Below are positions 1 through 49,654 of a DNA stretch of 49,654 nucleotides, piece by piece. The number at the start of each line of letters is the position of its first letter. Within the stretch, counting starts at the first letter, position 1. This DNA is from Candidatus Zhuqueibacterota bacterium (GTDB taxonomy: Bacteria; Zhuqueibacterota; Zhuqueibacteria; Residuimicrobiales; Oceaniaggregativiventaceae), in NCBI GenBank assembly GCA_014728085.1, contig WJMF01000050.1:1-49654 (forward strand). Direction: 5' to 3'. The notes under the pieces were generated by a model. It did not search any database, was not told the origin of the DNA, and was given only the letters and a program-made list of their open reading frames with translations. A program made the translations under genes and the position numbers.

Positions 1-309
1 AAATGGCGGCAAATAATCGGCTTCCAGACCAAAAAGGATTTCGATATCTTGTTTATACTGCTGTTGCGCGTCCCGTACATCTTTGATATAAACATCAAAA
101 TCCTCAATCGGCATTCTGCCGGTAGGGTCATCAAGGCCGGGGACAGGAATATGTTCGCTGAATCCGATTCGCTTTAACCCCTTACCGATTGCACTCTCTA
201 CATACTCTTTTATCTCTCCTTCTCCATGGCGACTGAGATAACAATGCACGTGATAATCTCCGGAAAATTTTACCTCCGTATCAGTCGCGGCGTTTTTGCA
301 AGCACTCAA
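1..309 (-). CDS. PHP-domain phosphatase, histidinol-phosphatase (HisJ/HisK) type, 3' part cut by window edge
   Basis: The reading frame runs off the left edge, so only the N-terminal 103 codons are visible. It opens with a metal-binding HxH motif (DYHVHC) followed by SRHGEGEIKEYVESAI, a GFSEHIPVPG segment and a GLEADYLP segment. All of these are typical of the PHP family that removes phosphate from histidinol phosphate in histidine synthesis, or from related small phosphoesters. No ATG lies upstream of the HxH motif in frame. I chose TTG at 309 because a GGAG sequence lies 7 nt upstream (320-317); this start overlaps the end of the preceding DUF2520 gene by 29 nt, which suggests translational coupling. 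Substrate is inferred from family likeness only, and the metal ligands of the C-terminal half cannot be checked here. Confidence 0.8.
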   Translation of the reverse strand, partial: MSACKNAATDTEVKFSGDYHVHCYLSRHGEGEIKEYVESAIGKGLKRIGFSEHIPVPGLDDPTGRMPIEDFDVYIKDVRDAQQQYKQDIEILFGLEADYLPPF

Positions 310-1162
310 GCTCTTTCTCCATTCTGTTCAATTTTTGTAAATCTGTTTCGGATTGTTCTGCCGCCATTTTAAGAGCCCATTGTCCCATCTGCAGATAAAT
401 ATTTCTCAGCTCCGGAAACTGTTCCGGGAGCGCTGCCACATGTTTCTCGAGAATGGAAACATCGCCCCGTACAAAGGGGCCGGTCAGGGCGCGGCTTGTT
501 CCCTGCAGGCGGATATTTTCAAGCGATGTCGATATCAACGGATAAAGCATGTCAGCAGCTTTTGCTTTATCCCCGGTCATCCGCTCCAGGAGCCGAAAAG
601 CCATATCCTCGAGCACAACAAAAAAATTGGAGGCAATGACACAGGCGAGATGGTATAAAGGCTTGTCTTCCCGTGACAGCGTCACGACACGGCCGAGCGG
701 AGAAAAAATGGAGGTCAAAACATCCAGCGCCGTTGCATCTCCCTCAAGCGCGTAAAAAATATTATAGAGACGCTGCCACTGATCAAAATCACTCAGACTT
801 TGCAGTGGATGAACCGAGGCAATGCCGGTGTTTTTTCCCCTCAGACAAGCAAGAAGGTCAGCGCTGTGCGCTCCGGAACAATGGGCGACAATTAAAGAGC
901 CGGACCGGCGCAATCCCGCCTTCAGGCAAGTGGCCGCATTTTGAATGTCATCATCGGCAACGGTTAAAAACCAGACAGAAACCCGGCCGGGCAATTGATC
1001 CATGTCTTTTAACACCCGGCAACCCCGGATTGGCGGCATGCGGTTACGTCTCTCTTGCGATTCATCGTAAACAGCAGATACCTTCCATCCGGCCCTGTCC
1101 AGAGCCGGAGCCAGAGCGGATCCGACCCGTCCCAGTCCGATAATCCCGATCTGTATATCCAT
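281..1162 (-). CDS. Rossmann-like and DUF2520 domain protein
   Basis: The 293-residue product starts with a dinucleotide-binding Rossmann motif (GLGRVGSALAPAL, about residues 9-21) and continues as the C-terminal helical DUF2520 domain (HPLQSLSD..., about residues 118-280). The fold resembles pyrroline-5-carboxylate reductase and F420-dependent NADP oxidoreductases, so an NAD(P)-dependent redox reaction is likely, but no substrate is established for the family as far as I know. The gene is head to tail with the MEMO1-family gene: its ATG at 1162 directly abuts that gene's stop codon. It overlaps the start of the PHP phosphatase, so the three probably form one operon. Confidence 0.85.
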   Translation of the reverse strand: MDIQIGIIGLGRVGSALAPALDRAGWKVSAVYDESQERRNRMPPIRGCRVLKDMDQLPGRVSVWFLTVADDDIQNAATCLKAGLRRSGSLIVAHCSGAHSADLLACLRGKNTGIASVHPLQSLSDFDQWQRLYNIFYALEGDATALDVLTSIFSPLGRVVTLSREDKPLYHLACVIASNFFVVLEDMAFRLLERMTGDKAKAADMLYPLISTSLENIRLQGTSRALTGPFVRGDVSILEKHVAALPEQFPELRNIYLQMGQWALKMAAEQSETDLQKLNRMEKELECLQKRRD

Positions 1163-2008
1163 TTATTGCTTTCCGACCACCAATGAAGCATAGCCCACAA
1201 CATAACCGCTCTGCACGCCGGTGACATCGGCCGACGTGGTCTGATCGATGAGTTGAACATCATCGGCGCCAAGCCGTTTTGAGGCGAATAATAAAATAGC
1301 CGCCGGCCCGGCACCGCAAGCCTGATAGATATTTTTATTGGCTCCCTTGATAAATTCTTCAGGATCTAACGACAATAGACTGTTCACCGTGGCTTTATCC
1401 TGTCGTTTGCACTCCCGGCAGGATTCACCGTGATAGAGATCAGAGCTGGCAAGCAAAAGCGTTTGATCCTGGTCGATGCTACCGGCAATAGCATCACCGA
1501 TTTGCCGGCAATTCTCCGGGCGATAATCCTGAACAATTATGGGGACAATCCGGAAATTTTCGTTCAGCACCCGCTGCAAAAACGGCAATTGTACTTCCAG
1601 TGAATGTTCCGGACGCTGAGCGGTGGTATCATGTCCTTTCGACGAAAAGGAGAGGGCCGGACTTGCCTGTACCAGGCGCTCACTGAGCGCTTTATCGACA
1701 GGAACGAGTCCAATAGGGGTCTCGTAATAATCACCGGAATACAGAGAGGCTCCGCTGATAAACTCTGAATGGCTCGGTGCCAGTAAAATGACCGTTTTAA
1801 AATCCCGTTCTTTTAATAGCGCAAAGGCGGCGGCAGCGGTTTGACCGGAATAATCATATCCCGCATGCGGAACAATCAAACCATAGATTTTCTCTCCTGT
1901 ATACTCTTTTGAGGCCTGATGTAAAAATCCGTCGATTTTAGACTCGAGTGCCCGGGCGTTTGCCGGGTAAAACTGACCCGCCCAGGTCGCTTTTCGAACA
2001 GTCGACAT
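1163..2008 (-). CDS. MEMO1 family protein (AmmeMemoRadiSam protein B-like)
   Basis: This 281-residue protein matches the MEMO1 family over its full length: ATWAGQFYPAN at the N-terminus, the metal-site segment VPHAGYDYSGQ (about residues 46-56), a TTAQRPEHSLEVQLPFLQ block and LLLASSDLYHGE. The family resembles extradiol dioxygenases and binds a metal through conserved His residues; recent literature links some members to radical SAM and AMMECR1 partners. Neither partner gene is visible in this window, so that system cannot be claimed. The start is well supported by AAGGAGG just upstream of the ATG. It is the first gene of the minus-strand group and faces the deacetylase operon across a 243-bp divergent region. 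Confidence 0.85.
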   Translation of the reverse strand: MSTVRKATWAGQFYPANARALESKIDGFLHQASKEYTGEKIYGLIVPHAGYDYSGQTAAAAFALLKERDFKTVILLAPSHSEFISGASLYSGDYYETPIGLVPVDKALSERLVQASPALSFSSKGHDTTAQRPEHSLEVQLPFLQRVLNENFRIVPIIVQDYRPENCRQIGDAIAGSIDQDQTLLLASSDLYHGESCRECKRQDKATVNSLLSLDPEEFIKGANKNIYQACGAGPAAILLFASKRLGADDVQLIDQTTSADVTGVQSGYVVGYASLVVGKQ

Positions 2009-2044
2009 AAACCTCCTTTTCCCAATATGATCATGTTTTTAACG

Positions 2045-2178
2045 CTTTGCCGCAATCCGGATACAACCTTTCCAGGCTGATCTTTATAAAGTTATTGAGA
2101 ATATCGCAAACATTCAAAGCCTTTTTTCTTGCATTTTTATTCAATTTTTGTAATTTGAGCTTTATCCGGATTGCAAAG
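2045..2178. repeat. Pair of inverted ATCCGGAT-containing sites in a divergent intergenic region
   Basis: A 12-base sequence GCAATCCGGATA at 2052-2063 recurs as its exact reverse complement TATCCGGATTGC at 2163-2174. The likeness extends outward to CTTTGC at 2045-2050 and CAAAG at 2174-2178, with a 2-nt insertion in the left copy. Each copy contains the palindrome ATCCGGAT. The pair lies between the divergent MEMO1-family and deacetylase genes, so two operator sites are plausible; a small mobile relic is the alternative. Apart from this and AT-rich sequence, the 2009-2251 gap shows no gene. Confidence 0.5.
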
Positions 2179-2251
2179 TCAGAAATTGTTATTCTGCCTG
2201 ACGCAATTCCTGAAAATTTGCTAACCGCTCATTATCGATTCTGGATTCATC

Positions 2252-3580
2252 ATGCCGGCAAAATCAAAAACAAACAGTCGCAGAGCAAAACGGTGTTATC
2301 GCTGCGGGAAATTAATCGATGCGGGAAAAGAAAGATTTTTCCTGAAACGACCGTTCTGCGGCGAGAGTTGCATGATAAAAGAATCGGCTCATGATTTTAG
2401 ACTCAAAGTGCCCCTCAGGTGGCCACCCCTCTTCGGCTCTCGTAAAGATCACTGGATTTCAATTGCGGATCTGCTGCACGTTCTGGAATTTATCGTCATT
2501 ATTATACTGGCAGTATTTGTTGTAAGACTGTCCTTAACCGTAAAATCACTTCAACAACCGCAACCCGTCATTACCACAGACACCACACCAACCACCCTGG
2601 CCGACAGTGTTTTTTACACCAATCCCCTGGATGCCATGGTTTTACGCAATCACATCGACCTCGAAGGGGAAGCGGGTGATCACCTGATTATAAGCCTGAC
2701 GGTTAACGACGATTTGACCGCCGTAACCATACCGGAAAAGGGCAAATTTACGTTCAGGAATATTAAACTCGAATATGGGAAAAACATTCTGGTGATCCGC
2801 GCCCTCGATCCTGCCGGTAAAACCGTGGTTCTGGAAAGGCTGGAAACTCAATTTGGATCCCCGCGGCTCGATTATCTGGCCAGAGATTTTACCCGCGGTT
2901 CCAGATCAAAACCAAAACTGGCGCTTACTTTTGATGGCGGTGCGGGCAATCACGCCACCGGGCCCATTCTCGACCATTTGCTGGAAAAAAATATTTCCTG
3001 TACCATGTTTCTTACCGGTAGATTTATACAGCGGTATCCGGACCTGGTGGAACGCATGATTCAGGATGGCCATCAAGTAGCCAATCATACCTGGAGTCAT
3101 CCGCATTTGACCACGTTCTATGAAAACAGGAAACACACCACTCATCCGGGTATTTCGCGTCAAGACTTGCAGAAAGAGTTGAATAAAACAGCAAGCCGGT
3201 ATTACAATCAAACCGGCCATAAAATGAGTCCGTTCTGGCGGGCTCCTTTTGGTGAGCACAACCTGGAAATCCGTCGCTGGGCCGCGGAAATCGGCTATAC
3301 GCAGGTAGGGTGGACACTCGGTCACGGGGAATCACTCGATACCATGGACTGGGTAGCCGATACCACCGTCTCCTATTACCGCACGGCAGAAGAAATTATG
3401 CAAAATATCCTCGAGTTTGAAAACAAAGATCCGAACGGACTGAATGGCGGTATCATCCTGATGCATCTCGATACACAGCGAAACGGCGACCATGCCTATG
3501 AGATTCTGCCTGCATTGATCGATACCCTTCGTCATAAAGGATACGAATTTACCACAATATCAAAAATGTTCAACAGATAA
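2252..3580 (+). CDS. Membrane-anchored polysaccharide deacetylase with N-terminal zinc-ribbon-like segment
   Basis: The 442-residue protein begins with four cysteines in C-x2-C ... C-x3-C spacing (C15, C18, C36, C40), like a small zinc ribbon. A single membrane segment follows at about 76-92, then a beta-sandwich-like linker region, then a NodB polysaccharide deacetylase domain (about 222-430). Motif 1 reads TFDGG: the catalytic-base Asp (228) is kept, but the second Asp that usually binds metal is Gly. The metal motif NHTWSH (His 279, His 283), RAPFG and ILMH are present. The domain should act outside the inner membrane on peptidoglycan or another N-acetylated glycan. The cytosolic Cys segment is unusual for this family. 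The start has only a weak ribosome-binding site. It is the first gene of the run ending in mutY. Confidence 0.85.
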   Translation: MPAKSKTNSRRAKRCYRCGKLIDAGKERFFLKRPFCGESCMIKESAHDFRLKVPLRWPPLFGSRKDHWISIADLLHVLEFIVIIILAVFVVRLSLTVKSLQQPQPVITTDTTPTTLADSVFYTNPLDAMVLRNHIDLEGEAGDHLIISLTVNDDLTAVTIPEKGKFTFRNIKLEYGKNILVIRALDPAGKTVVLERLETQFGSPRLDYLARDFTRGSRSKPKLALTFDGGAGNHATGPILDHLLEKNISCTMFLTGRFIQRYPDLVERMIQDGHQVANHTWSHPHLTTFYENRKHTTHPGISRQDLQKELNKTASRYYNQTGHKMSPFWRAPFGEHNLEIRRWAAEIGYTQVGWTLGHGESLDTMDWVADTTVSYYRTAEEIMQNILEFENKDPNGLNGGIILMHLDTQRNGDHAYEILPALIDTLRHKGYEFTTISKMFNR

Positions 3581-3581
3581 A

Positions 3582-4154
3582 ATGTCTGATAAAAACACCA
3601 ACAATCTGATTCAGCTCATCAAGGCGAGACAAAGCGTACGAAGGTTCAAAGCCGAAAGCGTTGATCGTGACCTTATCGTTCAGTGTGTCGAAGCAGCACG
3701 GCTTGCACCCTCAGCTGAAAACGCCCAACCATGGCGGTTTATCGTTATCGATGATCAGGAACAAAAATCCCGTCTGGCTCAAAAGGCGTTCAGCGGCATC
3801 TATCGTCCCACACGCTGGGCTGAAAAAGCCCCGGTCCTCGTGATTCTGTGTGCCGAACTCGACTTATTGGCAAACCGGCTGGGCAAACAGATAACCGGTA
3901 TTCAGTATTATCTCATCGATTGCGGTATCGCCGGGGAGCATTTCATTCTGCAGGCGCAGGAACTGGGACTGGGAACATGCTGGATCGGCTGGTTTAGTCA
4001 GAAAGGGGTTAAAAAAGCCCTGAATATCCCCTCCGCATGGCGTATCGTTTCCCTCATCGCTGCAGGCTATAATGCGGGCAATGAAGGCAAAAGAAAAATC
4101 CGATACAACACGGAAAAAATATGTTATTTCAATATCGTCAAAAATGGAAAATAA
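3582..4154 (+). CDS. Nitroreductase family protein
   Basis: A 190-residue flavin (FMN) nitroreductase-fold protein. The N-terminal FMN-binding pattern RQSVRRFKAE is followed by EAARLAPSAENAQPWRF, the usual phosphate and ring-contact segment, and the C-terminal QELGLGTCWIGWF block. The family reduces nitro groups, quinones or other small substrates with NAD(P)H as a dimer in the cytosol; the substrate cannot be read from sequence. Its ATG follows the deacetylase stop by 1 nt, so it is very likely cotranscribed with it. The length is usual for the short form of the family. Confidence 0.9.
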   Translation: MSDKNTNNLIQLIKARQSVRRFKAESVDRDLIVQCVEAARLAPSAENAQPWRFIVIDDQEQKSRLAQKAFSGIYRPTRWAEKAPVLVILCAELDLLANRLGKQITGIQYYLIDCGIAGEHFILQAQELGLGTCWIGWFSQKGVKKALNIPSAWRIVSLIAAGYNAGNEGKRKIRYNTEKICYFNIVKNGK

Positions 4155-4218
4155 AGCGTCGCATAACAATCACTCTTTTTGCAGCCACCGCTCATAATAT
4201 AGACTTGAAAGGGTAAAT

Positions 4219-5211
4219 ATGATTATTCGTACCCGGGCTTATGCCCGTGCCGGCCTGGCCGGAAATCCTTCAGACGGCTATTTCGGCAAGACTCTCTCTG
4301 TAACCATTCGTAATTTCTGTGCCAGGGTGACCATGTATGAAACACCGGATCTGGAAATCCTGCCCAATAAACGCGACCACTCTTACTTTGAAAACCTCGA
4401 ACATCTTGTTAAGGATGTTCAATTGAATGGATATTATGGCGGCATTCGCCTGATCAAGGCCGCTGCAAAAAAGTTTTACGACTATTGCTTTGAAAAAGGC
4501 ATTGTTTTGTCTGATAAAAATTTTACCGTCCGTTATGACTCCAATATCCCGGTACAGGTCGGCCTGGCCGGCTCCAGTGCCATTGTTACAGCCACCATAC
4601 GCGCCCTGATGACCTTTTACGGCGTTGAAATCCCAAAACCGACGCTGCCGACTCTGATTCTGAGCGTCGAAATCGATGAACTCAGCATTTCGGCCGGATT
4701 GCAGGACCGGGTCATTCAGGTATATGAGGGGCTGGTTTTTATGAATTTTGACAAAAAACTCATCGAAACCCGGGGCTTTGGGGATTATACACCGATGAAT
4801 CCAAACCTGCTTCCTCCTCTCTATCTGGCCTATATTACCGATCTGAGCGAAATTTCCGGAATCGCGCACGGCAATTTGCGCGGGCGCTTTGAAGCAGGCG
4901 ATCAGGCCGTGGTGGAAGCCATGAAATACTTTGCAGATTGTGCTGACAAAGCCCGCAAAGCGCTTGTCAACAATGAACCGGACAAACTGTACGACATTAT
5001 GAACCAAAATTTTGACAAACGCAGAGAAATTTTCCCCATCAGCCGAAAAAATCTCGAAATGATAAGCCTCGCAAGATCGGTCGGCGCCAGCGCCAAATTT
5101 TCAGGAAGCGGCGGTGCCATCGTCGGCACTTATGAAGACGAAAAGATGTTCCTCAAGCTTAAACAAGTCCTGTCAGAAGCAGGTGCAGTGGTCATCAAGC
5201 CCGAACTTTAG
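4219..5211 (+). CDS. GHMP kinase of glucuronokinase type (plant-like)
   Basis: The 330-residue protein is a GHMP sugar kinase. The ATP-loop motif is GLAGSSAIV at 115-123, an AGLQDRVIQVYEGLV block follows at 159-173, and the third motif KFSGSGGAIVG is near 293-303. From memory, the blocks GLQDR, YTPMNPNLLPPLYL, NFDKRREIF and KFSGSGGA correspond closely to plant glucuronokinase, which makes glucuronate 1-phosphate from glucuronate and ATP. A role in feeding a UDP-glucuronate pool is therefore inferred; a heptose kinase is the main alternative. The window also encodes UDP-glucose dehydrogenase at 15.9 kb, the other route to UDP-glucuronate. The mutY start follows after 2 nt, suggesting one transcript. 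Confidence 0.8.
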   Translation: MIIRTRAYARAGLAGNPSDGYFGKTLSVTIRNFCARVTMYETPDLEILPNKRDHSYFENLEHLVKDVQLNGYYGGIRLIKAAAKKFYDYCFEKGIVLSDKNFTVRYDSNIPVQVGLAGSSAIVTATIRALMTFYGVEIPKPTLPTLILSVEIDELSISAGLQDRVIQVYEGLVFMNFDKKLIETRGFGDYTPMNPNLLPPLYLAYITDLSEISGIAHGNLRGRFEAGDQAVVEAMKYFADCADKARKALVNNEPDKLYDIMNQNFDKRREIFPISRKNLEMISLARSVGASAKFSGSGGAIVGTYEDEKMFLKLKQVLSEAGAVVIKPEL

Positions 5212-5213
5212 CC

Positions 5214-6293
5214 ATGCCCGGTTTAAAATGGAAAAAAAATTTCCACAAATCCCTTGGCGCATGGTTTGATGATGAATTCAGGGACCTGCCCTGGCGCCAA
5301 ACCCGGGACCCGTATAAAATCTGGATCTCTGAAATCATGCTGCAGCAAACCCGGGTGAAAACCGTCGTTCCCTATTATCTGCGTTTTATCAGAGCTCTGC
5401 CTACCCTCAACATCCTGGCCGAAACCAGCCTCGAGCGTGTTCTCAAGTTATGGGAAGGAATGGGTTATTATGCCCGCGCACGCAATATACACAAATCAGC
5501 CCGCCATATCTGCTCAACCTTTGACGGCGTTTTTCCCAAAGAAATCGAAGAGATTCAAAGCCTGGCCGGCATCGGGCCGTATACGGCTGCGGCGATTCAT
5601 AGTATCGCGTTCGGCGGTGATCACGCCGTTGTTGACGGCAACGTAAAGCGCGTCCTGGCGCGACTGTTCTGCGTGGAAGAAGAGATAAACAGCAAAGAGG
5701 GAATCGCAAAGATAGAAAGGCTGGCGCAACAGTGTCTGGCGAAAGGTAACGCCGGCACCTATAATCAGGCCATTATGGAACTCGGAGCCGTTATCTGCCG
5801 GCCCCGTTTGCCGCAATGTGAACGCTGCCCTGTGAACGACCAGTGCATGGCATTTAAAGACAAGCGGCAAACACAATTTCCAAAAAAAGCAGCGAAAAAA
5901 CCCAAACCCCACTATACCGTTGCAATCGGGCTCATATTCAAAAACCACAAGATTCTGATCACACGAAGACCCTGCAAAGGCATGCTGGGAGGACTGTGGG
6001 AGTTCCCGGGAGGCAAACTGGACCCGTCTCTGCCCTTGTCAAAGGCACTCGCACAAAAAATAGAACAACACATTGCCGTCAAAGTCCGGGTCGGCAAAAA
6101 AATAACCGTCATTCAGCACGGATATACTCATTTCGACATAACCATGCATGCGTTCCGCTGTACACTGATTTCCGGAACCCCTCGATGCCGGGAATGTATT
6201 CAATGGCGATGGATCGATTTAAGGGAAATGGACAAATATGCCTTTCCCCGTGCCGACAAAAAGGTCATTGAGCAGGCAGCTCTTGCCGGTTAA
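5214..6293 (+). CDS. mutY: A/G-specific adenine glycosylase MutY
   Basis: The 359-residue protein carries the full MutY layout. The N-terminal helix-hairpin-helix glycosylase domain has EIMLQQTRV (catalytic Glu), LAGIGPYTAAAIHSIAF and VDGNVKRVLAR (catalytic Asp). The four-cysteine iron-sulfur loop C-x6-C-x2-C-x5-C lies at about 195-211. A C-terminal Nudix-like domain with GLWEFPGGK recognises 8-oxoguanine. The enzyme removes adenine mispaired with 8-oxoG in DNA. It sits at the 3' end of the deacetylase-nitroreductase-glucuronokinase run; this linkage probably reflects transcription rather than function. The 111 bp downstream, before the convergent Asp-box gene, hold no clear terminator that I could find. 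Confidence 0.97.
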   Translation: MPGLKWKKNFHKSLGAWFDDEFRDLPWRQTRDPYKIWISEIMLQQTRVKTVVPYYLRFIRALPTLNILAETSLERVLKLWEGMGYYARARNIHKSARHICSTFDGVFPKEIEEIQSLAGIGPYTAAAIHSIAFGGDHAVVDGNVKRVLARLFCVEEEINSKEGIAKIERLAQQCLAKGNAGTYNQAIMELGAVICRPRLPQCERCPVNDQCMAFKDKRQTQFPKKAAKKPKPHYTVAIGLIFKNHKILITRRPCKGMLGGLWEFPGGKLDPSLPLSKALAQKIEQHIAVKVRVGKKITVIQHGYTHFDITMHAFRCTLISGTPRCRECIQWRWIDLREMDKYAFPRADKKVIEQAALAG

Positions 6294-6404
6294 CCATGCC
6301 TGGAAATGGACGCGATTGCAGCGACCTCATGCTCTATTCGCATCCCCCCTAAAGCCCCGGTCCTTTTCCTCCTTTATACAACCACGTCCGCTGCAAAAAA
6401 GCAA

Positions 6405-7391
6405 TCACCTGTGATCCCAGGTAAAGGACCAGATCTCACCCCCTGAAAGCCCGGCGTGGTGCCAGGATTCTCCCAAATCATCGGAGTAGATGACCCCTTG
6501 ACCAAGGGTTCCGACCCAAAGTCTCTCTTGATGCCGCGGATCAAAAATCAGAGCATGAAAGTCCCGGCTATTCGGCACTTGCTTTTGCTCCCATGTCGTG
6601 CCGTTATCTTTGGAAATATAAATGCCGGTATGAAACCCTGCTGCGGCCATAATATTCGCATTGTTCATGTTCATGGCCACAGCATATATGGTTTTATCAG
6701 AAATCGGACCTTCTGCAAATGTCCAGGTCTTTCCGTTATCCGAAGAGAGCATAACGCCGTGATCGCGGCTGCCTGCAATCCATTTGTCAGGGAATTTGGG
6801 ATTTTGATAAATATCCAGAATGGCAGCCTGATTCGAGATTTCCGACCAGCGATCAGCTCTGTTCTCTGTCAGGTAAAGCCCCCCTTCTCCACCGGCAAAG
6901 AGACGTCCGGAAGTGCTGATATCACAACAAAGCGTTTGAATGAATGATTTTACAATTCCCTTGCCGCTGTATTGCCAAAATCTTCCGCCATCGGGAGACA
7001 TCCATACCCCATAGGCTGTAGCACTATAGATGGCAGAGGGATCAATCGGATCAAAAGCAACATCCAGAACCTCGGTCATACGCCAGTCAGTGGTAATGCG
7101 CCATTCCTCCCCTCCATTCGCGGATTTCATAACACCATTTCCGCATGCGAGACATATTACGCTGTTATCCTGAGGATGCACATCGCCGGCAAAACATTTA
7201 GCCGTTCGCCAGCCCAGATGCGTCCAGGTGGTATCGCCATCATAGCGATGTAATCCCAGGGCAACATTATTGCCGTGCAGAATTGCATTCTGATTCTGGA
7301 TCATAACCGCATAAAGCGTGGGAGCAGTATCTGCGAAACCAGGTTGCAGGGAAAACAATACGATCAGAGCAAAGAGAATTTTTGTTTTCAT
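6405..7391 (-). CDS. Secreted Asp-box (BNR-like) beta-propeller protein, copy 1
   Basis: The start is placed at ATG 7391, where AAGGAAG lies 5 nt upstream and a signal peptide begins (MKTKILFALIVLFSLQPGFA). The mature protein of about 308 residues contains at least five Asp-box-like turns of the form S-x-D/N-x-G-x-x-W (for example SSDNGKTW, SKDNGTTW, SDDLGESW). Such turns mark beta-propeller blades of sialidase-like or VPS10-like proteins. No catalytic residues of a sialidase are evident, so a binding or structural role outside the cytoplasm is the safer reading. It is a clear paralogue of the protein at 32870-33865, sharing GNGxxKS, W-x-MTE and ATAYG blocks in the same order. The 237-bp region upstream, shared with the divergent GT9 gene, shows nothing decisive. 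Confidence 0.75.
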   Translation of the reverse strand: MKTKILFALIVLFSLQPGFADTAPTLYAVMIQNQNAILHGNNVALGLHRYDGDTTWTHLGWRTAKCFAGDVHPQDNSVICLACGNGVMKSANGGEEWRITTDWRMTEVLDVAFDPIDPSAIYSATAYGVWMSPDGGRFWQYSGKGIVKSFIQTLCCDISTSGRLFAGGEGGLYLTENRADRWSEISNQAAILDIYQNPKFPDKWIAGSRDHGVMLSSDNGKTWTFAEGPISDKTIYAVAMNMNNANIMAAAGFHTGIYISKDNGTTWEQKQVPNSRDFHALIFDPRHQERLWVGTLGQGVIYSDDLGESWHHAGLSGGEIWSFTWDHR

Positions 7392-7628
7392 AAACGCTTC
7401 CTTGTACGATAATATAAATTGTCGACCGGCTTGCTGCACCCATGATTCAGTTTATGATGCAGCTCCGGCAATGATTTCAGCGCTCATCAATCCGGCAAAA
7501 GAAGAAATCGGCTGAATAAATTCAATAGAATTTATAAAATTGCAACATAAAAATCCAGTGGTGATATTATCCTGTTTGTTTTTTCTTGAAAATTTTCTAT
7601 TTTAGGCCGAACAACCAGGGATCAGATC

Positions 7629-8633
7629 TTGAAAAAAATATCCGGCATTCTCGTTACCCGTCTGCGATTTATGGGAGATATCATTCTTTCGACACCCCTC
7701 CTGCACGCCCTGCGCCGGGCCTTTCCTGACGCTTGTATCGATTACCTGGCGGAGCATCCCTTTCATCAGGTTCTCTACCATCATCCCGATGTTGATACTA
7801 TATTGAGTTTTAAAAGACAAAAAGGGCATTCCGTTGTCTGGCCGCTGCTTAAAAAAAAGTATGATGTGGCGATAGACCTGTTCGGCAACCCCCGCTCAGC
7901 CCTGCTGACGCGGCTGAGCAACGCAAAAATCCGCATCGGCGGAGATTTTCGTATCAGACGTCATTTTTATACAGACCCGGTAAAAACCAGCGGACGCTTG
8001 AATGCCATACAATTCCACTTGCGTTATCTGCGTCCCCTTGGTATTGATCCCGTAATCGTATCGCCTTTCATAACAGTGACCGATATTGAGAAAGAATGGG
8101 CGCGAAAATTTCTGTGCAAACTGGGCATCAATACGGAAAAACCGCTGATCGGCATTCATCCGGGAGCCAGCTGGCCGGCGAAAAGATGGTTGCCTGAGCG
8201 TTTTTCCCGGTTGGCAGACAGTCTGGCTGAAAACCATAATTTTGAAATTCTCTTTACCATGGGACCCGGTGAAACAGAGCTGGTAAAATCGGTGAAAAAA
8301 AATTGCCGGCAAAGGACCTACCTTACCGGTGTCTTGTCGCTGCGCCAGCTGGGAGCGGTACTAAATGCGCTGGATGTATATGTTTCAAACGATTGCGGCC
8401 CCCTGCACCTGGCTGCGGCCACAAGCTGTAAAACAGTGGGTATTTTTGGTCCCGGAGAACCCGATATCTGGTACCCTTATGATTCAGCAAAGGGACACAG
8501 GCTGGTCTATAACCGTATCGATTGTAGCCATTGTCATCAAGATTTTTGTCCGCGAATGGACTGTATGAAATCTATTACTGTAAAACAGGTAGAAAAGGCA
8601 ACGCTGGATTCTTTGGCATCAGAACAACCGTAA
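7629..8633 (+). CDS. Glycosyltransferase family 9 (heptosyltransferase-like)
   Basis: The 334-residue protein has the two-Rossmann GT9 fold: VTRLRFMGDIILSTPLLHALR at the N-terminus, the nucleotide-site segment HPGASWPAKRWLPERF near 178, and SLRQLGAVLNALDVYVSNDCGPLHLAAA near 235-265. Members transfer ADP-heptose or related sugars to lipid A-core at the inner face of the inner membrane. The acceptor cannot be told from sequence. A Cys-rich C-terminal segment (CSHCHQDFCPRMDC) is common in this family. The start is TTG at 7629 with AGGGA 8 nt upstream; no ATG start fits. It leads an apparent operon with a two-component system and two HU-type proteins, so envelope stress control is a reasonable guess. 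Confidence 0.9.
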   Translation: MKKISGILVTRLRFMGDIILSTPLLHALRRAFPDACIDYLAEHPFHQVLYHHPDVDTILSFKRQKGHSVVWPLLKKKYDVAIDLFGNPRSALLTRLSNAKIRIGGDFRIRRHFYTDPVKTSGRLNAIQFHLRYLRPLGIDPVIVSPFITVTDIEKEWARKFLCKLGINTEKPLIGIHPGASWPAKRWLPERFSRLADSLAENHNFEILFTMGPGETELVKSVKKNCRQRTYLTGVLSLRQLGAVLNALDVYVSNDCGPLHLAAATSCKTVGIFGPGEPDIWYPYDSAKGHRLVYNRIDCSHCHQDFCPRMDCMKSITVKQVEKATLDSLASEQP

Positions 8634-8672
8634 ACGAGACGAATATCGTCGAATAACCGAACAAAGGTGTCC

Positions 8673-10037
8673 ATGTCGTTGTTTACCGTATCCAAAAACA
8701 GCGGAGAACAACCTCTCTTGTTTAACCGCAGTTCTGCGATTATCTCTGTTCTCATCGCCACCTTTATTGTTCTGCTGTTTATCAATCTCGAAAATTATTC
8801 CTCCCTGAAAAATACAGGTCAACACCTCGAGCGCGCACTTAATGAGCGCTTGATTACAGCAGCCACATTGTCTTCGCAACTACTGGAAAGAGATCTGGAT
8901 GATCCGATAGACAGCTATAGCCGGACCCTGACCAGAATCACCCTCAATCGTATCAAATCCAAAAATGACCTGGAAGCAGCTTATATCATTGATCGATACG
9001 GAAACGTCATTATTGATGCCGATGTGGTCTATGAAAAGAATTTCCGACGCTCCTATATTCTACGCGACAGCCTGGCCATCAACACCGCTCTCGCCGGGCG
9101 TGTGGCAACGTCGCAGCTCTACTCGATGATGGGTTCCTTTTTTAAAAATGTCTACATAAACCTCAACCTGTCTGAGGAACATCCGCTGATATTGGTTCTC
9201 GAGGCCAATGCGGATTTTTTTGATATCCTGGAAAAATTTAAAAGCCGCTCTTTTATTATTGTTATAGAAAGCGTCTTGCTTTTTGCTCTTCTGCTTTTAT
9301 TCATCATGTGGGTATTGTCTCAGTTCCTGAAAACAGAAAACAAGCTGCAGCAATCAAAACGCCTTGCGGCTCTGGGACAAATGAGCGCAACGGTTGCACA
9401 TGAAATCAGAAATCCGCTTGGCATCATCAAAGCGACAACGGATATCCTGCACGAACGGTCACCCCGGGACACCAAAACAGCAGAACTGTATACGTTTATC
9501 AACGCTGAAATAAAAAGAATCAATATCCTGGTGAATGATTTTCTGTCATTATCGCGGGATCCGGATTTGAACTTGAAAAACAGAGATATCAGCACCACCA
9601 TACGGCAATCTTTTACTCAATTCAAAAACGAATATCCGGAGATATCCTTTGACCTGGAACTGGAGGAAAATATCTGTGTCCGGCATGATACGGATCGAAT
9701 ACACCAGGTACTGCTGAATTTATTCATCAATGCCGTCGACGCCTCGAAAGAAACAAAGCCCAAAATAAACCTCAATCTGTACAAGAAACTGATGCGCAAA
9801 AAAGAGTTTGCCTGCATAGAAATAATCGACAAGGGAGTCGGTATTACCGGTGATCCGGAAAAGCTATTTGAACCGTTTTATACCACCAAAAGCAAGGGGA
9901 CGGGGCTGGGGCTGTTCATCTGTCGCCGCATTATAGAATATCATGCAGGAACCATAACCGCTCACAAAATACCCAAAAGCGGTACAAAAATCGTGATACG
10001 TTTACCCGTAAGGGCAACGAGAGGAGAAAATGAATGA
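8673..10037 (+). CDS. Membrane sensor histidine kinase, NtrB/ZraS-like
   Basis: ATG at 8673 is preferred to the GTG at 8667 because AAAGG lies 5 nt before it. The 454-residue protein has a membrane segment near 22-42, a periplasmic sensor region of about 145 residues that I do not recognise, a second membrane segment near 190-215, a HisKA domain with the phospho-His motif VAHEIRNPLG, and a HATPase domain with the N box LLNLFINAVDA, DKGVG and the G-rich TGLGLFICRRI. There is no obvious HAMP linker. The architecture is that of kinases paired with sigma-54 activators; the next gene, overlapping by 4 nt (ATGA), is exactly such a regulator. The signal sensed is unknown. Confidence 0.93.
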   Translation: MSLFTVSKNSGEQPLLFNRSSAIISVLIATFIVLLFINLENYSSLKNTGQHLERALNERLITAATLSSQLLERDLDDPIDSYSRTLTRITLNRIKSKNDLEAAYIIDRYGNVIIDADVVYEKNFRRSYILRDSLAINTALAGRVATSQLYSMMGSFFKNVYINLNLSEEHPLILVLEANADFFDILEKFKSRSFIIVIESVLLFALLLLFIMWVLSQFLKTENKLQQSKRLAALGQMSATVAHEIRNPLGIIKATTDILHERSPRDTKTAELYTFINAEIKRINILVNDFLSLSRDPDLNLKNRDISTTIRQSFTQFKNEYPEISFDLELEENICVRHDTDRIHQVLLNLFINAVDASKETKPKINLNLYKKLMRKKEFACIEIIDKGVGITGDPEKLFEPFYTTKSKGTGLGLFICRRIIEYHAGTITAHKIPKSGTKIVIRLPVRATRGENE

Positions 10038-11380
10038 AAGCCCGTATTTTGATCATCGATGACGAAAAGCACATGTGCTCTGTTCTCAAAACCGCCCTGG
10101 AATCGGACAGGATAGATATCAGCGTCGCATACAGCGGTGAACAAGCACTATCCATTCTCGATGAACAGGAGTTCAGCATCGTGATCAGCGATATAAAAAT
10201 GCCGGGACTCAGCGGATTGGACATTTTAAAACGCATAAAAAAAGAACATCCTGCTACTGAAGTCTTGTTAATGACCGCCTATGCCGATGCTCAAACCGCT
10301 GTCGACGCCATGAAAAACGGTGCATATGATTATATCATAAAACCATTTGAAGTAGATGAACTCAGACATAAAGTACAAAACATCATACAAAAAACCGTTC
10401 TGGTGAGTGAAAATAAAAATCTGAAAGCAGAGTTGCAAAAGCGTTATTCTCTGGACAGAATAGTGGGGCGAAGCAGGGCGATGCAACGCGTCTATGAGCT
10501 GGTGGAAAAAGTGGCCAGAAGCGATGCAATCGTCCTGATTCGGGGAGAAAGCGGGACAGGCAAGGAAGTTGTGGCCCGGGCCATCCACAACCTGGGACAT
10601 CGGCGGGTCGAGCCCTTTGTGGCTGTAAATTGTGCCGCCCTGCCGGATACATTGCTGGAGAGTGAACTCTTTGGCCACGAAAAGGGCGCATTTACCGGTG
10701 CGGAAAAACGTAAACTCGGACGTTTTGAACTGGCACAGCAGGGAACCATTTTTCTCGATGAAATAGGCGATATCAACCAAACCACACAGATCAAATTGCT
10801 TCGCGTTTTGCAAAATCGTGAAATCGAAAGATTGGGAGGAGAAGAAACCATTCCCATCGAGGCGAGAACCATTGCAGCAACCAATCAGGACCTGGAAAAA
10901 GCGGTGCGGGAGAAAAAAATAAGAGAAGACCTCTATTATCGCATCAACGTGTTTCCGCTTTTTTTGCCCCCTTTACGGGATCGTAAAGAGGACATACCCG
11001 ACCTGGTCGGTCATTTTCTCGAAGAACAAAACGCAGAGGCGGATATCATAGGTCCCAAAACCATGACCTTCCTCATCGACTATGATTGGCCCGGCAATAT
11101 CCGGGAACTGGAAAACGTGATCAGACGCGCGTTGATCATGTCAGGCGGAGAAAATATCAAGACGGTCGATCTTCCACCGCATATCAGAGGCGAGGCTGAA
11201 ATGCCTCTGCCGGGTAATGTAGATGACATCCCAACCCTGAATGAGATGGAAAAACACATGATTCGCCGAGCCCTGGATAAAGCAGACGGCAATAAAACCA
11301 TGGCGGCAAACTTGCTCGGAATTACCCGTCGCCAGCTCTATTCCAAGATGGAACGGCTTTTCGGCGTATCGGATTTGTAA
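10034..11380 (+). CDS. Sigma-54-dependent response regulator, NtrC family
   Basis: The 448-residue protein has three parts. The receiver keeps all key residues: acidic pocket D9, D10, E11, phospho-acceptor D53 and IIKPFE. The AAA+ sigma-54 activation domain has Walker A GESGTGKE, the sigma-54-contact loop GAFTGA and RIREDLYYRINVFPL-type sensor blocks. The C-terminal Fis-type helix-turn-helix is ADGNKTMAANLLGITRRQLYSKM. It should bind enhancers and drive sigma-54 promoters when phosphorylated by the kinase encoded just upstream, with which it overlaps by 4 nt. No sigma-54 promoter was found inside this operon, so its targets are elsewhere or are not recognisable by eye. Confidence 0.96.
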   Translation: MKARILIIDDEKHMCSVLKTALESDRIDISVAYSGEQALSILDEQEFSIVISDIKMPGLSGLDILKRIKKEHPATEVLLMTAYADAQTAVDAMKNGAYDYIIKPFEVDELRHKVQNIIQKTVLVSENKNLKAELQKRYSLDRIVGRSRAMQRVYELVEKVARSDAIVLIRGESGTGKEVVARAIHNLGHRRVEPFVAVNCAALPDTLLESELFGHEKGAFTGAEKRKLGRFELAQQGTIFLDEIGDINQTTQIKLLRVLQNREIERLGGEETIPIEARTIAATNQDLEKAVREKKIREDLYYRINVFPLFLPPLRDRKEDIPDLVGHFLEEQNAEADIIGPKTMTFLIDYDWPGNIRELENVIRRALIMSGGENIKTVDLPPHIRGEAEMPLPGNVDDIPTLNEMEKHMIRRALDKADGNKTMAANLLGITRRQLYSKMERLFGVSDL

Positions 11381-11393
11381 ACGGGTACTATGC

Positions 11394-11458
11394 TGGTGAT
11401 ATGACCACCTTTTCCCGATAATTTTGGGCATATCACCATGTTGGTGAAATGCCCAAAA
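11394..11458 (+). promoter_or_regulatory. Leader region with two mutually exclusive hairpins upstream of the HU gene
   Basis: Three related segments occur in a row: TGGTGATATG (11394-11403), CATATCACCA (11429-11438) and TGGTGAAATG (11442-11451). Segment 2 pairs perfectly over 10 bp with segment 1. It also pairs with segment 3 in a longer 17-bp stem (11422-11438 with 11442-11458, one mismatch, TGT loop). The two structures cannot coexist. No U-tract follows the second stem, so it is not a standard terminator. It may control mRNA stability, processing or translation, or be a protein site. The whole leader from 11381 to 11611 (231 nt) shows no convincing gene. Confidence 0.5.
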
Positions 11459-11611
11459 ACCCCCGCCCAAACAAAAAACCCTTCTAAAAAAATAACAACT
11501 AAACACTTAAGCCTCTTCCTTGATTCTGCCTCAATAAACCTGTATTTAGGCACAGGGTTTGCAGAAGGTATAAATGAATATATAAAGGGATTGCAGGAGG
11601 GGAATAATAGC

Positions 11612-11899
11612 TTGAATACGTCTGCGATAATAAAAGAGTTGTCGTTGCGGTTGCAAAAACCACAAAACGAAACCAAAACGCTTTTGGATACGACACTTGA
11701 CGTTTTCAAAAAGACCCTCGGTAAAAACAGGGGAGTCATCCTGCAAAATTTTGGTTCCTTTTACATCAAAAAACGGGAGCGACGGAAAGGTTTTAATCCA
11801 CTCAATAACAGTTATATTATACTGCCTCCCAAGATGGTGCTCGTTTTTAAACCCAGCTCCGCTTTGAAAGAAAAAGTAAAGAACCGGAGGGTGGAATGA
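11612..11899 (+). CDS. Small HU/IHF-type DNA-binding protein (TTG start)
   Basis: The open frame extends upstream to an ATG at 11438, but that ATG lies in the loop of a strong hairpin and the first 58 residues resemble nothing. TTG at 11612 has AGGAGGGG (11596-11603) 8 nt before it and gives a 95-residue protein, the normal HU length. It starts MNTSAIIKELS, has the helical dimerisation half, then the saddle motif NFGSFYIKKRERRKGFNP and the IILPPKMVLVFKPS arm and return strand. Such proteins bend and bind duplex DNA as dimers. The next gene starts within its stop codon (ATGA), and encodes another HU domain, so a heterodimer between the two is plausible. Sequence is divergent from classical HU; the DNA-intercalating Pro of the arm is not certain. 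Confidence 0.75.
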   Translation: MNTSAIIKELSLRLQKPQNETKTLLDTTLDVFKKTLGKNRGVILQNFGSFYIKKRERRKGFNPLNNSYIILPPKMVLVFKPSSALKEKVKNRRVE

Positions 11900-12681
11900 A
11901 CGAGACCATAACCAAACAACAATTATGCGACAGGATCGCAAAACGGGCCGGCTGTTCAAAACAGCTCGCTCATGAGATCGTTGACGAGTTACCCGATATT
12001 ATCGAAAAAGGTTTATACGAAGACGGACAGGTGCGACTCGCGGGTTTGGGAACCTGGAAATTAAAGTGGATGGAATCAAGAGAAGGCCGAAATCCGCAGA
12101 CCGGTGAAAGTTTGATCATCCCCGCGCACAGCAAAGTTATATTTCGGCCGGAAAAATCGTTACGTGAATATATCAACAGAAAATATAAACACCTTAAAGC
12201 AAGAGAATTAAATGCCGGACAGGCGGAGAAATGGGACGAAAAAGAAAAGAATAGAAAAGGCTGGTACTGGATCGCAGCTGCGTCCGTGGTCATTGTTCTG
12301 CTGCTCATCGTTTGTCCCGGCCGGCAAGAAAACCAATCGCTCGAGCCGTCGCAAAGCATAGCTGCTGATAAAACGACGCAAAGCAATAACAGCGGCGTAC
12401 AGGAAAACGTAACCGTCGCCGGGCAAAAAAGCATAAAAAACACAACCGTTGCCATGACGACCCCGGCTCCTGAAGGTAAAACACCGTTGGCAAACAAAAC
12501 AACCCATGTGGTGGAAAAAGGCGACAACCTCTGGAACCTGTCCGACAAATACTATGATAATCATTTTTTATGGCCCAAAATATATCGCAGCAATACAGAA
12601 AAAATCAATGATCCCAATTTGATCTATCCGGGATGGAATCTCTCCATCCCGGAAACAAAGTCCCCTCGTAATGGGGGGTGA
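11896..12681 (+). CDS. HU DNA-binding domain fused to a membrane segment and a LysM domain
   Basis: The 261-residue protein joins three parts. Residues 1-92 are a good HU domain with GLGTWKLKWMESREGRNPQTGE and the IPAHSKVIFRPEKSLREYI strand. Residues 122-141 are a single hydrophobic membrane segment (WYWIAAASVVIVLLLIV) flanked on the inside by a charged linker. Residues 145-200 are a Ser/Thr/Asn-rich spacer, and 202-251 a LysM domain (THVVEKGDNLWNLSDKYY...). With the N-terminus inside, DNA binding is cytoplasmic and peptidoglycan binding is periplasmic. HU-SPOR fusions are known in Bacteroidota; I do not recall a characterised HU-LysM one. It overlaps the small HU gene by 4 nt and ends the operon. 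Function as a DNA-to-wall tether is inference. Confidence 0.88.
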   Translation: MNETITKQQLCDRIAKRAGCSKQLAHEIVDELPDIIEKGLYEDGQVRLAGLGTWKLKWMESREGRNPQTGESLIIPAHSKVIFRPEKSLREYINRKYKHLKARELNAGQAEKWDEKEKNRKGWYWIAAASVVIVLLLIVCPGRQENQSLEPSQSIAADKTTQSNNSGVQENVTVAGQKSIKNTTVAMTTPAPEGKTPLANKTTHVVEKGDNLWNLSDKYYDNHFLWPKIYRSNTEKINDPNLIYPGWNLSIPETKSPRNGG

Positions 12682-12709
12682 AGCCCAAAGCCCCCCGTCC
12701 GTCCCCCAG

Positions 12710-12743
12710 GAAAGAGCTCGGTTATCCGAGCTCTTTCTGTTTC
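12710..12743 (+). terminator. Rho-independent terminator after the HU-LysM gene
   Basis: A perfect 12-bp stem (GAAAGAGCTCGG at 12710-12721 with CCGAGCTCTTTC at 12726-12737) closes on a TTAT loop and is followed by a T-rich but interrupted tail. It lies 29 nt after the HU-LysM stop codon and closes the GT9 to HU-LysM operon. The stem is symmetric in base content and could also work in the other direction. Confidence 0.85.
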
Positions 12744-12849
12744 CGGCCTGCAAAATCACAGCCCCAAAACCACCATCAAACATCGATACGATTTTCCTGC
12801 TTCAAGATCACCCGACAGTAGCCCCCTCCGCCAGGCAGACACATAAAAC

Positions 12850-12878
12850 TTGATTTAATGCAATCCTCTTTTTATATT
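12850..12878 (+). promoter_or_regulatory. Sigma-70-like promoter for the FAD/Fe-S oxidoreductase gene
   Basis: TTGATT at 12850-12855, a 17-nt spacer and TATATT at 12873-12878. Transcription would begin near 12885, about 50 nt before the ATG at 12934, and beyond the terminator of the previous operon. Confidence 0.6.
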
Positions 12879-12933
12879 TATCGATAGTTTTCAAACCAGC
12901 CTGTCCGGCACGTTTTAAACGGAGAATTTGACC

Positions 12934-15789
12934 ATGTCTCTACAGGAATTAAAAAATCAATTTGGAAATCGCATAAAGACCGATGACCTTACGCGATATA
13001 GCTACGCTCGTGACGCCAGTTTATACCGTATGATTCCCCGGGCGCTTGTCCGGCCAGGCGATGAGCAGGAAATTATCGCTCTCTTTGACTATTGCCGAAA
13101 AACAAAAACCCCTTTAACCTTTCGCGCTGCAGGTACGTCGCTGTCCGGGCAGGCAATTACCGATTCTCTTCTTGTCGAGATTAATCAGCACTGGCGGGAT
13201 TATTCAATTTCGCCGAATGCAAAGAGCATTACGCTGCAACCGGGAGTGGTCGGCGGTCACGCCAATATGTACCTCGCCCCCTACAACCGGGTCATTGGTC
13301 CCGACCCGGCCTCACTGGCGTCCTGTTTTATCGGCGGTATTGTCGCCAACAATGCCAGCGGAATGAGTTGCGGCGTGAAGGGAAATTCAGCCCATACCCT
13401 CAAATCCATGCGGGTTGTTTTAACCAACGGCGCCATAATAGATACGGCTGATCCAAAAAGCGATGAAATTTTCAAGGAAAAAGCACCGGCCATATACCAG
13501 GGATTACTGGATATCAAATCCGACATCGAGTCAAACGCCGAACTGAAGCAAAGAATAAGCGATAAATTTTCGCGCAAAAACACAACAGGGTATTCGCTAA
13601 ACGCTTTTGTCGATTTCGTCAAGCCGGTGGATATTCTGACTCAATTGATGGTGGGTTCCGAGGGCACGCTTGGATTCATATCCAGCGTTACCCTGCATAC
13701 GTTTGAGGACAAACCCCACAAAGCAACCGCCCTGTTGTTATTCGAAACCATTGAAGATGCGGCAAATGCTGTTTTTCTGCTCAAGGAAACAGGGGCCGCG
13801 GCACTGGAAATCATGGACCGGGCTGCTCTGCGATCAGTGGAAAATGAAAAGGGAATGCCGAAAGAACTTGGAAATTGCCCGCCGACAGCCGCAGCACTGC
13901 TGTGTGAATACCAAAGCTCTTTGAAACAGGAGCTGGAAGAAAAAATCAGGGCCGGACGCAAAACACTGGAAAAACTGAAATTGCTTTATCCTGCCGATTT
14001 TACCTCCGATGAAAAACGGCGTACGCTCTATTGGCAGGTACGTAAAGGACTTTTTCCTTCTGTCGGTGCCATGCGTCGCAAAGGGACGACCGTTATCATC
14101 GAAGACCTGGGATTTCGCCTTAAAGACCTTGCCCCGGCTATCCTGGATCTGCAAAAATTATTTACAAAACACCGGTACGATGATGCCATTATTTTCGGTC
14201 ACACCGAAGCCGGTAATATTCACTTTGTGCTGTCGCTCGAATTTTCCACCGCTCAAAGTATCGAACAGTATAATCATTTTATGAAAGATGTTGTTGACCT
14301 GACGGTTACAAAGTATGACGGTGCACTGAAAACAGAACACGGTACAGGACGGAACATGGCGCCGTTTGTCGAAACCGAATGGGGAAAAGAGGCAACAGCA
14401 TTGAAACGCAGGATCAAGAACTTGCTCGATCCTGAGCATATACTCAATCCTGATGTAATCATTACCAATGACGAAAACCTGCATCTGAAAAATCTAAAAC
14501 CTGTCCCTGTTGTTCACGACCTTGTCGACACCTGTATCGAGTGCGGTTTTTGTGAAGTTTGGTGTCCTTCCAAAGATATCACCATGACGCCGCGGCGACG
14601 CATCGCCACGTTACGGGAGATCAACCTGTTACAACAAGGCAGCGATTCAGACCGCAACATTGCCAAAATTTTGCAAAAAGGATACCGCTACGACGGCGTC
14701 GACAGCTGTGCCGTAGATGGATTGTGCGCCATGGGATGCCCGGTCAAGATTGACACAGGTGATCTTGTTCGCTATTTTCGCCAACAAAATCATGGCGGCT
14801 TTGGCAATAAAATCGCCATCTGGACAGTGAATCATTTTTCCGGTATCGTAACCGGTCTCAGACATGGCTTGAATATGGCCGGCTTTGTCTCTTCCATCAT
14901 CGGACGCAAAACCTTTGCCACGCTGTTCGGGCTGGTGAGAAAAATTTCCTTCAACTCTATTCCCGCCTGGAATATCTATATGCCCGGGGGAGGAAAAAAA
15001 TTACCCCTGCCACCTCAATTGAACAATCCAGGACATAAAGTCGTCTATTTTCCCTCCTGCCTGAGCCGCGGTATGGGATCGATAAAAGATGAAATCTATG
15101 AACAATCGGTACCGGAAGCGCTTTTACAGGTGTGTGAAAAGGCCGGCATCGAGCTACTCTATCCCGAAAATATCGACGACCTCTGTTGCGGCACGCCGTA
15201 TTCTTCAAAGGGATTTCAACCGGCCTTTTATGCGATGGCCAAACGGGTTGTTGAAAGCCTCTATGACGCCACGCAGCAGGGGCAATTACCTGTTATTATC
15301 GATACGTCACCCTGTACCTACAAGGTAAAAATGTATGGCAATCTCCTGAATGATCCGGCGTTACTCGAAAAATGGCAGGTCTTGAAAATCCTGGATATTG
15401 TGGAATTCTTGCACGATTATGTTTTGCCCTGTATCGATATTACGCCTCTTCCCGGAACGGCTGTATTGCATCCGACTTGTTCCAACGTTAAAATGGAATT
15501 GAGTGAAAAAATGCTCAACATCGCCCGTGCCTGTGCCGCAGACGCCGTTATACCGGACCACCACGGATGCTGTGGCTTTGCCGGAGACCGGGGCATGCTG
15601 GTGCCTGAACTGACCGCCAGCGCAACCCGACGAGAGGCAAACGACGTTGAAACGATTGCAGCCAGTGCCGGTCATTTTTCTACCAGCCGCACCTGTGAGG
15701 TGGGTATGTCTTCCGCGACAGGAATGACCTATTCATCCATCGTTCATCTTTTGAATAAATCTTCAAACCCCAAAACAGAGCAGGCATAA
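12934..15789 (+). CDS. FAD-binding oxidoreductase fused to 4Fe-4S and cysteine-rich CCG domains (GlcD-GlpC type)
   Basis: The ATG at 12934 is preferred to TTG 12928; GGAG lies 9 nt before it. The 951-residue protein has a VAO/PCMH-type FAD domain (FRAAGTSLSGQA, PGVVGG, GGIVANNASGMSCGVKGN; about 1-250), an FAD-oxidase C-terminal domain (to about 520, with GHTEAGNIHFV and ALKTEHGTGRNMAPF), a two-cluster ferredoxin region (CIECGFCEVWCPS and CAVDGLCAMGCP, about 535-610) and two cysteine-rich CCG domains (CCGTPYSSKG, CCGFAGDRG). This single-chain layout is that of D-lactate or 2-hydroxyacid dehydrogenases feeding electrons to the quinone pool. D-lactate is the likeliest substrate but glycolate or another hydroxyacid is possible. 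It has its own promoter and stands as the first gene before the UDP-glucose dehydrogenase. Confidence 0.92.
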   Translation: MSLQELKNQFGNRIKTDDLTRYSYARDASLYRMIPRALVRPGDEQEIIALFDYCRKTKTPLTFRAAGTSLSGQAITDSLLVEINQHWRDYSISPNAKSITLQPGVVGGHANMYLAPYNRVIGPDPASLASCFIGGIVANNASGMSCGVKGNSAHTLKSMRVVLTNGAIIDTADPKSDEIFKEKAPAIYQGLLDIKSDIESNAELKQRISDKFSRKNTTGYSLNAFVDFVKPVDILTQLMVGSEGTLGFISSVTLHTFEDKPHKATALLLFETIEDAANAVFLLKETGAAALEIMDRAALRSVENEKGMPKELGNCPPTAAALLCEYQSSLKQELEEKIRAGRKTLEKLKLLYPADFTSDEKRRTLYWQVRKGLFPSVGAMRRKGTTVIIEDLGFRLKDLAPAILDLQKLFTKHRYDDAIIFGHTEAGNIHFVLSLEFSTAQSIEQYNHFMKDVVDLTVTKYDGALKTEHGTGRNMAPFVETEWGKEATALKRRIKNLLDPEHILNPDVIITNDENLHLKNLKPVPVVHDLVDTCIECGFCEVWCPSKDITMTPRRRIATLREINLLQQGSDSDRNIAKILQKGYRYDGVDSCAVDGLCAMGCPVKIDTGDLVRYFRQQNHGGFGNKIAIWTVNHFSGIVTGLRHGLNMAGFVSSIIGRKTFATLFGLVRKISFNSIPAWNIYMPGGGKKLPLPPQLNNPGHKVVYFPSCLSRGMGSIKDEIYEQSVPEALLQVCEKAGIELLYPENIDDLCCGTPYSSKGFQPAFYAMAKRVVESLYDATQQGQLPVIIDTSPCTYKVKMYGNLLNDPALLEKWQVLKILDIVEFLHDYVLPCIDITPLPGTAVLHPTCSNVKMELSEKMLNIARACAADAVIPDHHGCCGFAGDRGMLVPELTASATRREANDVETIAASAGHFSTSRTCEVGMSSATGMTYSSIVHLLNKSSNPKTEQA

Positions 15790-15853
15790 AAAGTGTTTCG
15801 CTTTCAAAAAGGATATAAGCAAAACAATGCCCAACAATCTGACAGGAGCATTC

Positions 15854-17239
15854 ATGAGCGAAAAAAAATATGAAAAAAAAATAACCTGTATTGGTGCCGG
15901 TTATGTGGGAGGGCCGACCATGGCCATGATCGCTGCCAAGTGTCCTCAATATAAAGTTACGGTTGTCGATATCAACAAGGAAAAAATAAAGGCCTGGCAA
16001 ACGGACCAATTACCGATATTTGAACCCGGACTGTTAGAGGTTGTCAAAAGCGCTCGCGATCGTAACCTCTTTTTTTCCAATGAAATAGATGCCGCTATCG
16101 ATGAATCGGAGATTATTTTTGTTTCGGTCAACACCCCGACCAAGATGTTCGGGCAGGGAGCGGGAAAAACCGCTGATCTTCAGTACTGGGAAAAAACCGC
16201 CCGTGATATCCTCCGCGTCGCAAAATCCGATAAAATCATTGTAGAGAAAAGCACTCTGCCGGTCAGAACCTCTGTTGCAATGGAAAGAATTCTGAACGCA
16301 AATGAAAAAGGTATCCACTTTGAAGTTATTTCCAATCCGGAATTTCTCGCCGAGGGTACCGCGGTCTCCGACCTCGAGTCACCGGACCGTGTTCTTGTCG
16401 GCTCCAGAGAAACACCGCCGGGATTAAAAGCGAGGCAGGAAATTGTCGATATTTTTGCCAACTGGGTCCCTGCGGAAAAAATCATCACCAGCGACACCTG
16501 GAGTTCGGAACTATCCAAACTGGTTGCCAATGCCTTTCTGGCACAGAGAATATCCTCAATAAATTCAATTTCTGCTCTCTGTGAAAGAACGGAAGCAGAT
16601 ATCTCGATGGTTTCCAAAGCCATCGGCAGCGACAGGAGAATCGGAGCGAAATTTTTAAATGCGAGTGTCGGCTTTGGCGGTTCCTGTTTTAAGAAAGATA
16701 TCCTCAATTTGGTCTATATCTGCGAATATTATGGGTTGCCCCAGGTTGCCGAATACTGGGAAAATGTGGTAAAAATCAATCAGTACCAGGAAGAGCGGTT
16801 TGTGCAAAACATGATCAATACCATGTTCAACACCATTGCCGGAAAACGCGTCGCCCTGTTCGGCTTTGCCTTTAAAGCCAATACCGGTGATACCAGAGAA
16901 TCCCCTGCCATCTTTATTACCAGAAAACTGGTTGAAGAGCAAGCCGATGTGGTGATAACGGATCCACAAGCCCTGTCCAATGCAAAAGAAGACCTTGCCG
17001 ATATCATTCAAAAGGTCACTCTGGAACCGGATCCCTACAAGGCAGCTCTGGGTGCGCATGCAATTGCAATTATTACAGAATGGGAAGAATACAAAGGGTT
17101 GGATTATACTAAAATATTCAACGTTATGGAAAAGCCCGCCTTTGTATTTGACGGGCGCAATATACTGCAGCATAAACAGATTTTTGATATCGGATTTAAT
17201 GTTTATCCTATTGGCAAGCCCGGATTATCTCATCTATAG
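15854..17239 (+). CDS. ugd: UDP-glucose 6-dehydrogenase, eukaryotic type
   Basis: ATG at 15854 is chosen because AGGAG lies 6 nt upstream; an in-frame ATG at 15827 lacks a site. The 461-residue enzyme has the NAD site CIGAGYVGGPTMAMIA, EKSTLPVRTS, SNPEFLAEGTAV, the domain hinge ELSKLVANAFLAQRISS and the catalytic-Cys loop GFGGSCFKKD (Cys near 278), then FGFAFKANTGDTRES. It oxidises UDP-glucose to UDP-glucuronate with two NAD+. Blocks such as IGAGYVGGPT, KIKAWQTDQLPIFEPGL and AQRISSINSISALCE follow the animal and plant enzymes rather than the usual bacterial Ugd. It complements the glucuronokinase at 4.2 kb. Confidence 0.95.
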   Translation: MSEKKYEKKITCIGAGYVGGPTMAMIAAKCPQYKVTVVDINKEKIKAWQTDQLPIFEPGLLEVVKSARDRNLFFSNEIDAAIDESEIIFVSVNTPTKMFGQGAGKTADLQYWEKTARDILRVAKSDKIIVEKSTLPVRTSVAMERILNANEKGIHFEVISNPEFLAEGTAVSDLESPDRVLVGSRETPPGLKARQEIVDIFANWVPAEKIITSDTWSSELSKLVANAFLAQRISSINSISALCERTEADISMVSKAIGSDRRIGAKFLNASVGFGGSCFKKDILNLVYICEYYGLPQVAEYWENVVKINQYQEERFVQNMINTMFNTIAGKRVALFGFAFKANTGDTRESPAIFITRKLVEEQADVVITDPQALSNAKEDLADIIQKVTLEPDPYKAALGAHAIAIITEWEEYKGLDYTKIFNVMEKPAFVFDGRNILQHKQIFDIGFNVYPIGKPGLSHL

Positions 17240-17316
17240 GATAGACATCCCCTCGTACCGCAGCAGCAAAACCTTCTGATATTTTGATAGCGCAGCGGTT
17301 TTTTGTTCAAACCGGC

Positions 17317-19572
17317 TTACTCGCTCACCTCTTTCGCTGTTTGCAAAAATCCATTCAGCAGGCGAATGGTATGGTTCGCTATACCCTCGGACGAGGCCAG
17401 TATGCCGAGATAAAGCATGCTGATTCTGGTTTTAGATTCTTTTTTCTTAACCCTCTTGATCTGTTTCTTGTCGAACTTTTTAACCATATCGTTTATCTCA
17501 TGGCCATCATCGACTATGGCTTTGATCTGTTTCAAATCCCCTGCTTTTAAAGCCTCTGAAGCCTTTGCAAGAAGGATATCAAGCTTGTTCCCCAATTGTT
17601 CAAGTTCTTCGACTTGTGAATCCAACAGGCCTTTATGATTATTATTTACATGCTTGTAACAACTGCTTGACATTTCAAGTAAATGACGACTGATCTCCTG
17701 GATCGAACCAACGGTCTGTCCGAGTTGGGGACTGAGCTGTTCTTCGTCGGCATCGGGAAAGGTTACCATGCGAAAGAAATGCGTGACCATTTCCTGACTG
17801 CGTTTGTATAAAGTCGATGCATCCTTTTGCGCATCCTTTAGATGGTTTCTTTTCTCTTTAAAAATGCTCTTATAGGTGTGATCCAAAATCTTTCTGCTCT
17901 TTCCAAAAAAGATGCTCATCTCTTCATAGATCGCACTGAGAGCCTGCTCGGCATTTGATGCCATCAAAATTTTATTCTTGGCTTTTTCCGTATAGACTTT
18001 TTCCCGTCTTTTATGGATGACATGTGTCCGGTAAATAAAGAAAATAGCAACAAAAATAAGCAAAATGATCGCAGGCAAACCAAAATAGTAGAGTATAACG
18101 GCAAAGGTTGCGGCAACCGTACACGCCATAATGGCGGTAAAGAACCAGCCACCGATAACGGTCAGGACACCGGTAATCCGGTAAACAGCGGACTCCCGGC
18201 CCCAGGCTTTATCGGATAATGATGTACCCATGGCAACCATAAAAGTGACGTAGGTTGTGGAAAGAGGAAGCTTTAATGAGGTTCCCAGAGAGATCAGAGC
18301 GCTTGCGACCATAAAATTCACAGAAGCCCGAATCAAATCAAATGAAGGCCTGTCATCCTCATCAATTTCCTGATTATCGTTCTCCGCCTTGTACTTTTCC
18401 GGATCCAGTCTGCTGCTAAAACGGGCGGCCAGCTTTTTCGGTACGGTTGTCGAAAAAGCCTCGGAAAATGAGATCGCCATTCTAACAATAATTCTGGAAA
18501 GATGAGTGGAATCAAATCTTTCAAATCCCTCTTCCTGTCGTCCCAGGCTGATTTCGGTTTTGGTTACGGTTCTGGCTTTGCGTGAAATCCACAGCGTGAT
18601 TACCATGATAATGCCGGCGATCAAAAGGTATAAAGTATTGGTTTGCACCGGTTTGGTCAGAGCTTCCATGCCGGCATTTACCGGATCTGCGGTCAGGCTG
18701 GCATTACTAAAAGCGCTAAAACCGGCCAATGGCACGCCAATAAAGTTTACCAGATCGTTGGCGGCAAATGCCATGGCCAACGCACCACAGCCGATGAGAA
18801 CAATGATCTTGAGAATATCAACTCGCGTAAATAGTAACAAAAATTGAAGAACAACAGCCCAGAAAAGAAAATTGATGCCGATAATCAACAGGGTGTGGGA
18901 TTGGATCCACTGCAGCATTTCCGGAGAGATAAATGAAGCCCCTTTGGACCCTTTGATCAGAATAAAATAAGTAATGGTTGTCAGAGCAACGCCTCCCCAT
19001 ACACCCCCATAGCGCTTGAGTCGTTTTTTAAAATCAAACGTAAATATCAACCGGCTTATCAGCTGAATTAGCGCCCCTCCCAGGAACGCGAACACAATGG
19101 AAAGCAGAATACCGCTGATAATGGCAAGGGCTTTGGCGGTATTGATATAATTGACAATTTCGCCCATTGAAAGTCCGGCCTTGTATATTTTGATAAAGCT
19201 GATCGCCAAAGCAGCGCCCAGCAATTCAAAAACAATGGATACCGTCGTGGAGGTGGGCAGACCGAAGGTATTATATAAATCGAGCAAAATAACATCGGTA
19301 AGCATAACCGCAAGAAACAGCACCATCAGCTCCGACATGACAAACATTTCGGGATGAAAAATCCCTTTCCGCGCCACTTCCATCATACCTCTGGAAAAGG
19401 TGACACCCAGCAGCATACCAATGCTGGCAATAATCATAATGACCCAGCGGGGCGCAACCCTGGAGCCGACGGCAGAATTTAAAAAATTCACGGCATCATT
19501 GCTTACCCCGACAATAAGATCGGATATCGCCAATCCAAACAAAACCACTACCACAAATATATAGAGTTCCAT
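17317..19572 (-). CDS. PiT-family inorganic phosphate transporter with PhoU-like C-terminal domain
   Basis: The 751-residue membrane protein carries the two PHO4 half-repeats: GVSNDAVNFLNSAVGS near the N-terminus and AMAFAANDLVNFIGVPLAG in the middle, both variants of the GANDVANA signature. There are about a dozen hydrophobic segments to about residue 515. The last 230 or so residues are hydrophilic, helical and PhoU-like. This long form is familiar from Bacteroidota and relatives. It should import phosphate using an ion gradient, with the tail as a regulatory part. The gene has its own promoter and lies directly downstream of HD and Ppx/GppA genes, making a phosphate and polyphosphate theme for this stretch. 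It is convergent with ugd. Confidence 0.93.
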   Translation of the reverse strand: MELYIFVVVVLFGLAISDLIVGVSNDAVNFLNSAVGSRVAPRWVIMIIASIGMLLGVTFSRGMMEVARKGIFHPEMFVMSELMVLFLAVMLTDVILLDLYNTFGLPTSTTVSIVFELLGAALAISFIKIYKAGLSMGEIVNYINTAKALAIISGILLSIVFAFLGGALIQLISRLIFTFDFKKRLKRYGGVWGGVALTTITYFILIKGSKGASFISPEMLQWIQSHTLLIIGINFLFWAVVLQFLLLFTRVDILKIIVLIGCGALAMAFAANDLVNFIGVPLAGFSAFSNASLTADPVNAGMEALTKPVQTNTLYLLIAGIIMVITLWISRKARTVTKTEISLGRQEEGFERFDSTHLSRIIVRMAISFSEAFSTTVPKKLAARFSSRLDPEKYKAENDNQEIDEDDRPSFDLIRASVNFMVASALISLGTSLKLPLSTTYVTFMVAMGTSLSDKAWGRESAVYRITGVLTVIGGWFFTAIMACTVAATFAVILYYFGLPAIILLIFVAIFFIYRTHVIHKRREKVYTEKAKNKILMASNAEQALSAIYEEMSIFFGKSRKILDHTYKSIFKEKRNHLKDAQKDASTLYKRSQEMVTHFFRMVTFPDADEEQLSPQLGQTVGSIQEISRHLLEMSSSCYKHVNNNHKGLLDSQVEELEQLGNKLDILLAKASEALKAGDLKQIKAIVDDGHEINDMVKKFDKKQIKRVKKKESKTRISMLYLGILASSEGIANHTIRLLNGFLQTAKEVSE

Positions 19573-19606
19573 AATCCGCCCGATTTAAGTAAAAATTAAA
19601 TATAGA

Positions 19607-19635
19607 AATTTACAACTTTCCGAATAATATATCAA
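19607..19635 (-). promoter_or_regulatory. Sigma-70-like promoter for the PiT transporter gene
   Basis: On the minus strand TTGATA (19635-19630), 17 nt, TAAATT (19612-19607). Initiation is expected near 19600, giving a short leader of about 28 nt before the ATG at 19572. It lies in the 95-bp gap after the HD gene. Confidence 0.6.
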
Positions 19636-19667
19636 TAGTTTTAATGTTAAGTAATTGTTAAGTATTT

Positions 19668-20264
19668 TCATGTCAGCAAAAGCTGTATCGGGGTGGAAAA
19701 ATACTGTTCAAACATTGCTTTTTTCTTTTCAAAACCATACTGTTCTGTTGATGCATCGCCTTTTGTTTGAGCCCATACCGTGATCTTGTTGCGATGAATA
19801 ACACAACGGACAGAGTCGACCACAGACTCGTGTGACCGGTCCAATCCATCTGCCAGGCGTAAAAGGGATGCGAGCTGCGAGACCAGAGCCTGTTGGTGCA
19901 AGGCCAGACGGGCAAAGCGTTTGTGAGACATTTTCGGCATTGTTTTGCGATGATAACGCGCAATGTTGGCGATCAACGCCTTTTCATCATCGCTCCACCC
20001 CGGCAACTTTTGCGATAGTATCAGCTTCATCGAATTTTTGTGATGTTTTGTCTCACCGTTACACCATCCGATATCGTGCAATAATGCTGAAGCATATAAA
20101 AGATCATGAGCCGTACTGTCCAGCTTGTGCAAGCTTTTTAATTCATCGAAGAATTGCAAGGCCAGTTTTGCTACTTGTTTGGCATGAGAAGGCTCGGGAT
20201 CATACTGGTGCAAAAGAATATTGATCCAGGTAAAACGCTTGTTTCGTTCTTCAATATCAATCAT
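19668..20264 (-). CDS. HD-domain phosphohydrolase, equivalent to the C-terminal half of Ppx/GppA
   Basis: This 198-residue protein shows an HD-type metal site: SHAKQV (His 27), LLHDIGW (His 63, Asp 64) and a KHH segment (His 74-75), then a LLRLADGLDRSH block that is typical of the C-terminal domain of long exopolyphosphatase/GppA enzymes. Here it is encoded separately. Its ATG overlaps the stop codon of the Ppx/GppA gene (ATGA), so both products are made in step and probably form one enzyme. A role in hydrolysis or binding of polyphosphate or (p)ppGpp-type nucleotides is inferred from that pairing. Confidence 0.85.
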   Translation of the reverse strand: MIDIEERNKRFTWINILLHQYDPEPSHAKQVAKLALQFFDELKSLHKLDSTAHDLLYASALLHDIGWCNGETKHHKNSMKLILSQKLPGWSDDEKALIANIARYHRKTMPKMSHKRFARLALHQQALVSQLASLLRLADGLDRSHESVVDSVRCVIHRNKITVWAQTKGDASTEQYGFEKKKAMFEQYFSTPIQLLLT

Positions 20265-21142
20265 TGCAGTAATGCTCCGAATAAAAGGTCTCGCATGCTC
20301 ACAATCGTCCTGTCGAGGTTGAAATAATCAAGAACATTCTCCAGAATCAATGCCCCCATCACAATGACATCCGCCCGTTCAGGACGAAGGCCGGTTCGTT
20401 TTTTTCTCTTCGCCTGCTGCAGCGCTCCCAGTTCTTCGACCAGAGTGTTGACCTGCTTTAAAACGGTGTGATGTGCCTGCCCGGCGTCTTTGACGGAAAT
20501 CCCTTCCCGGATCATGGCAAGCGTTGTCGCTGTGCCGCCGACAGAGACCAACTGTTTGATTTTTAAACGCTCAAGAGACAAGAGTTGACCGCGAATACAG
20601 GCTGCGGCCGCCTCGATCTCTGCCGGCAAAACCGGGTCGTGTCTGAAAAAACGTTCGGTTAAACGGCGGCTACCGATATTTAAGCTTTTAGTATAGTTCA
20701 AATGCATTCCATCGCCGGCGATGAATTCCGTGCTGCCGCCACCAATGTCGCATACCAGTATATTTTGAGTTGAATCCAGATCGCTGCTTGCTCCCTTGAA
20801 AGAGAGAAAGGCCTCTCTTTCGCCTGATATAATTTCACAGTCCAGACCGACAGACCTCTTGATATGACGAACAAACGCAGCCTGATTTTTACTATCCCGC
20901 GCCGCACTGGTTGCAAAAACACTGTATGCCTGAACACCGTATTTCTCTCCCAGCGTTTTATAGGCTTTTAAAGCTTCAACGACACGCTCAATGGCTTTGG
21001 GTTTCAGGTATCCGTCCCGATTCAATCCCTCTCCCAACCGCGTCATTCGTTCCCTGTATAGCACAGGAACGATCTCGCTATTGACATCCGCTAGTAAAAG
21101 ACGGGTTGAATTGGTGCCGATATCAATCGACGCTTTTCTCAC
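20261..21142 (-). CDS. Ppx/GppA-family phosphatase, catalytic domains only
   Basis: The 293-residue protein has the actin-like ATPase-fold phosphatase layout: SIDIGTNSTRLLLADV at the N-terminus (phosphate loop 1), SAARDSKNQAAF, EREAFLSFKGA and the second phosphate loop VCDIGGGSTEFI, then SVGGTATTLA. The family hydrolyses inorganic polyphosphate or pppGpp. Its length fits the short form without the HD domain, which here follows as a separate overlapping gene. The adjacent PiT transporter supports a place in phosphate storage and release. Which of the two substrates it prefers cannot be read from sequence. Confidence 0.9.
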   Translation of the reverse strand: MRKASIDIGTNSTRLLLADVNSEIVPVLYRERMTRLGEGLNRDGYLKPKAIERVVEALKAYKTLGEKYGVQAYSVFATSAARDSKNQAAFVRHIKRSVGLDCEIISGEREAFLSFKGASSDLDSTQNILVCDIGGGSTEFIAGDGMHLNYTKSLNIGSRRLTERFFRHDPVLPAEIEAAAACIRGQLLSLERLKIKQLVSVGGTATTLAMIREGISVKDAGQAHHTVLKQVNTLVEELGALQQAKRKKRTGLRPERADVIVMGALILENVLDYFNLDRTIVSMRDLLFGALLQ

Positions 21143-21267
21143 TCTTGTTTCTCCGCTACGGTAAAGGAAAATTTAACAGGATGCCGAATTTCGACATTGT
21201 TGAAAAGGTGGATCGTTTTATCGCTGCAGAAATATTTATCAACAGTCACATATGAGCATCAGAGCTG

Positions 21268-22107
21268 TCAAAAATAGATATCGTCGATGAGTTTTCTCAA
21301 CAACTTGACGCCTTGTTCAACGTCTCTGAGCTGGTCTTCCCCAACAATTTCGCGTTCGATGGTATAGGGATTGGTATAACCCATTGATTTCAAGGTTTGA
21401 ACAAAACGCTCGATATTGACCTCTCCTTCGCCCAGGGGGACTTGCTCACCAAATGTTTCGCCGGGTTTATCGGACCAGACAGCATCCTTGCAGTGGATAC
21501 TCTTCACCCGGTCACCCAGCTGTTTTAAAGCCGGAACCGGCTGCGCAACGCCGTAGAGAATCATGTTGGCCGGATCAAAATTGATGGCCAGATTTTTCCG
21601 CCCGACATCGGTGATGAACTGCAACAGCGCCTCTGCACTTTCCTGCCCGGTTTCCAGATGCAAAGATTGACCATTGGCGGCACAGTGATCGCAAAAAGAT
21701 GCCGTGGTTTCAACCAGCGCCTGATAATCTCTTGTTTCTCTCTCTTCGGGAATGAATCCCAGATGCAGAGCGGTAATACCGACATTCAATTCAGCAGCAA
21801 AATCCGAGATGGCTTTGGCTTCTTTTGTTCTATCCTGCCGCAGATGCGCCGGAACCAAACCAACGGTTTGCTTAACCACCGGAATGGATGAATAGCTTTC
21901 GCCTTCAAATTGACAAAAAACAGCGCTGATTTGGACACCGGCGCGGTTGAATTTCTGCATCAGCATCCTGCGGTTTTGTGGCTGCCGGTCCCGGGATAGC
22001 GGCGCAAGCAGATGTGCTGTGGCGATGTCAAGACGCTTCGCCGCCTCGAGCCGATTGTCCAATTCTGCATCAGCAATGATAAACAATCCCAATTTCGGTT
22101 TTGTCAT
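21268..22107 (-). CDS. Sugar phosphate isomerase/epimerase family TIM-barrel protein
   Basis: The start is set at ATG 22107 with AAAGGA 5 nt upstream, giving 279 residues beginning MTKPKLGLFIIADAEL. The protein is a xylose isomerase-like (AP endonuclease 2 family) TIM barrel with metal-ligand candidates in SLHLETGQES, NFDPANMILYG and SIHCKDAVWS, and a C-terminal EREIVGEDQ. Proteins of this kind isomerise or epimerise sugars or inositols in catabolic pathways; the substrate is unknown. It precedes Ppx/GppA by 125 bp on the same strand. The functional link to the phosphate genes, if any, is not visible. Confidence 0.8.
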   Translation of the reverse strand: MTKPKLGLFIIADAELDNRLEAAKRLDIATAHLLAPLSRDRQPQNRRMLMQKFNRAGVQISAVFCQFEGESYSSIPVVKQTVGLVPAHLRQDRTKEAKAISDFAAELNVGITALHLGFIPEERETRDYQALVETTASFCDHCAANGQSLHLETGQESAEALLQFITDVGRKNLAINFDPANMILYGVAQPVPALKQLGDRVKSIHCKDAVWSDKPGETFGEQVPLGEGEVNIERFVQTLKSMGYTNPYTIEREIVGEDQLRDVEQGVKLLRKLIDDIYF

Positions 22108-22330
22108 ATTTGTCCTTTTGGTTTCATTTCGCAATGTCTACAACTACAAAATCCAGATCGGTAATTATTCCCGGCTAATCGGTCTGCACTTTTCAACTCC
22201 GTTCGTATAAAATATATATTACGGTTATTCGAGGCATAAAGCTCTGCAAAGAATCTTCATATCTGGAATATAATAAAGAATCGGAAAATGTACAATTTTT
22301 TGTCAAATATATTTCAAAAACTGAATGTGC

Positions 22331-22359
22331 TTGAGCATTTGAATATTGTTTCTTATATT
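22331..22359 (+). promoter_or_regulatory. Sigma-70-like promoter for the flippase-like gene
   Basis: TTGAGC at 22331-22336, 17-nt spacer, TATATT at 22354-22359. Predicted initiation is near 22366, about 30 nt before ATG 22397. The rest of the 22108-22396 divergent gap is AT-rich and shows no gene. Confidence 0.55.
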
Positions 22360-22396
22360 GTGCAACAAAATAATTACCCACCATATGGTAGCGGAC

Positions 22397-23395
22397 ATGA
22401 AAAATCGATATAAAATTATCCTCGGCGTTGCTCTCAGCGCTTTTTTTCTATATCTCTCATTGCGTAAAGTTGATTTTGGTCAAATGGCGGAAGCTTTCTC
22501 CCGTGCCAATTACTGGTATATCGTCCCGGCCATCGTTATCGTTTTTCTCAGTCACTGGCTTCGGGCTGTGAGATGGAAATTGTTGCTTTATCCGATTCAT
22601 GTCGCTGCAACAGGTCGTCTGTACGTCGCCCTTTTGCTGGGCTATTGGGCAAACAACTTTTTGCCGGCCCATCTGGGTGAATTTTTGCGCGCATATATTA
22701 TCAGCAAAAAAGAAAACATCTCTGCCAGTTCGGCGTTCGGCACGATTGTCATCGAACGCATTATCGATGTCTTTACTCTGCTGTTTTTGATGGCTGTAAC
22801 TCTGATTATCTTTCCCTTTCCCGCCTGGGTAACCAAAAGCGGTTATATTACCTTTGCCGTCAGTATTTTGCTATTATTACTGTTGATCTTTATGAAAAAG
22901 TATAATAAAAAATCAGTTGCCATACTGAAAAAACTTGTCAAACCAATTTCAGAGTCGCTGTATGAAAAAATTCTTTTGTTGATGGACTCTTTTTTCCAGG
23001 GCATTACACCCCTTAAAGACGGCGTACACTATGTATATGTCAGCTTTCTCTCCATTCTCATCTGGGCCTGTTACGCTTATGTTTTTTATCTTTCCTTTCA
23101 GGCATTCAACTTTATCGATCAATTTTCACTGCCCTGGAGCGCCTCGCTGGTTCTCCTGGTAATCACAACCATTGCCGTGTTGGTCCCCTCCTCACCGGGA
23201 TATATCGGAACCTATCACTATCTGTGCATGCTCTCTCTCGCACAATTCAATGTGCCGGATAGCGCTGCGCTGACCTATGCGTTTTTTGTACATGGTATTA
23301 ATTTTCTCCCTCTGCTGCTGATCGGTTTTATTCTCATCCCCTTCGAAGGGCTCTCCTTGAGACAAATATCAAAAAAACCAGACATCGAACGGTAG
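22397..23395 (+). CDS. Flippase-like integral membrane protein (LPG synthase TM / TIGR00374 family)
   Basis: About 332 residues with seven to eight hydrophobic segments. Family marks are HWLRAVRWKLLLYP (near 52-65), LGYWANNFLPAHLGEFLRAYIISKK (near 78-102), FGTIVIERIIDVFTLLFLM and, near the end, VPSSPGYIGTYHYL. This is the membrane domain shared by lysylphosphatidylglycerol synthase and the AglD/YbhN group, thought to move or act on lipid-linked molecules. No soluble catalytic domain is attached, so the substrate is open. Two ATGs compete for the start: 22397 (MKNRYKI, chosen because it begins with a normal membrane-protein N-terminus) and 22385; neither has a strong ribosome-binding site. Confidence 0.88.
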   Translation: MKNRYKIILGVALSAFFLYLSLRKVDFGQMAEAFSRANYWYIVPAIVIVFLSHWLRAVRWKLLLYPIHVAATGRLYVALLLGYWANNFLPAHLGEFLRAYIISKKENISASSAFGTIVIERIIDVFTLLFLMAVTLIIFPFPAWVTKSGYITFAVSILLLLLLIFMKKYNKKSVAILKKLVKPISESLYEKILLLMDSFFQGITPLKDGVHYVYVSFLSILIWACYAYVFYLSFQAFNFIDQFSLPWSASLVLLVITTIAVLVPSSPGYIGTYHYLCMLSLAQFNVPDSAALTYAFFVHGINFLPLLLIGFILIPFEGLSLRQISKKPDIER

Positions 23396-23524
23396 AGTAT
23401 CATGCGCTCATAAACGAAATTCATACACCTTGTCTCACTGCGGGAAATCTATTTCTGCCCTTTTATCGCAGCGCAACATCCCCTGTCATCCCCGAATTGA
23501 ATACCTGATTCCTGTGTGCCTCTC

Positions 23525-23552
23525 GCCACAAGCTTGTGGCACATGTGGCACA
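23525..23552. promoter_or_regulatory. Enhancer-like palindrome and 9-bp tandem repeat
   Basis: GCCACAAGCTTGTGGC at 23525-23540 is a perfect 16-bp palindrome. It runs into two exact copies of TGTGGCACA (23535-23543 and 23544-23552). The cluster is centred roughly 115 bp upstream of the sigma-54 -24 element at 23653, the usual distance for an NtrC-family activator site. The rest of the 337-bp gap after the flippase gene holds no open frame of note. Confidence 0.6.
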
Positions 23553-23651
23553 GAGTAGATTCTATTAAAGATCTTTACTAAATTTCTTTAGCCATACCTC
23601 TGTTTTCAAGTCAGTTAAGCCCTCCATGTTTTTTTGCTTTTTTTCACATTC

Positions 23652-23667
23652 AGGCACAGTCTTTGCC
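23652..23667 (+). promoter_or_regulatory. Sigma-54 (-24/-12) promoter upstream of the sigma-54 activator gene
   Basis: The sequence AGGCACAGTCTTTGCC fits the sigma-54 consensus TGGCAC-N5-TTGCW except for the first and last bases. The invariant GG (23653-23654) and GC (23665-23666) are separated by the required 10 nt. Transcription should begin near 23678, leaving a leader of about 55 nt to the ATG at 23733. Confidence 0.75.
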
Positions 23668-23732
23668 AAAGTAGTATCGGAAGAGGTATCAATAAAAGCA
23701 GGAAGAAAAATTTTAGTGGAGAAGGAAGAGCC

Positions 23733-25157
23733 ATGAAAAAACGGACCTTGTTGATCATTGAAAAAGGAGCGGTTATTCAGAAAGCGGTTGAAAAAGGTTT
23801 TACGGAAAAAGAATTTGAACTCATCTCACTCGCCAATTTTTCCAAAGGAATCGAATTGCTGCAAGAAACCAGGATTATAGATGCGGCTATACTGGATTAC
23901 GAATTTTTAAAAGCCGATATAGATGAGGTTATCAAAAGCATTAAAATGCTAAAGGAGGATATCTTTCTGTTGCTGGTAGGCAAAGCGGATACCGATGAAC
24001 TCGTACACTGTGTAAAGCTGGGCGTGGATGATTTTATTGAAAAACCAGTACAAAACATTCCCCTTTTCAGAAAAACACTAGAGTCGCATTTCAATCAAAT
24101 CAACCAGGCGCGATCAGTATCTTCTCAGGCGGATATCGACCAGATATCGAGATCCTCCCACTCGCTGGTTGGAAAAAGCAAAAAGATGTACGAATTAAAG
24201 AAATTGATCTATAAAGTGGGCCCTCTGGATTCAACCATACTCGTCACCGGAGAAACAGGAACCGGAAAAGAAATTGTCGCCAGAATGATACATCAGGCCA
24301 GTCCGAAAAAATATTATAACTTTGTCGCCGTTCATTGTGGCGGCATTCCGGATACGCTTTTGGAATCCAATCTGTTCGGCCATGAAAAAGGCTCCTTTAC
24401 CGGTGCTTACCGAACCCATAAAGGATATTTTGAAAGCGCCGACAAGGGCACCATTTTTTTGGATGAAATCGGCGACACCACCTCCTCTTTTCAAATAAAA
24501 CTTTTAAGGGTTTTGCAGGAAAAAGAATTCCGAAGAATCGGCGGCACAGAAGTTCTAAGGTCCAATGCAAGAGTGATTACCGCCAGCAACAGAGACTTGA
24601 AAAATATGGTAAAAAAAGGAGAGTTTCGCGAGGACCTTTATTACCGGCTGAATGTCATATCTCTTCACATCACACCGCTCAGGGAAAGAAGAGAAGACAT
24701 CCCCCTTCTCATCCGCTATTTTGTAAATATTTATTCGAAAAAACACAACCATCTCGGTGTTTATTTAAAACCGGAAACCATCGATATACTGCTGAGACAA
24801 AAATGGACAGGCAATGTCCGTGAACTGGAAAACGTTATCGAACGTCTCGTCGCCCTTTCAGACAGCGACTGGATATCTCCATTCGAACTCGATGAAGAAT
24901 ATCTCAGTGCCCCCAAATCCGGTCTGCTGGAGGATGCGCCCCAATTGCTTCCCTATGCTGAAGCAAAAAATCTTTTTGAAAAGGAATATGTAAAAAAACT
25001 TTTGGCCCGGGCCGATGGCAATATTTCACAGGCAGCCAAGCTGGCAGAAATGCCCAGGCAGAACCTGCATCTTAAAATCAAAAAACACGGCCTCAATGCC
25101 AAAAATATACGGAAGAGAGTAAGAGAAAACTCGACATCCAATGTAGAAAATGAGTAA
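23733..25157 (+). CDS. Sigma-54-dependent activator with degenerate receiver domain
   Basis: The start at ATG 23733 has GGAGAAGGAAG just upstream and gives 474 residues. The N-terminal 115 residues are receiver-like but changed: only one acidic residue (E10) remains of the usual pocket, D55 is in the acceptor position, the conserved Thr/Ser is G83, and K104 is kept. The AAA+ domain is intact, with GETGTGKE (Walker A), GSFTGA in place of the commoner GAFTGA, and EDLYYRLNVISLHITPLRERR. The Fis-type helix-turn-helix is ADGNISQAAKLAEMPRQNLHLKI. No kinase gene is adjacent. A sigma-54 promoter and enhancer-like repeats lie in front of it, suggesting autoactivation. Phosphorylation-independent control is inferred. 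Confidence 0.93.
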   Translation: MKKRTLLIIEKGAVIQKAVEKGFTEKEFELISLANFSKGIELLQETRIIDAAILDYEFLKADIDEVIKSIKMLKEDIFLLLVGKADTDELVHCVKLGVDDFIEKPVQNIPLFRKTLESHFNQINQARSVSSQADIDQISRSSHSLVGKSKKMYELKKLIYKVGPLDSTILVTGETGTGKEIVARMIHQASPKKYYNFVAVHCGGIPDTLLESNLFGHEKGSFTGAYRTHKGYFESADKGTIFLDEIGDTTSSFQIKLLRVLQEKEFRRIGGTEVLRSNARVITASNRDLKNMVKKGEFREDLYYRLNVISLHITPLRERREDIPLLIRYFVNIYSKKHNHLGVYLKPETIDILLRQKWTGNVRELENVIERLVALSDSDWISPFELDEEYLSAPKSGLLEDAPQLLPYAEAKNLFEKEYVKKLLARADGNISQAAKLAEMPRQNLHLKIKKHGLNAKNIRKRVRENSTSNVENE

Positions 25158-25168
25158 AGCCAAAATCT

Positions 25169-25801
25169 TCAACTCTGTTTTACATAGCGGTCCGCAAGCA
25201 TGACAATAACGCGCCGGACAATGGGTTCCAGATGGGTTTGCATCATTCGAAGGTCATTTATATCCGTCACCAGCTCTACCCATTTTTTGGGGTCGGATAA
25301 CGTTTCATAATGCTTGCGAGTGCGCTCAACGGCAGCAGCTTTTTCTGTCGACGCAATAACGACAACCGGGATGCTCAATTCAGAAAAGCCGGTAGTGTCG
25401 GCAAAAACAGGGTTGATGAACACCAAAGCGTTGAGCATGGAATCGTTGGTTGCCATCCTCAGCAGTGCTTGCGCACAATCCCCATAACCAACCAGGGCAT
25501 AACCACACTTTGTTTTCCGGTCAGTTCCCGGCAGGATTGTCCTGTCGCCTGAATCCAGGATAGCAGGGTCACACACCAGAATGCGGTAATCCAATGCGGC
25601 TATTTTGCTCGCTGTATCATGCCATAGAGAATCATCCCCCGGATTGCAGGTTGTCAAAACGATGGTACCGCAGGCAGGATCGGTTCCGGATTTATAAATT
25701 TTTACCGGGCCGTTTTGCACACTGCTGTCGATTCCGATTCGGGGTTCGCTACAGGCGCCGAACAAAAGAGCTGCAAGAATCGCAAAAACAACTATTCTCA
25801 T
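25169..25801 (-). CDS. Predicted lipoprotein with degenerate alpha/beta-hydrolase-like fold
   Basis: The start at ATG 25801 gives a 210-residue protein with a lipoprotein signal (MRIVVFAILAALLFGAC, lipobox LFGAC), so the mature N-terminal Cys should be lipidated. The body reads like an alpha/beta-hydrolase-type sheet order: GTIVLTTCNPGD, DYRILVCDPA, YALVGYGDCAQALLRM, ALVFINPVF and SIPVVVIAST. The place of the nucleophile elbow reads VGYGDCA, without the Ser-centred GxSxG motif, so hydrolase activity is doubtful. An upstream in-frame ATG at 25885 would bury the signal and is rejected. The gene is convergent with the sigma-54 activator, 11 nt apart. I do not recognise a specific family. Confidence 0.65.
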   Translation of the reverse strand: MRIVVFAILAALLFGACSEPRIGIDSSVQNGPVKIYKSGTDPACGTIVLTTCNPGDDSLWHDTASKIAALDYRILVCDPAILDSGDRTILPGTDRKTKCGYALVGYGDCAQALLRMATNDSMLNALVFINPVFADTTGFSELSIPVVVIASTEKAAAVERTRKHYETLSDPKKWVELVTDINDLRMMQTHLEPIVRRVIVMLADRYVKQS

Positions 25802-25950
25802 ATCAATCTCAACTTTGCCAAAAAAAATGGCTTTTAGGACAAGGGTTCTGTTGGCGTTTTCATCATAACCGCCGGGAATTTTCATTCAGTTCTATAAAGA
25901 GTTCATTATAAAATTTTTATCTGAGAAAATCAATAGAGAAAAATATCTAC

Positions 25951-25979
25951 TTGATAAAACAAAAATGAATATTTATATT
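25951..25979 (+). promoter_or_regulatory. Sigma-70-like promoter upstream of the OPT transporter gene
   Basis: TTGATA at 25951-25956, 17-nt spacer, TATATT at 25974-25979. It would give a leader of about 178 nt before ATG 26164. Confidence 0.6.
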
Positions 25980-26100
25980 CGCAATACAATCCAGGCCCGT
26001 CGATCGGGTCCGACTGTGGATCAAATCAGTTCGATCTATGTTACCGCTCCATCAGAACTGACATGTAAAAATTGATTATCCGGTACACACAAGTAAAAAC

Positions 26101-26116
26101 GATTCACCAGTGAATC
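26101..26116. promoter_or_regulatory. Perfect 16-bp palindrome, candidate operator
   Basis: GATTCACCAGTGAATC: 7-bp arms around a central CA. It lies 48-63 bp upstream of the OPT start codon and downstream of the predicted promoter, so a repressor bound here could block transcription; no regulator gene is adjacent. Confidence 0.4.
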
Positions 26117-26163
26117 CCGAAATCGTATCAGGTAAAATCAGACGCTAACAAACAGGATGAATC

Positions 26164-28149
26164 ATGCAACCATCAAAAACCAAACTTCCGGAAAATGCTT
26201 ATCGCCCGCTGGAAAAGGGGGAAACCTACAACCCCGTGGTGCCGGTCGATAAACCTTTGCCCGAAGTCACGGCGTATTCGCTTTTGTGGGGCCTCTTTTA
26301 TGCGGCGATTTTTAGCGCTGCGGCCGCATATCTGGGACTGAAAATCGGCCAGGTGTTTGAAGCTGCAATTCCAATTGCCATTCTGGCTGTGGGAACATCG
26401 GTTTTTACCAAACGCAAAAATGCACTCTCGGAAAATGTTATCATTCAATCTATCGGAGCGGCGTCAGGTGTGGTCGTCGCCGGAGCTATCTTCACCATTC
26501 CGGCTCTCTACATCCTGGAGCTGGATGCCGCATTTTTCCAAATTTTTCTCGCCTCGCTGTTCGGTGGATTCCTGGGCATTCTTTTTCTTATCCCGTTCCG
26601 AAAATATTTCGTCCGGGAGATGCACGGTCACTTTCCCTTCCCTGAGGCAACCGCAACCACGGAAGTCCTGGTGGCCGGGGAATCCGGAGGAGAACAGGCA
26701 AAAATTCTTCTCAAAGCCATGATCGTCGGCGGCCTTTATAATTTCTTTATGGGTACATTTCAGTGGTGGAGCGAAGTATTCGAGTCGAGAGCAATTCCAA
26801 TTCTGAAAAAAGTAGCCGAAGACGCCAAACTCGTCTTTCATCTTAATGTTGATGCCGCAATCATCGGACTCGGCTATATCGTAGGCTTGAAATATTCTGC
26901 GATTATTGCCGCCGGTTCATTCATGTCCTGGTTCGTCTTTATACCGGTCATTTACTTTTTCGGCCAGCATCTGGATATGGTGGTGGGCAGTACGGCTTCT
27001 CAGCTTATCGCCAACATGAGTGCTGAAGAAATTTTTGGCGCCTATGTACGCCATATCGGTATCGGCGGTATTGCCTGTGCAGGTATCATCGGTATTATTA
27101 AAAGTTCAAAAATTATTTCCGGGGCGATCAAGCTTGCCGGCAAGGAAATTTTAAGCGGAGGTAAAAAGCTCGGCGGCGAGGATGTTCGCACACAACGGGA
27201 TATGTCGATGGGTGTTATCGGCGGTTTGATCCTTTTAACGCTTGTCGCCATCTTTGTTTTCTTCCAACTCGGCGTTGTTCATAATCTCTGGCACGCTGTA
27301 GCGGGCTTGCTCATCGTCTTTGTCGTTTCATTCCTGTTCACCACCGTTGCCGCGAGAGCAATTGCGATTGTGGGAACAAATCCGGTTTCCGGTATGACGC
27401 TGATGACCCTGATTCTTTCTTCCCTCATTCTGGTGAATGTCGGCCTTTCCGGTGAACAGGGCATGATATCCGCCCTCATCATCGGCGGGGTTGTTTGTAC
27501 CGCCCTGTCCATGGCAGGAGGCTTTATCACCGATCTCAAAATAGGCTACTGGCTCGGAACAACACCCCTCACACAACAAAAATTCAAATTCCTCGGTACG
27601 CTGGTCGCTGCCGCCTCGGTCGGACTGGTCATTATGATGCTCAATGAAACGCACGGTTTTGTCGGTAAAGATGCTCTGGTGGCACCACAGGCAAACGCCA
27701 TGGCGGCTGTTATTAAACCGCTGATGTCAAATCAGCCCGCTCCCTGGATGCTCTATCTGGCCGGCGCCTTTTTCGCCCTGATTCTGGAAATGATCGGTAT
27801 TCCGCCTCTGGCCTTCGCCCTCGGTCTTTATTTGCCGCTGGAACTCAATACACCGCTGTTGGTCGGTGGTATTGTTGCCCATCTGGTGGCCAAAAGCACA
27901 GCCGACGCGACAAAAAGCAGAAAACGCAAAGAACGAGGCACCCTTATCGCTTCCGGATTTATCGCCGGTGGCGCCATTATGGGCGTCGTTTCCGCCTTTT
28001 TCAAATTTGTCCATCTGGAAGAGGTTCCCTTTATCAAACCCATCATCCTGTCACAATGGGCGGATACACATGGCGGTGAACTTTTGGCCCTGGCCCTGTT
28101 TACCGGCCTGGCATTTTACCTCTATTATGATGCCAAACGCGATAGTTAG
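26164..28149 (+). CDS. OPT-family oligopeptide transporter
   Basis: The 661-residue protein has about 14-16 hydrophobic segments and the bacterial OPT marks: YSLLWGLFYAAIFSAAAAYLG near the start, FPFPEATATTEVLVAGE near 160-176, NPVSGMTLMTLILSSLIL near 412 and PPLAFALGLYLPLEL near 545. Members move oligopeptides, or metal chelates in the YSL branch, across the inner membrane by proton symport. The start is supported by AGGA 7 nt before the ATG. It is followed after 2 nt by the arabinokinase-like glycosyltransferase gene, so the two share a transcript. Confidence 0.93.
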   Translation: MQPSKTKLPENAYRPLEKGETYNPVVPVDKPLPEVTAYSLLWGLFYAAIFSAAAAYLGLKIGQVFEAAIPIAILAVGTSVFTKRKNALSENVIIQSIGAASGVVVAGAIFTIPALYILELDAAFFQIFLASLFGGFLGILFLIPFRKYFVREMHGHFPFPEATATTEVLVAGESGGEQAKILLKAMIVGGLYNFFMGTFQWWSEVFESRAIPILKKVAEDAKLVFHLNVDAAIIGLGYIVGLKYSAIIAAGSFMSWFVFIPVIYFFGQHLDMVVGSTASQLIANMSAEEIFGAYVRHIGIGGIACAGIIGIIKSSKIISGAIKLAGKEILSGGKKLGGEDVRTQRDMSMGVIGGLILLTLVAIFVFFQLGVVHNLWHAVAGLLIVFVVSFLFTTVAARAIAIVGTNPVSGMTLMTLILSSLILVNVGLSGEQGMISALIIGGVVCTALSMAGGFITDLKIGYWLGTTPLTQQKFKFLGTLVAAASVGLVIMMLNETHGFVGKDALVAPQANAMAAVIKPLMSNQPAPWMLYLAGAFFALILEMIGIPPLAFALGLYLPLELNTPLLVGGIVAHLVAKSTADATKSRKRKERGTLIASGFIAGGAIMGVVSAFFKFVHLEEVPFIKPIILSQWADTHGGELLALALFTGLAFYLYYDAKRDS

Positions 28150-28151
28150 AA

Positions 28152-29237
28152 ATGAATCTCTGCTGTTATATAACAGGGCACGGATACGGGCATGCGGTGC
28201 GCTGCATCGAAATAATGCGAACCCTTTTGCAAATGGTCCCAACAACGCAAATCCGGGTTCGGACGTGCGCGCCGCAATGGCTCTTTTCTCCGCTTCAAAA
28301 TGAACGGTTTAAATACAAGTCTGCCTTGCTCGATGTGGGCGCTCTGCAAAAGAACAGTTTTTCTGTGAATAAAGAAAAAACCCTCAAATCGTATGCCGGT
28401 TTGATAAAGAAAAAAAAAGCTCTCCTCGAAAAAGAGACCGCGTTTCTAATAAAAGAAAAAATCGACCTTGTTATCAGCGACATCACCCCCCTTGCCTTTG
28501 ATGCGGCAAAAGAATGCAATATCCCCGCCTATGCCGTTGGAAATTTTTCGTGGGACTGGATCTATAAAGACTGGTTGGACGAATATGAGGACTATCGATA
28601 CGTTATAGAAGACATTGAAAATTCATACCGCAAGGCAGACGGGCTTTTTAGATTGCCCTTTTATGGTGATATGGAAATTTTCAAAAACATAGTGGACGTT
28701 CCTCTCGTTGTTCGCAAAGCCCGGATAGCGGCTGACCGGGTAAAGCAAAAATTAAATTTCCCTGCTGATAAAAAATGCATCCTGCTCGCCTTACGCGACA
28801 CTGATCTGGACGTGGTTGACTGGACAAGAGCTGCCGGGATTTCAGAATTCTGCTTTGTTTCCACCTCCGAAAAATATAGAGGAGGCAATATTCACTCGAT
28901 CAAAGAGGGCGTTTTGCCATTCGAACAAGTGCTCAATGCCTGTGATGCCGTTTTGTCCAAACCCGGTTACGGTATTGTTTCGGATTGCATCGGTAACCAA
29001 AAACGCATCCTCTATATCCCACGGCAGGATTTTATCGAGGATTCCATTTTAAGGCATAATCTGGAAATTTACTCCACCTGTGAAGAAATGTCGCTTGAAC
29101 AATATAAAAAGGGAGACTGGCTTTCCAAGCTGAAGGATTTATTAAATAAACCCGATCATTGGCCGCCCATTCAAACCAATGGATCGGAAAAACTTGCTGA
29201 AAAAATCCATTCCTCCATGGCAAGGCACTATCAATAG
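28152..29237 (+). CDS. Glycosyltransferase-like protein related to the N-terminal half of plant L-arabinokinase
   Basis: The 361-residue protein has a GT-B-type layout. ITGHGYGHAVRCIEIMRTL lies at 7-25, DLVISDITPLAFDAAKE near 108, GNFSWDWIYKDW near 137, FKNIVDVPLVVRKAR near 175 and SKPGYGIVSDCIG near 265. As I recall, these blocks match in order the region before the GHMP kinase domain of plant arabinokinase, whose function is not well defined. Here the domain stands alone, without the kinase. A UDP-sugar-dependent transferase is the likely class; substrate unknown. Translation is probably coupled to the OPT gene (2-nt gap, weak ribosome-binding site). Confidence 0.78.
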   Translation: MNLCCYITGHGYGHAVRCIEIMRTLLQMVPTTQIRVRTCAPQWLFSPLQNERFKYKSALLDVGALQKNSFSVNKEKTLKSYAGLIKKKKALLEKETAFLIKEKIDLVISDITPLAFDAAKECNIPAYAVGNFSWDWIYKDWLDEYEDYRYVIEDIENSYRKADGLFRLPFYGDMEIFKNIVDVPLVVRKARIAADRVKQKLNFPADKKCILLALRDTDLDVVDWTRAAGISEFCFVSTSEKYRGGNIHSIKEGVLPFEQVLNACDAVLSKPGYGIVSDCIGNQKRILYIPRQDFIEDSILRHNLEIYSTCEEMSLEQYKKGDWLSKLKDLLNKPDHWPPIQTNGSEKLAEKIHSSMARHYQ

Positions 29238-29361
29238 TAATCCCGCAAGAGTTTTATACCTGTCAAGCCGGTTTTTTGGCATCCTGATTCACCCGGACAG
29301 ACATGCCCGGGACGGGGATTTCTATAAAAGTTGACGCGAAAAACAGGCGGGAAGGGCTTTA

Positions 29362-29766
29362 TTATTCTGTTTTGACTTTTGTGCCGATGACCAGTTTTTC
29401 CAGGCCATTTTGTTTCGCAATATCCATTACCTCTACAACCAAACCGTGCTCCGCCTGTTTGTCGGCTTTAAGAATGAGTGTTTTTTGTTCCGAGTAGGGA
29501 AGCAGAGCTTTAATCTCCTCAGCCAGGTTCCCAGGTTCTACAGGCTTGTCATTAAGAAACATTTGACCTTCCTGATTGATATAGACCACCATTCGTTCCA
29601 CCCTGGCAATCTGCCGGCTTTTGGTGGCCGGAAGTTCAAGTTTCATGCCCGGCTGTTCGATAAAACTGGACGTTACCATAAAAAAGATGAGCAATATAAA
29701 CATAACATCGATGAGAGAGGTTACATTTATATTGACACGCTTTTTGCTTTTTTCGCTGAACTGCAC
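29362..29766 (-). CDS. exbD: ExbD/TolR family energy-transduction protein
   Basis: The 134-residue protein has a short basic N-terminus, one membrane segment with the essential Asp (SLIDVMFILLIFFMVTSSF, Asp 20) and a periplasmic domain ending KLVIGTKVKTE. It couples proton flow through the ExbB/ExbD complex to a TonB-like partner. The ExbB and TonB genes lie directly upstream on the same strand, with a 10-nt gap to exbB. TolR is the alternative name, but the TonB-type partner favours ExbD. Confidence 0.92.
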   Translation of the reverse strand: MQFSEKSKKRVNINVTSLIDVMFILLIFFMVTSSFIEQPGMKLELPATKSRQIARVERMVVYINQEGQMFLNDKPVEPGNLAEEIKALLPYSEQKTLILKADKQAEHGLVVEVMDIAKQNGLEKLVIGTKVKTE

Positions 29767-29776
29767 CTTTTCCTCG

Positions 29777-30394
29777 CTATTCCTGAATTCTTTTTATTTT
29801 TTGTACCAGGCGGGTGGAATATTTTTCAATATCAAGTATGAAATTTTCAGCTCTGTTTGTAAAATAATTATAGGCGACCAGTATAGGAATACCAATGACC
29901 AATCCCGTGGCGGTGGTGATCAGCGCTTCGGAAATACCCCCGGACAAAGCTCTTGCCTGTCCTGCTCCCTGTGTTGAAATAACCGTAAAAACCTTAATCA
30001 TTCCGATTACCGTTCCCAATAATCCGAGCAAAGGCGAAATGCTGGCAATGGTTTCCATGACCGACAACCCCTTTTCCAGAGAACGCACTTCCTGCCGTCC
30101 CTGTTCTTCGGTTAATTCTTTTATCTCCTCTTTGGGATACTCTTGCAAATTCAGAGCAACCAGCAAAATATTGGCAAAGGGGCCGCTGTGTTTCCGGCAT
30201 ACCCGATTGGCCAATTCAATGTCCTTTTGTGTCTCGATCGATTCGACAACCGAAATAATTTCCGGAATCAAAATCTTTCGTTTGCGCAAAACAAAACTCT
30301 TTTCAATAATAATCGCCACCCCGATCACCGAGCATAACAACAGGGGAATCATAACAATGCCACCGCGCGAGAGATAAGAAATAATTTGTTCCAT
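29777..30394 (-). CDS. exbB: MotA/TolQ/ExbB proton channel family protein
   Basis: About 205 residues with three membrane segments: GIVMIPLLLCSVIGVAIIIE near the N-terminus, and the conserved pair ASISPLLGLLGTVIGMIKVF and GGISEALITTATGLVIGIPILVAYNYF. It forms the proton channel with ExbD. The start is placed at ATG 30394 (MEQIISYL), which has GGAA shortly upstream; an in-frame ATG at 30409 lacks a ribosome-binding site but cannot be excluded. Middle gene of the tonB-exbB-exbD set. Confidence 0.92.
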   Translation of the reverse strand: MEQIISYLSRGGIVMIPLLLCSVIGVAIIIEKSFVLRKRKILIPEIISVVESIETQKDIELANRVCRKHSGPFANILLVALNLQEYPKEEIKELTEEQGRQEVRSLEKGLSVMETIASISPLLGLLGTVIGMIKVFTVISTQGAGQARALSGGISEALITTATGLVIGIPILVAYNYFTNRAENFILDIEKYSTRLVQKIKRIQE

Positions 30395-30418
30395 AAGGTT
30401 CCATTCCATGTTTTTCGT

Positions 30419-31345
30419 TTATCGCTGTATGAAATATATAAACTTCCAGGTCAAATCCAGGTATTTATCGGGAAAATCGTCCGGCAAGGAGCGAAAAGGG
30501 TCTGAAGCCCTAACCGCATTCAGGGCTGTTTCTGCCAGCGCTTTGTGGCCGTTATAGCCGATTAGTTCAAGATTGTCAACCTGACCATTCTTTAACAGGC
30601 GAAATTTCAAATCAACTTCGCCGGAAATCGCTCCCATGCGATAAAATGCCGGTGGCGGATAATTGTGATCTCTTAACCGGCCTTTCATATATTGAATATA
30701 GGGCGCCCACTGCCAGTTATAAGTGCTTAGAGAAATCTGACCGGCATTCTTGCTCGATGAGGATTGATTGTCCCAATTCATATCATCGGAAAAATCACCT
30801 GGCTGCCTTTGGTTTTTCGAACCGCGTAACAGCTCCGGGTTGAAGGGCTGATAAGATTGTCTTTGCGGCATTTCAACGGGTGTACCACTATCCTCTTGCC
30901 GCGGTTCATCCGGTGACGCCTCTTCAGTAATCACCTCTGTCGACGCCGGTTTATCCAGCGAGGCCGCGGCCTCTGACTCGCCTTGCTGTCCTTGCTGGTC
31001 GCCGGCAAAAAGTTTATAGTCGGTTTGTCCGTCACTGAATGGCCTCGCCGCTGTCAAGGTTTCATCACGATTCATATCCTGAGCCCGGGCATTTTTATCG
31101 GATAAAAACTGTGCATCACGCGGCGGCTCTTCGACCGCCGCAGACTGAGGCGTTTCCACCAAGTCGAAAACCAGCGGCTCACTCTCGGGTTCAGTCTCCA
31201 TCTCCGGAGATAAGGGTATAAGCGATGTTAACTGATTGAAGAAATCAAAACAGGACAAGAACAAGAGATGACATAATAAAGATACAAACAGCGCGATTTT
31301 AAATATATGCTTGCGAATCACCGGGAGGTCTCTTCTTTTATCCAT
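30419..31345 (-). CDS. tonB: TonB-family energy transducer
   Basis: The 308-residue protein has one N-terminal membrane segment (about 15-33), a long acidic, Pro/Glu/Ser-rich periplasmic stretch (about 45-200) and a C-terminal TonB-like domain (GEVDLKFRLLKNGQVDNLELIGYNGHKALAETALNAV, then DPFRSLPDDFP). It should carry energy from ExbB/ExbD to outer-membrane receptors. No receptor gene is in the window. Its ATG lies 28 nt inside the cutA gene, a long overlap that suggests coupling; a later start would remove the overlap but also part of the basic N-terminus. Confidence 0.87.
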   Translation of the reverse strand: MDKRRDLPVIRKHIFKIALFVSLLCHLLFLSCFDFFNQLTSLIPLSPEMETEPESEPLVFDLVETPQSAAVEEPPRDAQFLSDKNARAQDMNRDETLTAARPFSDGQTDYKLFAGDQQGQQGESEAAASLDKPASTEVITEEASPDEPRQEDSGTPVEMPQRQSYQPFNPELLRGSKNQRQPGDFSDDMNWDNQSSSSKNAGQISLSTYNWQWAPYIQYMKGRLRDHNYPPPAFYRMGAISGEVDLKFRLLKNGQVDNLELIGYNGHKALAETALNAVRASDPFRSLPDDFPDKYLDLTWKFIYFIQR

Positions 31346-31638
31346 TCCATATAATCATAAGCACCGGCGACTATGGGCAAAGCGATAATCTCCGGGACCT
31401 GATAAGAATGATTCTCCTTTACTGTCTTTATGAGCTCGTCAATCAACTTTTGCCGCGTTTTCATGATCACCAGGATTTCCGCTTCGTTTGAAATACTCCC
31501 CTGCCAGTGAAATCGGGAATGTACCTCTGATACGATATTGGCACAGGCGATCAATCGCGCTCCAAGCAGCACCTCTATACATTTTTCAGCTTGTGGTTTA
31601 TCGGCAAAAGTTACAAAAACGAGCAAAAAATTTTCCAT
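31318..31638 (-). CDS. cutA: CutA divalent-ion tolerance protein
   Basis: The 106-residue protein is a typical CutA1: FVTFADKPQAEKCIEVLLGARLIACANI at the N-terminus, FHWQGSISNEAEILVIMKTRQ in the middle and VKENHSYQVPEIIALPIVAG near the end. CutA1 forms a PII-like trimer; the old link to copper tolerance is not firmly explained. The length is usual. It precedes and overlaps tonB by 28 nt, and follows the SDR gene by 69 bp. Confidence 0.95.
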   Translation of the reverse strand: MENFLLVFVTFADKPQAEKCIEVLLGARLIACANIVSEVHSRFHWQGSISNEAEILVIMKTRQKLIDELIKTVKENHSYQVPEIIALPIVAGAYDYMEWIKEETSR

Positions 31639-31707
31639 ACCGAATCCTTAAAAATGATACTATTGCCAAATACCCTGAACATCGGGCAAAATCAATAAAT
31701 ATTCAGG

Positions 31708-32694
31708 TCACGAAATCCAGTTTTCCGATTTATACCATTCGGCCGTGTCCCGTAATCCCTCTTCGAGATCAATCCGGGGCCTGAATCCCAGAACTTGTTT
31801 GGCTCGTCTGTTGCTGCACAACCAGCTGGATTGTTTCATCTCTCTGACTTTATCGCGGTTCAAAAGTGCCGGTTTTCCCTGCAACCGGAACCAACCAATC
31901 TGCAGAAAAGAAACCAGATCCAGGAGCCGGTAAGGAATATGCAGAGTTATGGTCTTTTTATTCAAAATCCGCGACAAAAGTTTTCCGATGGTCAACCAGT
32001 CGTATTCGCCATCATCACAGATAAAAAACACTTTTCCATTTGCCTCGCGCGACTCTGCCGCCAGTCGCAGCCCTCTTATCAGATCGTCTACGTGGACCAG
32101 GCTGATCTTTTGCCTGCCATCGCCGAGTACCGGTAAAACGCCTTTATTAACGTTCTGAAAATAGGCCAAAATATCTTTGTCCCGGGGACCATATACGGAC
32201 GGAGGACGCACAATGGTTGCGGCATGGCTCGAGGCATAATCCAGAACCGCTTGTTCCGCCATCAGCTTTGTCTGGCCGTAAATGGAAATAGGATGCGGTT
32301 CATCCGCTTCAGTTACCGGCTCTCCGTGCCGGCCGGGTCCGGCCGCAGCCTGACTGCTGGCAAAAATAAATTTTTGATGAGATGGGCCAAACCGATCGCA
32401 GAGCATCAAAAGCTGAACTGTAATTTCATAATTACCTGCAAGATATCCGGCACGATTTTTTGCTTTTGTCGTGCCGGCGAGATGATATACAAAATCAGCC
32501 TTTTCAATAACGCCTTGCAATATTTCCGGTTTTCTCAAATCGGCAGTACAATACTCCAGCGTTAAACCCTCTAGCCAGCGTAAATCACTCGTCCGTCGAA
32601 CCAGACAGGTGACCTGAATACCATCCTGAATTAACCGCTCCACCAATGTACTGCCGATAAAACCATTACTTCCCGTAACCAGGGCTCTGGTCAT
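31708..32694 (-). CDS. NAD(P)-dependent epimerase/dehydratase, extended SDR family
   Basis: The 328-residue protein has the SDR Rossmann motif VTGSNGFIGSTLVERL at the start, the FVYHLAGTTKAKN block, the catalytic YGQTK (Tyr-x3-Lys, near 142-146) and VRPPSVYGPRDKDI. It probably epimerises, dehydrates or reduces a nucleotide-linked sugar or a 3-beta-hydroxy compound; the sequence does not decide which. It is the first gene of the minus-strand group that ends with exbD, though it need not share their job. Confidence 0.9.
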   Translation of the reverse strand: MTRALVTGSNGFIGSTLVERLIQDGIQVTCLVRRTSDLRWLEGLTLEYCTADLRKPEILQGVIEKADFVYHLAGTTKAKNRAGYLAGNYEITVQLLMLCDRFGPSHQKFIFASSQAAAGPGRHGEPVTEADEPHPISIYGQTKLMAEQAVLDYASSHAATIVRPPSVYGPRDKDILAYFQNVNKGVLPVLGDGRQKISLVHVDDLIRGLRLAAESREANGKVFFICDDGEYDWLTIGKLLSRILNKKTITLHIPYRLLDLVSFLQIGWFRLQGKPALLNRDKVREMKQSSWLCSNRRAKQVLGFRPRIDLEEGLRDTAEWYKSENWIS

Positions 32695-32839
32695 ACGTTC
32701 TCCTTTTCAGAATGAACAGCCGGAACCGGAAAATGTTCCTCGACAAAGGCACAAAAAAAAGTTTTTATTTGCAACATAGCAAAAAAACCTGTAGTTTCTA
32801 AAACTAAAAAATATTTATGGCAAATCAAATTAAAAACAG

Positions 32840-32858
32840 GTAAACTTTGTTTACAAAG
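32840..32858. promoter_or_regulatory. Compact overlapping palindromes in the leader of the second Asp-box gene
   Basis: GTAAAC-TTT-GTTTAC (32840-32854) overlaps CTTTG-TTTA-CAAAG (32845-32858). Both are perfect and lie 12 nt before the start codon, so they could be an operator or fold in the mRNA near the ribosome-binding site (GAGAG). The 175-bp divergent gap holds nothing else of note. Confidence 0.35.
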
Positions 32859-32869
32859 AGAGAAAAATC

Positions 32870-33865
32870 ATGCATCGTATCGTCATCATCTTATTGATCC
32901 TGGCAGGTCTGGTGAATCTTTCGTTCAGCCAAAACCAGATTCTCTATGCTGTAACCCGGGCCACCTCTACCTATCGTATCGGCCAGAGCGAGTTTCCCTC
33001 CATAGGCCTCTTCTCCAGCCGTGATTTGGGAAAAACCTGGAAACATTATGGATGGTATTATTCAAAATGTTTCTCTGTTTCCGTGGTCGAAAAGAGCAAT
33101 GATAATTGTTTCTTTTATCTGTCCTGCGGTAATGGCATCTTAAAATCATCCGATTGCGGCGAAAACTGGGGAATATCAACGGGCTGGACGATGACAGAAT
33201 GCCTGAAAACCGCTGTGCATCCGGACTATCCGGATGTAATTTATGCCGCTACCGCTTATGGAATTTTTAAATCCAGTGACGGCGGTAACTCCTGGATTGA
33301 AAAAAACCGGGGACTCACCTCAACGTTTACCGCTGATATACTCGTCGATCCGGATCATCCGCAAGAATTATATTGCGCCACTGAATCCGGTATCCATAAA
33401 AGCGAAAATGGCGCAGACCTCTGGCAACCCATCGCTCTGCTGGGCAAAGGGATAAGAACCATTGTTCAACATCCAAAACACCCCGAGCTGATGGCGGCCG
33501 GGACGGAAGACGATGGTGTTTTCATTTCCCGGGATCGCGGTAAAACCTGGGTTTCCCGCAAACAGGGCCTGGGTATTCCCACCGTCTATGCCATTGCATT
33601 TACGCCCCGGGAGCGGGAGACGCTCTATGCAGGTACTTATAAAGGCGGTATTTACAAAAGCACCAACCTGGGAGCGCTATGGCAGCCGGTTAATCAGGGT
33701 CTGAAAATGAAAAAAATACATGCTCTGGCAGTCAATCCGCAGAATCAGAACCAAATTTTCGCCGGCACCATGGGTGACGGGGTGTGGAAATCGGATAATG
33801 GCGGAACGTCATGGCAATTTACCGGACTCGAAACCAGTGAAGTCTGGTACCTCGTTTTTAAATAA
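32870..33865 (+). CDS. Secreted Asp-box (BNR-like) beta-propeller protein, copy 2
   Basis: The 331-residue protein has a signal peptide (MHRIVIILLILAGLVNLSFS) and six or seven Asp-box turns (SSRDLGKTW, KSSDCGENW, KSSDGGNSW, KSENGADLW, SRDRGKTW, KSTNLGALW, KSDNGGTSW). This implies a beta-propeller exported from the cytoplasm. It is a paralogue of the protein at 6405-7391. Here it sits 31 bp before a large secreted glycan-active candidate, with which it is likely cotranscribed, so a carbohydrate-related role is more plausible for this copy. No sialidase catalytic set is seen. Confidence 0.8.
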   Translation: MHRIVIILLILAGLVNLSFSQNQILYAVTRATSTYRIGQSEFPSIGLFSSRDLGKTWKHYGWYYSKCFSVSVVEKSNDNCFFYLSCGNGILKSSDCGENWGISTGWTMTECLKTAVHPDYPDVIYAATAYGIFKSSDGGNSWIEKNRGLTSTFTADILVDPDHPQELYCATESGIHKSENGADLWQPIALLGKGIRTIVQHPKHPELMAAGTEDDGVFISRDRGKTWVSRKQGLGIPTVYAIAFTPRERETLYAGTYKGGIYKSTNLGALWQPVNQGLKMKKIHALAVNPQNQNQIFAGTMGDGVWKSDNGGTSWQFTGLETSEVWYLVFK

Positions 33866-33896
33866 ATTATCCTTAAACAACAACCGGGAAGCCGTT

Positions 33897-36299
33897 ATGA
33901 AACGAATATTGTCAAGTATAATTGTATTGGGATTTTCTCTTCAACTCTTTGCAGGCTCTATAGCACAGGATTATAAAGATCGCCTGCAACAGGTTCTTGC
34001 CTGGGCCGACACCTGTGACGAAAAAAATCACCTGGTTGCAGCCGCCCGTATCCACTATCAAAATGATCCCCGCTCCGGCATCGATATGTGGCAGGGACTG
34101 ATCAATCGCTACCAAAATGCTCCGGTCGGCATGTTTCAAATCTATTCTCTCATGATCGGCTATTGCGCCGTTAAAGACCAGTTGCCGGACTCGCTAAAAA
34201 CCGCGATACGCGATTATATGGCCACCGCAAATTTTTATCGCGGCGATACCGAAAATCACCTGACCATGTATTATACCGGACTCTATCTGGCAGCGCAGGA
34301 ATTTGCAGATCTGCCGGCCGATAAATGGTACACCGGCAAATCATCAGCAGAAAATAAAGCAGAAGCGGAAAACTGGCTGCGGTCCTGGATGGAACTGACC
34401 TTTACAAAAGGTCAGGGAGAATTCGATTCGCCCACTTATATGTCGGTTTTTATTTCGCCGATGATGGGACTTTATCAGTGCTGCAAAGATCCTGTACTAA
34501 AGCAAAAAGCGCAGGCCATGCTCTACTGGCTGATTACCGATTTTGCCGTCGAACATCTCGACGGTATGTATGTCGGTGCCCACAGCCGCGAATATCCCGA
34601 CCGGCTGATCCTGCAACGTCATCCCGAATCGCTGATGAGTTATTGGGCCTGGCTCTTTTTCGACAGCATTGAAAAACCGGTTTTTAATCATCAACTCCTC
34701 ACCGCAGCCCTGAGCGATTTTGTTATTCCCGATCTGCTCTATAAAATCGGAACCGATCGAAGCAAACCTTACGTTCATACCGAAACCAAACGGGTACGGC
34801 ATATACTCAGGCTGGACGACAAAAAAAATCCGCCGGTATACAAGTACACCTATATGACCAAAGACTTTGCCCTCGGTTCCATGATGGGGGGTGGAATTCT
34901 GCAACCGATTCAGCAGCACATATGGGATATAAGCTACGTCAGCAAAGGAATGTATGGAACGCTGTTTACAGTACATCCCTATATCGGTGCCGACGATATG
35001 GGCATGTTCTTCCCTGAAGAGATGAAATTCAGCCGCGATCAGGTGGTGCATCATCATACCTATTATGGCAAAGAAGGAAAATGGGCCAGCAGCTCACCCT
35101 ATGTGCAGACGTTTCAGCACAAGGACGCTATCATTGTCCTCTATAACATTCCGCCGGGAACAACATTTCCTCATATCGACGGCTTTTTCCCAAAGGATCT
35201 CGCCGTGCGGGAAGAAGACCCCTCCGGATGGATCTTTTGTCGCGACGGCAATACATTTATCGGCTTTTTTCCTCTGCAACCCTATAAGTGGATTGAAGAA
35301 GAGCACGGTTTTAGATTGCGCTCCCATGAGCTCAAAAACGGTTGCATCTTGCAGGCAGGACAGGCACAACAATTTGCCTCTTGGGATGATTTTAAATCGC
35401 AAGTGCGTTCACAAAATCTGGCCCGGGACACCTTTGAACAGAGCCTCACCGTCAGCTATACCACCCTGAACAATGATGTCATGACCTTTGCCTACGATGG
35501 CCCGCGGCGTCTAAACGGAAAACCCGTCGATTTTGAAGATTACAAACTTTTCAGCGGTCCGTTTACAGAATCAGAAATTGACAGCAAAGTGCTTCACATA
35601 CGGCATGAGGATAAAGGATTGGTACTCGATTTGCGCAACGATCAAAAGCCCCTTTTCCTGCCGGAAATCGAAATTACACGAACCGAAAACCCGATTCAAC
35701 TAAGCGGCAAGCTGGACGATCCGGCATGGAAACAGGCAATGCCCTTGCAACTACACAATGCTGTATCCGGAAAGCCCGGACGCCAAAAAACCACCGCCTA
35801 TTTACTGTATGACAACCGGTATCTCTATGCCGGTTTTATCTGTGAAGATGATCATATTTCCAGCACCATCACAGATCGGGATGGACCGATGTATAACGAA
35901 GAATGCGTTGAGCTCTTTTTGGATTTGGATAATGATCCGCATTTTTATTATGAATTTGAAATCAATCCCCTTAACGCCGTTTTTGATGCCTTTATCCTGA
36001 ATCCCAAAACGATTGTCGATAATGGTACACCGATCAGGACGCTGACCTCTTTTGATGTGAATCTAAAACACGCAGCCGTTGTCGACAAGAAAAATAACAG
36101 GTGGAGTGCGGAATTGGCCATTCCGCTGCAAGAATTACCCGATTATAAACCGATCAGAGCCGGCGAAACCAGCTGGAGAATGAATATTTACAGAATCGAC
36201 TCGCAAAAACAAAATCATCCGGACCTCTATGCCTGGACAAAAGTCGACAAACCCGATTTTCACCTGCCCTGGTATTTCGGATATGTCCGGTTTGAATAA
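33897..36299 (+). CDS. Large secreted protein: helical toroid-like and beta-sandwich domains plus C-terminal CBM9-like domain
   Basis: The ATG at 33897 starts a signal peptide (MKRILSSIIVLGFSLQLFAGS); the open frame upstream is only overlap with the Asp-box gene. The 800-residue product has a helical region (about 25-320) like the alpha/alpha toroids of polysaccharide lyases and related hydrolases, with His/Asn-rich segments GDTENHLTMYYTG and VGAHSREYPDR. A beta-rich middle (about 330-580, VVHHHTYYGKEGKW) follows, then a clear CBM9-like carbohydrate-binding domain (about 595-800; LSGKLDDPAWKQA, YLYAGFICEDDH, NEECVELFLDLDND, YYEFEINP). A periplasmic or extracellular glycan-degrading role is inferred; I cannot name the lyase or hydrolase family. 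Confidence 0.75.
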   Translation: MKRILSSIIVLGFSLQLFAGSIAQDYKDRLQQVLAWADTCDEKNHLVAAARIHYQNDPRSGIDMWQGLINRYQNAPVGMFQIYSLMIGYCAVKDQLPDSLKTAIRDYMATANFYRGDTENHLTMYYTGLYLAAQEFADLPADKWYTGKSSAENKAEAENWLRSWMELTFTKGQGEFDSPTYMSVFISPMMGLYQCCKDPVLKQKAQAMLYWLITDFAVEHLDGMYVGAHSREYPDRLILQRHPESLMSYWAWLFFDSIEKPVFNHQLLTAALSDFVIPDLLYKIGTDRSKPYVHTETKRVRHILRLDDKKNPPVYKYTYMTKDFALGSMMGGGILQPIQQHIWDISYVSKGMYGTLFTVHPYIGADDMGMFFPEEMKFSRDQVVHHHTYYGKEGKWASSSPYVQTFQHKDAIIVLYNIPPGTTFPHIDGFFPKDLAVREEDPSGWIFCRDGNTFIGFFPLQPYKWIEEEHGFRLRSHELKNGCILQAGQAQQFASWDDFKSQVRSQNLARDTFEQSLTVSYTTLNNDVMTFAYDGPRRLNGKPVDFEDYKLFSGPFTESEIDSKVLHIRHEDKGLVLDLRNDQKPLFLPEIEITRTENPIQLSGKLDDPAWKQAMPLQLHNAVSGKPGRQKTTAYLLYDNRYLYAGFICEDDHISSTITDRDGPMYNEECVELFLDLDNDPHFYYEFEINPLNAVFDAFILNPKTIVDNGTPIRTLTSFDVNLKHAAVVDKKNNRWSAELAIPLQELPDYKPIRAGETSWRMNIYRIDSQKQNHPDLYAWTKVDKPDFHLPWYFGYVRFE

Positions 36300-36303
36300 C
36301 AGG

Positions 36304-38709
36304 TCAGAATTTGTATCCCATGGTAAAATATATCTGGTCCTGCAAAGCCATGGTTTTGGAAAGATCGCGTTTGCCGAGGCTGTAGATGAGCTCAACGGGT
36401 CCAATCGGTGATAGCACTTTAATCCCGACCCCCGCTGCCGCATAAAATTTTTCATACGGGAACAGGGTCCGGGGAATATCAATATTCAGGGCGGCATTGG
36501 CAATGAATTTGACAAAAATATCACGCTTGTATTGATATCGATAATCGATACGCGCTATATAAACATCCCGAACGATCAATTCATCATACTCCAGGCCGAT
36601 AAGCGTATGCGGCCGGCTGACCGGAACTTGTTTATAAGGGGGCAATTCGCGATAACTCTTTATCAAAAGACCATGTAATCTCAAAGTGTGTTTCCCGGAA
36701 AAGGTGCGAAACATATCCAGGCCGGCCTGAATTTGGGAATAGGAAACATCAGAACCGAGAGACCTTAAGCTCATCTCATACCCCAGGCGCAAATGAGTTC
36801 CATGCCGCGGTAACAAAACATCATCCAGGCGGTCAATATCCAGTTTGCAATTGATTTGGGTCAGTTCGTCCTTCCAAACCGGGTATTCCAGCAACTCGGG
36901 GGGAGGTGCAATGGCAGGCTCGATGTTCATAGCTTCATAGCCAAACTGTAATTCCAGATTTGCATATTTCTCAAGCAGAAACCCCATACCTGCGGCAAAA
37001 GCGGTCGAATTGTCGTCATAGGAGGAAACCCGGTCGCCTTTAACATCGTAGATATGGGTCGGAATATCTTTATAGACGGCGGTGAGAAACGGATAAACCG
37101 GCGTGTTCATGGTCCTGGAGGGATAAGAAACCTTGAAATTCATTCTTTTCAGACCGGCGAATTGAATCTCATACTCCCAGCGTAATCCGGGTAACATAAA
37201 ATTATTGGCCAGCAATCCGGCGGCAGCCACGAGCTGATAGCGGTCGTTGTATCGTATTCCCAATCGCAACTTTCTGTGAGGCGCTTCTCTGACAAAAATC
37301 GTCAAATCAACCCGGTTGACACCTGCCGGTTCAATGGTGTAGGTGATATTTTCAAAATATCCCAGGGCATACGCATCCATAATGCGTTGATTCAGCATTT
37401 TTGTATCAAGGCTGTCTCCCGGCTGAATCCCCAGCAGATGATAAATAAAGGAAAATGGAAGCGTCTTTTGCTCTCTTATGTGAATGCTCTTGATGACGGG
37501 GTTCTGCCTCTCTACAATCTTGATATAGATGTCGAGTGAATCCTTGCCCTTGTCAACGAGATTATAATCGAGTTTTTTGAAATAATATGTCTCTCTTAAT
37601 CCTTCGATCTGGTTTCTAAAACGAACCGGATTAAAAGGTTCGTGCTCCTCAATACTCAACCTCGCTTTGATCTCCTCTGCGCTTAAAGAATGATTGCCGA
37701 CAATACGAATATTGCTGATGCCGTGCAGAGCAAGCTGTACAGTATTGCTGTCCTGTTGTATTTTTTTCAGATTAAACGCCCGAATGAGCTGTAAAAATTC
37801 ATCAAGATGAGCATTGGCCTCACGTTCGCCGGCAAGAAGAATTTGATCGACTTTATCTTCGGCAAAATCAGCCGCCGTAAATAATGCCAGGTCCGGATGT
37901 AAAAAGATATCCGCTTGCCTCACATTTCGAGTCCATTTTTCACGGTCATAGATGGAAATGGTTTGCTCGAGAATTTCTATCGCAGAATCCAGTTCCTGGC
38001 GGCTCTTCAAAGGGCTGCTGAGATCAACCGCAATGACGATATCAGCACCCATCTTCTTGACAATATCAACCGGTAAGTTATTGAGCAATCCCCCGTCCAC
38101 CAAAAGAGAATCACCCCAATCTACAGGTGAAAAGATAGTTGGAATGGCCATGGTGGCCCGCAGAGCTTTGGCAAGAGAACCGGACTGTAAAATCACTTCA
38201 TTCCCGGTTACCAGATCGACGGCAACCGGGCGAAAAGGTGTAGGCAACTGGTCGAAATCCTCTACGTTCTCATAGGGAAAGGTCAGACTGGAAAGCAGGA
38301 GAGATATTTTTTGACCATTAATCAAGCCGCGCGGTGGTACGGGTTTATATTTTTTAAGACCAAAGGTCAGCTGATATCTGCCGCTCTCCTTGCGGACAAT
38401 ATAGGGCATGAGCTCGCGTTCGGGTCTGTCTGAAAATATCTCTTCCCAATCCGTTTGATGAGCGAGTTGTTCGAGATCATTACCCGTATACCCGATCGAA
38501 TATAACCCTCCGGCGATACCCCCAATACTGGTTCCGACAATATAATCGATCGGAATATTCAAAGAGTCGATCAATTTAAGCGTACCAATATGCGCAAAGC
38601 CTTTAGCTCCGCCGCCTCCCAGCACCAAACCGATTTTTGGCCGCTCGATTGCAAAATTTACGCTTATTTGGAACCAACCCAACAGAACTATGAGGATCCA
38701 TCGTTTCAT
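36304..38709 (-). CDS. Patatin-like phospholipase with POTRA and outer-membrane beta-barrel domains
   Basis: The 801-residue protein has a signal peptide, then a patatin domain: oxyanion motif GGGGAKG, nucleophile GTSIGG and catalytic Asp in DGGLLNN (about 25-310). Next is a POTRA-like segment (IRIVGNHSLSAEEIKARL..., about 330-405), then a BamA/surface-antigen type 16-strand-like barrel ending with the C-terminal aromatic YKF. This is the type Vd (PlpD-like) layout, in which the barrel carries the lipase to the outer membrane. Such long forms without passenger release are common in FCB bacteria. It follows the sodium:solute symporter gene by 17 nt. Confidence 0.92.
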   Translation of the reverse strand: MKRWILIVLLGWFQISVNFAIERPKIGLVLGGGGAKGFAHIGTLKLIDSLNIPIDYIVGTSIGGIAGGLYSIGYTGNDLEQLAHQTDWEEIFSDRPERELMPYIVRKESGRYQLTFGLKKYKPVPPRGLINGQKISLLLSSLTFPYENVEDFDQLPTPFRPVAVDLVTGNEVILQSGSLAKALRATMAIPTIFSPVDWGDSLLVDGGLLNNLPVDIVKKMGADIVIAVDLSSPLKSRQELDSAIEILEQTISIYDREKWTRNVRQADIFLHPDLALFTAADFAEDKVDQILLAGEREANAHLDEFLQLIRAFNLKKIQQDSNTVQLALHGISNIRIVGNHSLSAEEIKARLSIEEHEPFNPVRFRNQIEGLRETYYFKKLDYNLVDKGKDSLDIYIKIVERQNPVIKSIHIREQKTLPFSFIYHLLGIQPGDSLDTKMLNQRIMDAYALGYFENITYTIEPAGVNRVDLTIFVREAPHRKLRLGIRYNDRYQLVAAAGLLANNFMLPGLRWEYEIQFAGLKRMNFKVSYPSRTMNTPVYPFLTAVYKDIPTHIYDVKGDRVSSYDDNSTAFAAGMGFLLEKYANLELQFGYEAMNIEPAIAPPPELLEYPVWKDELTQINCKLDIDRLDDVLLPRHGTHLRLGYEMSLRSLGSDVSYSQIQAGLDMFRTFSGKHTLRLHGLLIKSYRELPPYKQVPVSRPHTLIGLEYDELIVRDVYIARIDYRYQYKRDIFVKFIANAALNIDIPRTLFPYEKFYAAAGVGIKVLSPIGPVELIYSLGKRDLSKTMALQDQIYFTMGYKF

Positions 38710-38726
38710 TTTCTTTCCCGTTCAAC

Positions 38727-40349
38727 TTAACCAAAAGCGATAAAAAGGGCTATCGAACCCGAAATGATAACAATCCACCAGAACATCAGGTTTCGCAATC
38801 CCCGGTTTTTCCCCTGTTCCGGCTTTGGCAGCCTGGCCCATTCAGGATTCCAGATAATATCCGCATCAAAGCGATCGCGGCTATGACGCGGCAAAAACAG
38901 TGACAGGCATACCAGCACAAAAAGACACAGAACCCAGGTTATGGCAGCCCGGTTGAGCAAAGGTTGCAGCCGGCTGATACCGTTTTCCCCGGCGGAAACA
39001 GCCAAAATCTTTAAACCGATACCGACAACAATGCCAAAAATCAGGGTAAATGTTGCCGCTTTCCCGTGCGCTCCCGGCCATAAAAAAGCTGCCAGAAAAA
39101 TAACCGCAATGGGCGGGGCAAAAAAAGCGGCCATATCCTGTATGTAGATAAAAATACCGCCCTTCCAGAAAAGCAAAACCGGGGCCATAAGCGTGCCGAT
39201 AACAATAATAAAAAGTGTGGACCACCGGCCGACTCTGACCAATTCCGTTTCACCCGCTTTTTGATGGATCAGCCGCTTGTGAACATCTATCGCCCAAATC
39301 GTCGAGGCCGAATTGAGCACGCTGGATACCGTGCTCATAATTGCTGCAATAAGCGCCGCCAGCAGAATCCCCCTGCCAAAAGGAGGCAACAATTCGTTGA
39401 TCATTTTTATGTAAACAGCATCCTCGGCCAACCCCGGACCGAACATGACAAATGCAATCAGACCCGGAAAAACGATAATGGCAGGAAGAAAAAATTTCAA
39501 GCCGGCACATCCAATGACACCCATTTTGGCATCCCACTCGCTTTTGGCGCCGAGACAACGCTGAATATAAAACTGATTGGTGCCGACATACCAGAGCGAA
39601 AGCGTAAGCCAAAAGGTTGCCACCCCGGTCCAGGGAGAAACAGGGTGCGATATCTCCTGAATCAGGGAAAACCGCCCCGGATCGGCAGCCAGATTCTGCT
39701 GTATCACCTGGCTCAGCCCCCCTGCTTTGTCCAATCCGAAAATGACCACAACCAATCCCCCCACGACCAGAACCGTTACCTGTAAAACATCCGTCCAGAC
39801 GACCGATGACAAGCCACCGTATATACAATAAGCAGCCGTGATGATTGATATGATCAGCACACAACCCATATAAATCCAGTTAAAGGAAACAAGAGGTTGT
39901 GAAGGGGTCATATCATAAAGAATACGACCGCCCGCATACAGCGCCGGCGTCAGTACGGCAAAAACCATGTGTAACAGAGATAACCCGGCAAAAACGGCCC
40001 GGGTTGACGGGGTATAACGCCGTTCCAGAAATTCCGGAATGGTGTAAAGCTTTTTCCTGAAAAAATAGGGCAAAAAAATCCACAGCAAGATAGAATATGG
40101 AATAAAATTTCCCCACTCAAAGGTGGCAGGGGCAAGCCCGAAGACATATGCCGTCCCGACCATGCCGATAAAATGCTCCGTACCGATATTTGAACCGGTC
40201 ATAGAGAGCGAAACCGCATACCACGGCAATTTGCGGCCGGCGAGAAAATAATCGTCAACGAGATTTTTTTCGCGCCGGGATACCAAAATTCCGATACTCA
40301 GAGTCAGAATGAAATACAGCGCGACGATAATGATCATTGTCAAATCCAC
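38727..40349 (-). CDS. Sodium:solute symporter (SSS family)
   Basis: GTG at 40349 is chosen because GGAGAAG lies 6 nt upstream; this gives 540 residues beginning MDLTMIIIVALYFIL. There are about 13-14 membrane segments with the SSS marks DDYFLAGRKLPWYAVSLSMTGSNIGTEHFIGMVG, FLERRYTPSTR and ALIAAIMSTVSSVLNSASTIWAIDV (the usual sodium-site helix). The pattern is nearest to the SGLT-like sugar branch, so sugar or inositol uptake is likely but unproven. It probably shares a transcript with the patatin gene downstream. Confidence 0.93.
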   Translation of the reverse strand: MDLTMIIIVALYFILTLSIGILVSRREKNLVDDYFLAGRKLPWYAVSLSMTGSNIGTEHFIGMVGTAYVFGLAPATFEWGNFIPYSILLWIFLPYFFRKKLYTIPEFLERRYTPSTRAVFAGLSLLHMVFAVLTPALYAGGRILYDMTPSQPLVSFNWIYMGCVLIISIITAAYCIYGGLSSVVWTDVLQVTVLVVGGLVVVIFGLDKAGGLSQVIQQNLAADPGRFSLIQEISHPVSPWTGVATFWLTLSLWYVGTNQFYIQRCLGAKSEWDAKMGVIGCAGLKFFLPAIIVFPGLIAFVMFGPGLAEDAVYIKMINELLPPFGRGILLAALIAAIMSTVSSVLNSASTIWAIDVHKRLIHQKAGETELVRVGRWSTLFIIVIGTLMAPVLLFWKGGIFIYIQDMAAFFAPPIAVIFLAAFLWPGAHGKAATFTLIFGIVVGIGLKILAVSAGENGISRLQPLLNRAAITWVLCLFVLVCLSLFLPRHSRDRFDADIIWNPEWARLPKPEQGKNRGLRNLMFWWIVIISGSIALFIAFG

Positions 40350-40449
40350 GGCTCTTCTCCAAATCGCAGATGATGATATAGACAATAATACATTTTTTTT
40401 ATGAAAAATTCTACCCCAATTTCATGTTGAACAGATCCGTTTTTTAAGA

Positions 40450-40478
40450 TTGATTTGCTTATTCTATTTTTATATTTT
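40450..40478 (+). promoter_or_regulatory. Sigma-70-like promoter for the thioesterase gene
   Basis: TTGATT at 40450-40455, 17-nt spacer, TATTTT at 40473-40478. Initiation near 40485 leaves a leader of about 35 nt before ATG 40520. Confidence 0.55.
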
Positions 40479-40519
40479 AACAAATCAGAAAATTGACGAC
40501 ACAAAAAACGGGGATCACT

Positions 40520-40978
40520 ATGGACAAACAACCAACTTCAAGATACTGTTTCCTGTGCGGAGAAGAAAACCCGGTGGGTTTAAAAATGCAGTGGGAAAAC
40601 GACAGGAAAATGAACAGGGTCATCGGTAAGGTAACCGTGCCTGAACATTTTAATGGCTATCCCGGCGTTGTACACGGCGGTATTGTGGCGACGATTCTGG
40701 ATGAAACAGCCGGCAGAGCGGTTTTGCTGAACGATCCGATGAATTTAATGGTGACAATAAAACTGGATATTGCCTACAAGCAACCGACACCAACCGAAAC
40801 CGAGCTCACCGTTATCGGCAAAGCAAGGCGCGAAACCAGCCGAAGAGCTATGGTGGAAGGCGAAATTGTTTTACCCGACGGCACGGTAACTGCAACGTGT
40901 AACGCCATTGTCGTAAAACCGCCGGATGAATTTAAAGCATCATGGGAAGAAGAAAAGAAATACTGGAAGGTGCGGTGA
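40520..40978 (+). CDS. PaaI-type hotdog thioesterase
   Basis: The ATG at 40520 has GGGGA 6 nt upstream and gives 152 residues; a TTG at 40493 is less likely. The N-terminal CFLCGEENPVGLKM and the hotdog signature YPGVVHGGIVATILDETAGRA (near 50-70) are those of acyl-CoA thioesterases of the PaaI group. The likely reaction is hydrolysis of a short or aromatic acyl-CoA in the cytosol. It stands alone between the symporter operon and the accessory tract. Confidence 0.9.
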   Translation: MDKQPTSRYCFLCGEENPVGLKMQWENDRKMNRVIGKVTVPEHFNGYPGVVHGGIVATILDETAGRAVLLNDPMNLMVTIKLDIAYKQPTPTETELTVIGKARRETSRRAMVEGEIVLPDGTVTATCNAIVVKPPDEFKASWEEEKKYWKVR

Positions 40979-41562
40979 GTATATCAACAGATCGTTAACC
41001 ATTTTATGCCGGATGTATAACAAACTCCCGGAAGCGTAACCATTTTCACCGGCGCCGGCAATTGTGCCGGTTTTGCAGCGGTTGAAATCGCATCAGAAAT
41101 ACCGCATTCAAGCACAGTTCAAGAAACCAACAATGAAACGGCGCGAAAATGAAAAGATTTTAATTCGCTGGAAACGATTTTTAACAAATTGTTACAACCA
41201 CGAAGGACAAAAAGCTCACGAAGGATTCACAGAACGAACCTTGTAATCCCTTCTTTTAAAAGTTCAACATTTAAGTTTGTCAGTAAACCAGGTCCTGGAT
41301 TTCGATAAACTTTGATTGCACATCCAATGACTCTATTCATCAAATTTCATGAAATTCTTCGTGCCCTTCGCGTCCTTCGTGGTAATATATTCATTATTAT
41401 GAATTTACAAACCGGCAATGCTATTTGACCTTATTTCAAGCTTTTCAACCCTGGCAGCCAAACGGTTACTCCCCTGATTTTACCTTATAACCTTGTTTTT
41501 AACCAAAAGCCGGGATAGAATGACACTTTTTAAAAACCTTCCTCCCGGCGGTTTTGGTTTGG
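40979..41562. other. 584-bp intergenic region without a gene
   Basis: No convincing open frame is present. The region contains the inverted-repeat element at 41197-41383 and, near 41545-41557, a CCCGGCGG segment that resembles the terminator arm behind the M56-M23 gene. Confidence 0.6.
41197..41383. repeat. 187-bp element with 29-bp inverted terminal arms (ACCACGAAGGAC type)
   Basis: Left arm 41197-41225 begins ACCACGAAGGAC and ends CACGAAGGA. The right arm 41355-41383 read on the other strand begins with the same 12 bases and ends CACGAAGAA; the middle 8 bases differ. The A-C-G-A-A-G-G phrase also repeats inside each arm. Similar phrases recur in many environmental bacterial genomes as I recall, so a short interspersed or MITE-like element is likely. 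Confidence 0.5.
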
Positions 41563-41673
41563 TCACGGTTGGAGATCATCAAAGCGGATCAATGTTTCCG
41601 GATCGATCGCCTTTCCCGCAAGCCGCAGCTCGAAATGCAGATGCGGTCCGGTAGAAAGACCGGAACTGCCGAC
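41562..41673. repeat. 112-bp near-identical direct repeat, left copy
   Basis: Matches 47831-47942 with only two differences by eye, in the same orientation. It is the 3' end of an M23 peptidase reading frame plus its stop codon. The two copies flank 6.2 kb that includes the CotH gene, two pseudogenes, a candidate small RNA and the amidohydrolase gene. Confidence 0.9.
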
Positions 41674-41772
41674 TTGACCAACGATATCGCCTGTGAATGT
41701 AACAATAACAATATCCAGTGCGGTAAAAATCTTGTGAAAACCGACGCCGGCAATCGCGTCATCGCAGTAATG
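41563..41772 (-). pseudogene. Truncated M23 (LytM-type) peptidase relic
   Basis: On the minus strand the frame reads ...GFHKIFTALDIVIVTFTG, DIVGQVGSSGLSTGPHLHFE, LRLAGKAIDPETL... to a TGA at 41565-41563. The HLHFE metal motif is intact. An in-frame stop at 41775-41773 and the end of the CotH gene (overlap 14 nt) cut off everything upstream, including the HxxxD half of the zinc site, so it cannot be an active enzyme. Between LD and the SSGLS motif it is about six residues shorter than the intact M23 domain at 47.9 kb. The last 112 bp are almost identical to that gene, while the part before differs completely, a sign of recombination or gene conversion. Confidence 0.8.
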
Positions 41773-44635
41773 TCAGCTTATTAACGACCCGTTTCCCGGC
41801 ACCTGACATGACACAAAAATAGACTCCACTTGGCAAGAGATGGCCCGTTTCATTTTTCCCATCCCATGTATAGATAGTATAGCCGGGATCTATCTGTTTG
41901 TTCGTAGCCGAGACAATACGCCCCATGATATTAAAAATCGCAATATTGATTTCAGTCTCTGTTACCGCAAAAAATTTTATATTCGTTCTTGAATTAAAGG
42001 GATTGGGATAATTATTCAACACCTTAAAAGCGCCCTCTTTTCTTTTAAAGCTTGAAATCTCTTCAAACTCCAGAAAAAGATTCAAACTATCCCGTTCTTT
42101 TATCTTCACAGTGAATTGATTGGCTTCCAATCCATTCCCCCAGGTTTTAAAAATATAATTTTCCCGCGGTTCTACTTTTAACCGGATTGGGAAATTGACA
42201 AAGTAAATTCCATAAAAGGGAAACTGTTCAATTCGGTTATCATTAATCTGGACAATACCCTGTGGCATTTTATCATTTAAAATATTTAAATAAACGTTTT
42301 TCCCGGCTTCCAATTCCGCATTCATAATATTACGAAAATGATTGGGGCGCTCACGAGCAAATATTTTGATTTTTTCAATATTTTCTTGCCACGCTGTTTT
42401 TGATCCTCCCCATCTTTGCGTCTCCTCGTCTATTTCTCCTTCGATAATTGCAGAAAGTGAATCAACAATTGAACAGATGTACTTTGGAGTTATCCGATGG
42501 TTCAAAAGATAACACGTTCGGTTGATGAAATAGGTGCGATATTTTTCACAACGAATGAGATTGAAAAAAATTTCATTACTTTCTTCGGTAGCTATAACCT
42601 CATGTAAAGTGTTATAGGGCGGACTGTTTAAAAATGCACAATCAGCATCCCACAATAGCCAGTTCCATCGAATATAATTTTGCAAATCATAATAACAATA
42701 AATATTATGGTTTGGCCAATCCCAATTAGCTCCAAATAAATTCAAAATATAATAGTCGGTAAAATTTTGTATATTTATCAGAGTTGATACCTTTTCATAA
42801 TTTTTCTCGACATTTAAATCAGCATTTTTGACATAATCTATTGTCTTTTGCCATTGATCAAAGCTACCTTTTTCTACGATGGCATTATCCTTGATTAAAT
42901 CACCCTCCTCAAAATCCGTATGATTTTTCAAAAAGTGCTCATTGATTCTTTCACTGAGCTGATAGATTCCCCAATAGCGGTCATTCAAATACAAAATAAC
43001 TGAAATTTTGTGAACCTTGGGGTATCCCATCGACCCAAAAAGTTGCATCATTAATGGATCCCGAATTAGAGACCAGTTTCGCCCCAATGGTCTGCTATCA
43101 GCAACCGAATCGTTTCCGCCTCCCGAAAGCACAAAAACATCCTGTTTAATAAATTTTCCAAACTCGGAGCTTTTGTCAAACTGAAGCAGATTTGGAAAAT
43201 ATATACGAAAACTTTTTTTGGGGATATTTCGACTTGTTCCACCGTGAATGCGTAAACCACATTCAGAAGAAATCATAGAGTGTCTTTGGCTGTTTAATAA
43301 TGAAAAATGACCAGGCCGTTGCCATTCTTTCCCCCTTTTTTTATAATTCGGTCGTAAAGAATCGAAACCGGCAGTATAAATGCCATAATCCGGATTCCAT
43401 AAATTATCCGGAGAAGTGACCAATGAAACAACAGGCAGGCAAAAAGTTGGACGAATAATATATAATTTTGTAACAACATCACTATCAAAATAGTTTTCCT
43501 TCGTGCAGTAGGCGCGTATAACTGTTGACTGTTTTAGCAATAGAGGTTTATTATTATATACATAATCCTGATCATCTGGAATAGTGCTATCAAGGGTATA
43601 ATAAATCTTGCAGTTTGAATCTTGTGCCTCTATTTCGATATTTATCGGTTCAGAATATACACTTTTCAAAGGGGTAAACCGAGGAGGCTCTATCTTTCCA
43701 TCAATTTTTTTACACATATTGTTCGATGTACCCGGTGTTGGATTTGATAAAAAAGACCAGGTATTGGAGGTAATCGGTATGCGACCGAATGATTTATCAG
43801 GAATTTGTTTGTCAAAAGCAACAGAATCGACTAGATTTACATTTGTGTCATAAAGACCAATATACTCCCCTTCTTTATCCAATTTAAAATTAGTATGAAT
43901 GTTGGAAATTTTACTGGAAGCTAATCCGGCACCTTTTTTTCTAAAGCATTCACAAACAACACCAAAATCCTTAATAGCAATCATTCCCCAGGAATCCCGC
44001 ATATCCAGGTCATCTATCTTTTTACTTCCCAATTCGGCAACGGTTGCTCTGGCCTCATCAGAAAGAGCATGTGAAGCCTCGTCTTTTACTGAAAATACAA
44101 TAATCTGGCCGGGACGCAATGACTTGAGAAACTGTACTAAAGAATCACTTTCCTCTGCTGATTTATAAGTATCAAAATTTAAACTGTTAAGATATTTACC
44201 CTCGCTGGATAAAATGGCTATATTGATTCCTCTTTTGTTTAAAGACCGCTCTATACCATTTATCATAATAATTGAGTAATTACCATCCGTTATTCCGGCG
44301 CTCTTAAAATAAATATCCAGTCCTGCCGGTAATGGTACAAAATTGTAATCATGCCCGGAAGCCCAAATAAGATAAAAACTTGATGGCGGTAAAATCAATT
44401 CAGGAAAAGAAAATTTGGTGACGTCTTTCGCATCATCGGTTAAATGATAATTCTTTAAATTAATGTTTCTGTTTGATGCGTTATAAATTTCAATCCAGTC
44501 CGAAGAGTCACCTAAATTATCAAGAACAACCCCCTGATTTGATGCCATAAATTCGGTTATTCTGACATCCTGGGACTGACTTGGCATATAAAGCAAAAAA
44601 AATATTATCACAAATTTAACAATAATTGTTGACAT
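41759..44635 (-). CDS. Secreted CotH-kinase family protein with ILEI domain nested in a lamin-tail domain and a type IX sorting domain
   Basis: The 958-residue protein has a signal peptide (1-21) and a lamin-tail domain split in two: RITEFMASNQG...LIWASGHD (25-96) and IHTNFKLDKEGEYIGLYDTN...NPTPGTSN (246-305). Between them sits an ILEI/PANDER-type domain (about 105-230: KRGINIAILSSEGKYLNSLN, FDTYKSAEESDSLVQFL, VKDEASHALSDEA, MRDSWGMIAIK). A chitobiase-like C-terminal domain (about 318-394) follows, then the CotH domain (about 405-760, with LRIHGGTSRNIPKKSFRIYF). The end is a Por/type IX sorting domain (NNYPNPFNSRTNIKF, SGVYFCVM, NKLTLLR). It should be exported across both membranes. Base composition is more AT-rich than neighbouring genes, suggesting transfer. 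Activity of the CotH domain here is unknown. Confidence 0.9.
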   Translation of the reverse strand: MSTIIVKFVIIFFLLYMPSQSQDVRITEFMASNQGVVLDNLGDSSDWIEIYNASNRNINLKNYHLTDDAKDVTKFSFPELILPPSSFYLIWASGHDYNFVPLPAGLDIYFKSAGITDGNYSIIMINGIERSLNKRGINIAILSSEGKYLNSLNFDTYKSAEESDSLVQFLKSLRPGQIIVFSVKDEASHALSDEARATVAELGSKKIDDLDMRDSWGMIAIKDFGVVCECFRKKGAGLASSKISNIHTNFKLDKEGEYIGLYDTNVNLVDSVAFDKQIPDKSFGRIPITSNTWSFLSNPTPGTSNNMCKKIDGKIEPPRFTPLKSVYSEPINIEIEAQDSNCKIYYTLDSTIPDDQDYVYNNKPLLLKQSTVIRAYCTKENYFDSDVVTKLYIIRPTFCLPVVSLVTSPDNLWNPDYGIYTAGFDSLRPNYKKRGKEWQRPGHFSLLNSQRHSMISSECGLRIHGGTSRNIPKKSFRIYFPNLLQFDKSSEFGKFIKQDVFVLSGGGNDSVADSRPLGRNWSLIRDPLMMQLFGSMGYPKVHKISVILYLNDRYWGIYQLSERINEHFLKNHTDFEEGDLIKDNAIVEKGSFDQWQKTIDYVKNADLNVEKNYEKVSTLINIQNFTDYYILNLFGANWDWPNHNIYCYYDLQNYIRWNWLLWDADCAFLNSPPYNTLHEVIATEESNEIFFNLIRCEKYRTYFINRTCYLLNHRITPKYICSIVDSLSAIIEGEIDEETQRWGGSKTAWQENIEKIKIFARERPNHFRNIMNAELEAGKNVYLNILNDKMPQGIVQINDNRIEQFPFYGIYFVNFPIRLKVEPRENYIFKTWGNGLEANQFTVKIKERDSLNLFLEFEEISSFKRKEGAFKVLNNYPNPFNSRTNIKFFAVTETEINIAIFNIMGRIVSATNKQIDPGYTIYTWDGKNETGHLLPSGVYFCVMSGAGKRVVNKLTLLR

Positions 44636-44657
44636 TTTGAAAACCTATGTATATTTT
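44629..44657 (+). promoter_or_regulatory. Sigma-70-like promoter driving the candidate small RNA
   Basis: TTGACA at 44629-44634 (consensus), 17-nt spacer, TATTTT at 44652-44657. It overlaps the start codon of the divergently transcribed CotH gene. Initiation is expected near 44664. Confidence 0.55.
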
Positions 44658-44663
44658 TAACTA

Positions 44664-44721
44664 ATCCAGATTACTGGAGGTGGATGGCGAAAGCTATCGG
44701 GCCCTTTACAGGGCCTTTTTT
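44664..44721 (+). ncRNA. Candidate 58-nt structured small RNA with its own terminator
   Basis: Three hairpins follow each other: TCCAG-ATTA-CTGGA (44665-44678), GATGGC-GAAA-GCTATC (44683-44698, a GNRA tetraloop, one G-U pair) and GGCCCT-TTAC-AGGGCC (44700-44715). The last is followed by six T, a standard rho-independent terminator. A promoter with consensus -35 box and 17-nt spacer ends just before the first hairpin. There is no plus-strand gene upstream for the terminator to serve. The transcript would lie divergent to the CotH gene and antisense to the last base or two of the DUF3800 relic. I do not recognise the RNA family; targets unknown. Confidence 0.5.
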
Positions 44722-45046
44722 ATATAAATTTTCTACCGTAAATCTTTCCGTCACGTTGATAGTATTTCCCCTTAAGAATAGATATTATCTTTTTCGCAAA
44801 TGGAGCCAATTGCCGACTTGTTTTTTCCAATAATATTTCGGTTCGGCCGGGGTATGCAATTATATCCGCGAGTTGTAACCCGGAAATATTATTTGCTTTT
44901 ACAGATTCCATTTGATCGAATAAAATAGTTCTTACATATTCTAAATCAATAATTACTCCAGTAAGACTCAAAAATCGATGGATTGAATTATTAGAACTTT
45001 TTTAATCTGGATTACCACACTCATCTATGTACATTCTAAATTTCAT
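44720..45046 (-). pseudogene. DUF3800 protein relic: nonsense codon and internal deletion
   Basis: In one frame the minus strand reads MKFRMYIDECGNPD, a TAA stop at codon 15 (45004-45002), then KSSNNSIHRFLSLTGVIID and EYVRTILFDQMESVKA. It then jumps to NNISGLQLADIIAYPGRTEI and ends GKYYQRDGKIYGRKFI. The start and end are those of DUF3800 proteins, which carry the YIDESG motif and LQLADxxAY motif and are normally well over 200 residues. Here about 109 codons remain, so roughly half of the middle is missing, and the ESG motif reads ECG. TTA or a similar codon changed to TAA would explain the stop. DUF3800 proteins are common on mobile and defence islands. Confidence 0.8.
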
Positions 45047-45194
45047 AATTTTATCCACTGAAAACCACCGATTGTAAGATTTGGACCAAATCCAATATAT
45101 ATCATCCAATATTAAATATATTCATTTTTTTATAAAATTTCAATGGTTTATTTTAAAAGAAAACTTTGCCAATCACGACAACGCAAAAAATGCA

Positions 45195-45223
45195 TTGACA
45201 TAAAAGGAAAATATTGGTAAAAT
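45195..45223 (+). promoter_or_regulatory. Consensus-like sigma-70 promoter upstream of the amidohydrolase region
   Basis: TTGACA at 45195-45200, 17-nt spacer, TAAAAT at 45218-45223, the best promoter match in the window. The first real plus-strand gene is the amidohydrolase at 45652, about 420 nt further on, across the transposase relic. It may be the amidohydrolase promoter or a leftover of a lost gene. The rest of 45047-45295 is AT-rich with no gene seen. Confidence 0.5.
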
Positions 45224-45295
45224 TGTATTATATACATAAATTGCAGAATAAACTGTTATATAGAATATTATGATTTTTCTTTGGGGATTGAATCA

Positions 45296-45586
45296 TCAAT
45301 CTGTATTTCCACGCCTTTTTCCGATCAGTTCTTTGACGTAATCCGGGAGATCAGGTTTTACCCGGTTCCAGCGTTTGCCTTGTTGTATAGTTCTGCCGGC
45401 CGGTATGAGCAAAGAAATGTGTGAATCATATCCTGGATCCCGTGTTCATGTATGCAGAACACCCACCATTCCGATATCAGCACCGGGATAATTACTTTCT
45501 TTTGCCGAGATCGGGAGTGTCTGTACAGCATTTACTGTATCGAAAGGATTATAACACCTTGCTGCAGGCGCAAACCCGACCAGCAA
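45296..45586 (-). pseudogene. IS91-family (Y2) transposase fragment
   Basis: The minus-strand frame reads CYNPFDTVNAVQTLPISAKE, SNYPGADIGMVGVLHT, TGA, TRDPGYDSHISLLIPAGRTI, QQGKRWNRV and so on to a TGA at 45298-45296. IS91-type transposases carry LGAxxGxxxVLHTW, then a D-L-x-YHPHIH-like motif, then a GG and a KW segment. The stop falls exactly where Trp (TGG) is expected, and the HxH motif has decayed to DSHIS. The fragment lacks both ends of the protein and the catalytic tyrosines. It overlaps the plus-strand frame extending upstream of the amidohydrolase, which argues against the longer start of that gene. Confidence 0.6.
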
Positions 45587-45651
45587 TCAAGCGCTTTGAT
45601 AATTACGTGTGGTTTCCGTTATTCAATAAGAAAATCATTGAGGATTCTGTC

Positions 45652-47700
45652 ATGAAAAAAAGCGAAAAATTAACTCGTCGCAAGTTTCTTCAAACCTCCT
45701 CCGCTCTGGCAATCTCTCTGTCCGGCATTCCCCAATCCATCCAAAGTAGTCAACACGCCGATCTGGTTATTTTTGGCGGACCTGTGTTAACAGTGGACGC
45801 AAACAATACGGTCCAAAATGCGCTTGCCATTCAAGGCAATCGCATTTTAGCCGTGGGCAAAGGTTATCGTGATATCCAGCCGTATATTGGTAAAGGAACT
45901 AAAGTCGTGCGTCTTAATCGACAATGTGTAACGCCGGGGATCATCGACGTTCATAACCATGTTGTCGCTCAAGCATCAAATACGATCAATTGGGTCAATT
46001 TGATTCGCTGCTACAATGCCGCCGAGGTGCGGCAAACCCTGGCAAAATGGATTCTGGACCACGATTGGAAACCCGGCACCTGGGTCCGATCCACCGGCTA
46101 TATGTGGTTGTGGGACAAAATTGCCCAATCATCCGGCGAACCTCCTCTGCTCGGGTGGAATGATCTGGATCAAAAGGTAAAGCTTGGTTCGCATATAGTG
46201 GATTTGAGCCGGTATCCAATTTATATGGTGCAGCTTAGTGGACATTACGCTACTGCCAATAAACTGGCATTACAAAAAGCAAAAATAATGGACGAATCGG
46301 GACGGTTTTATACAGGTCGCAACGATAACTGTTTAACTGTACCGGGAAAAAAGATCGGTGAGGCATTTTCGCCGACAAGTCACGCTTTTGGTTCGTTTTT
46401 TCAGGTTGACAAGTCAGGCCGGCAAAATCATCTTAATGGCATGATTTTCCACCATTATGCTATGGAAGAATTTCTCTTTCGTGCTGTCCATTTTGCAAAT
46501 TTTCCACGGTTGGATGGAGCGGAAATTTCACAAGCGCTAAAACAACGCTGCAATGAATTCATCAAATTGGGAGTCACTTCAATTTACGACAATAATTTCC
46601 GCGCCGTTAGCCTGTTTGATGAGGTTTTGGATTTTCCCAACCATGCCAAACCCCATGAAAAAGTTCGCCTGACGCTCTATCCCTATATCTGCCATTTGGA
46701 CAAGGGGGCCTTTCCTGCTTATGACAGCGGACGCCGTAAGGGTATTCTCTCCACAGCACCACTCTCTGAGGGAGAATGGATGCGTGTTCTCGGTTACAAG
46801 CTACAACTCGACGCCGCAGCTATGACCGGTCTTACCTGGGAACCCAGCAATAGTCTGGGTGATCAAACACACGGCAAATTGAATCTCTGGTCTTACGATT
46901 ATTATTTGGAAATTGTAAAAGCATTGGATCAAATTAACGCACAAATATCGATTCATGTTGTCGGGGATAAATCTCTGGATTGGACGTTGGATGCGTATGA
47001 GCATGCCGGAGTAGGTGGGAGTAATCACCGCCATCGTATCGAACATCTGCCCTGTGTGCCGAATAAAAGTCGAAATTCGCTCAAAAATGAAATACAACCA
47101 CTGTTCAAACGCGCCAGAGATATGGGATTGATTTTTTGTCCCCAACCGGCTTTTATCCTCTATTATGCGATGTTTTGGGAACAAGCTTTTGGCTCAGGGG
47201 TCGGTAAACGAAAAGTGGCTAAAATTTTCCCGCGGGTTACGCACTCTATTCCTTATCGCAGTGCAGTTGAAGCCGGTATACCAGTGGCATTGAGTTCTGA
47301 TAGTCCGTGTGTGCCCAACGCCAGCCCGATTGTCGCATTATGGGAATCCGTACATCGGCGTACAAAGCAGCTGGCTAATGAAGATCGCACTTTTATCGAA
47401 AGCTTTGTGTATAATCATCCAGACAAAAACGGCACCATCGCTGATGAACGAGTTGATTTTAATCAAGCCTTGCGCGGTCATACCATTGATGCGGCCTTTT
47501 GCGGATTTGAGGAGCAACAAAAAGGTTCGCTTGAAGCCGGCAAACTTGCCGATGTTGTGATCTGGAACAGTGACCTTCGCAGCATGAATCAAATGCGTCC
47601 CCTTGGAGCGTTTAAAAATCTTAAACCGGCAATGACAATTATCGACGGCAAAATTGTCTATCAGGATCCTGTGGAAGACATCCGTGTTGAGAAAGCATAA
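45652..47700 (+). CDS. Tat-exported amidohydrolase family 3 (YtcJ-like)
   Basis: The start at ATG 45652 gives 682 residues with a twin-arginine signal (KLTRRKFLQTSSALAISLSG). An open frame back to 45421 exists but that stretch is a transposase relic on the other strand. The amidohydrolase barrel has ADLVIFGGPVLTVDANNTV, the metal motif GIIDVHNHVV, ISIHVVGDKSLDW, HRIEHLPC and ALSSDSPCVPNASP, and the C-terminal GSLEAGKLADVVIWNSDL. It should act in the periplasm as a hydrolase of an amide, ester or similar bond; the true substrate is not known for this group. It lies between the 112-bp direct repeats. Confidence 0.9.
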   Translation: MKKSEKLTRRKFLQTSSALAISLSGIPQSIQSSQHADLVIFGGPVLTVDANNTVQNALAIQGNRILAVGKGYRDIQPYIGKGTKVVRLNRQCVTPGIIDVHNHVVAQASNTINWVNLIRCYNAAEVRQTLAKWILDHDWKPGTWVRSTGYMWLWDKIAQSSGEPPLLGWNDLDQKVKLGSHIVDLSRYPIYMVQLSGHYATANKLALQKAKIMDESGRFYTGRNDNCLTVPGKKIGEAFSPTSHAFGSFFQVDKSGRQNHLNGMIFHHYAMEEFLFRAVHFANFPRLDGAEISQALKQRCNEFIKLGVTSIYDNNFRAVSLFDEVLDFPNHAKPHEKVRLTLYPYICHLDKGAFPAYDSGRRKGILSTAPLSEGEWMRVLGYKLQLDAAAMTGLTWEPSNSLGDQTHGKLNLWSYDYYLEIVKALDQINAQISIHVVGDKSLDWTLDAYEHAGVGGSNHRHRIEHLPCVPNKSRNSLKNEIQPLFKRARDMGLIFCPQPAFILYYAMFWEQAFGSGVGKRKVAKIFPRVTHSIPYRSAVEAGIPVALSSDSPCVPNASPIVALWESVHRRTKQLANEDRTFIESFVYNHPDKNGTIADERVDFNQALRGHTIDAAFCGFEEQQKGSLEAGKLADVVIWNSDLRSMNQMRPLGAFKNLKPAMTIIDGKIVYQDPVEDIRVEKA

Positions 47701-47770
47701 ACGATAATAGAAACAGTAACTGCGGAACTGAATTAATTGTTCGCACAGAGCAGAAATGATCTGCTAAAAC

Positions 47771-47813
47771 CGCCGGGATTTATAATACCTGGAAAATTTT
47801 TGTAATCCCGGCG
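47771..47813 (-). terminator. Inverted repeat, probable terminator behind the M56-M23 gene
   Basis: CGCCGGGATT (47771-47780) pairs perfectly with AATCCCGGCG (47804-47813) across a 23-nt loop. Read on the minus strand it follows the M56-M23 stop codon and is succeeded by GTTTTAG. The long loop makes it weaker than a standard terminator, and it may serve the convergent amidohydrolase gene as well. Confidence 0.5.
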
Positions 47814-47830
47814 ATCCTGGCATGAGTTCT

Positions 47831-47942
47831 GTCACGGTTTGAGATCATCAAAACGGATCAATGTTTCCGGATCGATCGCCTTTCCCGCAAGCCGCAGCTC
47901 GAAATGCAGATGCGGTCCGGTAGAAAGACCGGAACTGCCGAC
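47831..47942. repeat. 112-bp near-identical direct repeat, right copy
   Basis: The counterpart of 41562-41673. Here it is the functional 3' end of the M56-M23 gene. Differences seen by eye: T for G at the tenth base and A for G at the twenty-third. Confidence 0.9.
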
Positions 47943-49358
47943 AGCAGCAATAGCTTCACCGGCAGTGATCGTTTGTCCCTTGATCACATCGATACGGTCC
48001 AGCTGCGTGTAAACCGTGCTGTACCCATCAGAGTGATGCACGATAATATATTTACCGGCCCCGTCTTTCGCTCCGTTAATAACGGTGGTATCGACAACAC
48101 CATCCGCGGCGGCGTAAACCGGCGTACCTTTTTCAGCCGCAATATCAATACCGCGATGTAAAATCATTTTTTTGTAAATCGGATGCAGGCGCCGGCCATA
48201 ACCATCGCTAACACGGCCCGATTTTAACGGACAACTAAATTCCGGAGCAGAGGATATCTCTTTCATGGACTGATCAGCAGCCTCTTGTTGAGCGTCCGAT
48301 GCGGTCCGGCCCGACATGGGCAAAAGGATAAATCCCAGCAAAATCAATACCCCTGTTGCGATGACCATCGAATGTCTTTTCATTTGCATCTCTCCTTTCA
48401 AATTTTTCAGTCGCCGGCGAATTTGATGGCCATAACGGCCCAACGCCGGCAGAGGGTTAACAGGTTGTTCATAACCGCTGTCCAGCTTTAATACATCCAG
48501 GAGGTGACGACCGTATTGATCCGGTCCGACCAAATTTTTATACACCACCAGTTGATCACAATAGCACTCCCGTGCCTGCCGCAGATATCTGTTACTGATC
48601 CAGACAAGAGGATGAAAAAAGTAAAATACCTGGATCATCCCCTGCAGCTTGAGCTTGATATCATCAAAACGGCTTATGTGCGCCACTTCATGCGCCAATA
48701 CACTGCGAATGAGCGAACCCCTCTCCTGCCTGAGCAAAGCTGCCGGCACATAAATCACCGGCCGCAAGGTACCCAGCGTAAACGGTACAGCAAGGTCATT
48801 CGAGGTCACAACGCGAATTGTTCTCTTTAAATGGAAACGCCGGCGCAAATGAGCAATCCAATCCAGAACATGCGAATCCGTTACGGGTCGGGCGGCTTGA
48901 GTCAGATGGTGAATACGGCGTAAACGCCGGATATATAGAAATAAAAATGCGCTGAATCCTGCCGACCAGACGAAAAACAATACCAGGTGCCACCAGCTAC
49001 CCCGAATCGGCGAGTCCTGCGGAATAGCGGAATGCCGGGCCTCAATATCAAAGCGAGAGACCGGCAATGCCGTATCAGAACCGTCCAAAGCCGTATCAAC
49101 GCCAAAATCGGTTAAAAAGGTCCATACACCGGTTTGCTGCAAAAGAGAGCAACCACTGAGCGGGAATGAAACCCCGGGCGGCAACAACAGTCGCAACAAC
49201 ACCAGGCTCCACAGACCAATCTGCCAGTAGGGCACCCTGGCGGAAAAAATATTGATCAGCCAAACAACCGCAAACACAATCGCTGTATAGATGGATTGCA
49301 AAACAAGAAAGTCGACATGTCCGGCAGCCAATTGCAAAAACAATTCTGTCAAATTCAT
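47832..49358 (-). CDS. BlaR1-type M56 membrane peptidase fused to an M23 (LytM) endopeptidase domain
   Basis: The ATG at 49358 has AAGGG 7 nt upstream, giving 508 residues. The N-terminal M56 part has four membrane segments, the zinc motif HEVAH (about 223-227) in SVLAHEVAHISRFDDIKLKLQ and the third-ligand segment RECYCDQLVV. A further membrane segment (about 332-350) leads to an M23 domain with SDGYGRRLHP, the zinc motif HRGID (about 401-405), GKYIIVHHSDGYSTVYTQLD and HLHFE (about 483-487). The M23 domain should lie in the periplasm. In BlaR1/MecR1 this place holds a penicillin-binding sensor. The gene follows a BlaI-type repressor by 4 nt, so signal-driven repressor cleavage is inferred. 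Its last 112 bp are duplicated at 41.56 kb. Confidence 0.92.
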   Translation of the reverse strand: MNLTELFLQLAAGHVDFLVLQSIYTAIVFAVVWLINIFSARVPYWQIGLWSLVLLRLLLPPGVSFPLSGCSLLQQTGVWTFLTDFGVDTALDGSDTALPVSRFDIEARHSAIPQDSPIRGSWWHLVLFFVWSAGFSAFLFLYIRRLRRIHHLTQAARPVTDSHVLDWIAHLRRRFHLKRTIRVVTSNDLAVPFTLGTLRPVIYVPAALLRQERGSLIRSVLAHEVAHISRFDDIKLKLQGMIQVFYFFHPLVWISNRYLRQARECYCDQLVVYKNLVGPDQYGRHLLDVLKLDSGYEQPVNPLPALGRYGHQIRRRLKNLKGEMQMKRHSMVIATGVLILLGFILLPMSGRTASDAQQEAADQSMKEISSAPEFSCPLKSGRVSDGYGRRLHPIYKKMILHRGIDIAAEKGTPVYAAADGVVDTTVINGAKDGAGKYIIVHHSDGYSTVYTQLDRIDVIKGQTITAGEAIAAVGSSGLSTGPHLHFELRLAGKAIDPETLIRFDDLKP

Positions 49359-49362
49359 AGCT

Positions 49363-49654
49363 CTACCCTTCATCCTCTTCGTTTTCCAGCAAACGCAAGA
49401 GCTCATCGACTTCGGATGGGCTTAACGTCTTGTTGCGGGCAAACATGGAAACCACGGTGCTGTAATCCATTTCCAAAACACGGTCGGCAAAAAATTGAAC
49501 CATGCGCACCAGTCCTGCCGGTCTGGACACAAGGGGTCGATAGAGATAGATACCATGAAACCGCCGGCGAATTAAAAGACCCTTTTTAACCATACGATCC
49601 ATCATGGTTTTGGTCGTACTATAGGCCCAACCGGTGGTTTCGAAAATCTGATCG
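49363..49654 (-). CDS. BlaI/MecI/CopY-family repressor, 5' part cut by window edge
   Basis: The visible 97 residues begin DQIFETTGWAYSTTKTMMDR, then MVKKGLLIRRRFHGIYLYRP and end LSPSEVDELLRLLENEEDEG. This is the recognition helix and wing of the winged-helix domain and the C-terminal dimerisation part of the BlaI family. Such repressors are released when their partner M56 peptidase cuts them. The partner gene follows after 4 nt on the same strand. The likely targets are this operon itself and cell-wall genes; neither the promoter nor the operator is in the window. Confidence 0.9.
   Translation of the reverse strand, partial: DQIFETTGWAYSTTKTMMDRMVKKGLLIRRRFHGIYLYRPLVSRPAGLVRMVQFFADRVLEMDYSTVVSMFARNKTLSPSEVDELLRLLENEEDEG

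Follow-up and report, generated by a model that had tools for sequence, protein, structure and literature searches.

The 49,654-nucleotide stretch analyzed here, hereafter the window, encodes two adjacent proteins: a small stand-alone HU/IHF-type protein (sHU) and a fusion that carries an HU domain, one membrane segment and a LysM domain in a single chain. We propose that the two may form an IHF-like heterodimer with one subunit anchored through the membrane to peptidoglycan and DNA held at the envelope, a reading to which we assign a probability of roughly 60%. How bacterial chromosomes hold their position with respect to the envelope is an open question, and the known chromosome-envelope links mostly need several proteins (ParA-HubP, RacA-DivIVA). 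If the reading is correct, one polypeptide carrying an HU/IHF domain and a wall-binding domain on opposite sides of the membrane would be the most direct link.

The HU-LysM fusion and the adjacent HU gene

The host of the window is a KSB1 bacterium with an assembly of 5.19 Mb in 244 contigs (97.9% complete); relatives with names in its phylum are mostly labelled "candidate division KSB1". The features of the region are as follows.

11422-11458: inverted repeat, 17-nt arms (94%), 3-nt loop; RNA -22.6 kcal/mol, z -5.3
11612-11899, + strand: sHU, 95-aa stand-alone protein of HU/IHF type, starting at a TTG; PF00216 1.3e-20
11896-12681, + strand: HU-TM-LysM fusion, 261 aa, ATG at 11896, stop at 12679-12681; PF00216 and PF01476, one membrane segment
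11911-12177, + strand: fusion residues 6-94, the HU domain (Pfam), with arm GRNPQTGE and intercalating proline P67
12259-12315, + strand: single transmembrane helix, residues 122-140, with a Lys/Arg-rich N-terminal side (hydrophobicity, model)
12316-12504, + strand: disordered periplasmic spacer, ~60 residues; pLDDT < 50 over 141-199
12505-12651, + strand: LysM domain, residues 204-252; PF01476 2.2e-8, AlphaFold fold
12710-12737: perfect 12-bp hairpin right after the fusion stop, without a clear T-run

An earlier note made from the sequence had placed the fusion at 11896-12681, which is exact, and its ATG is preceded by GGAGG. The layout read there, HU followed by one membrane segment and LysM, is one on which Pfam, hydrophobicity and AlphaFold agree. 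PF00216 matches residues 6-94 at 6.6e-25, above the curated cut-off, and PF01476 scores 34.3 bits against a curated cut-off of 20.9; the only hydrophobic segment is 122-140 (mean Kyte-Doolittle 2.38). AlphaFold predicts the expected HU fold at the N-terminus (pLDDT ~90 across most of residues 11-90), a helix at 121-139 over the membrane segment, a disordered spacer at 141-199 and the beta-alpha-alpha-beta fold of LysM (pLDDT ~91). The matches listed by Foldseek are HU/IHF structures, among them the Anabaena HU-DNA complex 1p71, with a TM-score by target of 0.72-0.75. In sequence, the fusion is best matched in the PDB by single-chain IHF, and its LysM part matches the LysM domains of TsaP (best) and Kbp. 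PADLOC models of anti-phage defence gave no match at E <= 0.1. Among the matches listed from plasmid and phage records the HU part alone was covered, and no record spanned 80% of the query.

The separate small HU gene that had been described is present, and its stop overlaps the fusion ATG by 4 nt (ATGA). The TTG start at 11612 is preceded by a AGGAGGGG motif and its placement is backed by relatives; a longer ATG frame from 11438 lacks such support from relatives. Both window proteins match PF00216, and the beta-arm and arm proline that mark the HU fold are present. Their NCBIfam scores are closest to IHF alpha, at 69 and 51 bits versus 111 for NF001401, so neither reaches an IhfA or IhfB equivalog cut-off. 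In our proposal, sHU is a soluble subunit that pairs with the anchored HU domain.

Membrane topology and spacer

In the window fusion, Lys/Arg residues number five inside versus one outside the membrane helix, and across 49 homologues they are commoner on the HU side in 46, with two ties and one opposite case. By the positive-inside rule, this bias predicts a cytoplasmic HU domain and a LysM domain outside, as the earlier note had expected in placing the two ends on opposite sides of the membrane.

The periplasmic spacer has a median length of 63 residues across the family (range 36-100, CV 0.24), whereas the cytoplasmic linker varies freely from 19 to 255 residues (CV 0.58). Low variation of this kind would be expected if the spacer had to bridge a fixed gap to some layer. 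A 60-residue disordered chain would span ~20 nm when fully stretched, enough for the gap between inner membrane and wall. The Ser/Thr-rich composition first noticed for the spacer holds for the window species alone; in most of the relatives aligned the spacer is rich in Pro/Glu. Most relatives also carry a helical domain C-terminal to LysM (median 68 residues), modelled as four helices in the locus L096; this conserved domain (L096:3758-4810, last 80 residues) matched nothing in Pfam when full-length relatives were scanned. It is absent from the window species, whose frame stops 8 residues past LysM.

Distribution and evolution of the pair

A single-protein search of genome contigs found no relatives. 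As a profile query, alignment A3 was too diverse and A4 was usable. Among 82 genomes of the KSB1 phylum, a profile of 14 homologues picked out the fusion in 20, representing 8 of 23 families; in two of the 20 the fusion is degraded, and in two it is split or truncated at a contig end. Of 395 Bacteroidota genomes sampled, 36 had the fusion at a threshold of 1e-30 or better, and the fusion is conserved in relatives, a point on which the earlier note had left doubt. Thirty of the Bacteroidota loci were inspected, and every one combines a single membrane segment and a LysM match with an immediately preceding HU gene of 94-114 aa. The patchy presence in both phyla (20/82 and 36/395) indicates that the pair is not generally essential.

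We assembled a paired set of 50 loci over both phyla for which sHU and anchored HU sequences were available; it includes L040. In every one of the 50, sHU immediately precedes the fusion and shares its strand, and the two genes overlap by exactly 4 or 8 nt in 34 of them, as judged from mechanically called starts. A tree of the 50 sHU, the 50 anchored HU and 12 other HU domains was built from few columns and many of its inner forks are weak; in it sHU forms one clade (support 100/99) and anchored HU another (100/97), and the two branch internally in a similar way. When pairwise distances are compared, sHU correlates with anchored HU at 0.83 (permutation maximum 0.15), and anchored HU with its own LysM at 0.68. 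The LysM alignment behind the second value is short, and common descent by itself also produces correlation. Wherever dS could be measured, dN/dS fell within 0.06-0.29. The two similarly branching clades and the low dN/dS point to one ancient two-gene unit, and from these sequence comparisons sHU and the fusion look like a single old system under selection.

Several loci depart from the common form. The fusion at L040:9093-9653 (G007) is missing, in frame, its membrane segment and half of its LysM domain, and that at L042:1799-2362 (G004) has a stop codon after the membrane segment; these could be real losses or assembly errors. L102, one of four named Bacteroidota loci, is in two frames, possibly through a frameshift introduced by sequencing or assembly. 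G008 encodes, immediately ahead of the pair, a third HU protein of 157 aa (L036:7415-7888) that has a C-terminal membrane segment and no LysM and is possibly a decaying duplicate. G058 holds two copies of the pair (L038 and L039), the second with a truncated LysM. In one KSB1 genus (L044, from 8791 onward, L045, L046 and L048), an 8-residue insertion, RGPYYKKNYT-like, lies near the N-terminus of the anchored HU domain and is unseen in other members. The Bacteroidota-labelled pairs L098, L100 and L099 branch with the KSB1 pairs L038, L085 and L086 in both HU trees, where gene transfer or mislabelled assemblies are possible.

Gene context

The earlier note had put the pair in one operon with a two-component system and a glycosyltransferase, which is doubtful. 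The response regulator and sHU of the window are 231 nt apart, with a strong inverted repeat (11422-11458) between them, and a two-component system, here of the sigma54 type, with a heptosyltransferase-type gene precedes the pair only in the window genome (G000) and a member of its family (G001). Elsewhere the flanking genes differ between lineages, and recurrent neighbors resemble lineage synteny. Such differences would fit a structural unit better than a regulator acting locally. Candidate roles for the inverted repeat are operator, attenuator or mRNA hairpin; it has no second copy in the genome, and a matching palindrome was not found in G001, the nearest relative. A search for the sigma54 promoter consensus gave nothing above chance. 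The hairpin at 12710-12737 probably marks the end of the transcription unit, and it was not reported by the terminator scan.

Proposed mechanism and alternatives

In the mechanism that we propose, sHU would pair in the cytoplasm with the fusion's HU domain, and the resulting IHF/HU-like heterodimer would bind and bend DNA. The fusion would cross the inner membrane once, its flexible spacer running through the near periplasm, and its LysM domain, which by sequence may bind GlcNAc-containing glycans, would bind peptidoglycan. The complex would keep DNA at the membrane and couple it mechanically to the wall, and the purpose of this coupling may be nucleoid positioning or segregation. HubP of Vibrio is a functional precedent, a membrane protein anchored by LysM and coupled to the chromosome origin. 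The DNA-wall tether suggested in the earlier note thus has the layout, the topology and the conservation of the pair in its favor, but the tether itself, like heterodimerization, DNA binding, wall binding and the cellular role, is something we infer. LysM is also known in non-wall proteins, and the K+-binding protein Kbp among the PDB matches is a counterpoint. On this reading, carriers in KSB1 and Bacteroidota probably have a direct physical link between DNA and cell wall.

The main rival is a transmembrane transcription regulator, ToxR/CadC-like, in which LysM would sense wall state or fragments and HU/sHU would alter promoter architecture. A single membrane helix that separates an internal DNA-binding domain from an external ligand-binding one would suit this arrangement, as would the position of the pair behind a sigma54-type two-component system in G000 and G001 and the unique palindrome upstream of it in the window. 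However, HU/IHF domains are architectural and not promoter-selective, the palindrome has no match in G001, and the sigma54 consensus is not enriched. Neighboring genes also offer no conserved target, which does not favor a dedicated regulator of adjacent genes, and we regard this explanation as unlikely. Somewhat less probable again is an anchor at the membrane surface with no real wall binding, where LysM and the C-terminal helical domain would bind another envelope protein or glycan. LysM profile scores are indeed weak in many members, L129 and L121 having no Pfam LysM at E <= 1 and L044 falling below the cut-off, and both the extra helical domain past LysM in most members and Kbp among the sequence matches fit such an anchor. 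Set against these are LysM core residues conserved family-wide, a best PDB LysM match to TsaP, a periplasmic LysM protein, and the constrained spacer length.

It is also conceivable that the HU domains no longer act on DNA and serve only as a platform for protein-protein contacts in the cytoplasm, a role that has been proposed for eukaryotic CCDC81. Some anchored HU domains are near neutral or acidic, with net charge down to -7, most of the DNA-arm motif is lost in L049 and L087, and sHU has a weak, sub-threshold similarity to PF14908. Yet the arm proline at the HU/IHF intercalating position is retained by 46 of the 50 anchored HU domains and by 46 of the 50 sHU proteins, the arm motif is largely conserved in the family, and sHU of the window is strongly basic (net charge ~ +15). 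Canonical HU gives comparably weak scores to PF14908 and PF18289, so the similarity of sHU to PF14908 is not informative, and we consider this last explanation very improbable. The envelope-anchored heterodimer is the reading we prefer. A wider version of it, in which a widespread two-protein "wall-tethered IHF" of KSB1 and Bacteroidota joins nucleoid to peptidoglycan and the HU-HU-SPOR proteins are a parallel solution, is put forward tentatively, at a little under even odds.

Comparison with known systems

A literature search for an HU-LysM system, HU-SPOR or nucleoid-wall anchors found no description of the HU/HU-LysM pair in the papers covered. Like the pair, IHF (IhfA/IhfB) and HU heterodimers consist of two distinct HU-fold subunits; those heterodimers are soluble, whereas one subunit of the pair is membrane-anchored. 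The HU-HIG family of Bacteroidota (PF18291) shares the HU fold, and the window protein scores 28.3 bits against its cut-off of 26.2, a cut-off that canonical HU proteins of KSB1 also exceed. HIG tails are wHTH, Ig or Gly-rich, in contrast to the TM-LysM of the fusion.

HubP of Vibrio has a periplasmic LysM, a single membrane helix and a link to the chromosome origin via ParA1 (PMC8789113). HubP/FimV thus resembles the fusion in its periplasmic LysM, one membrane helix and cytoplasmic part connected with the chromosome (PMC8789113), but it has the reverse domain order, acidic repeats and TPR in place of HU, and reaches DNA via ParA1 only. No TPR or FimV domain matched in the fusions scanned, and the HubP/FimV sequence of LysM, TM, acidic repeats and C-terminal FimV/TPR domain is absent from them.

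The earlier note had named HU-SPOR proteins as the nearest known idea, and we concur, with the addition that they are a separate family with tandem HU domains in one chain. These HU-CCDC81_bac proteins of Bacteroidota (PF18174, PF18175, TM and SPOR) resemble the HU/HU-LysM pair in combining two HU domains with a single membrane helix and a wall-binding C-terminal domain. They differ in having both HU domains in one chain, the first of them short (PF18174, 59 positions), and in carrying SPOR where the fusion has LysM. The window proteins scored 13.0 and 12.3 bits against PF18174 and PF18175 (cut-offs 26 and 35). SPOR (PF05036) was found in neither the window protein nor six other fusions, and is present in L106 and L108. 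Descent of the CCDC81 HU1 domain from sHU was considered and rejected; the scores are below cut-off and those of canonical HU are comparable. HU-CCDC81_bac proteins over the cut-off occur in none of the 82 KSB1 genomes and in 66 of the 395 Bacteroidota genomes, with no overlap with the 36 HU-LysM genomes where 6.0 would be expected. The split between HU-SPOR and HU-LysM in Bacteroidota probably follows lineage. Three genomes outside this sample (G082, G084 and G085, Bacteroidales/Bacteroidetes) have both.

A chromosome-partition role for the HU-CCDC81_bac group was reportedly predicted by Burroughs et al. in 2017 in Cell Cycle. The HU-HU-TM-SPOR proteins of Bacteroidota are the closest known design to HU/HU-LysM, and recurrence of the pair in two phyla alongside this similar design suggests a general strategy of the Bacteroidota-KSB1 group.
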